From Deltaproteobacteria bacterium (GTDB lineage: Bacteria; Desulfobacterota; Desulfuromonadia; Desulfuromonadales; Geopsychrobacteraceae), in the NCBI GenBank assembly GCA_024276905.1, contig JAJRWF010000015.1, forward strand, positions 1 to 36,633: a stretch of 36,633 nucleotides of DNA, written 5' to 3'. The notes beneath the pieces were generated by a model. It ran no database searches. It was not told where the DNA came from and saw only the letters and a program-made list of their open reading frames with translations. Shown piece by piece: positions 1 to 36,633 of this stretch. Each line of letters opens with the position of its first letter. Within the stretch, counting starts at the first letter, position 1. The position numbers were made by a program, and so were the translations under genes.

Positions 1-1757
1 AGGCGTAACAGAGGCAGGGTCTGGCGACGAAGCTCTATGACTTCCTGCCCTTCAATGGTCTGAATCATTCCCGGTTCAAGCAGCAGCGTTTCAAGGACAG
101 AAGTCAGAGGGATTGCGTAATCCCGGCCCTGAATATGGACAACCAGCGCCTTGATGATTGCCAGGGTGATCGGCAGGGTCAGGCTGATTCGGGTACCCTG
201 CCCCGGTTCACTTTCGATGTCGATCATACCGGACAGGGCAGAAATGTTACTCTTGACAACATCCATTCCGACACCGCGGCCCGAGTACTCACTCACCTCA
301 TCACGGGTTGAAAAACCAGGCGTAAAAAGCAAGTTGAACAAATCCTGACGTGATAACTGTGCCGCAGGATCAACCAGACCTTTTTCAATCCCTTTCTGAC
401 GCAGCACATCCGGATCCATCCCTTTGCCGTCATCGCTGATATCCAGCACAACATGGTTGCCACGTTGGGTCGCACGCAGCTCAATATGACCGACTTCGGG
501 CTTTCCCGCAGCACGTCTCTCGGCAGTCGACTCGATTCCATGATCGAGAGCATTGCGCATAATGTGCATCAGCGGATCGGCAAGCTCTTCGGCAATCAAC
601 TTGTCGAATTCGGTATCGGAACCAAAAGTCGTCAACTCAATTTTTTTCCCCAGCTCCCGGGCCATGCTTCGAACAATACGGTTCATCTTGTCGAACAGTT
701 GACGCACCGGGACCATGCGCACATCCATAACCGCTTTCTGCAGTTCAACAAGGCGACGCTCAAGGGAATGAACCGATTTTTCCAGATCACGAGACTGTGA
801 ATTTCCTGCCTGTGACAGTTCGAGTGCAACCTGGGCGATAGACCCTTTTACCAGTCCGAGTTCACCGACAATATTCATCAGGATATCCAGCTTACCGATG
901 TCGACCCGCACCGAATGACTGACCGATCGCAGCGATGTATCCTCTGCAGCAGCGGGGACAGGATCTGTGTCCATTCCTGCACCTGTGGCACCAGCTGGAG
1001 TGGAAACCATGGCCGTACCGGGATCAGACACAATATCGAAGCTGCACTCACTGAATTCGGCGCGTTCGGCCAGCGTCTCCAAGGGGACCCTGCTGGCAAG
1101 CAACAGTCGAAACGCCAGACACAGTGGATCGTCGTTTGCGATCCCCGGCAAGGTACTGATAACCTCTCCGACATGCTTGAATTCATTGGTTATGTCAGAG
1201 AGATCGGTATCGAAACTATCCAGCGGGAAAACGACACTGGCCAGCAGCAGCAGCGCTCCCCGGCCCAGATTTTCCTGCAACCGATGTTCTTCATACTCGG
1301 TCAGAACATTCAGTAACGACGGGTCAAGGTTCAGGGAATCGAGTGAAACAACTTCGTCGCTTCGCGGCCCGTCTAGCAAATTTGCAATTCTCTGGACATA
1401 AGGGGCAATCTCAATCGTGTAATCCGGATTGCCCGCCTTGCCGCGAATCAATAATCCCAGGCCCTCGATCGTTTCAAACAACACATCAAGCAGGATTCCA
1501 TTTAACGAGATTTTCCCGAGACGAAGTCGATCCAGCAAGGTTTCAAGGTGATGGGCCAGCTCGGCGATGTCGTTAAAACCGAACATCCCCGCGACCCCCT
1601 TGATCGAGTGGGCATCACGAAATATCCCGTTTATCAAGTCAGGATTGACATCGCCGCTCTCGATCTCATCTCCCAGCTCAGCCAGGTCCTGACTCAACTT
1701 TTCGAGCAATTCTTCCGCCTCGGCGAGAAATTCGTCAAGCGCTTGTTTTGAACCCAT
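1..1757 (-). CDS. cheA: Chemotaxis-type histidine kinase CheA (3' end beyond window)
   Basis: CheA kinases autophosphorylate a His in an Hpt domain and pass phosphate to CheY-like regulators at receptor arrays. About 585 residues are visible. An N-terminal Hpt (P1) domain carries the phospho-acceptor His50 in AHSIKGVAGMF. A roughly 180-residue middle region (residues 110-280) contains VGEVISTLPG, which resembles a regulator-binding segment. The dimerisation helices follow (about 285-350), then the HATPase with the N box MHIMRNALDHGIE (about 398-409), G1 DDGKGMD and G2 GRGVGMDVV. The start of the CheW-like domain (IIKALVVHIQGRDYAIPL) is the last thing visible. ATG is at 1757 with GGAAG upstream. 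It follows the CheY-like gene by 12 bp, so they are probably co-transcribed. The true C-terminus lies outside the window. Confidence 0.93.
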   Translation of the reverse strand, partial: MGSKQALDEFLAEAEELLEKLSQDLAELGDEIESGDVNPDLINGIFRDAHSIKGVAGMFGFNDIAELAHHLETLLDRLRLGKISLNGILLDVLFETIEGLGLLIRGKAGNPDYTIEIAPYVQRIANLLDGPRSDEVVSLDSLNLDPSLLNVLTEYEEHRLQENLGRGALLLLASVVFPLDSFDTDLSDITNEFKHVGEVISTLPGIANDDPLCLAFRLLLASRVPLETLAERAEFSECSFDIVSDPGTAMVSTPAGATGAGMDTDPVPAAAEDTSLRSVSHSVRVDIGKLDILMNIVGELGLVKGSIAQVALELSQAGNSQSRDLEKSVHSLERRLVELQKAVMDVRMVPVRQLFDKMNRIVRSMARELGKKIELTTFGSDTEFDKLIAEELADPLMHIMRNALDHGIESTAERRAAGKPEVGHIELRATQRGNHVVLDISDDGKGMDPDVLRQKGIEKGLVDPAAQLSRQDLFNLLFTPGFSTRDEVSEYSGRGVGMDVVKSNISALSGMIDIESEPGQGTRISLTLPITLAIIKALVVHIQGRDYAIPLTSVLETLLLEPGMIQTIEGQEVIELRRQTLPLLR

Positions 1758-1769
1758 AACGGCTTCCGA

Positions 1770-2135
1770 TCAGTGAAGCAACCGACGGACAAGTTGCTGC
1801 AGTTCTTCAGGCTGGAAAGGCTTGACCAGGTATGCATCGGCACCGAGAGCCAGACCTTTTTCACGGTCACGTTCACTTCGTTCAGTGCTGATAATGATCA
1901 GGGGGGTCTGTTGATACAGAGGATTACTGCGACAGAAATTCACCAATTCGAGGCCGTTGATATCAGGCATATTGATGTCAGTAATAACCAGATCGACTTT
2001 CTCGCGCGGCAGAGCACGTAACGCCTCAAAACCATTACCTGCTTCAATGATTTCAAAACACTCCATCGCCTCAAGTGTCGAGACGATAAGTCCGCGCATT
2101 GCCGCGGAGTCCTCCGTTACCAGAATCTTTTTCAA
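1770..2135 (-). CDS. CheY-like single-domain response regulator
   Basis: A stand-alone receiver domain of 121 residues. The acid pair is E8/D9, the phospho-acceptor is D53 (ITDINMPD), the switch residue is T84 and the conserved Lys is K105 (LVKPF). All key residues are present, so it should accept phosphate, most simply from the adjacent CheA. I chose a TTG start at 2135 because AGGAG lies 6 nt upstream and the protein then begins KKILVTEDS, the normal start of the fold. A longer reading from 2195 adds about 20 unrelated residues and has no clear ribosome binding site. The gene sits 63 bp after the DUF4388 gene and 12 bp before cheA. A chemotaxis role is inferred from context; such modules may also control other outputs. 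Confidence 0.88.
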   Translation of the reverse strand: MKKILVTEDSAAMRGLIVSTLEAMECFEIIEAGNGFEALRALPREKVDLVITDINMPDINGLELVNFCRSNPLYQQTPLIIISTERSERDREKGLALGADAYLVKPFQPEELQQLVRRLLH

Positions 2136-2198
2136 ATTTTCACTCCTGTAACAGACAAGACCCGGTACGGTCTCAATTTCATAGTGCGGGTGCAAGCG

Positions 2199-3830
2199 TC
2201 AGTTCCCTCGTTCAAGCAGAACCCTTTCCATCGCTATCCCGGCCTGAGAGAGGAAAATCTCAAAGGCTTCGACGTTAGTTATCGGCTTTGAATCGGGCAG
2301 ATTGTCTCCGTAGAGAATCGCCACAACTTTGCCTTCGCTGACCAGGGGCCCCAGAAAGACCTCCGCAGGCTCCTGTCCTCCCAGCTGCGACTGCAATTTC
2401 CTGTCCGACGCGCAGGACCCCAAGGCCCCCCTGACCGCAGCTTTAAGTTGCAGAACCCGCGCAAACAGTGAATCTGCATCGACTTTAAGGCGTAATTTAC
2501 GTACCATCCGGTCAGCATTTTCAGTCATGGTATCGAGTCCGAACTGCCCAAGTCCGACGATTTCGTTGCCATTGACATGGAAAATGACGGCACGGTTCAT
2601 CAATTCGCTGGCAAATCGCAGGGTCAGCAGAATAACTCCCCCTCCCAGAAGCGGATTCGCCAGTTCCTGCAGCATTCCCTTCAGCAGGTAGAGCCCGGGA
2701 GAACCTGCAGGCAAAGAGTCAACCGAACGCGTGGCCGGTTCAAATTCAGCGACCAGATCCTCGGCAATAGGATAGGCATTGCGCCCCTTGCGAAATATAT
2801 CGCCGATCGGCGTCAGGTGTCGGTCGACTTCGCGCAACAGGTTTTGCAGCGCTTCAACTCCGCGTTCTTCACGAATCTCTATCTTTTTCGGCTTGCGCAA
2901 CACGGCAATTCCGCCGAGTTCCCTGGCCTTTTTCTCAGCCTCGGCATTCGGATGATCGGTCATCAACATCAGTTGCAGATCTGAAAACTTTTCCGCTACG
3001 ATTTCCATTACTTCGAGTCCCCCCAGAATTCCGTGTCCATCCAGGCGCGGCATGATCAGATCAATCAGGAGGGCCGGTCGTTCTCCCTGTCGTACCCGGG
3101 CACTGCAGGCCTTGATCAGTTCAGAAGTCAGGGCAAAGGTCTCAACCTTAAAACCCGTACGGGTAAAAGCCTTGCCGAGGACCGCGCGGGTAGGAGCATC
3201 ATCGTCAATGATAAACAGCGGCCCAACCTCGATTACCGACGGCAAGGGAGCGAGCGTCTTCTCCTGGGAGCCCAAGAACGTTTCACTCTCGCTGGATTCG
3301 TCATCCTTCTCCGCACTGAGCAGTCGCCCCTCCGAAACCAGCCTGCGCCCTTCTACCGCAAGCCACTGAGGGCTCAAACCCTGTTCAAGCATAAATGCAA
3401 GCGGATCAAGGCGGGCAGGCCCGATGGCCTCAGGCTCATCAAGTTCGAAAGAGAAGGTCCCCTCTTTCCAGCCGAAGAAACTGTAAACAATCCTCTCGAT
3501 TTGCGCCTTGATAATCGCTTCTATTTTCTCTTGCGGAATTCCGTACTTTTCGACCAGCAGCGGACCCAGCGGGCGATGGCCATCCCGGTCCTGCTCGACC
3601 AAAGCCTGATTGAGAGCTTGCTGCGTCAAAAGTTTGTGTTTAAGCAGAATATCTCCGAGATTGGCCTTGAACTGGCTGGAGATGGCCCGGACAACCTGAC
3701 CGTCGATAAAGACGATTGTCCCCTCGCGCTTGCCACCGGTCAGTGAAAGAACGCCGGATTTTCGGCTGAGGCCGACGATTTGCAGAATATCGCCCAACCC
3801 CAGATCTTCAAGATTGCCTACCAGACTCAT
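2199..3830 (-). CDS. DUF4388 (PATAN)-receiver-GAF-like multidomain regulator
   Basis: A 543-residue soluble protein. Residues 1-130 match the DUF4388/PATAN pattern (opening SLVGNLEDLGLGDILQIV, then FIDGQVVRA and GWKEGTFSFEL). Residues 204-320 form a receiver domain with acids DDD at 209-211, phospho-acceptor D257 in LLIDLIMPRLDG, T291 and K313. The remainder (about 360-540) looks GAF-like (RAVIFHVNGNEIVGLGQFG; GKVVAILYGDN; final helix SQAGIAMERVLLERG). There is no DNA-binding or enzymatic output domain, so signalling is probably by protein contact. It is first in a minus-strand cluster with the CheY-like protein and CheA. ATG is at 3830. What PATAN domains bind is not well established, so the exact role is unknown. 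Confidence 0.85.
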   Translation of the reverse strand: MSLVGNLEDLGLGDILQIVGLSRKSGVLSLTGGKREGTIVFIDGQVVRAISSQFKANLGDILLKHKLLTQQALNQALVEQDRDGHRPLGPLLVEKYGIPQEKIEAIIKAQIERIVYSFFGWKEGTFSFELDEPEAIGPARLDPLAFMLEQGLSPQWLAVEGRRLVSEGRLLSAEKDDESSESETFLGSQEKTLAPLPSVIEVGPLFIIDDDAPTRAVLGKAFTRTGFKVETFALTSELIKACSARVRQGERPALLIDLIMPRLDGHGILGGLEVMEIVAEKFSDLQLMLMTDHPNAEAEKKARELGGIAVLRKPKKIEIREERGVEALQNLLREVDRHLTPIGDIFRKGRNAYPIAEDLVAEFEPATRSVDSLPAGSPGLYLLKGMLQELANPLLGGGVILLTLRFASELMNRAVIFHVNGNEIVGLGQFGLDTMTENADRMVRKLRLKVDADSLFARVLQLKAAVRGALGSCASDRKLQSQLGGQEPAEVFLGPLVSEGKVVAILYGDNLPDSKPITNVEAFEIFLSQAGIAMERVLLERGN

Positions 3831-3923
3831 CGGAGAATCACCCCTGATTCAAATCCGAATCAATGAGCTTGTCACTGATTCCGGTCATATTGAACAAACA
3901 GAACCTGTCGATAAGACTAGCTT

Positions 3924-3952
3924 AAGATAGCTAAGATGCGAGCGACAGTAAA
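3924..3952 (-). promoter_or_regulatory. Candidate sigma70 promoter for the DUF4388-cheY-cheA cluster
   Basis: Read on the minus strand, a -35 TTTACT (3952-3947) is followed after exactly 17 nt by a -10 TATCTT (3929-3924). It is the only reasonable pair I saw in the 138-bp gap between the der stop and the DUF4388 start. Predicted transcription would start near 3917 with an 87-nt leader. Confidence 0.4.
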
Positions 3953-3968
3953 GATTATTATTCATCTC

Positions 3969-5282
3969 TCATTTCTTGTCGCGTCCGCGGAATCTTAAAC
4001 GGATCGGTACCCCCTCAAAGCCGAAAGCTTCCCGGAAGCTGTTCTGCAGGTAACGTTCGTAAGAAAAGTGGATATCTTCAGGACTATTGGAAAAGATCGT
4101 GAACGTCGGCGGACGGACCATGGTCTGGGTGACATAATAAAGTTTTATCCGCCGACCTTTTGCCATTGGCGGCGGATGGCGGATAACGGCTTCTTCGAGT
4201 ACTGAATTCAGCTGTGATGTTGTAATCTTGCGGTTAAACTCAGTGAACACCCGCGCCACACCGGGCATAATGCGCTCTGTTCGTTGTCCGGTTAATGCAG
4301 AAACAAACAGAACCGGAGCAAAGGGCATATACTTGAAGCGCCGGCGAATTTCTTCCATATAACGTTTCATGGTGTGGGTATCTTTTTCGGGTAGATCCCA
4401 TTTGTTAACCACCAGAATCAGTGCTCTTCCGCGCTCATAGGCATAGCCCGCAACGGAAAGATCCTGATCTGTCACACCCTCTTCGGCATCAATCAGCATC
4501 AGCACAACATGCGCGCGGTCCATGGCCTTCAGCGCCTGGATTGCACTGTACTTTTCAAGAACCTGGCTGACCTTGCCCTTGCGTCTGATCCCTGCAGTAT
4601 CGATCAGGACATAGCGCTGCCCTTCAAAATCGAAAGGGGTATCCACACTGTCACGCGTGGTCCCGGCCGTCGGGTTGGCCACCACCCGCTCAAAACCGAG
4701 CAAGCGATTCACCAGGGATGACTTCCCAACATTGGGCCGTCCGATGACTGCCATGCGGACCTCACCATCAATTTCCGGCTGCTCAGTCTGCGGCAGCAGT
4801 TCAAGCAGATCATCAATCAATTCACCGACACCACGTCCATGGGCCGAGGAGAGCGAATAAACTTTTTCGACCCCCAGAGCATAAAACTCGGCCACTGCAG
4901 TTTCCTGTTTTTCGCCATCAACTTTGTTGGCAACAAAAAAGACCGGCTTTCCAACCCGGCGCAACAATTGTGCAACCTCGGTATCCGATGGAGTCAAGCC
5001 TTCACGAACATCCATCAGCAGGATGATGATGTCAGCTTCTTCGACCGCCAACTGTGACTGTTCACGCATCTGTGTCAACAAATGATCACTGCTGGCCGGC
5101 TCGAAACCACCGGTATCGATCAGCAGAAAAGGCTTGTCGTGACGGGTCACCTCGGCATAATTCCGATCGCGGGTCACACCGGCAAAATCCTCAACAATAG
5201 CTTTCCGTTGGCCGATAATACGGTTAAACAGCGTTGATTTGCCGACATTCGGTCGGCCGACAATAGCGACAACTGGAAGCAT
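3969..5282 (-). CDS. der: Ribosome biogenesis GTPase Der (EngA)
   Basis: Der is the tandem-GTPase protein needed for 50S ribosomal subunit maturation. The 437-residue product has two G domains: the first P-loop GRPNVGKS at residues 9-16 with DTGG and NKVD, and a second GRPNVGKS near residue 180 with DTAG and NKWD. A C-terminal KH-like domain follows (about 350-437), ending in a basic [10 protein letters not shown] tail. Length and order match the family. ATG at 5282 is preceded by AAGGAT. It lies 45 bp downstream of era on the same strand and closes the rnc-era-der group. No clear terminator was seen after it. Confidence 0.97.
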
Positions 5283-5327
5283 TGGAATATGGGATCCTTA
5301 ATCTAAAGTTTTTCTTGAATTATACAG

Positions 5328-6227
5328 TTACTTGTAACCGAGTTCACGCAGCATTCTTTCACTCTGACTCCAGTTCTCATCCACCCGGACAAAAAGCTCC
5401 AGAAAGACTCGCGTGCCGAGAAAGCGTTCGATCTCTTTACGCGCATCCTGACCGAGATCGCGAATCATCTGCCCCCGCCGACCGACCAGAATACGTTTAT
5501 GACTCTCACGTTCAACATGAATCAGGGCCTGAATCACTACCAGGTTTTTTTCCGGTTTCTCGGTAAAAGTCTCTATCTGCACTGCAACCCCGTAGGGGAT
5601 TTCTTCACGCGTGCGGCGCATAATTTTTTCACGGACCATTTCGGCAACGATAAAACGCTCCGGCAGATCGGTGATCATTTCATCGGGGAAATAACGTGGG
5701 CCGACGGTCAAGAAGGGATCAACCTCTGTCAACATGCGGTCGACACCGTTACCGGTCCGGGCTGAGATCGGAACCACAGCATGAAACTGATGTTTTTGTG
5801 CAAAGGCATCAATCAGCTTAAGCAGTTGAGGCGGCTCGACCAGGTCAATTTTATTAATTACCAGGACCACCGGCACCGAAGACTTTTTGAGAATATTGAG
5901 AACATAATCATCACCGCCACCCGGAAGTGATGTTGCTTCAACCAGAAACAGGGCCAGGTCGATATCACTGCAGGCAGCAATCGCCTGGTCAACCATAAAT
6001 CGGTTCAGCTTACCCTTCGGTTTATGAATCCCCGGGGTATCGAGAAACAGAATCTGCCCGTCAGGCAGGTTATGAATTCCCAGAATCCGGTTGCGGGTCG
6101 TCTGCGGCTTGTTCGAAGTAATCGCTATTTTCTGCCCGAGTATTTTATTCAGCAGTGTCGATTTGCCGACGTTAGGTCGACCGACCATCGACACAAAACC
6201 ACTACGGAAAGACTCCTGATCTGCCAT
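5328..6227 (-). CDS. era: GTPase Era
   Basis: Era binds the 3' end of 16S rRNA through a KH domain and monitors 30S assembly. The 299-residue product has P-loop GRPNVGKS (16-23), G3 DTPG, G4 NKID and the Era-type SARTG. The C-terminal KH domain shows ILVGRRGQMIRDLG (GxxG loop). Length matches the family. The start codon shares one base with the rnc stop (TAATG), so translation is probably coupled. The rnc-era pairing is conserved across many bacteria and supports the call. Confidence 0.97.
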   Translation of the reverse strand: MADQESFRSGFVSMVGRPNVGKSTLLNKILGQKIAITSNKPQTTRNRILGIHNLPDGQILFLDTPGIHKPKGKLNRFMVDQAIAACSDIDLALFLVEATSLPGGGDDYVLNILKKSSVPVVLVINKIDLVEPPQLLKLIDAFAQKHQFHAVVPISARTGNGVDRMLTEVDPFLTVGPRYFPDEMITDLPERFIVAEMVREKIMRRTREEIPYGVAVQIETFTEKPEKNLVVIQALIHVERESHKRILVGRRGQMIRDLGQDARKEIERFLGTRVFLELFVRVDENWSQSERMLRELGYK

Positions 6228-6940
6228 TAATCCTCCTCCAGTCCGACAACGAAACTATGCAGCATCGCCTGCGATGCGGCATTCTGCTCCGCCTGTTTTT
6301 TACTGCTGCCCTCTCCGCATCCCAGGACCCGTTCACCGAAACAGACCTGGATGGTAAATATCCGGCCATGATCAGGACCGTCAACCTTGACCAGCTGATA
6401 TTCGGGCAGCTGTCCGTAGCGTGCCTGCAGGGATTCCTGCAAGGCGGTCTTATAATCCGTGCCGTAACGAATGTTGGCCGAATGATCCAGGTCCTCGGCA
6501 AAAACTTTTGCAACCACTGCGCAGGCGGCAGGATAACCGCCCTCCAGAAAAACAGCTCCGATCAGAGCCTCAAGGGCATCCGACAGCAGGCTGGCTTTTT
6601 TGCGTCCGCCGCACTTTTCCTCGCCCTTACCCAGGCGCAGACCGGCTCCGAGGTTAAGGCGCCGGGCAATTTTATCCAGGCCCTTTTCGCAGACCACCTC
6701 AGCCCGGATGCGCGTCAGTCCCCCTTCCGGAATATCCGGATAGCGGCGATATATCCGCTCACTGACCGCCAGCTCAAGAACCGCGTCCCCGAGAAATTCC
6801 AGGCGCTCATTATGGGGTTCGTCCTTGTCAGGCTGTTCATTGCTGAACGATTTATGGGTCAGGGCCTGACGAGGTAATTCGGGAGCAGCGAAAAGGTATC
6901 CCAACCGCTGCTGTAACTGTTCAATTGAAAAATCTGGCAT
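6227..6940 (-). CDS. rnc: Ribonuclease III
   Basis: RNase III cleaves double-stranded RNA in rRNA processing and mRNA turnover. The 237-residue product carries the signature NERLEFLGDAVLEL (44-57), which includes catalytic acids, and the second catalytic segment ALEALIGAVFLEGG. A dsRNA-binding domain occupies about residues 160-230 (DYKTALQE; KKQAEQNAASQAML). It is first of the rnc-era-der group, and a candidate promoter lies 66-94 bp upstream. ATG at 6940 has only a modest Shine-Dalgarno (AAGGAT, somewhat distant). Confidence 0.96.
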   Translation of the reverse strand: MPDFSIEQLQQRLGYLFAAPELPRQALTHKSFSNEQPDKDEPHNERLEFLGDAVLELAVSERIYRRYPDIPEGGLTRIRAEVVCEKGLDKIARRLNLGAGLRLGKGEEKCGGRKKASLLSDALEALIGAVFLEGGYPAACAVVAKVFAEDLDHSANIRYGTDYKTALQESLQARYGQLPEYQLVKVDGPDHGRIFTIQVCFGERVLGCGEGSSKKQAEQNAASQAMLHSFVVGLEED

Positions 6941-7005
6941 CTTTATTCACTGAAATCCTTGTAAGTTGACCTGCAATCAGATGTCAGCAGGTGATTTGCC
7001 GGCGA

Positions 7006-7034
7006 AGTATAACCAAAAGCCCTCTGATGTACAA
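7006..7034 (-). promoter_or_regulatory. Candidate sigma70 promoter for rnc-era-der
   Basis: On the minus strand, -35 TTGTAC (7034-7029) and -10 TATACT (7011-7006) are separated by exactly 17 nt. Both hexamers match the consensus at 4-5 of 6 positions. The predicted start is near 6999, giving a leader of about 60 nt before rnc. Confidence 0.6.
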
Positions 7035-7101
7035 ACAGATTAACCGCTGGATTATCGTATCAATGGCAGATTATAAACGGCGGCAAAGCCCGCGTTTCTC
7101 C

Positions 7102-7130
7102 TTGATTCATCGCTACGCAATTTCTATAAT
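7102..7130 (+). promoter_or_regulatory. Candidate sigma70 promoter for the tmk operon
   Basis: TTGATT (7102-7107) and a perfect TATAAT (7125-7130) are separated by 17 nt. It is one of the two strongest promoter-like sequences in the window. The predicted start is near 7137, giving a 92-nt leader before tmk that contains two hairpins. Confidence 0.7.
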
Positions 7131-7147
7131 GGCACGATTTACGTTCA

Positions 7148-7203
7148 GGGCATACTCAACTTGTTATGCCCGTGCTGACAGAGCCCGGCTCAGACCGGCC
7201 TCT
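7148..7203 (+). other. Two hairpins in the predicted tmk mRNA leader
   Basis: GGGCATA (7148-7154) pairs perfectly with TATGCCC (7165-7171) over a 10-nt loop. AGAGCCCGG (7180-7188) pairs with CCGGCCTCT (7195-7203) with one C-C mismatch. No poly-U run follows, so these do not look like a terminator. Their role, if any, is unknown. Confidence 0.4.
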
Positions 7204-7228
7204 CAACCATATTTCGAACTGATCGCCG

Positions 7229-7882
7229 ATGGGCATTTTCATAACTTTTGAAGGAATTGAGGGTTCAGGCAAGTCAACTCAGATTGCCCTGCTGCGGGAT
7301 GCTTTGCTCAAACAAAGCTGTGCGGTGGTCCAAACCCGTGAACCGGGGGGATGTGCCATTGCCGATCAGATTCGCGGCATCCTGCTCGATCCGCAAAACT
7401 CCGCCCTGAATCCAACCGCTGAACTTCTGCTTTATGCGGCGGCTCGGGCGCAGCACGTCAACGAAGTTATTGCTCCCGCACTCGATCAGGGACAACTGGT
7501 ACTCTGCGATCGCTATACTGACGCCACCCTGGCCTACCAAGGCAATGGCCGCGGACTCGATCGTCATTTGATTGAAGAACTGAATACCCTTGCCGCGGGA
7601 AAAATTGTCCCGGACCTGACCTTTCTGATCGACCTGCCGGCGGAAATCGGTCTGGCGCGCGCACTCTCAAGGGAGGCCGCTCTGCAGGACAGCTCAGAAG
7701 GCCGGTTTGAACGCGAAGCGCTTGCTTTTCACCACAGAGTCCGTGAAGGATACCTGGCCATCGCGAAGAGTGAGCCTGACCGTTTCGTCCTTGTTGACGG
7801 CAGTCTTAGCGTAGATCTGCTGGCGGCAGAAATTCGACAGAGAACTCTCGAATTTCTGGACCGGAAAATGGTGAGTCAATGA
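7229..7882 (+). CDS. tmk: Thymidylate kinase
   Basis: Tmk phosphorylates dTMP to dTDP in dTTP synthesis. The 217-residue product has P-loop GIEGSGKST (9-17), TREPGG for dTMP contact, DRYTDATLAYQG (the DRY motif) and a lid-type segment with RFERE. Length is typical. ATG at 7229 begins GIFITFEG, the usual family start, although no strong Shine-Dalgarno precedes it. It overlaps holB by 4 bp (ATGA), the standard tmk-holB arrangement. Confidence 0.96.
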   Translation: MGIFITFEGIEGSGKSTQIALLRDALLKQSCAVVQTREPGGCAIADQIRGILLDPQNSALNPTAELLLYAAARAQHVNEVIAPALDQGQLVLCDRYTDATLAYQGNGRGLDRHLIEELNTLAAGKIVPDLTFLIDLPAEIGLARALSREAALQDSSEGRFEREALAFHHRVREGYLAIAKSEPDRFVLVDGSLSVDLLAAEIRQRTLEFLDRKMVSQ

Positions 7883-8850
7883 CCTTCGCCAACATCATTG
7901 AACATGACCGGCAAAAAGAGGTGCTGCGGCTGGCGCTTAAAAATCAGCGCCTCGCCCATGCCTACCTGTTTGAAGGTCCGGAGGGGATCGGAAAAAAGCT
8001 GATGGCCCTGGCTCTGGCCCGGGCACTCTTCTGCGAGTCGGGTGCAGGTTGCGGAGAATGTGTCGCCTGCCGCAAAGTTGACCATCTGAATCACCCTGAT
8101 CTGCATCTGCTGACAGCGGAAGGAACACAGATCAAGATTGATCAGGTGCGTAAAATCCAGCAGGAACTTGCGCTGCGCCCACTGGAAGCCAAGGTCAGGG
8201 TCTGCCTGATCGACGGAGCGGAGACCCTGAACCCGGCAGCAGCCAATGCCCTGCTTAAAACCCTGGAAGAACCCCGGCCCGGCACTCTGATGATCCTGCT
8301 CAGTGCAAAACCGGAAATGCTGCTCGATACGATCAGATCACGCTGCCAACGACTTCGGTTCAATCGTTTACCCAGGGCACGTCTGGCCGAAATTCTTGAG
8401 CATCGTCTCGGACTTTCAGAACCGGAGGCACTGGTGATGGCTGCCCTGACTGACGGCAGTTTCAAGAAAGCCTTTGGTGACAACCGGGAATTTTATCTTG
8501 AGCGGCGTAAATACTTGCTGAAAGCCCTGGCGTCATTGTCGACCGGCTCCATTTTCCCGCTGTTTGAACTGGCCCAGGAGCTCGCCGAAGACAAAGAGGC
8601 ACTACCTGACATCCTTGATATTTTCCAGTCATTCTATCGCGACTTGTTGCTGCTGAAACACGGTCGTCCCGAGAGCGAACTGGTCAATGTCGATATACGC
8701 GAAATTCTCTATGCCCGGTCTGGTACGGAACAGGTGCCGGCCCTTTTGAAGAAATTGGAATCGGTCGAGCAGGCGCGATTCCACCTGCAACGTAACGTCA
8801 ATCGTCAACTCGCCATGGAAACAATGTTGATGACGATAACTGCAACATGA
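7879..8850 (+). CDS. holB: DNA polymerase III delta' subunit
   Basis: The delta' subunit is part of the clamp loader. The 323-residue product has a Walker-A-like GPEGIGKK (33-40), a four-Cys zinc module (C52, C58, C61, C64) and the sensor/arginine-finger SRC motif in IRSRCQRL. AANALLKTLEEP is the usual AAA+ clamp-loader segment. The start overlaps the tmk stop (ATGA). The C-terminal collar region is divergent, as is common in this family. Confidence 0.93.
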   Translation: MTFANIIEHDRQKEVLRLALKNQRLAHAYLFEGPEGIGKKLMALALARALFCESGAGCGECVACRKVDHLNHPDLHLLTAEGTQIKIDQVRKIQQELALRPLEAKVRVCLIDGAETLNPAAANALLKTLEEPRPGTLMILLSAKPEMLLDTIRSRCQRLRFNRLPRARLAEILEHRLGLSEPEALVMAALTDGSFKKAFGDNREFYLERRKYLLKALASLSTGSIFPLFELAQELAEDKEALPDILDIFQSFYRDLLLLKHGRPESELVNVDIREILYARSGTEQVPALLKKLESVEQARFHLQRNVNRQLAMETMLMTITAT

Positions 8851-8877
8851 CACCTGCGGAAGTGAGTTTATATATAC

Positions 8878-10002
8878 ATGGATAAGAAACGAATCGTTGC
8901 CGTCTCCTTTCATTGTGCCGGCAAACTCTTCGATTTTGATGCGCGTGATCTTGAACTGGAAAACAAAGATCAGGTCATCGTTGAAACCGAACGCGGCAAA
9001 GCCCTGGGAACCGTGATTGGCCCGATGCGTGACGAGGGGACAGAGAATCGTCCGGCCAAGCTGAAAACGGTCCTCAGAAAAGCCACCGAGCACGACCTGG
9101 AGATGGCGGAAAGAAATGCCGGCCGAGAGCAAGAAGCCCTGAGGTTTTGTAAAAAGCGCGTCTCCGAACGCAAAATGGAAATGAAACTGGTGCGTGCCGA
9201 GTACCTGTTCGACGGCTCAAAAATTGTCTTCTATTTCACCGCCGATGGTCGGGTCGACTTTCGCGAACTGGTCAGGGATCTGGCGCAGCATTTCCGCACC
9301 CGAATCGAAATGCGTCAGATCGGGGTCCGGGATGAAGCCAAGATGGTTGGCGGGCTGGGATGCTGCGGTCGCGAGCTTTGTTGCTGCAGCTACCTGCGCA
9401 GTTTTGCCCCGGTTTCAGTCAAGATGGCCAAGGCCCAGGGCCTGGCTCTGAATCCAAGTAAAATCAGCGGCCAATGTGGCCGACTGCTGTGCTGTCTCGG
9501 TTATGAGTATGATACCTACAATGAACTGCGTAAAAACATGCCGAAATGCGGCAAGAAAATCAGCCTTCCCGAAGGCACCGCAGATGTTGTTGCCCTGAAT
9601 ATTCTGGCCCAGACGATCACTGTCGCCGACAAGGATGGGCGCCGCGAAGTTCATGTGGACGATCTCAACAAACCGCAGCAACCAACGCAAGCGGCAGACA
9701 GTACCAAAACCCGACCGACGGAAAAAGAAGCAACCCGGGAACAGAAAAAACCCGAGGGCAGCAAGGGACCACGCCGGCCCCGGCGCCGGGGAGGACGCGG
9801 AAACAGACCGCGCAACCCGGAGCAGCAATCCCAGGACGAAAATTCCTCACGCACCGAGAGCGCAGCGCCCCAGAAGATCAAAAATGAGGAAAAAGTACCT
9901 GAGCAGAAAACCGGAGACCAGAAACCGGGCCGTAGCCGTCGGCGCAACAGACGACGTCCCCGACGGCGCCCCGAACAGGCACCGACCCAGGATAATAATT
10001 GA
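8878..10002 (+). CDS. PSP1-domain protein (RicT/YaaT-like) with basic Arg/Pro-rich tail
   Basis: The PSP1 domain is the conserved part of Bacillus RicT (YaaT), which binds an Fe-S cluster with RicA and RicF and influences RNase Y. The 374-residue product has the PSP1 core (about 1-150), then the conserved Cys motifs GGLGCCGRELCCCSY (158-172) and GQCGRLLCCLGYEYD (198-212). Residues 265-374 form a low-complexity tail rich in Arg, Pro, Glu and Gln with RRGGRG and RRRNRRR clusters. That tail is probably disordered and RNA-binding (inference). It sits between holB and metG, a recurrent neighbourhood for this family. The role in this lineage is not established. Confidence 0.87.
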   Translation: MDKKRIVAVSFHCAGKLFDFDARDLELENKDQVIVETERGKALGTVIGPMRDEGTENRPAKLKTVLRKATEHDLEMAERNAGREQEALRFCKKRVSERKMEMKLVRAEYLFDGSKIVFYFTADGRVDFRELVRDLAQHFRTRIEMRQIGVRDEAKMVGGLGCCGRELCCCSYLRSFAPVSVKMAKAQGLALNPSKISGQCGRLLCCLGYEYDTYNELRKNMPKCGKKISLPEGTADVVALNILAQTITVADKDGRREVHVDDLNKPQQPTQAADSTKTRPTEKEATREQKKPEGSKGPRRPRRRGGRGNRPRNPEQQSQDENSSRTESAAPQKIKNEEKVPEQKTGDQKPGRSRRRNRRRPRRRPEQAPTQDNN

Positions 10003-10010
10003 TACTGACC

Positions 10011-10026
10011 CTGAACGATCGTTCAG
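10011..10026. promoter_or_regulatory. 16-bp perfect palindrome before metG
   Basis: CTGAACGATCGTTCAG is a gapless perfect palindrome lying between the PSP1 stop and the metG ribosome binding site. It has no loop and no following U-run, so it is more like a protein-binding site than a terminator. Binding partner unknown. Confidence 0.4.
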
Positions 10027-10049
10027 ATATTTCATAAAAGGAGGCCTTG

Positions 10050-11582
10050 ATGGCCGAGCGATTTTACGTCACCACCCCGATCTACTATGTCAATGATGTC
10101 CCGCACATCGGCCACGCCTACACGACTCTGGCCTGTGATGTGATTTCACGCTACAAACGTTCGCGTGGTTTTGAGGTCTATTTTCTGACCGGAACCGATG
10201 AACACGGCCAGAAAGTCGAGACTGCTGCCAACGCCAACGGTGAAACTCCTTTAGAACTGGCCGATCGGGTAGTCAAACGCTTTCAGGCCCTGTGGGAAAA
10301 ACTGAACATCAGCAACAATGACTTCATCCGTACTACGCAGGAACGGCACAAACGCGCAGTCTCCGCCCAGTTCAGCAGACTTGAAGCCAAGGGCGATATC
10401 TACCTCGGCGAATATGAGGACTGGTACTGCACCCCCTGTGAAACCTTCTGGACCGAAACCCAGTTGCTTGAAGGAAACTGTCCTGACTGCGGCCGCCAGA
10501 CCACCAAGCTCAAGGAAGAATCCTATTTCTTTCGCATGAGCCGCTACCAGGAACCTCTGCTCAAACACATTGAAGAGAATCCTGATTTCATTCAGCCGAA
10601 ATCACGCCGTAACGAAATCCTCTCTTTTGTCCGTGAAGGGCTGAGAGATCTGTCGATCTCGCGAACCTCTTTTTCCTGGGGAATTCCGGCACCCGGCAAT
10701 GAAAAGCACGTGATCTACGTCTGGTTTGATGCTTTGACCAACTACATTTCGGCCCTCGGCTACCCGGACGACAAGGACGGTCTCTACGAAAAGTTCTGGC
10801 CGGTCAATGCGCATGTCATCGGCAAGGACATTTTACGCTTCCACGCGGTTTACTGGCCGACATTTCTGATGGCTGCCGGTCTGCCGTTACCGAAAAAAGT
10901 GTTTGCTCACGGCTGGTGGACCGTCGAAGGCCAGAAGATGAGTAAAAGTCTGCGCAACGTCGTTGAACCCAACATGCTGGCCGACAAATACGGCGTTGAT
11001 CCGATCCGCTACTTCCTGCTGCGCGAAGTCCCCTTCGGTCTCGACGGCGACTTTTCGCACAGCTCGTTGATTTCACGTATCAACTCGGACCTGGCGAATG
11101 ATCTCGGCAACCTTCTCAGCCGCTCAACCGCCATGCTCGGCAAATATTTTGCTGGTCAGGTTCCGGCACCGGGGCCGGAGGACGAAATTGACTCGGCATT
11201 TATCGGCCGGTTCCCGGCCGCGATGGCAAAGATCGACAACCTTTATGATGATATGGCCTTCAACAAGATTCTGCAGTCTATCTGGGAACTGATCTCGGCC
11301 GGCAACAAATACATTGATGAAACAGCGCCCTGGGCTCTGGCCAAGGACCCGCAACAACAACAACGCCTGGGAACCGTCCTCTACAACCTGCTTGAGGCGC
11401 AGCGCCTGATTGCGTTACAGATCACACCCTTCATGCCGGAGACCGGTGCACGGATCCTGCAACTGTTGGGTGCCGATCCGGAATCGACGCTGATCGACAA
11501 CGACAGCTGGGGTCAACTGGAGGCCGGAACCGAAATTGCCAAGGCCGCGCCGCTCTTTCCACGGATCGAGACCGCAAAGTAA
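10050..11582 (+). CDS. metG: Methionyl-tRNA synthetase
   Basis: MetRS charges tRNA-Met. The 510-residue product has the HIGH motif (H19-H22) and KMSKS in QKMSKSLRN. A Cys module (CTPC and CPDCG) is seen in the connective peptide and probably binds zinc. The anticodon-binding helices fill the C-terminus. It is the short form, without the C-terminal tRNA-binding domain of longer MetRS. The ATG at 10050 is preferred over TTG at 10047 because AAGGAGG (10037-10043) lies 6 nt upstream. The tatD-type gene follows. Confidence 0.96.
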   Translation: MAERFYVTTPIYYVNDVPHIGHAYTTLACDVISRYKRSRGFEVYFLTGTDEHGQKVETAANANGETPLELADRVVKRFQALWEKLNISNNDFIRTTQERHKRAVSAQFSRLEAKGDIYLGEYEDWYCTPCETFWTETQLLEGNCPDCGRQTTKLKEESYFFRMSRYQEPLLKHIEENPDFIQPKSRRNEILSFVREGLRDLSISRTSFSWGIPAPGNEKHVIYVWFDALTNYISALGYPDDKDGLYEKFWPVNAHVIGKDILRFHAVYWPTFLMAAGLPLPKKVFAHGWWTVEGQKMSKSLRNVVEPNMLADKYGVDPIRYFLLREVPFGLDGDFSHSSLISRINSDLANDLGNLLSRSTAMLGKYFAGQVPAPGPEDEIDSAFIGRFPAAMAKIDNLYDDMAFNKILQSIWELISAGNKYIDETAPWALAKDPQQQQRLGTVLYNLLEAQRLIALQITPFMPETGARILQLLGADPESTLIDNDSWGQLEAGTEIAKAAPLFPRIETAK

Positions 11583-11610
11583 ACTGCACCAACGGAGAAT
11601 ACAGATCAGA

Positions 11611-12999
11611 ATGAATGAGACACTCCTGTCACTGGTTGACAGCCATGCCCACCTCGACAGCAGCCAGTTCAGTGCCGACCTGGACCAGGTCCTTGTCCGG
11701 GCGGATGAAGCGGGAGTAAAGCAAATCCTGACTATCGGCTGCGACCTGCAGAGCTCGGCAAAATCCGTAGAACTGGCAAGTCGCTATGCAGGTATCCACG
11801 CAGCCGTCGGCATCCACCCCCACGAAGCAACCGAGGCTACACCGGAAGGACTGGCGCTGATTGAAGGCCTGCTTAAAGCTCCTAAGGTCGTTGCTGTCGG
11901 CGAAATCGGGCTCGATTTCTACCGTGACCGTTCGCCGCGCGATCTGCAACGTGACGCATTCCGTCAACAGATCAGACTTGCCATTCGTGCGAACAAACCA
12001 TTGATTGTTCACGACCGCGATGCTCACGATGAAGTTCTGCAGATTCTACGTGAAGAGGACGCCCGGCAGGTCGGTGGTGTTCTTCATTGTTTCAGTGGCG
12101 ATCCGGATATGGCGCGGGCCTGTCTCGAGCTGGGATTTTATCTCTCGTTTACCGGCAATATCACCTACCCCAGGAATGAAGCCCTGCGCGAGGTAGTGGC
12201 CGGAGTTCCGATTGATCGCTTACTGGTTGAAACCGACTGCCCCTATCTTTCGCCCCAACCTCATCGGGGGAAACGTAACGAACCGGCATATGTCAAACTG
12301 ACCGCAGAGAAAATCGCCGAAATCAAGGGACTGACCATGACAGACGTCGCGCGTGTCACCAGCCGCAACGCCTATGACCTGTTCGGGGTCGGTTCGATCG
12401 ATCAGCAGACAAAAATTGTCTATCAGATCCGCAACTCTCTGTACCTGAACATTACCAACCGCTGTACCAACCGTTGCGTTTTTTGCGCTAAATTCGATGA
12501 TTTTGTCGTCAAGGGACATGAGCTGAAACTCGATCACGAACCGGACAGTGCTGAACTGAAAAAAGCGATCGGTGATCCACAGAATTATAGCGAGGTTGTC
12601 TTTTGCGGCTACGGTGAACCCCTCTTGCGTCTCGATCTGATCCTTGAACTGGCTACCTGGCTCAAACAGCAACAAGTACGGGTCAGAATTAATACCGACG
12701 GGCTGGCCAATCTAGTTTACGGGCGAAATATTCTACCCGAACTTGCCGGGAAAATTGACGCCTTGTCAGTCTCACTCAACGCTCCCGACGCCGATCAGTA
12801 CCAGCAATTATGCCAATCAAGATTCCCCGAACAGGGTTATCAGGCCGTCAGGGACTTCCTGGAACTGGCCCCGAAATACATCCCTGAAGTCACTGCGACC
12901 GCAGTCTCCTACCCCGGTGTCGACATGGATGCCTGTCGCATGGTGGCACAAGAGATCGGGGTAAAGTTTCGCCAACGGGAATATAACGAGGTCGGCTGA
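11611..12999 (+). CDS. TatD-family nuclease fused to a TatD-associated radical SAM domain
   Basis: A 462-residue two-domain protein. Residues 1 to about 258 are a TatD metallo-hydrolase: DSHAHLD, GEIGLDFYRD, HDRDAHDE, HCFSGD and VETDCPYLSPQPHRG supply the metal ligands of the family. After a short linker, residues 270-462 are a compact radical SAM domain with the cluster motif C285-x3-C289-x2-C292 and GYGEPLLRLD as the glycine-rich SAM contact. The domain resembles the described TatD-linked radical SAM family. ATG 11611 is chosen because it begins the TatD fold; a longer frame from 11536 lies inside metG. metG-tatD adjacency is conserved. Substrates of the radical SAM half are unknown to me. 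Confidence 0.9.
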   Translation: MNETLLSLVDSHAHLDSSQFSADLDQVLVRADEAGVKQILTIGCDLQSSAKSVELASRYAGIHAAVGIHPHEATEATPEGLALIEGLLKAPKVVAVGEIGLDFYRDRSPRDLQRDAFRQQIRLAIRANKPLIVHDRDAHDEVLQILREEDARQVGGVLHCFSGDPDMARACLELGFYLSFTGNITYPRNEALREVVAGVPIDRLLVETDCPYLSPQPHRGKRNEPAYVKLTAEKIAEIKGLTMTDVARVTSRNAYDLFGVGSIDQQTKIVYQIRNSLYLNITNRCTNRCVFCAKFDDFVVKGHELKLDHEPDSAELKKAIGDPQNYSEVVFCGYGEPLLRLDLILELATWLKQQQVRVRINTDGLANLVYGRNILPELAGKIDALSVSLNAPDADQYQQLCQSRFPEQGYQAVRDFLELAPKYIPEVTATAVSYPGVDMDACRMVAQEIGVKFRQREYNEVG

Positions 13000-13008
13000 A
13001 CCGACTTC
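12988..13008 (+). other. Hairpin spanning the stop of the TatD/radical SAM gene
   Basis: GAGGTCGG (12988-12995) pairs with CCGACTTC (13001-13008) with one G-U, around loop CTGAA. The stop codon lies in the loop. No U-run follows, so it is not a classical terminator; it could be an mRNA processing or stability element before the GGDEF gene. Confidence 0.3.
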
Positions 13009-13032
13009 GTACTGGAGGGCCTGGATAGCTTT

Positions 13033-13716
13033 ATGGCAGAGAACAGATTCGAGTATAACTGTCCGGTGGAACAGCCACAGTGTGAAATCATTGACACTCT
13101 CACCGACCTGCAGCACCGGATAGCAGAACTGGAACAACTGGTTCAGACCGATGCCCTGACCGGACTGGTTAATTTCCGCGGCTTTGTTGATCGGCTTGAA
13201 CAGGAGATGGAGCGGACGAGGCGTCTGGAAGAACCAACCAGTTTGATCATGATCGACATTGATCACTTTAAGCAGGTCAATGACACCCATGGGCACGAAA
13301 TCGGCAATCAGGCTCTGATTCATCTCTCCGGCCTGCTGTGCCAGACCCTGCGTAAACTCGATATTCCCTGCCGTTATGGAGGTGAAGAATTTGCTTTGAT
13401 CCTGCCGACAACCGCTCTGGCTCCCGCAGTTCAGGTCGCTGAGCGAATTCGGCTACTGATAGAAAATTCACCCCTCAAAATCGGCCGTCGAAAAATAGCA
13501 CTGACCATCAGCCTGGGAGTCGACAGTTACGCCCCCCTGGAAAACCAGCCAGCGTCGGAACTGATCAAACGGGCTGACAGCTACCTGTATCAGGCAAAGC
13601 ATGGCGGACGAAATTGCACCTGTCACCCACCGATTGATCGCAGCCTCCAGAAAACTGCTGTCAGCAGCAAGGAACGACAGGATCTGTTCGCGGCGTTCGG
13701 GCGTAAAGATAAGTGA
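13033..13716 (+). CDS. GGDEF-domain diguanylate cyclase
   Basis: GGDEF enzymes make the second messenger c-di-GMP from two GTP. The 227-residue product has a short N-terminus with a likely coiled coil (residues 17-40) and a full GGDEF domain. The signature is GGEEF (116-120), the metal acids are in IDIDHFK (73-79), and LTGLVNFRGF opens the domain. An inhibitory I-site RxxD (R107-D110) sits exactly five residues before GGEEF, so product inhibition is expected. No sensor domain or membrane segment is visible. It is last in the tmk-metG operon; its stop is immediately followed by the end of the HsdR-like relic on the other strand. Confidence 0.92.
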   Translation: MAENRFEYNCPVEQPQCEIIDTLTDLQHRIAELEQLVQTDALTGLVNFRGFVDRLEQEMERTRRLEEPTSLIMIDIDHFKQVNDTHGHEIGNQALIHLSGLLCQTLRKLDIPCRYGGEEFALILPTTALAPAVQVAERIRLLIENSPLKIGRRKIALTISLGVDSYAPLENQPASELIKRADSYLYQAKHGGRNCTCHPPIDRSLQKTAVSSKERQDLFAAFGRKDK

Positions 13717-13881
13717 TTATCCAGGAAAAGCATCACTGTACAGCAGATATGCTTGCTCGCGGCGCTGGTCGTAGTATTCCTTCGAGTAGACGTCGGGCAG
13801 CCCACCAGCACGATCTGAATCGTCTGTCGCACGGCGGCGCGGGTCATCTCCTTCTTGCGCCAGTCGAGGACCTGAGGAGGC
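13717..13881 (-). pseudogene. Relic of a type I restriction HsdR C-terminus
   Basis: Minus-strand translation gives VLDWRKKEMTRAAVRQTIQ (roughly 13871-13815). A frame change near 13800 then gives LPDVYSKEYYDQRREQAY and a TAA at 13719-13717. These pieces, in this order, resemble the end of HsdR subunits as I recall them (a DWxKKxxxRAxVrxxI helix followed by LPxxYtxExYxxK). A stop codon (TGA) interrupts the frame a few codons upstream of VLDW, so only this scrap survives. The relic lies between the GGDEF stop and the toxin gene. It would be the tail of a gene once extending rightward into the segment now holding the toxin-antitoxin pair. Confidence 0.55.
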
Positions 13882-13936
13882 AGGGAGGTCTTTCAAGTGA
13901 GTCTTCAGAACAAACGGAAGTCATATCACGATCCCG

Positions 13937-14776
13937 TCATACGCCAGCCTGCCTAAGAAGTTCCGCCACAAAACCGACAACATCTGCCTGCATTTCCGCA
14001 TCCTCAGCGCCAGTGGCAAACAGTGCCACTCGCATCGGGCCGAGGGATTTTTCATCCAGGAAATCCTCTTGCAGGATACTGACAGCAAGGTGCCCGGAAT
14101 CCGTATCAACCAACGGTGCCAGAAAAGCTGCGACATCGCCGATTTCATTGCCGTAGTTGCGCGTCATGTAATAGAGATCGTAAGCATCTTTGAACTTCCC
14201 GCGGTTCCTGAAGGCCAGCGCCTTCAACACGACAAAGGCTCCCGGATTACAGACCGGAATTTCGCGCGATGCAGTTTCGCCGAAAAGTGTCGTTCCAGAA
14301 AGTTCGATCACCAACCGATCACGAAAGGCAACTTCCAGGCCGGAGATGATGAATGCCGCCAGACCCTGTTCAAGTGGCTGCAAGCGTCCCGGCCTGGCAT
14401 CTTCACCCGCAGGCGGAATGAGAAACTCAATCTTCACCAATGAGGCCATAGTATGTGTCCAGCGTTGGCGCACCTCATTGCCATTACTATTTTCATCCGG
14501 CTGAAAACCCGAATCTCGCAGACGCTCTGCGATACCTTCATAGCGACGATCATCAAGAATCGCTAAATCGAGCCCCAGATCAAGGTCCATGGTCCCGACA
14601 TGGGGGTCAGCTCCGGAAGGAAGCGCAGTTGAAGGGATAAGCAGGCTCGGCACCAGTCCCCCGACAACTGCAAGGTCATCCATATAATCACCGAGAATGG
14701 TCGCGACAGTCAGCGTGGCAGTGCGGATCAACTCGGTCTGTTCCGGGGTATAGTCAGCCGCGGTGTTGAAAGTCAT
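13937..14776 (-). CDS. AbiEii/AbiGii-like nucleotidyltransferase toxin
   Basis: AbiEii-type toxins are nucleotidyltransferases that act as the toxic half of type IV-like toxin-antitoxin and abortive infection modules. The 279-residue product shows VVGG (37-40), the metal-binding TMDLDLG (62-68), VKIEFLIP for the third strand, and KFKDAYDLYYM near residue 210, the usual K-x2-DAyDLy motif. It is somewhat divergent: the segment between GG and T-x-D-x-D holds a loop LIPSTALPSGADPHVG. The ATG at 14776 overlaps the upstream gene's stop (ATGA), with GGAG 5 nt before it, so the pair is translationally coupled. A start at 14797 is possible but less likely. Function is inferred from motifs and pairing. 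Confidence 0.78.
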   Translation of the reverse strand: MTFNTAADYTPEQTELIRTATLTVATILGDYMDDLAVVGGLVPSLLIPSTALPSGADPHVGTMDLDLGLDLAILDDRRYEGIAERLRDSGFQPDENSNGNEVRQRWTHTMASLVKIEFLIPPAGEDARPGRLQPLEQGLAAFIISGLEVAFRDRLVIELSGTTLFGETASREIPVCNPGAFVVLKALAFRNRGKFKDAYDLYYMTRNYGNEIGDVAAFLAPLVDTDSGHLAVSILQEDFLDEKSLGPMRVALFATGAEDAEMQADVVGFVAELLRQAGV

Positions 14777-15822
14777 TGCAACTCCAGGGACGTCCACAGC
14801 TCGGCGGCAGCCTCTTCGGACCGCTCCGGGTGAGATTTCAGGTCAAGCCAGACCTGGATAGGATGCACACAAGGGATATCCGCGACAGACTGGACCCCGT
14901 GAAAGAGGTCGGAATCTTTCGGCAGGATCAACCAGATATTTGCCCCGGCAGAGTCTTCCCTGAAGCCAATCTGTTCCAGAAGTTCGGTGTCCGGCCAGTC
15001 TCGCAGATGAAAACTGACCGTGCGAAACGTGGCAAATCTGGAATACAGCCAGGCTGCACCGAGTCCAGTGGCAGCATGCTCAACAGAATGGGTCCTGAAG
15101 CTTTGACTGATTTTGGTCTGAATCTCTTCTCCCGAACGTCCAGCCACATGCCCGCGCACGATCTCATGTTTCATAAATTCGTATCCCTGCTGCCAGGCTT
15201 CAAGCATGAGCGTCGGGTTGCTGACAAACAGTTTCCCATCAGCATCCCGGGTAACAAGCTGCTGTACCTCAAGGGATTTGACAATTCGACTGACGAAACC
15301 CTCTCCCAAGCCCGTTTTCTCAGCCAGTTCCCGTTGCCGCCACGTCCGGTTCGGCTGGTAAAGCAAGTGACGGGCAATACGCGAACTTTTCGGAGCAAAG
15401 GGGTTTTCATTGCGCCCGGATGCGATGAATTTATTTTTTTCGCCGCGGACATAAATCCTAAGTCCCGGAGCGGTGACATCAGCATTGCCGGAAAGATCCA
15501 GCCACGAAACCCCCGCTTCGGTACATTTATGGGCTCCGGTTTCTCCCATGAAGGGGGTCACAAGCAGACGGATGTCGGAAGGCTTGATCGGATAACGTTT
15601 CAGCTGCTCTATGCCGGAAACCGTCGCGGCAACCAGGGACGATGATTTATATTCAACAATAAAGCGAAATCCGCCCACCGCGACAACGAGAGCGGGCGCG
15701 TTCCCTTTTTCGGGCAGCCTTAATTCGGACCCGATGCTCAATTTTTTCGCATTGTCAGCAACAAGTTTTGTCAACAGCTCGACAACTTGTTTCATAGCCG
15801 TATTTTCAGATATCTTTTTCAT
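14773..15822 (-). CDS. AbiEi-like winged-helix antitoxin/regulator with possible nuclease-fold N-terminus
   Basis: A 349-residue protein encoded directly before the AbiEii-like gene and overlapping it by 4 bp, the order expected for antitoxin then toxin. Residues 40-125 look like a restriction-endonuclease-like fold (LVVAVGGFRFIVEYKSSS, with an E57-x-K59 pair, then IRLLVTPFMGE and GVSWLDLSGNA); an active site is not certain. Residues 145-210 form a winged helix (TWRQRELAEKTGLGEGFVSR). The C-terminal third ends VHPIQVWLDLKSHPERSEEA, which resembles the end of AbiEi-type antitoxins. ATG 15822 opens MKKISENTAM. It probably represses its own promoter, where repeats are visible at 15823-15879. Confidence 0.72.
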   Translation of the reverse strand: MKKISENTAMKQVVELLTKLVADNAKKLSIGSELRLPEKGNAPALVVAVGGFRFIVEYKSSSLVAATVSGIEQLKRYPIKPSDIRLLVTPFMGETGAHKCTEAGVSWLDLSGNADVTAPGLRIYVRGEKNKFIASGRNENPFAPKSSRIARHLLYQPNRTWRQRELAEKTGLGEGFVSRIVKSLEVQQLVTRDADGKLFVSNPTLMLEAWQQGYEFMKHEIVRGHVAGRSGEEIQTKISQSFRTHSVEHAATGLGAAWLYSRFATFRTVSFHLRDWPDTELLEQIGFREDSAGANIWLILPKDSDLFHGVQSVADIPCVHPIQVWLDLKSHPERSEEAAAELWTSLELQ

Positions 15823-15879
15823 GCTTTACTTTTTAGCTAATATTTACTTTCTTGTAAAGCACCACCTTTAAATAAAGGT
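15823..15879. promoter_or_regulatory. Repeat-rich operator region of the toxin-antitoxin operon
   Basis: Three nested patterns lie directly upstream of the antitoxin start. A direct repeat reads TTTACTTTTTAG (15825-15836) and TTTACTTTCTTG (15843-15854). An outer inverted repeat pairs GCTTTAC (15823-15829) with GTAAAGC (15854-15860). A palindrome has arms ACCTTTA and TAAAGGT around AA (15864-15879). Such arrays are usual for autoregulated toxin-antitoxin operons, so binding by the antitoxin is the simplest guess. Confidence 0.5.
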
Positions 15880-15955
15880 TGCGCCTGCTGGCAGTAAACA
15901 CCAAAAAGCATTGCAGTTGGCTACGGTTGATTTTTCACGTTTACCCCATGCGTCT

Positions 15956-15993
15956 GTTCTCAATTTTGTAACAAACGGTGTCTTTTTGAGAAC
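15956..15993. repeat. Short inverted repeat between the ferritin-like gene and the toxin-antitoxin operon
   Basis: GTTCTCA (15956-15962) and TGAGAAC (15987-15993) form a perfect 7-bp inverted repeat with 24 bp between the arms. It lies in the non-coding gap 15880-16011, where I see nothing else definite. Confidence 0.3.
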
Positions 15994-16007
15994 AAGCACA
16001 AAAGATC

Positions 16008-16039
16008 CAAAAGGGCAGAATCGATCTCGATCCTGCCCT
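16008..16039 (-). terminator. Second hairpin downstream of the ferritin-like gene
   Basis: AGGGCAG (16012-16018) pairs with CTGCCCT (16033-16039), with further ATCGA/TCGAT pairing inside. On the minus strand the stem is followed by TTTT. It probably backs up the terminator at 16045-16067. Confidence 0.5.
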
Positions 16040-16044
16040 CCATG

Positions 16045-16067
16045 AAAAAACTGTCAGCGCCCTGACA
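16045..16067 (-). terminator. Rho-independent terminator of the ferritin-like gene
   Basis: On the minus strand TGTCAG, loop GGCG and CTGACA are followed by G and six T. It begins two bases after the ferritin-like stop codon. Confidence 0.75.
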
Positions 16068-16068
16068 T

Positions 16069-16560
16069 TTACGCCCCCAGGATCTTCGCCTTGCGCTCTT
16101 TAAGAATTGCTGCATGGCGGTCTTCTTCTTCGGCCAGCCAGGCAAAGGCTTTCTTTCCCTCCTCCGTTTTCGCGTGAGCGGCTGCTTTGTGGAAATAGGC
16201 GGCAAACTTTTCTTCTGCCGCAATCGCCAGATCCAGCGCTCTGAGATCACCCTCTTCACTGACCAATGCGGAGGCGACCGCCTCGGCCGAAGGAAAAATT
16301 TCACGATCATTGAAGCGCCGCAGATAAGGCAGGAATTCCTCCTCCCCCTCCCAGAAAGCGCCGTCCTCGTAATCGGTTGCCAATTTTTCCAGGGTCCGCA
16401 GATGACCGACCTCATCCTGGGCCAGCTGGGAAAAAAGCTCGCGTGCCAGCTGAGTGTGAGCCTTTTCAACCATCGAAGAGTAGAACCGGTGGCCGTTCTT
16501 TTCAACTTCCATCGCGGCACGTATGACTTCAAAACCACTGAAATTTTCTGTTCCAGACAT
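16069..16560 (-). CDS. Ferritin-like/rubrerythrin-family diiron protein
   Basis: The 163-residue product is an all-helical ferritin-like protein with no rubredoxin tail. Diiron ligands fit E19 in AMEVEKNGHRFY, an ExxH motif in DEVGHL, and a second carboxylate pair in AIAAEEKFAAYF and EEEDRHAAIL. Such proteins bind two irons between four helices and act in oxidative stress defence or iron handling in anaerobes; the exact reaction cannot be told from sequence alone. ATG 16560 has AGGAG 8 nt upstream. It lies 99 bp downstream of the AsmA gene, with its own terminator. Confidence 0.85.
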   Translation of the reverse strand: MSGTENFSGFEVIRAAMEVEKNGHRFYSSMVEKAHTQLARELFSQLAQDEVGHLRTLEKLATDYEDGAFWEGEEEFLPYLRRFNDREIFPSAEAVASALVSEEGDLRALDLAIAAEEKFAAYFHKAAAHAKTEEGKKAFAWLAEEEDRHAAILKERKAKILGA

Positions 16561-16659
16561 ATATTTTCTCCTGAGCTATAACACGGCTGATATCGGTGCT
16601 AAACCTAACCTGATCTCGACAACTTGTCCAGAAAACGGTCCGTTGCACGTCGTATTTTT

Positions 16660-19044
16660 TCACTTGCCGAAAAGTTTTTGCAACGTATTGTCCAACAATT
16701 GCTGCAACTGCTTACTCCCTTCATTTTTGCCGTCGCCACCAAGTTTTTTCTGCAGTTGCTGCCCCAATTCGCGGGTGACGCTTTTTTTAAGCTGCTTTTT
16801 GATGCCACGTGAATCGAGGATAAACCGTGGCCGCGAATAACGGCCTTTCACCTTAAGTGGCAGCAGACTCCAGCCACTTTCATCCCTGAGCAGGGATGCC
16901 CCCTTGCCGCCGATACCGGACTTCTGCATAAGTTTGGGAGAGAGCCGCGTTTCCATCGTCAGATTAAGTGGCCCATCCAGAGAGAAGGACCCTTTTGGCA
17001 TCAGGATGACACGACGGCTTTCGAGCTTGGCATCAATTGTCCCCTGCTTGCCCTTAAGACCATAGTTCCCATGTAAACGTCGAAATCCCAGAACCTGCAG
17101 CTGTGGGTTGACCAGAAACTTTGCGAATCCGTCAAACAGGGGACTTCCCTTGATTTCACCATTTTGCATATCAAAATTGCCATAGGACTGCAAGCCTGTC
17201 AGCAAATCCTGTTGCCCGGCCAAACCATTGAAGTGACCCTCTGCCGTCAGGGAACCGCTGATACTCCCCTTCCCTTCCGGCAGTAATGCATTCGCAACAG
17301 GGGCCAGGTTGATGCCGTTGATACGATATCGCCCCCGAAAGGGAGTCGCTTCTTTCACAGGTTCGGCTGCACCGTTCACTGCGACATCCCCACCGGCGAG
17401 ACGGGCGGTCAGACTTTCCAGAGTCAGCTTTCCGGCGTCCAGTAAACAGCGGCCCTTGACTTTCTCCAGCGTCAGGCCGTGATAAAGAATCTGCGCAAAC
17501 TGCAGCTCCGCCTGTCCGGAAACAGGTGGTATGGGCGGCGGGTTGTTTCCGGCTTTCACCCCGGCCACCTTTGATGATTTTTGCTCGGGGTGCTCAACAG
17601 CCGCTGAACGAACCTGTTCCTTTTGCTGCGGAAACAACAGATCCAGATTCAGGGTTTCTCCGGACAAGGCCAGTTGCAACCGTGGTCTTGGCGACAAAAG
17701 TTTTGCCGCCTCCAGGTCAAGGAACAGCTGCTGTCCGTTAACATCAATTTTCAGTTGTTGGCCGCTCAAGCGCTCTTCCGCGTAAGTCAGCGTTCCGTTA
17801 AGAGCCGGCCGCAAAGAACCGAAACTGCCCTGCAAATCACTGATTTTCAAACGTGCCTGTCGGACAACCGCTGCAGAGACCGGCTGTCCTTCAAGTTGCA
17901 ATGTCACCTCAAGGCGACCGGCCGCGGCAAAAGATCCCAGCGACTTCGCGATTTCAGGCGGGAGAAGATCCGCAATTTTGCGCACATCAGGGATGTTGAG
18001 ACTTCCCTCGCCGGCCAGTTGCAGGGGCTCAGCAAAGGAGACTTTACCCTGATAACCCAATCGCGCACCATTGAGATCAATCTGCAGCTTTTTAACTTCG
18101 AGAATATGATCAGCCTGGCGGTAAAACAGATTCTGATCTACCGCAATGCGGATATTCTTCCAGCGTATCGGCGGATCAAGATCAAGATTGAGATCTGTTT
18201 GATCGACAATAATCTGTCCTCGAATGGACAGGCCCGCGGTCTGTTTTTCTACCTGGACCTCAATTGACAGCCCCCCCTGGCTCAGATTGCCGGGCAGGTT
18301 CTCCTGCAGATAGGGAAGAAAAGGAATCAAATTCAGCTGAGAGCCGCGAAGTTTCAACTCTTGCAGCCCATTGACAAGGTCATAATTGAGTTCAGCTGAG
18401 ACGGGAGAATTATTCAAATCTGCTTTCAGTCGAGCATAAAATGGATGGAACAAAGAAAAGTTTTCAACATCAAGATCAAGGTTCTCCATACGATAAAGAT
18501 AGGGAGACTGCGGATTGAGTTTCCGATCAATGAAAAGAAGTGTTCCGCCCTTCAGGGAGAATTTCCGGACCATCAACGGAAGAGCTGAAGCAGGATCGCC
18601 ACCGGCATCTCCGGCAGAAGAGTCCGTTGCGTCATCGCTGTCTGATTGTCCTTCAATCAGATCCGAGATATTCAGTCTGCCATCGGCTGCCCGTACCAGC
18701 CGTAACCTCGGCTCCTTGAATATAATTTTACCCAGTAACAGTTGACCTCGAAAAAGGGCCGGGAAATCATAAGAAATGTCGATATCATCGGCGGACAGAA
18801 GCTCGCCCTTGCCTGTCTTCAGGCGGATACTGAGTCTTTCCAGTCGAATGCCCTTGAACAGGCTGACATCAACCTTGCCGACACTGACCTTTCGGTGCAA
18901 TGACTCTTCCAGTCCAGTTCTCAACAGCTCCTGGACCCTTTCTGGAGTGACATAGATCTTAACCAGAGAGATCGCAACCAGCAGCAGGACAATTCCTGCG
19001 GCTATCACCCCCAACAGCAGCTTTTTCCATCCGGTCATCGGCAA
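16660..19044 (-). CDS. AsmA-family envelope protein
   Basis: AsmA-like proteins are inner-membrane anchored and extend into the periplasm, where they are linked to outer-membrane biogenesis and lipid transport. The 794-residue product has one N-terminal membrane helix (about residues 9-27, LLLGVIAAGIVLLLVAI), followed by the family opening IYVTPERVQELLRTGLEES and a long beta-rich region. The C-terminal part carries the AsmA_2-like NFDMQNGEIKGSPLFDGFAK and a basic helical tail rich in Gln and Lys. ATG 19044 follows GGAGGG. It probably forms its own transcription unit, divergent from the HDOD gene. I saw no terminator at its end. Confidence 0.85.
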   Translation of the reverse strand: MPMTGWKKLLLGVIAAGIVLLLVAISLVKIYVTPERVQELLRTGLEESLHRKVSVGKVDVSLFKGIRLERLSIRLKTGKGELLSADDIDISYDFPALFRGQLLLGKIIFKEPRLRLVRAADGRLNISDLIEGQSDSDDATDSSAGDAGGDPASALPLMVRKFSLKGGTLLFIDRKLNPQSPYLYRMENLDLDVENFSLFHPFYARLKADLNNSPVSAELNYDLVNGLQELKLRGSQLNLIPFLPYLQENLPGNLSQGGLSIEVQVEKQTAGLSIRGQIIVDQTDLNLDLDPPIRWKNIRIAVDQNLFYRQADHILEVKKLQIDLNGARLGYQGKVSFAEPLQLAGEGSLNIPDVRKIADLLPPEIAKSLGSFAAAGRLEVTLQLEGQPVSAAVVRQARLKISDLQGSFGSLRPALNGTLTYAEERLSGQQLKIDVNGQQLFLDLEAAKLLSPRPRLQLALSGETLNLDLLFPQQKEQVRSAAVEHPEQKSSKVAGVKAGNNPPPIPPVSGQAELQFAQILYHGLTLEKVKGRCLLDAGKLTLESLTARLAGGDVAVNGAAEPVKEATPFRGRYRINGINLAPVANALLPEGKGSISGSLTAEGHFNGLAGQQDLLTGLQSYGNFDMQNGEIKGSPLFDGFAKFLVNPQLQVLGFRRLHGNYGLKGKQGTIDAKLESRRVILMPKGSFSLDGPLNLTMETRLSPKLMQKSGIGGKGASLLRDESGWSLLPLKVKGRYSRPRFILDSRGIKKQLKKSVTRELGQQLQKKLGGDGKNEGSKQLQQLLDNTLQKLFGK

Positions 19045-19370
19045 CCCTCCCTGACATTTCTTCCCGTCTGCAATCTCCCGTGCAGGCTGTTGTCAATTTA
19101 TACCTCAACGGAAGAATAATCGACGAAAATCCTCACTGTTTATCTGGATATTTCTAAATATTCAGTCACGTTACTCCTTCCCCGACTGCGAGACCGCGAC
19201 AAAACGGCCCATGAGGGTGCTGAGTAACAGAAATCAATGTGCTTTCAGTTTTTTAACAGCAAATGTTTGCGTATCTGGCACCCCTCATTTATAATTTCAA
19301 TCATTAATATTCGCTCAGTTGCAGGTGAAGATCCGCATAAAATCTGATAACCTGGATGCCGAGGTGCAAT
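19045..19370. other. Divergent intergenic region between AsmA and HDOD genes
   Basis: 326 bp without a gene. It holds the candidate HDOD promoter at 19267-19295. On the minus strand a TATAAA sits around 19096-19101 without a convincing -35. No RNA gene or repeat is apparent. Confidence 0.5.
19267..19295 (+). promoter_or_regulatory. Candidate sigma70 promoter for the HDOD operon
   Basis: TTGCGT (19267-19272) and a perfect TATAAT (19290-19295) are separated by 17 nt. The -35 is weak (TTG only), so an activator may be needed. The predicted start is near 19302, about 70 nt before the GTG start. Confidence 0.5.
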
Positions 19371-20612
19371 GTGACCCGCATTTTTGTCGATGATCTGAAC
19401 GAGGGGATGGTCCTGGCCTCTGATCTGGTAACGCCCCAGGGCAGGTTCATCCTGGCTGCCGGGGCAACCCTGCAATCAAACCACCTGAAAATCCTTAAAT
19501 CCTGGGGGATAACCGAGGCCGATATCATCGATGAAAGCTGCGGAGAGCAAACGGAACAAAAAATCGAGATTGACGCCGACAGCTATACACTTGCTGAAGA
19601 ATTCTTGCTCGAAAAATTCACTGCACTCGATCTTGAACATGAGCTGATTTCAGAACTTTTCCGGCAAGTCCATCAAAACCTGGCTCAAAAATTAAGCGAG
19701 GGCTATGTGCTGCCGGTGCTGCCGTCGCTGACCCTGCCCGAGGAAGAGACAACACGCACCAGCCCGGCCCAGATGATCCGCGGTGAAATTCAGCTGGCAT
19801 CGCTCCCGAATGTCTACACCCGCATTGTAGAAACACTCAATTCGCCACGTGCGTCATCCAGTGCGATTGCCGATATCGTCAGCAAGGATTCAAGTCTGTC
19901 GATCCGCCTGCTACGGCTGGTTAACAGTGCATTCTACGGGTTTCCATCCAAAATCGATTCGATCAGTCGCGGAATCACCCTGCTCGGGACCAATGAGCTG
20001 ACAACCCTGGCATTGGGAATTTCCGTTGTCCGGCTGTTTCAGGACATCCCGAATGAACTGATCAACATGGAAACCTTCTGGAAGCATTCGATCCGGTGTG
20101 GACTTTTTGCCCAGGTTCTTGCGAGCCACAAAATCGGTCTGTCTGAAGAAAAACTTTTTGTCGGCGGGCTGCTACACGATGTCGGTCGGCTGGTTATGCT
20201 GCGGAAAATCCCTGAAAAATACACCCGGGTTATTCTCCTCTCGCGTGAGGAACAACTGCCGCTCTACCGCGCTGAACAAAAAATTCTGCATTGCGATCAT
20301 GCCGAAATCGGGCGTCTGCTCGCCAAAGAATGGCACCTGACCAGTGCCCTGACCCAGATGATCGGCGGTCATCACAGTCCGGCAATGGATCGTTTTCCGC
20401 AGGAAGCCTGCATTGTCCATGTTGCCGACCTGCTGGCCCATGCCTGCGGCGATGAGTTACTGATGACCACCCATATCCCACCGTTGCAGATCAAGGCATG
20501 GGAAGCGATCGGACTCTCCCCGAGCATCCTGATCCCGACAATCCATCAGGTTGACCGTCTCTTCCGCGATATTGTGCGTGTGTTCCTTGACCATTCACTT
20601 GATGACGACTGA
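19371..20612 (+). CDS. HDOD-domain signalling protein with complete HD metal-ligand set
   Basis: HDOD proteins are HD-superfamily signalling proteins, many non-catalytic. This one has about 413 residues. The N-terminal 75 residues (IFVDDLNEGMVLASDLVTPQGRF) resemble the small beta domain often placed before HD/HD-GYP modules. The HDOD core starts near LASLPNVYTRIVETLNSP. All metal-ligand positions of active HD enzymes are kept: KHSIRCG, LLHDVGRL, CDHAEIG, GGHHSP and VHVADLL. There is no GYP motif, so c-di-GMP hydrolysis is not implied. I chose GTG 19371 because GAGG lies 6 nt upstream; an ATG at 19356 adds five residues but lacks a ribosome binding site. The GAF gene follows after 24 bp. Confidence 0.85.
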   Translation: MTRIFVDDLNEGMVLASDLVTPQGRFILAAGATLQSNHLKILKSWGITEADIIDESCGEQTEQKIEIDADSYTLAEEFLLEKFTALDLEHELISELFRQVHQNLAQKLSEGYVLPVLPSLTLPEEETTRTSPAQMIRGEIQLASLPNVYTRIVETLNSPRASSSAIADIVSKDSSLSIRLLRLVNSAFYGFPSKIDSISRGITLLGTNELTTLALGISVVRLFQDIPNELINMETFWKHSIRCGLFAQVLASHKIGLSEEKLFVGGLLHDVGRLVMLRKIPEKYTRVILLSREEQLPLYRAEQKILHCDHAEIGRLLAKEWHLTSALTQMIGGHHSPAMDRFPQEACIVHVADLLAHACGDELLMTTHIPPLQIKAWEAIGLSPSILIPTIHQVDRLFRDIVRVFLDHSLDDD

Positions 20613-20636
20613 TCTAACCGAGGGCGGAGGCTGCAC

Positions 20637-21533
20637 ATGTCCGATCTTCTGAAAAAAATAGATTTACTCGAACGCGAGGTTGCCCACCTGACCGAAGAAC
20701 GTCGCTTTGCCATGAACACCCTTGAGATGGCAGCCAACATGATCACCTTCGATTCAGGCCCTGCCGACCTGATCGACCAGGTTCATACCCTGAGTGAAAC
20801 CGCCAGTAAAATCCTCTCGATGCTCAGTTTTGAAGCGATCTGTTTCTATCTGATTAACGAAGAAGATGCGTCTTTTTACCTGGCCTACTGTGAACCAGAA
20901 GAGTTCCAGCCCCAACTTGAGAAAATGATTGATCTGCTGATCGAGGATCAGACCTTTGCTTGGGCCCTGGGGAGAAAACGGCCGGTTCGCGTTGAAATCG
21001 AAAAGGAGTGCCGAACCCTGCTGCTGCACTCGCTGACTACGGCCTCGCGGACCCGTGGGATGTTCGTCGGCATTCCGATCGAAGAGGAAGATGAATTTGA
21101 ATCGCCACTGCCGCTACTGACACTGGTCCTCCATTCCAGTGCGAATATTCTTGAAAGTATTGAGCTTTACCACAAGTTGCGCACCGTCAACCGTTCCCTG
21201 GAAGCCAATGTTGCCAAACTTGAACAAAGTGAGCAGGAACTGCAGAAACAGCGACTCTATCTGGAGGAACTGATTGAACAAAAAAACGGCGACCTGGCTG
21301 TGGCACGAGAGTCCGGAGAACAAACGCCCCGGATAAAGAACCGGTTTCTGCCTCGTATCATGCAGGAGATAAGTACTTCGCTCGCTGATCTCATCAAAAA
21401 GACGAACGACCTGCTTGACTCAGAACTGGATGCCAGGCAACAGGATCAGGCTCGGGCCATCAACAAAGAGGCCCGCAATCTGGCCACGATCATCAGCAAC
21501 ACCCTCGGTACGGACTCGAAATTCAGCGGGTGA
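20637..21533 (+). CDS. GAF-domain protein with degenerate histidine-kinase dimerisation segment
   Basis: A 298-residue soluble protein. After an N-terminal helix (1-30), residues 45-175 look like a GAF domain (TASKILSMLSFEAICFYLIN; GMFVGIPIEE). A coiled coil spans about 180-225. Residues 234-292 follow the HisKA pattern closely: NRFLPRIMQEISTSLADLI sits where kinases have FLanMSHEIRTPLnaII, and the helix ends ARNLATIISNTL. The phospho-acceptor His is replaced by Gln243, and no HATPase domain follows before the stop. It therefore cannot work as a kinase and may be a dimerising partner of the HDOD protein (inference). ATG has GGAGG 6 nt upstream. Confidence 0.8.
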   Translation: MSDLLKKIDLLEREVAHLTEERRFAMNTLEMAANMITFDSGPADLIDQVHTLSETASKILSMLSFEAICFYLINEEDASFYLAYCEPEEFQPQLEKMIDLLIEDQTFAWALGRKRPVRVEIEKECRTLLLHSLTTASRTRGMFVGIPIEEEDEFESPLPLLTLVLHSSANILESIELYHKLRTVNRSLEANVAKLEQSEQELQKQRLYLEELIEQKNGDLAVARESGEQTPRIKNRFLPRIMQEISTSLADLIKKTNDLLDSELDARQQDQARAINKEARNLATIISNTLGTDSKFSG

Positions 21534-21755
21534 AAGTGGGCGGAAACACCCCTGCAATAAGATTCTAATATACTGAATTCATTATTTAAATTATGATTAT
21601 TAAGAAAAAAACCTTCCTGGCTTGATAAATTTACGGATAGCGATATATTCAAGCCTGACCGGTTGATATTCATTTGTCAGCGGCAAGAGTTCAGTACCCT
21701 GTCCGACAGCATGAAATCAGCCCCACAGTTTTTTAGTTAACCATTTCAGTCTTTT
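21534..21755. other. AT-rich intergenic stretch before hcp
   Basis: 222 bp between the GAF gene and the hcp operator. The part from about 21560 to 21640 is strongly AT-rich and contains a run of seven A. I see no gene, clear terminator or repeat in it. Confidence 0.4.
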
Positions 21756-21806
21756 TTTGACTGACGTCAAAGTTTACGCTGTAACGGCTCTGCTAGGGTG
21801 CAGCAT
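21756..21806 (+). promoter_or_regulatory. HcpR/FNR-type operator and candidate hcp promoter
   Basis: TTTGACTGACGTCAAA (21756-21771) has perfect half-sites TTTGAC/GTCAAA around 4 bp and fits the TTGACnnnnGTCAA pattern described for HcpR, a CRP/FNR-family activator of nitrosative-stress genes in related anaerobes. An extended -10, TGCTAGGGT, places TAGGGT at 21794-21799 and a start near 21805. The operator centre is then about -41.5, the class II activator position. Confidence 0.65.
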
Positions 21807-21875
21807 CTCGTAAAGAGATCCCCCTGACAAACCGGCCGGATATCGGCCAACAACCCTTAAGAGGAGAATGAATTC

Positions 21876-23507
21876 ATGTTCTGTTACCAGTGTGAAACCG
21901 CCGTTAATGGAATCGGGTGCGAAAAAGTCGGTGTTTGCGGCAAGCAACCGACAACGTCCGACCTGCAGGACCTGCTGATCTACACAGTAAAAGGGGTAGG
22001 TTTCTGGGCTCACCAGGCCCGCCTGAAAGATGCTCGCTCAAGCGAGATTGACCGCTTTGTGATTGAGGCCCTGTTTACAACCGTAACTAACGTTGATTTT
22101 GCTGACGACTCGGTTGCCGGGGTCATTGCCAAAGCAGTCACCATGCGTGACAAAGCCCGTGAGCTGTTTGAAAAAGCCAACGGGGGCGCATTCAGTGGAT
22201 CGGTTCCAGAGGCCGCCCAGGCCTGGGACTTCCCGAACGATCGCGCGGCACAGCTTGCGCTGGCTCAGTTACATGGAATCAAAGATCCCAGCTTGGACGC
22301 GGATCTGCAATCGATGCGCAGTACCATCCTGTTCGGCATGAAAGGTTATGCCGCTTACGCCGACCATGCCATCATTCTTGAGCGTGAAAGCGATGAGGTC
22401 TACGCCTTTACCCATAAAGCATTGAACGATCTGCAGGACGACAGCCTCGGCTTGATGGATCTGGTCGGACTGGCCATGGAATGCGGACGGATCAATCTGG
22501 TGACCATGGAACTGCTCAACAAGGCACACACCGACACCTACGGCCATCCTGTTCCCACTCCGGTGCAACTGGGGACCAAAGCAGGCAAGGCGATTCTGGT
22601 TTCCGGTCACGACCTGCGTTTTCTGGAGCAACTGCTCAAGCAAACCGAAGGTAAAGGGATCAACATCTATACCCACGGTGAGATGCTTCCGGCGCACGGT
22701 TATCCCGAGCTGAAAAAATACAGTCATCTGGTCGCTAACTACGGTGGCGCCTGGCAGGATCAGCACAAGGAATTCCAGGCGTTTCCCGGTGCCATCATCT
22801 TCAACACTAACTGCATCCAGAAGCCGCACGCCAGCTACATCGACCGGCTCTTCACCTGGGGGCTGGTTCAGTATCCCGATGTCAAGCATGTCGACGGCTG
22901 GGATTTCAGCGCGGTAATCGACAAGGCCCTGGCCTGTGAAGGGTTCGAAGACAACCCCGGACAGGAGATCCTGACCGGCTTCGGTCATAATGCAGTCCTT
23001 GGCGTCGCGGATAAGGTGATTGCGGCCGTCAAGTCCGGTGACATCAAACACTTCTTCCTCGTCGGCGGTTGTGACGGCGCCAAGCCGGGCCGTAATTACT
23101 TCACCGAGTTTGCGGAGAAGGTTCCTGATGACTGTGTGATTCTGACCCTGGCCTGCGGCAAGTTCCGCTTCAACAAGATGGAATTCGGCGATATCGGCGG
23201 TATCCCGCGCCTGCTCGATGTCGGACAGTGCAACGATGCCTATTCGGCCGTACAGATTGCCTTGGCGCTGGCCGATGCCTTCGAGTGTGAAGTCAATGAT
23301 CTGCCGCTCTCTTTCATCCTCTCCTGGTATGAGCAGAAAGCAGTCGCAATCCTGTTGACCCTGCTGCATCTGGGAATCAAGGACATCAAACTGGGACCGA
23401 CACTCCCGGCGTTCATTACTCCCAACGTCCTTAACTTTCTGGTCGAGAACTTCAACATCGGCCCGGTCGGTAATGCCGAGGAAGATCTGAAACAGATCCT
23501 TGGTTGA
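21876..23507 (+). CDS. hcp: Hybrid cluster protein (hydroxylamine reductase), class I type
   Basis: Hcp carries an N-terminal cubane cluster and a hybrid Fe-S-O cluster and protects against NO and related species; it reduces hydroxylamine in vitro. The 543-residue product has C3-x2-C6-x8-C15-x5-C21, the spacing of enzymes from strict anaerobes. All hybrid-cluster ligand segments are visible: SGHDLRF (His), HGEMLPAHG (Glu), FNTNCIQ (Cys), GGCDGAK (Cys), LACGKFRF (Cys), VGQCNDAY (Cys) and SWYEQKA (Glu and Lys). ATG follows AGAGGAG. It stands alone with its own operator and terminator. No hcr reductase partner lies next to it. Confidence 0.97.
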   Translation: MFCYQCETAVNGIGCEKVGVCGKQPTTSDLQDLLIYTVKGVGFWAHQARLKDARSSEIDRFVIEALFTTVTNVDFADDSVAGVIAKAVTMRDKARELFEKANGGAFSGSVPEAAQAWDFPNDRAAQLALAQLHGIKDPSLDADLQSMRSTILFGMKGYAAYADHAIILERESDEVYAFTHKALNDLQDDSLGLMDLVGLAMECGRINLVTMELLNKAHTDTYGHPVPTPVQLGTKAGKAILVSGHDLRFLEQLLKQTEGKGINIYTHGEMLPAHGYPELKKYSHLVANYGGAWQDQHKEFQAFPGAIIFNTNCIQKPHASYIDRLFTWGLVQYPDVKHVDGWDFSAVIDKALACEGFEDNPGQEILTGFGHNAVLGVADKVIAAVKSGDIKHFFLVGGCDGAKPGRNYFTEFAEKVPDDCVILTLACGKFRFNKMEFGDIGGIPRLLDVGQCNDAYSAVQIALALADAFECEVNDLPLSFILSWYEQKAVAILLTLLHLGIKDIKLGPTLPAFITPNVLNFLVENFNIGPVGNAEEDLKQILG

Positions 23508-23519
23508 AACTGAAGATTA

Positions 23520-23567
23520 CTGAAACAGAAAGGGCGAAGCCTGGTGGCTTCGCCCTTTCTGTTTCAG
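23520..23567 (+). terminator. Strong hairpin terminator after hcp
   Basis: A perfect 22-bp stem (23520-23541 with 23546-23567) encloses loop TGGT. The GC core GGGCGAAGCC is flanked by an A-rich left arm and TTTCTGTTT on the right, so it can act in both directions. Confidence 0.8.
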
Positions 23568-23600
23568 AACTGTAGTCATGGGCATCTTGCTGACAGCCAT

Positions 23601-23626
23601 AAAAAAGGCAGCGAATCCGCTGCCTT
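23601..23626 (-). terminator. Terminator of the ycgN-lysE-phosphohexomutase operon
   Basis: On the minus strand, AAGGCAGCG, loop GATT and CGCTGCCTT are followed by more T, giving six in a row. It lies 25 bp beyond the small protein gene. Confidence 0.8.
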
Positions 23627-23650
23627 GTCAAATATTACGTCAACTGAAAA

Positions 23651-23857
23651 CTAATCTTTTTCCTGCCTTTCACGACCAAGGCTCTCAAGGAGTTCATCGA
23701 TTTCACCGCTGTCACTCATCTCCCAGGTCCAGAGACTGTGCGGCAACTGGTTGATCAGTCGAATCCTCTCACTTGAGGTCAGGCGCAGAAAGGCCTGGCT
23801 CTGTTTTACTTCCTGCCAGCCTTGCCAGCTGATTGTCGGGTGAAGAAGCACGGACAT
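23651..23857 (-). CDS. Small Trp-rich hypothetical protein
   Basis: A 68-residue protein of no family I recognise. It contains four Trp (SWQGW and LWTWE), a helical middle (RLTSSERIRLINQL) and an acidic then charged C-terminus (DELLESLGRERQEKD). No signal peptide, membrane helix or Cys is present. A very good ribosome binding site (AGGAGG, 8 nt before ATG) and the downstream terminator support it as a real gene. It follows the phosphohexomutase gene by 84 bp and is the last gene in that operon. Confidence 0.65.
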   Translation of the reverse strand: MSVLLHPTISWQGWQEVKQSQAFLRLTSSERIRLINQLPHSLWTWEMSDSGEIDELLESLGRERQEKD

Positions 23858-23941
23858 GGATTCAACCTCCTGCGATAAAGTTCGACTTGGATGATACTAA
23901 TAAAAACCCGGAGGAATATCCAGCGAAAAAACCGCTCGGAA

Positions 23942-25375
23942 TCATCCCGAGCAAGGTCCGAGAACAAATTCCTCTCCTGCTGCCATCACTTCGTCCAGTG
24001 CCGCCTGGGTGCTCGCCTCGCCGTAAAGACGCACAACCGGCTCTGTCCCCGACTTACGCAAGAGCATCCATGACCCGTCCTCAAACAGATACTTGTTGCC
24101 ATCAATCTTGATGATTTCTCGGATTCGTCGTCCACCGATCTCGGTCGGCGGAGTCTCCAGACGTGTATCAAATTCCTCAGCCAGGTCACCGCTCAGGCGC
24201 AAATTGACGCGCCGGGTGTGAACCTCACCAACCCGGCGGTAGAGATCGTCCAGCAGTTCGCCTAATTTACGCCGCTCAACAGCAACCATTTCAGCAACCA
24301 GTAGACAGGCGAGAATCCCATCTTTTTCCGGGACATGGCCGCTGATCGTCAACCCGGCACTTTCTTCACCACCGATAAGAATCCGTTTATCACGGATATA
24401 CTCTCCGATATATTTAAATCCGACCGGAGTCTCAAGCACCTTGACGCCGTGGTGTGCAGCAACAGCATCAATCAGATGCGATGTTGCGACACTGCGGGCG
24501 GCATCCCCTTTTTGACCGCGACGCCGTATCAGGTAGTCAAACAGCAAGGCCAGAATATAATTCGGTTCGATAAAACGGCCATCCCGGTCAACGATCCCAA
24601 AACGGTCAGCATCGCCGTCGGTTGCGAGTCCGAGCATGATCGTCGCATCATTTTTCACCAGATCAATAAAATCAGTGATATGCGCCTCAGCCGGTTCCGG
24701 TGGCTCGCCGCCAAAATAGGGGTCAACCTGGTCATTGATTGCGACAACCTCAACTCCAGATTCGCGCAGAAGCTGGTCAAGATACCCCCGGCCTGATCCG
24801 TAGAGCGGATTGACCGCTATTTTCATTCCCGAATCTGCGATAGCCTGCAGATCAACCAGTTCACGAATCCGCGCAAAATAAGCGGGCGCTGGATCAACTT
24901 CAACGAAAAGTCCCCGATCACTGGCATGGTTAAGCCACATCTCCTTGTAGCAGATCTCGCCCTGAAGGGCATTGGCGCGCTGTTCTATATCCCGGGTTGT
25001 TTCCGGAAGAGCAGGTCCACCCCAGGCCGAAGAAAACTTGATACCGTTATAGTCATAAGGGTTATGGCTGGCAGTGAAGTTGACTGCACCGGCGGCGCCA
25101 CGCTTCAACAGTTCATGAGCAATAACCGGAGTCGGGGTGTCACGCATGCAGAAGTAACTGCGAATTCCTGATCCAGCCAGAATACGTGAAGTTTCGCGGG
25201 CAAAATCACGCCCCATAAACCGTGCGTCATAACCGACAACCACACCCTGGTTGCTGATCCCCTCCGCGCGGAGGTGATCGGCAATCGCCTGTGAAACAAT
25301 CCGCACATTTTCCAGGGTAAAGTTTTCGCAGAAAATGCCGCGCCATCCCGAAGTGCCAAACTTGATCCGGTTCAT
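23942..25375 (-). CDS. Phosphoglucomutase/phosphomannomutase family protein
   Basis: Alpha-D-phosphohexomutases interconvert hexose 1- and 6-phosphates through a phosphoserine. The 477-residue product has the N-terminal FGTSGWRG, the active-site Ser in NFTASHNPYDYNG, the metal loop DGDADRFG, the sugar-specificity loop GGEESAGL and the phosphate-binding RKSGTEPVVRLYGEA. All four domains appear complete. GEES in the sugar loop fits glucose/mannose-type enzymes; which sugar is preferred cannot be settled from sequence. ATG has GGAGAG upstream. It starts 20 bp after lysE. Confidence 0.93.
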   Translation of the reverse strand: MNRIKFGTSGWRGIFCENFTLENVRIVSQAIADHLRAEGISNQGVVVGYDARFMGRDFARETSRILAGSGIRSYFCMRDTPTPVIAHELLKRGAAGAVNFTASHNPYDYNGIKFSSAWGGPALPETTRDIEQRANALQGEICYKEMWLNHASDRGLFVEVDPAPAYFARIRELVDLQAIADSGMKIAVNPLYGSGRGYLDQLLRESGVEVVAINDQVDPYFGGEPPEPAEAHITDFIDLVKNDATIMLGLATDGDADRFGIVDRDGRFIEPNYILALLFDYLIRRRGQKGDAARSVATSHLIDAVAAHHGVKVLETPVGFKYIGEYIRDKRILIGGEESAGLTISGHVPEKDGILACLLVAEMVAVERRKLGELLDDLYRRVGEVHTRRVNLRLSGDLAEEFDTRLETPPTEIGGRRIREIIKIDGNKYLFEDGSWMLLRKSGTEPVVRLYGEASTQAALDEVMAAGEEFVLGPCSG

Positions 25376-25395
25376 TCAATCTCTCCAGAAAAGAG

Positions 25396-26031
25396 TCAGG
25401 TTGAAAGTAATTTTTCGATCCCGCAGAAGCCGAAATAGCCCCCGAACATGATCAAAAACAACGCGCAACTGGCAATCAGGCCACGGTACACCTTGTCGGT
25501 CAATAGCGTCCGGCCACGGCTGACCGCCATTGCGACAAAAGAATACCACAGCAAGTCGGCAAGAATGTGGAAGAAGTAGAACGTGACTCCCCCAAGCCAG
25601 CCACTCTCGATTGTCAGGGTCAGATAACCGATCCCAACTGTCGCCCACCAAAGGGTAAAGTAAGGGTTTGCCAGACTGACCAGGGCCCCGGCAACCAATG
25701 GCGAAACCGCTTCCTGCTCATCCGCAGAAAGGTCCAGGCTTAGTCCGGACAAACTGCGCACCATGCCGTACCCCATCCAGATCAGCATAGTACCACCAAT
25801 CAGGGCAATGAGGGCAAAAACCGGTGGGCGCTGAACCAGTTCAGCCAGGCCGAACAACAGCAGAATCACCAAGGTCGCTTCTAACAAGGCGTGGCCTGCT
25901 ATCAACAGGGGGCCAGCCCGCATGCCGCGTCGCGCCGCTTCACTGATTGTCAGCGTCAACAATGGGCCCGGCATCATGGCACCGGAAAAACCGAGGATCA
26001 ATGATGTTACGGCGATAGCACCGAGGGTCAT
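25396..26031 (-). CDS. LysE/RhtB-family exporter
   Basis: LysE-type proteins export amino acids or related small molecules across the inner membrane. The 211-residue product has about six hydrophobic helices. The family opening GFSGAMMPGPLLTLTISEAARRG is clear, and SLANPYFTLWWATVG matches the second conserved half. The ATG at 26031 is chosen because it overlaps the upstream stop (ATGA) and has GGGAGA before it; a longer frame to 26088 lies within the neighbour. The substrate is unknown. Confidence 0.9.
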   Translation of the reverse strand: MTLGAIAVTSLILGFSGAMMPGPLLTLTISEAARRGMRAGPLLIAGHALLEATLVILLLFGLAELVQRPPVFALIALIGGTMLIWMGYGMVRSLSGLSLDLSADEQEAVSPLVAGALVSLANPYFTLWWATVGIGYLTLTIESGWLGGVTFYFFHILADLLWYSFVAMAVSRGRTLLTDKVYRGLIASCALFLIMFGGYFGFCGIEKLLST

Positions 26032-26336
26032 TCTTTCTCTCCCATGACCGGACCCTGATAGTTTTCTATCCGCCGCGCATAGGGACAATCTGCTGGCAAT
26101 ATTCCTGCAGCGACAACTTCGGGTGTCAACCGCTGACAGTCGGAGCGAGCCTGATCTCGTTGATCATAAACCCGACAAAGACCAGTCTGAAGATCAAGCT
26201 GATCGCAAGGTTTCCGGGTATAGAAAATACGGCCATTGAAATCGATCTTTTCATAGCAGCAGCGCGCACAACGTTCACACAAACTTTCCCACTGTTGCGG
26301 GTCCAGAGTTTCCAGGTTATTTTTCTCATGGCACAT
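26028..26336 (-). CDS. YcgN/YkgJ-type cysteine-cluster protein
   Basis: A 102-residue soluble protein with the cysteine pattern of the UPF0260/YcgN family: WESLCERCARCCYEK, RKPCDQLDLQTGLCRVY, SDCQRLTPE and ILPADCPYA. These Cys probably bind zinc or an iron cluster; the function is not known. It is the first gene of the operon with lysE, the phosphohexomutase and the small protein. The ATG at 26336 has no properly spaced Shine-Dalgarno, and the predicted promoter ends 6 nt before it, so the mRNA may be leaderless. Confidence 0.88.
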   Translation of the reverse strand: MCHEKNNLETLDPQQWESLCERCARCCYEKIDFNGRIFYTRKPCDQLDLQTGLCRVYDQRDQARSDCQRLTPEVVAAGILPADCPYARRIENYQGPVMGEKE

Positions 26337-26342
26337 AACCCC

Positions 26343-26371
26343 AGCCTAAACAATCCGGATCGAAGGGTCAA
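26343..26371 (-). promoter_or_regulatory. Candidate promoter for the ycgN-lysE operon
   Basis: On the minus strand TTGACC (26371-26366) and TAGGCT (26348-26343) are 17 nt apart. Only six bases separate the -10 from the start codon, so transcription would begin at or next to the ATG. Confidence 0.4.
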
Positions 26372-26403
26372 TCAGATCAACCCGCAGAACTGCAAAAAAA
26401 GCA

Positions 26404-26433
26404 TTGACTCAATGGGGGTTTCTTGTGTATTAG
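26404..26433 (+). promoter_or_regulatory. Candidate promoter for the PxxKW gene
   Basis: TTGACT (26404-26409) and TATTAG (26428-26433) are 18 nt apart. The predicted start is near 26440, giving a leader of about 40 nt with GGAGGA before the ATG. Confidence 0.5.
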
Positions 26434-26479
26434 TAGCCGTTCTGTAACGAGACACACAATATCGGAGGAATTAACGATC

Positions 26480-26761
26480 ATGCAGTGCCAAACCGTACTT
26501 GCCGGTACCGAGTGTACTTTCTGGAAAAAAGCTGGTTGCGCCGCTGAGGGCGGCAGCTGTCAGGTTATTGTCGAAGAATGCAATGGCTGCGCACGCATCG
26601 CCAAGGGAAGCATTGGTGACGTCTGCACCTCCTTTCCCAGCCCCACGGCTAAATGGAAAAGCGGTCTCTGCAACTATGCAACACACCGTAAGGTCGACAT
26701 CAAGGTTGATGATATCCGGATCAATCCGCTTAAAGCGGCCAAACGCGCGGCCAAAAAGTAA
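26480..26761 (+). CDS. PxxKW-family cysteine-rich protein
   Basis: A 93-residue protein matching the PxxKW cysteine-rich family found mainly in deltaproteobacteria: MQCQTVLAGTECTFWKKAGC, then ECNGCARI, then SFPSPTAKWKSGLCNYATH, which carries the defining P-x-x-K-W. Eight Cys suggest a bound metal or Fe-S cluster. The C-terminus is basic (KAAKRAAKK). Function is unknown. ATG 26480 is chosen for GGAGGA 9-10 nt upstream. It is a single-gene unit with its own promoter and terminator. Confidence 0.88.
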   Translation: MQCQTVLAGTECTFWKKAGCAAEGGSCQVIVEECNGCARIAKGSIGDVCTSFPSPTAKWKSGLCNYATHRKVDIKVDDIRINPLKAAKRAAKK

Positions 26762-26790
26762 CCCTGATTCATCAGGATCGAAGAGATCAG

Positions 26791-26821
26791 AAAAGGCCGC
26801 CGGTTTACCGGCGGCCTTTTC
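26791..26821 (+). terminator. Terminator after the PxxKW gene
   Basis: AAAAGGCCGCCGG, loop TTTA and CCGGCGGCCTTTT form a perfect 13-bp stem with A and T flanks. It is probably bidirectional and insulates rarD. Confidence 0.85.
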
Positions 26822-26848
26822 TTGTGATTAAATTCAGGCGAGAATCCC

Positions 26849-27778
26849 ATGGCAAACGAACAGAAAATCGGGGTGTTCTATGGTCTGGCCGCCTATCTGC
26901 TCTGGGGCTTCTTTCCGCTCTATTTCAAACAGGTCGCCAGCGTCCCGGCATCCGAGGTTCTGGCTCACCGGATTCTCTGGTCAGCCGTTTTTCTGCTGTC
27001 TCTGGTCTGCCTGCGGCGGCAGCGGCGACAATTGGCGGCTCTGTGCCGGCAACCTCGTCTGTTGATACAGTTGACTGCAACCACACTCCTGATTGCAGTC
27101 AACTGGCTGGTATTTATCTACGCTGTTGCTGCCGGCCATGTATTGCAATCCAGCCTGGGCTATTTCATCAATCCGCTCGTCAGTGCCCTGCTCGGCTTTT
27201 CCTTTCTGGGAGAAAGACTTAACCGCGTTCAATCTTGCAGTTTGCTGCTGGCAACCCTGGGGGTCGCATATCTTACCCTGATACAGGGGAAACCTCCCTG
27301 GATTGCCCTGACCCTGGCATTTTCCTTCGGGCTCTACGGTCTGCTGCGTAAACGGGCTGGTGTCGGACCGACTCTCGGCCTGACCCTCGAAACCTTACTG
27401 TTGGCCCCCATCGCCCTGGTTTATCTGCTCATTCTTGCTCACAAGGGGACACTGAATTTTGCAGCAGGAACAAGGCTGGACCTGTGGCTGCCCCTATCCG
27501 GGGTGGTGACCGCCGTCCCGCTGATCTGGTTCAATGCCGCCGCCAAACGACTGCGTCTGGTAACAATCGGTTTTCTGCAGTACATCACACCGAGTCTGCA
27601 TTTTCTGCTGGCAATTTTTCTTTTCAACGAACCTTTCGACAACTCGCGCCTGATCGGATTTATCCTGGTCTGGAGTGGTCTGCTTCTCTATTCATTCAAC
27701 GCCCTACAACTGGCCCATATAAAAAAGAACGCGCCGGTAAAGACTCAAGCGTTAATTCCAACCGAAAAGCAGCCATAA
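26849..27778 (+). CDS. rarD: EamA-family transporter RarD
   Basis: RarD belongs to the drug/metabolite transporter superfamily (inner membrane, about ten helices in two EamA repeats). The 309-residue product opens GVFYGLAAYLLWGFFPLYFKQ, the RarD signature, and keeps WSAVFL, AVNWLVFIYAV and LGYFINPLVSALLGFSFLGERL. Its substrate is not firmly known; chloramphenicol sensitivity gave the name. ATG 26849 has a weak Shine-Dalgarno (AGGCGAG). Its last 27 bp overlap the convergent lrgB gene. Confidence 0.93.
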   Translation: MANEQKIGVFYGLAAYLLWGFFPLYFKQVASVPASEVLAHRILWSAVFLLSLVCLRRQRRQLAALCRQPRLLIQLTATTLLIAVNWLVFIYAVAAGHVLQSSLGYFINPLVSALLGFSFLGERLNRVQSCSLLLATLGVAYLTLIQGKPPWIALTLAFSFGLYGLLRKRAGVGPTLGLTLETLLLAPIALVYLLILAHKGTLNFAAGTRLDLWLPLSGVVTAVPLIWFNAAAKRLRLVTIGFLQYITPSLHFLLAIFLFNEPFDNSRLIGFILVWSGLLLYSFNALQLAHIKKNAPVKTQALIPTEKQP

Positions 27779-28450
27779 CAAGGGCACCATCATGGCCGTA
27801 GCCAGACCGTTGAGACCGATAGCCAGACCCGAAACAGCACCAGCCAGACGGTCTTCTTCAAGAATTCTGGCCGTCCCTATGCCATGACTGGCGGTGCCGA
27901 TCGCCAGGCCGAGAGACGTTGACTTGCGAATACCGATCAGGCGGCAGAATTCCGGGCCGCAGATCGCCCCCAGACAACCGGTCATCACCACCAGCGCGGC
28001 CGTTAGCGGAACAATACCGCCGATCTGCTCACTGATTCCGATAGCAATCGGGGTTGTCACGGACTTGGGAACCAGAGACCGCACTACCTGAGAACTTCCT
28101 CCCAGCAGCCAGGCGGTTCCGGCCGCAGAAGCAATAGAGGCCAGAGCTCCGGCACAGATCCCGACCAGTATCGGCAGTTTTCTCTGTAATACCTGTTTCC
28201 GCCGTTGCCAGAGCGGCAGTGCCAGCGCAACGACCGATGGTCCGAGCAGAAACAGGATCAGATCTCCGCCCCGGGCGTAATCTGCATAGCTGATCCGACT
28301 GAATTTGAGAATCAGGATAGTGCTACAGATCGCGATAAAAACCGGATTAAGCAGGATAAAACCGCTGCGTCGATAAAGCTTTTCAGCAAGCCAAAAAACG
28401 AACAGGGTCAACACAACGCCAAAAAGTGGAGTTGAAACTAGCTCAGTCAC
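27752..28450 (-). CDS. lrgB: LrgB/CidB-family membrane protein
   Basis: LrgB pairs with LrgA in a membrane system described first as a murein-hydrolase export regulator and in some bacteria and plants as a glycolate or pyruvate transporter. The 232-residue product has about eight hydrophobic helices and the family segments PKSVTTPIAIGISEQIGG and GTASHGIGTARILEED. I chose GTG 28450, 5 nt after GGAGG and overlapping the lrgA stop by 8 bp; a TTG at 28462 is possible. Transport substrate unknown. Confidence 0.92.
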   Translation of the reverse strand: MTELVSTPLFGVVLTLFVFWLAEKLYRRSGFILLNPVFIAICSTILILKFSRISYADYARGGDLILFLLGPSVVALALPLWQRRKQVLQRKLPILVGICAGALASIASAAGTAWLLGGSSQVVRSLVPKSVTTPIAIGISEQIGGIVPLTAALVVMTGCLGAICGPEFCRLIGIRKSTSLGLAIGTASHGIGTARILEEDRLAGAVSGLAIGLNGLATAMMVPLLWLLFGWN

Positions 28451-28784
28451 CCTCACCTCCAAGCAACTGCTCGGCCCAGCCGGTTACCGCCATGACAACA
28501 AAAGTACTGATGACCGTTCCGACGACAATCGGCAACCACTCCCTGGCAATCAGGTCAAAATAGAGCATCACACCGACCCCGGCCGGGACAAAGAAAAGGG
28601 CCAGATATTTAAGGAGCAATTCCCCGGCCTCGGTGATCGATTCTTCTCGAACCAGCCCCAGCGACAGCGAGAGCAGAAGCAGAGCCATACCGATCACATT
28701 ACCCGGAACCGGCAACCCAAGAAACCGCACCAGAAGTTCGCCTGTAAATTGAAATCCGAACAGCAGAACAAGTCCCTGAAGCAC
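28443..28784 (-). CDS. lrgA: LrgA/CidA-family holin-like protein
   Basis: The 113-residue product has four predicted membrane helices. It shows the family core: GFQFTGELLVRFLGLPVPGNVIGMALLLLSL and FFVPAGVGVMLYFDLI. It is expected to work with LrgB, whose gene overlaps it. GTG 28784 is preceded by AGGAG at 7 nt. It lies 43 bp after the TPR gene and is probably in one operon with the glyoxalase and TPR genes. Confidence 0.92.
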   Translation of the reverse strand: MLQGLVLLFGFQFTGELLVRFLGLPVPGNVIGMALLLLSLSLGLVREESITEAGELLLKYLALFFVPAGVGVMLYFDLIAREWLPIVVGTVISTFVVMAVTGWAEQLLGGEGD

Positions 28785-28827
28785 AAACTCTCTCCTCTCT
28801 CAAATGAGTCATTCACCACTGGCCCGA

Positions 28828-29607
28828 TCAGGATTTGAGCCCCTCGATGACAGCAGCAACCTCGTCACGAATTTGCTTGGCAGCGGGATCTTTTTCCAGG
28901 GCAATGAACTGCTGAAGCCAGTCAACTGCTTCTTCATTGCGGTCCTGATCCAGACAGATATTCCCCAGAGCCAGACAGGCAAAAGTCAGTCCTGGATCGA
29001 ATTCAAGCGCCTGTCGGCAATGCTTTTCGGCATGTTCCAACTCATCACAGTCATAATAGAATTCCCCAAGGTTCAAATGCGCCTGTGCATCCCCGGGCTC
29101 AAGCTCCAGAACTTTGCGATAACAGCTCAGAGCCTCTTCCTCCTGACCCTGGACGGCACAGATATCACCCAGAGCATTAAGAGCAAAGGTCGATTCAGGA
29201 TTCACCTCTAACGCACTGCGGCAGGCCTTCTCCGCCTTTTTCGGATCTTCCAGGGCAATGAAAACCAGGGATTGACTGACCCAGGCGTCATCTTCAGCGG
29301 GATCAATCTCAACGATCCGTCGGTAACAGTCCAGAGCATCGGCATAATCACCGATTTCAAACAACAAATCCCCCAAAGTGTACATCAGGTCGATATTTTC
29401 AGGATCATTCTTGCGCGCTCTGCGCAGACAGTTTAAGGCATCTTGTGACCGACCATCTTCGACCAGGGCCTCCCCCAGCAACAGGCATAGCTCCGGACTG
29501 TCAGCACAGATTTTTTCCGCTTCGCGCAACAACTTCAGTGCCTGCGTGAACTCTCCTTCCTCAAGCAAACGTTTCCCCTGACCCAGCAATTCATTCAGAC
29601 GATCCAT
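28828..29607 (-). CDS. Tetratricopeptide-repeat protein
   Basis: A 259-residue protein made almost wholly of about seven TPR units of 34 residues (for example ALSCYRKVLELEPGDAQAHL and ALDCYRRIVEIDPAEDDAW). No signal peptide or membrane helix is seen, so it is probably a cytoplasmic scaffold for protein contacts. It is acidic overall. The start lies 3 bp beyond the glyoxalase stop, so the two are co-translated. The partner protein is unknown. Confidence 0.88.
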   Translation of the reverse strand: MDRLNELLGQGKRLLEEGEFTQALKLLREAEKICADSPELCLLLGEALVEDGRSQDALNCLRRARKNDPENIDLMYTLGDLLFEIGDYADALDCYRRIVEIDPAEDDAWVSQSLVFIALEDPKKAEKACRSALEVNPESTFALNALGDICAVQGQEEEALSCYRKVLELEPGDAQAHLNLGEFYYDCDELEHAEKHCRQALEFDPGLTFACLALGNICLDQDRNEEAVDWLQQFIALEKDPAAKQIRDEVAAVIEGLKS

Positions 29608-29610
29608 CGT

Positions 29611-30012
29611 TCAGCCCTCCAGTTCGGTAGCAGTTCGCCGTACAACCTCAACCCTGAACCCGTCGGGATCGGTCACAAAATAGAACATTCCCTTGCCAGC
29701 CGTCAGCCCCTTGATCGGAGTGGGGTCCAGGCCAAGTTCCTTGTGGCGCTGATGTGACCCTTCAAGATCTTCAACCCCGACAGCCAGATGCGAGTAACCA
29801 TCACCCATGGAATAGGCTGCTTGCTGATCATAGTTATAGGTCAACTCAAGCTCAAACGGCAGTCCCGGACAGACAAGGTAACTGAGAGTAAATCGTGCTT
29901 CGGGAAAATCCTTTTTGCGTCCGACCTCAAACCCGAATGCCTGCTGATAGAAATCTTCAGCAGCTTGCAGATTGCGGACACGATAGCAGATATGGATCAT
30001 TGGATAGGTCAT
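29611..30012 (-). CDS. VOC-superfamily protein, glyoxalase I-like
   Basis: The 133-residue product has the two beta-alpha-beta modules of the VOC fold. Metal ligands of glyoxalase I appear in place: His in MIHICYRVRN, Glu in ELELTYNYD, His in GYSHLAVGV and Glu in FRVEVVRR. It may be lactoylglutathione lyase (GloA), which detoxifies methylglyoxal. ATG 30012 is chosen because AAGGAG lies 6 nt upstream; a frame from 30036 adds eight residues. It is the first gene of the lrgAB operon. Confidence 0.85.
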   Translation of the reverse strand: MTYPMIHICYRVRNLQAAEDFYQQAFGFEVGRKKDFPEARFTLSYLVCPGLPFELELTYNYDQQAAYSMGDGYSHLAVGVEDLEGSHQRHKELGLDPTPIKGLTAGKGMFYFVTDPDGFRVEVVRRTATELEG

Positions 30013-30050
30013 TCTGTTCTCCTTTTCAAAATTCATTGAACAACTGCCGA

Positions 30051-30079
30051 TTGACAGCTTGCGGCTGCCTGATTATAGT
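30051..30079 (+). promoter_or_regulatory. Near-consensus sigma70 promoter for lpxH, overlapping a reverse -10
   Basis: A perfect TTGACA (30051-30056) and TATAGT (30074-30079) are 17 nt apart. The -10 ends 8 nt before the lpxH ATG, so the transcript would be leaderless or nearly so. On the minus strand the same bases give a perfect TATAAT (30077-30072) facing the glyoxalase gene, with a weak -35. Confidence 0.65.
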
Positions 30080-30087
30080 TGGCGGCC

Positions 30088-30795
30088 ATGAGAGCCATCT
30101 TTATTGCCGACGCCCACTTACGTCATCCTGAAGACAACAATTACACCCGTCTGCTCGAATTCCTCGATCAGCAACAGGGCAAACTCGACGCGCTTTTTCT
30201 GCTTGGCGATATTTTCGAATTCTGGGTCGGTTATCGCCACAGTGTTTTTTCAGAGCACCTGCCGTTGCTCAGTCGGCTGCAGCAACTTGCCGACCGGGGC
30301 TGTCGCCTCTTCTATGTCGAAGGAAACCATGATTTCAACCTTGGTGATTTTTTTACCAGGGCATTGAACTGTACGGTTGTCACCGATCAGCAGATCATCG
30401 ACTGGGACCAGAAGAATATCTTCATCTGTCACGGCGATCTGGCTGATTCGCGCGCAAAGAGCTATCGCCTGCTTCGAACCTTCTGGCGCAGTTCATTCCT
30501 GAAAATAATTGCCAAAATTGTCCCGCCGGATGCCACCTGGCGCATTGGAAATTTTCTTTGCGACCTGAGTCGCAAAAAAATACGCCGCCTCCATGACCCC
30601 TCTCCCATCCTGCTCCCCTACGCAAAACAGGCGCTGGACCAAGGTGCGGACAGTTTTGTCTGCGGGCATTTCCACTACCCCCTGCGGACAGATATTGAAG
30701 GATTCCCGGTTGTCGCTCTGGGGGACTGGATCGGACAATTCTCCTACCTGGAATTGATCGACGGCAATTTTGAACTGAAATCTTTTCAATCCTGA
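30088..30795 (+). CDS. lpxH: UDP-2,3-diacylglucosamine diphosphatase
   Basis: LpxH cleaves UDP-2,3-diacylglucosamine to lipid X in lipid A synthesis at the inner membrane face. The 235-residue product is a calcineurin-type metallophosphoesterase with DAH (near residue 8), GDIFEFW, EGNHDF, CHGD and GHFHYP in order, matching LpxH. The ATG at 30088 begins MRAIFIADAH; a TTG at 30079 is less likely. There is no Shine-Dalgarno. The 3' end overlaps the convergent yihY gene by 10 bp. The presence of lpxH supports a Gram-negative envelope with lipid A. Confidence 0.92.
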   Translation: MRAIFIADAHLRHPEDNNYTRLLEFLDQQQGKLDALFLLGDIFEFWVGYRHSVFSEHLPLLSRLQQLADRGCRLFYVEGNHDFNLGDFFTRALNCTVVTDQQIIDWDQKNIFICHGDLADSRAKSYRLLRTFWRSSFLKIIAKIVPPDATWRIGNFLCDLSRKKIRRLHDPSPILLPYAKQALDQGADSFVCGHFHYPLRTDIEGFPVVALGDWIGQFSYLELIDGNFELKSFQS

Positions 30796-32159
30796 TCATC
30801 CTCAGCAATCTGTGGTGACTGCCCGCATTGATCAACCAGTGACTTCAAACTCATCTCGCCGAGGGTCTCGCTGCCACCGGCAGAAAAACGCGCCAGAGCG
30901 TCACAGGCAATAGAGACTTCAAGTCTGTCACTCAGATGCAGAGTCTCCTCTCCCTGACTACGAAGCCCATCCAGAATCCCGGCGACAGGCATTGATTCTG
31001 CCGCCCGCCCGAGTTGGTACCGTCTGCGGTTGGTGCTGCGCACGCAGATCTCGGTCACATAACCGAGGCTGAGAAGTTCCAGCAGAACATGACCGCAAAG
31101 ACGCGGCGGAATTCCCAGTTGCATTGCCAGGCGTTCCTTCCCCAGTGGTTTTTCCGCGCGGTAAAAACGTCCGGCCAGAACCACCAGCACAATCAGCGCA
31201 ACCCGTTCATAGCTGTGACGACTGACCTCCGAGCCGTGCAGATCGCGCCCGCCGGTCTGCAGATTCTGCCGGGCATAGGTAAACTCAAGCCCGAGAAGAA
31301 CGATATTCCAGGAGATACACACCCAGATCATGAAGATCGGCAGTGCCGCCATGGTGCCATAAATTGCGTTGTACTTTGCTACCCCGACCTGAAAATTGAC
31401 ATAACTCCACTGAGCCAGCTGCCAGAGAGTCCCACCGAGAATTCCACCGGCAATCGCCGCCGGCCACTCAACCCGGGTATTGGACATGAAAACATAGATG
31501 ATCGCAAAGGCAATCCACATCAGCAGATAGGGGCCCATCTTGAACAGGGTCAGGATCAGACTGCCGACCACATCCATGTCGATCAAGCGCTGAACCAGCT
31601 GGTTGCTGGTCAGTGAAGAGGTCATCGACATGGCCGAAATCAACAACACCGGTCCAACCATCAGCACCGACAGATAGTCGGAAAAACGCCTTATCAACGG
31701 CCGCATCCCCTTGACGCCCCAGACATGATTGAAACTGTCTTCGATATTCGACAACAGGGAAATAACCGCAATCAGAAGAAAAAGCAGCCCGAAAACTCCG
31801 AGCTTACCGACCTGAGTATTGTCTACATAGGTCAAGATGGAGGCAACAACTTCCTGCGAACCGACATTCAGCTTTTCAAGGATCAGAGGTTCCAGGGAAT
31901 TCTGGACCCCGAACGCCTTCAACAGGGCAAAGGTCAGGGCCAGCATCGGGACAATCGCCAGCAGGGATGAATACGTCAGTGCCGAGGCCCGCAACATACA
32001 GCGATCCTGCAGAAAGTCGTGAATAACCAGCACCGCAGTCTGTACCTGACGCAGCAAAAAGGCCTGTGCCAGATTAAGTTGACGCGGGTCCTGCTCCCAA
32101 AGCAGACGATGCCAGCCGTTTTTCAGTTGTATGATACGACTTTCGGTCGTTTTCGACAT
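30786..32159 (-). CDS. YihY/BrkB-family membrane protein with C-terminal winged-helix-like domain
   Basis: The 457-residue product has about six membrane helices and the family segments RASALTYSSLLAIVPMLAL, FNHVWGVKGMRPLIRR and YNAIYGTMAALPIFMIWV. BrkB was once called a ribonuclease (RNase BN) but that label is discounted. A cytoplasmic C-terminal part (about 300-457) includes GKERLAMQLGIPPRLCGHVLLELLSLGYV, which looks like a winged helix, then a polar tail. ATG 32159 is picked for the GGGGG some 10 nt before it; starts at 32177 or 32183 are possible. Function is unknown. Confidence 0.88.
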   Translation of the reverse strand: MSKTTESRIIQLKNGWHRLLWEQDPRQLNLAQAFLLRQVQTAVLVIHDFLQDRCMLRASALTYSSLLAIVPMLALTFALLKAFGVQNSLEPLILEKLNVGSQEVVASILTYVDNTQVGKLGVFGLLFLLIAVISLLSNIEDSFNHVWGVKGMRPLIRRFSDYLSVLMVGPVLLISAMSMTSSLTSNQLVQRLIDMDVVGSLILTLFKMGPYLLMWIAFAIIYVFMSNTRVEWPAAIAGGILGGTLWQLAQWSYVNFQVGVAKYNAIYGTMAALPIFMIWVCISWNIVLLGLEFTYARQNLQTGGRDLHGSEVSRHSYERVALIVLVVLAGRFYRAEKPLGKERLAMQLGIPPRLCGHVLLELLSLGYVTEICVRSTNRRRYQLGRAAESMPVAGILDGLRSQGEETLHLSDRLEVSIACDALARFSAGGSETLGEMSLKSLVDQCGQSPQIAEDDQD

Positions 32160-32220
32160 AAGCAGAACATCCCCCATCAGCAAAAATCAGGGTTACAACA
32201 AGAAAAACTGAACCCGAAAA

Positions 32221-33645
32221 TTATTCCAGACCCAGATCAACGTTTTCAACCTGCATATCCAGGGCCGCCGCCGGATCTTGTTCAAATTCATTGCGCCGCC
32301 CGACCAGGACGATCTGCAGTTTGTCCGGATGAAGATATTTTTTAGACACCCGCTGAACATCGGCCACCGTCACTGCCGCAATTTTCTGTCTGTAGGTCTG
32401 CATATAATCGGGGGGATAATCATAAAAATCCAGCCGCAACTGTCGGGTGACGATTGAATGGCTGTTGTTAAAGGCAAAGACAAAACTATTGATCAGACTC
32501 TCTTTAGCAACCCTCAATTCATCCTTGGAAACCGGTTTTTCAGTCAATTCCAGCATTTGTGCGCGCATCAGACTGACAACCTCAAGAGTCGAATCGCATT
32601 TGGTTTCACATTTGGCAATAAAAAGCTCCGGCAGCTTCCGGCCGATCTGAAAATAGGAGTAAACCGAATATGCCAGCCCGCGGTTGGAGCGGATTTCACG
32701 CATCATCCGGCTGTTGAATCCCCCGCCACCGAGAATATAGTTGGCAACCTTGAGTGCCATCATATCAGGATTGTTTTTGTCGATCCCGGGTTGCCCGATC
32801 ATGATCGTCGTCTGCGGAATATCTTTATCGGCAATCGACACCTTGCCGTTTTCCGGTTGCTCAGGAAGTGCGGGAGGTTCAAGGTCGGGCAGTTCTGATG
32901 CCTGCCAGTCACCAAGTGTCTGTGTCAGCAAGGTTTTCAACTCATCGAGATCAACATCACCGGAAACGGCAAGCGACAGATTGTTCGGCTGAAAATAGAT
33001 CTGATGCTGGGAGATAAGGTCACTGCGTTCGATACTTGCCAGGGTCGCGGACCCGGGCGTGCGCCCAAAGGGGTGATTACGGTAGATCGACTGGGCTAAC
33101 GTTCTCCCGGCAATCGAACGCGGATCATCATTGCGCCGTCGGACCCCTTCGATCAACCCCTGTCGAGATATTTCCAGCCGCTGCTGATCAAATCGCGGGC
33201 GGCGTACAATATCCGCCAGGATATTAAACCCTTGAATCAGATCCTGACGCCGCATCGACATCTCAATTGAATAGGCATAAGAACTGCTGCTGACGGATAG
33301 TTTGGCCGCCATGTTGTCGAGAGTTTCTTCCAACTGCTGCGGCGAGCGCTCCCCGGCTCCGCCGGACTGCAGACTGGCAGCAAACAGGCTGGAAAGCCCC
33401 GTTTTGCCGACTGGATCAAAAATCGACCCGCCACCGATCATGATTGTCACTTCGACCAGCGGAATATCGTGATCCTCTTTGAGATATATTTCAATGCCAT
33501 TGTTGAGAGCAGCACGCTTTATCTGGGGAAACTCAAACTGCAATTCTGGAAAATTCAACTGATCCGGCCGAACCACCTGGCTGAAAATTTGTGGACTACA
33601 GGCAGTAACTCCGAGGATAAAAACGGTCAAAAGAATCGCTCTCAC
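32221..33645 (-). CDS. M16 peptidase-like lipoprotein lacking the zinc site
   Basis: A 474-residue protein of the M16 fold. The N-terminus has a signal ending in a lipobox-like VTAC (Cys16), so it is probably a lipoprotein. Where M16 enzymes have HxxEH, this one has GLSSLFAASL, so zinc is not bound. The C-terminal half keeps the R/Y substrate-contact motif SNRGLAYSVYSYF and GGGGFNSRMMREIRS. Thus it resembles the non-catalytic subunit of bacterial two-chain M16 proteases. GTG 33645 shares one base with the upstream stop (TAGTG), with GGAGG 7 nt before it. Confidence 0.88.
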   Translation of the reverse strand: MRAILLTVFILGVTACSPQIFSQVVRPDQLNFPELQFEFPQIKRAALNNGIEIYLKEDHDIPLVEVTIMIGGGSIFDPVGKTGLSSLFAASLQSGGAGERSPQQLEETLDNMAAKLSVSSSSYAYSIEMSMRRQDLIQGFNILADIVRRPRFDQQRLEISRQGLIEGVRRRNDDPRSIAGRTLAQSIYRNHPFGRTPGSATLASIERSDLISQHQIYFQPNNLSLAVSGDVDLDELKTLLTQTLGDWQASELPDLEPPALPEQPENGKVSIADKDIPQTTIMIGQPGIDKNNPDMMALKVANYILGGGGFNSRMMREIRSNRGLAYSVYSYFQIGRKLPELFIAKCETKCDSTLEVVSLMRAQMLELTEKPVSKDELRVAKESLINSFVFAFNNSHSIVTRQLRLDFYDYPPDYMQTYRQKIAAVTVADVQRVSKKYLHPDKLQIVLVGRRNEFEQDPAAALDMQVENVDLGLE

Positions 33646-35114
33646 TACTTCACCTCCCGTTGCAACACGACAGCGGTCCGATTCATTGCCTTTAGGTAAC
33701 GATTGGCAAAAGCAACCAGTTGCGCCGGGTCTATCGTCTCAATTTTTGCGGCATAATCTACCAGGTACCGCCAGCCTCCCAGGGCTTCGTAACTTGACAG
33801 TAAACGTGCCAGCCCACTGTTACTGCGCATCTGGCGCAGGTTATCCGTAACCAGTCGATTCCGGGCGCGCTGCAGTTCGATGTTTGACACCGGCTCTCTT
33901 TTCAATCTATCGAGCTCTTCATAAATTGCAGCTTTCACTTCATCAACCGTATGCGGATAACGCGGTGTTGCATCAATGACCATCAGGTTGGCATATCGAC
34001 TGCCGACCGCACCGTAGCTTGCCACGCTACTGGCAAGTTGCTCATCAACAACCAGCCGTTTATACAGGCGGGAAGAAGCTCCACCGGCAAGAACATCCAT
34101 CAGCAGATCGGCGCAATAGTCATCAAGGTGCGGCAGCGACGGTTTATGAAAGGCAATCGACAGGCTCGGCTCGGCATCAAAATTAATCCTGATCTGTTTT
34201 TCTCCGCGCTGTTGCGGTTCAACATCAACAACTCGGGGGACCGGGATCCCTGGCGAAATCGCGCCGAAATATTTCCGGACCAACTCCAGGGCATTATCCG
34301 ACTCGAAGTCACCCACCAGAGTGATAACCATGTTTACCGGTCGATAGTAACGGGTAAAAAAATCACGTGCTTCCGCTAATGACAGATTAGCAATATCGGA
34401 ATCCCAGCCGATCACCGGGTTGCGGTAGGGATGAACAGTGAAAGCATTGGCAACCAGGGCCTCATAAATCAGTCCGGAAGGATTACTCTCGTAGGAACGA
34501 CGGCGTTCTTCGCGTACGACCTCACGCTCGGTATAGAATTCGCGTAACACTGAATTCTGCAGCCGATCCGATTCGATCGCTGCCCAGAGTTCAAGCTTGT
34601 TGGCAGGAAGTGAGATCAGGTAGGTTGTCTGATCCTTGCTGGTAAAGGCATTGTATCCGACACCGCCATTTTCGGCGTAGATCCGTGAAAACTCATCCTT
34701 GACCACATACTGTTTATGTTCCTGTTGCAGTGACTTTAACCGGGCACGTAAACCTTCGATCTCAGCCGGGTCGGTTGCGGGGTTGTTCTTCAGCCGGTCG
34801 ATGCGTGTACCGACATCCTCAATCCGGTCGAGCAGTGGTTTTTCTGCGGCATAATCACGGGTGCCAAGGGTTTTGGTTCCCTTTAACAGCATATGTTCTA
34901 GCAGGTGCGCGATACCACGGTTCCCCTGCCCTTCGTTGGCACCACCAACCCGAAAGGTGATATAGGCACTCACTGTCGGCGTATCGTGTCGCTCAAGCAT
35001 CAACAGGGTCAGACCATTTTCAAGGCGATCTTCTCGGACCCGATCCATAATATGGGCCGCATAGAGTGGCTGACTCAACAACAGAACACAGAGACAAATT
35101 ATCAGACGGCGCAT
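33645..35114 (-). CDS. Periplasmic M16 zinc protease (catalytic chain)
   Basis: A 489-residue protein with an N-terminal signal peptide (LIICLCVLLLSQPLYAAH). The catalytic motif HLLEH is at 70-74 (GIAHLLEHMLLKGT). The third ligand comes from the Glu-rich segment TEREVVREERR near 195-205. Between them lies an unusual charged insertion (about 85-145) with a likely coiled coil (IEGLRARLKSLQQEHKQY). It is expected to degrade peptides in the periplasm with the inactive partner encoded just after it. ATG has GAGGAG upstream. Confidence 0.93.
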   Translation of the reverse strand: MRRLIICLCVLLLSQPLYAAHIMDRVREDRLENGLTLLMLERHDTPTVSAYITFRVGGANEGQGNRGIAHLLEHMLLKGTKTLGTRDYAAEKPLLDRIEDVGTRIDRLKNNPATDPAEIEGLRARLKSLQQEHKQYVVKDEFSRIYAENGGVGYNAFTSKDQTTYLISLPANKLELWAAIESDRLQNSVLREFYTEREVVREERRRSYESNPSGLIYEALVANAFTVHPYRNPVIGWDSDIANLSLAEARDFFTRYYRPVNMVITLVGDFESDNALELVRKYFGAISPGIPVPRVVDVEPQQRGEKQIRINFDAEPSLSIAFHKPSLPHLDDYCADLLMDVLAGGASSRLYKRLVVDEQLASSVASYGAVGSRYANLMVIDATPRYPHTVDEVKAAIYEELDRLKREPVSNIELQRARNRLVTDNLRQMRSNSGLARLLSSYEALGGWRYLVDYAAKIETIDPAQLVAFANRYLKAMNRTAVVLQREVK

Positions 35115-35199
35115 GAGGCTCCTCTCAAGAAAAGCAGCAGATTAATTACGTCTGAATAATAACCCATTCCCAAGCAAGCTGGCTACAGGAAGATGCCTG

Positions 35200-35220
35200 A
35201 ACCTGTGTACCTGACAGGTT
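35200..35220. promoter_or_regulatory. 21-bp inverted repeat upstream of the M16 pair
   Basis: AACCTGT (35200-35206) and ACAGGTT (35214-35220) are perfect inverted 7-bp arms around a 7-bp centre. It lies 86 bp upstream of the M16 start. It is a candidate operator; its binding protein is unknown. Confidence 0.4.
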
Positions 35221-35262
35221 TATTCCGATCCAGCGCCCCAATCAACAAAAGGCGTTTAAAGC

Positions 35263-35308
35263 AAAAGCCGGAGGCTCGGCAGTTTGGCTGCGGAATTTCC
35301 GGCTTTTT
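35263..35308 (-). terminator. Probable terminator of lon
   Basis: AAAAGCCGGA (35263-35272) pairs with TCCGGCTTTT (35298-35307), with a smaller hairpin (GCAG/CTGC) in between. Minus-strand transcripts from lon meet it 36 bp after the stop and exit into TTTT. Confidence 0.65.
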
Positions 35309-35343
35309 ATAAACAACATCACTTCAAATATTACCAGCTTTAC

Positions 35344-36633
35344 CTAGAGTGGAGCCTCTGGAGGCATCATCTTCAACTGGCTGTTTTGTCCACAACTGCT
35401 GGGCGACGGCAGCAGAGTATGGGCAATGATTTCATCCACCCGTTCGACCAGATGGACTTCGATATCCTTGAGCAATTGATCATCTATCTCTGCCAGGTGC
35501 TCACGGTTACGAATCGGCAACAGGACTGTTTTGACACCGGCACGCCGAGCCGCAAGCAGCTTTTCCTTGACTCCGCCGATCGGCAGAATGCGTCCGGTCA
35601 ATGTCAGTTCCCCGGTCATAGCAACATCACGGCGCGCAGCGCGCCCACTCAACAACGAAACGATGGCAACTGCAATCGTGACCCCGGCCGAGGGCCCATC
35701 TTTGGGAATCGCCCCGGAAGGAACATGAATATGCAGATCACTCTTCTCGAAAAAGCCTTCTTCGAGACCGAACAGCTGCGCATGACCACGAACATAACTC
35801 AAGGCTGTTTTGGCCGATTCCTGCATCACATCGCCAAGACTGCCGGTCAAGGTCAGTTCCTTGCAGCCTGCCATGCGTGCCGCCTCGATAAACAGAATAT
35901 CGCCGCCCGCCTCGGTCCAGGCCAGTCCGGTGACAACTCCTATTCGGTCACGCTCCGCGGCGACATCAATAAAATAGGTACAGGGACCCAGCAGTCCTTC
36001 GATATCCTCGGCATCAACCCTTTTGCGTGCTGGGTCGCCCTGCGCTATCAAGCGCGCCTCCTTGCGGCAGACAGCTGCAATTTTGCGCTCGAAGTTTCGC
36101 ACCCCGGCTTCACGTGTATAATCGTGCAAGATCTTCCGTACCGCGGCGGGAGTAAATTCGAGCGGATACTTTGCCAGACCATTCTCTTCGATCTCTTTCG
36201 GGATCAGATATTTATAAGCGATCTGTTCTTTGTCCTCGTCACTATAACCGCTCAAGCGGATGACCTCCATCCGGTCGCGCAGGGCACTCGGGATAGGATC
36301 CATGATATTCGCGGTGGTGATGAACATGACCTTGGACAAATCATAGGGCACATCAAGATAGTGGTCACGAAAACTGTCATTCTGTTCCGGATCCAGCACT
36401 TCGAGCAAAGCCGATGACGGGTCACCGCGAAAATCCTGACCGATCTTGTCGACCTCATCAAGCATGAATACCGGATTATTTGATTCTACTCGACAGATTT
36501 CATGTAATACGCGACCAGGCAAGGCACCGATGTAGGTCCGGCGATGGCCGCGAATTTCCGCCTCGTCTTTCATCCCGCCCAGTGAAACACGGATAAATTT
36601 ACGCCCCATGGCACGCGCAATCGAGCGTCCGAG
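35344..36633 (-). CDS. lon: ATP-dependent protease Lon (5' end beyond window)
   Basis: Lon is a cytoplasmic AAA+ serine protease that removes damaged and regulatory proteins. The visible 429 codons start inside the ATPase domain ([20 protein letters not shown]), with Walker [12 protein letters not shown], sensor segments [11 protein letters not shown] and GVRNFERKI, and the protease domain. The catalytic Ser lies in KDGPSAGVT and the Lys in [10 protein letters not shown]. The N-terminal substrate-binding domain and Walker A lie outside the window. The C-terminal tail is short and polar. Confidence 0.96.

Follow-up and report, generated by a model that had tools for sequence, protein, structure and literature searches.

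The hcp gene in this window (by which we mean the whole 36,633-nucleotide stretch that was analysed) encodes an intact, full hybrid cluster protein, and the intergenic gap between its start and a gene ending at 21533 holds a short palindrome. Is this palindrome an operator for an HcpR-type regulator, where is such a regulator encoded, and would it switch hcp on or off? The first-pass annotation read the palindrome as an HcpR-type operator at -41.5 of an extended -10 promoter and expected the regulator to be encoded elsewhere. Rodionov (2004, PMC545781; 2005, PMC1274295) predicted the motif wyTTGACnnnnGTCAArw in Geobacter and Desulfuromonas, with hcp, frdX, nrfHA, ndh, and nar among the predicted targets, plus dnrN in Desulfuromonas.

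Predicted operator and promoter upstream of hcp

The sole zero-mismatch instance of TTGACN4GTCAA in the window is TTGACTGACGTCAA, located 105 bp before hcp (Table 1). As such, this gene carries the TTGACnnnnGTCAA operator that marks the delta-proteobacterial HcpR (HcpR1) regulon. The loose pattern, i.e. with up to two mismatches, is found 23 times in the window against 16.5 expected, and the 3.08-Mb genome contains 7 perfect copies compared with 8 for the reversed control. Because the motif string alone is not enriched, the evidence for the operator lies in its position and conservation.

Analyses of 39 hcp upstream regions, taken from the window and its relatives (the nearest named ones being Geopsychrobacter and Geothermobacter, Desulfuromonadales) and scored by the best motif match within 330 bp, reveal a perfect motif in 22 and a single mismatch in 13, together 35 of 39. 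Shuffled upstream regions yield no perfect motif, and one mismatch in 1.2%. Since the motif was picked as the best match in each region, the promoter downstream of it provides an independent test. Specifically, in 33 of 36 relatives TANNNT follows the site at a distance of 20–23 bp, compared with 0–4 of 36 for other four-base offset windows. The best -35 match at the proper spacing averages 1.9 of 6 positions vs 2.5 at random positions, i.e. below background.

In the window, the extended -10 lies 23 bp past the operator. Its hexamer is weak (3/6), yet the position is conserved, and the extended TGn is seen in several members of the genus. With the operator centred at 21763.5, a start at 21805 would place it at -41.5 and a start at 21806 at -42.5. 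By sequence, the promoter therefore has the centre near -41.5 from the predicted start, the -10, and the lack of a -35 that characterize class II activation, which is the best reading given that no -35 element is present. Conserved spacing and a missing -35 give these promoters the appearance of class II activator promoters, and, judged on position and conservation, the predicted hcp operator is very probably a genuine binding site for an HcpR-type activator. Both parts of the first-pass reading, the operator and an extended -10 where a class II activator needs one, thus hold up, the second with spacing conserved across relatives.

Table 1. Positions of features at the hcp promoter (window coordinates) and of a related site on contig C175.
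Feature	Position	Strand	Basis or remark
Predicted HcpR-type operator TTGACTGACGTCAA	21757..21770	+	Perfect match, conserved before hcp in relatives; preceded by T run, 21752-21756
Extended -10, TGC-TAGGGT, without -35 hexamer	21791..21799	+	TGC, 21791-21793; TAGGGT, 21794-21799; TANNNT conserved at 20-23 bp past operator
Predicted transcription start	21805..21806	+	Position of the -10
Possible small hairpin ATCTC-GTAAA-GAGAT, transcript 5' end	21805..21819	+	Some same-genus promoters only
AGGAG ribosome-binding site	21862..21866	+	Sequence
hcp, hybrid cluster protein (NCBIfam: hydroxylamine reductase), 543 aa	21876..23507	+	NF003658, TIGR01703, PF03063
Operator-like site	L240, C175, about 41085-41098		Before operon of small unassigned protein, frdX-like protein, and hemerythrin protein

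The same site could instead serve a repressor relieved by NO, as proposed for Desulfovibrio desulfuricans, where HcpR2 is modelled as an hcp repressor inactivated by NO (PMC5701242), and repression is possible for CRP/FNR proteins. We consider this improbable at hcp, where the site lies upstream of the -10 and does not overlap it, the spacing is constant, and there is no -35. The candidate regulator described below also lacks the FNR-type N-terminal cysteine motif; it has only two cysteines (14 and 29), and is therefore not an FNR-type Fe-S sensor.

Even less probable is that TTGACT, the left half, functions as a standard sigma-70 -35 element partnered by TGTAAC (21780-21785), with the palindrome incidental. 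A TTGACT-N17-TGTAAC arrangement does exist in the window, and the -35 consensus begins TTGAC. However, TANNNT occurs at the matching offset (a gap of 9) in 0 of 36 relatives, against 33 at a gap of 20–23, and this reading leaves unexplained that the right half, GTCAA, is conserved as well as the left in these relatives. We reject a simple -35/-10 reading of TTGACT on this conservation evidence, and retain that of an operator.

Other features were observed around the promoter. The hairpin ATCTC-N5-GAGAT at the presumed hcp 5' end is shared with two promoters of the genus (L092 and L096), and folding of the 5' hairpin averages -3.6 kcal/mol vs -2.7 kcal/mol for mononucleotide shuffles. We do not claim a conserved hairpin, because it is clear only in some genus members. 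Just upstream of hcp, 19356-21533 holds an HDOD-domain gene, then a GAF-like protein whose dimerisation region resembles that of histidine kinases, seemingly without an ATPase domain.

A candidate HcpR-type regulator

The genome encodes just two proteins that score above the cut-off for the CRP-type helix-turn-helix family, and both are on other contigs, which agrees with the first-pass view that no regulator gene lies near hcp. One of them, a CRP/FNR protein of 227 aa on contig C178 (L001), has as its closest solved structure the NO sensor DNR (E 2e-33) and a recognition helix, GTVSETLSR, that provides S180, E181, and R185 (CRP numbering). A genome scan for an HcpR homologue is thus positive: the DNR/HcpR-like C178 protein has the predicted recognition residues, i.e. 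those of HcpR1 regulators (Ser/Pro-180 followed by Glu-181), and Ser/Pro at position 180 was tied to the HcpR motif by Rodionov 2005 (PMC1274295). At L001:367-1386, just downstream of the regulator gene, lies galE; a Desulfuromonas galE is listed with an HcpR site in Rodionov 2004 (PMC545781).

Relatives of the C178 protein, 54–86% identical, are present in most of the family, and GT(V/T)SETLSR is found in all 31 aligned family orthologues (the C178 protein included). A search of 44 family genomes at the threshold used detected no regulator of this type in 12, several of which are incomplete. In three loci (L067, L077, and L089), the regulator adjacent to hcp has the helix GTIPETLSR, and the hcp genes there carry a perfect motif. 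The best matches of the C178 protein to hcp-adjacent regulators, those of these three loci, show 43–44% identity, with the deep forks of the tree weakly supported. Rodionov puts the delta-proteobacterial HcpR branch beside DNR (PMC545781, PMC1274295); our tree places DNR unreliably because of its long branch.

The other protein over the cut-off (C94, 232 aa) is found at L002:1048-2423, immediately before a cytochrome P460 gene. Control of hcp by this protein is hardly credible: although the genome offers just two candidates and this one has a P460-type cytochrome as neighbour, its unusual helix GSSREAVAE (R180, E181, E185) is not of the E..SR type and it falls in a separate clade in the tree.

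The C178 protein, our preferred candidate, resembles the NO-responsive activator DNR of Pseudomonas aeruginosa (PDB 3dkw) in sharing the E-T-x-S-R recognition residues. It differs in its site, as DNR controls denitrification genes via TTGATnnnnATCAA (PMC1274295), and in that C178-type proteins do not conserve the DNR histidine that aligns with Cys14. Operators before nir, nor, and nos genes are the mark of a DNR regulon. By contrast, 30 of 31 family members and three hcp-adjacent regulators share His76 (C178 numbering), which is Glu in DNR. It is possible, if doubtful, that haem is ligated differently in delta-proteobacterial HcpR proteins, through a set of residues specific to them. The HcpR of Porphyromonas gingivalis (PDB 9DAY, PMC12750200) likewise has a CRP/FNR fold, and is a haem NO sensor for which haem-NO activation of hcp was shown. 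However, it belongs to the separate, more distant HcpR2 branch and is a weaker match (E 2e-13).

Predicted regulon and mode of control

Scanning the genome with TTGAYN4RTCAA returns 33 places, most within long ORFs. Intergenic TTGAYN4GTCAA followed 22–23 bp later by a TA-type -10 is found before hcp, a ferredoxin gene on contig C38, and the nar operon (C175; cytochrome c-narG-narH-narJ-narI-narK-narK), although the nar -10, TATCTA, is not an exact TANNNT fit. The C38 ferredoxin (240 aa) is taken as frdX because its homologues adjoin hcp in about 10 other hcp loci and adjoin the regulator in two. The motif scan suggested by the first-pass annotation thus locates the motif, in intergenic DNA and with matching promoter spacing, before frdX and nar, two known HcpR targets, and the 22-bp spacing at both is kept in many relatives. 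A further site, TTGACCTGGATCAT, has two mismatches and a -10, TAATCT, at 22 bp, and precedes the small C175 operon listed in Table 1. This hemerythrin/frdX-like operon is perhaps a split Fe-S repair system.

In all likelihood, hcp has the operator of an activator-dependent promoter at which the C178 regulator, of the HcpR type, would act in class II fashion, probably switched by NO and haem, as part of a shared regulon. The C178 regulator, of DNR-related type, would bind TTGACTGACGTCAA as a dimer centred some 41.5 bp before the start and from this position make the RNA polymerase contacts of a class II activator. It would probably be turned on by NO via bound haem, and a regulator switched in this way would lead to hcp being made under nitrosative stress, along with frdX, the nar operon, and the hemerythrin/frdX-like operon. 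Some points count against the activator model, i.e. the weak -10 found here, the repressor model for D. desulfuricans (PMC5701242), and a related genome (G001, rated 100% complete) in which the operator is present before hcp and frdX (L097 and L230) and no CRP/FNR protein exceeds the family cut-off.

The system matches the HcpR1 regulon of Geobacter and Desulfuromonas in its motif, its targets (hcp, frdX, and nar), and a Ser/Pro-180 regulator without FNR cysteines; unlike in the description of that regulon, the regulator here is not adjacent to hcp. Our measurements over many genomes add the fixed -10 spacing and the missing -35. As both motif and regulon were predicted by Rodionov in 2004 and 2005, the hcp site is a further case of a known switch, well supported and of a design that recurs across related iron-reducing bacteria. 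This extends the 2005 prediction to another Desulfuromonadia lineage, names a regulator for it, and develops the motif into an exact model of the promoter, i.e. operator, 20–23 bp, -10, and no -35. The predicted switch probably turns on nitric oxide detoxification and, while no concept is changed, the promoter model can be used for annotating nitrosative-stress genes in the metal reducers of the Desulfuromonadia.
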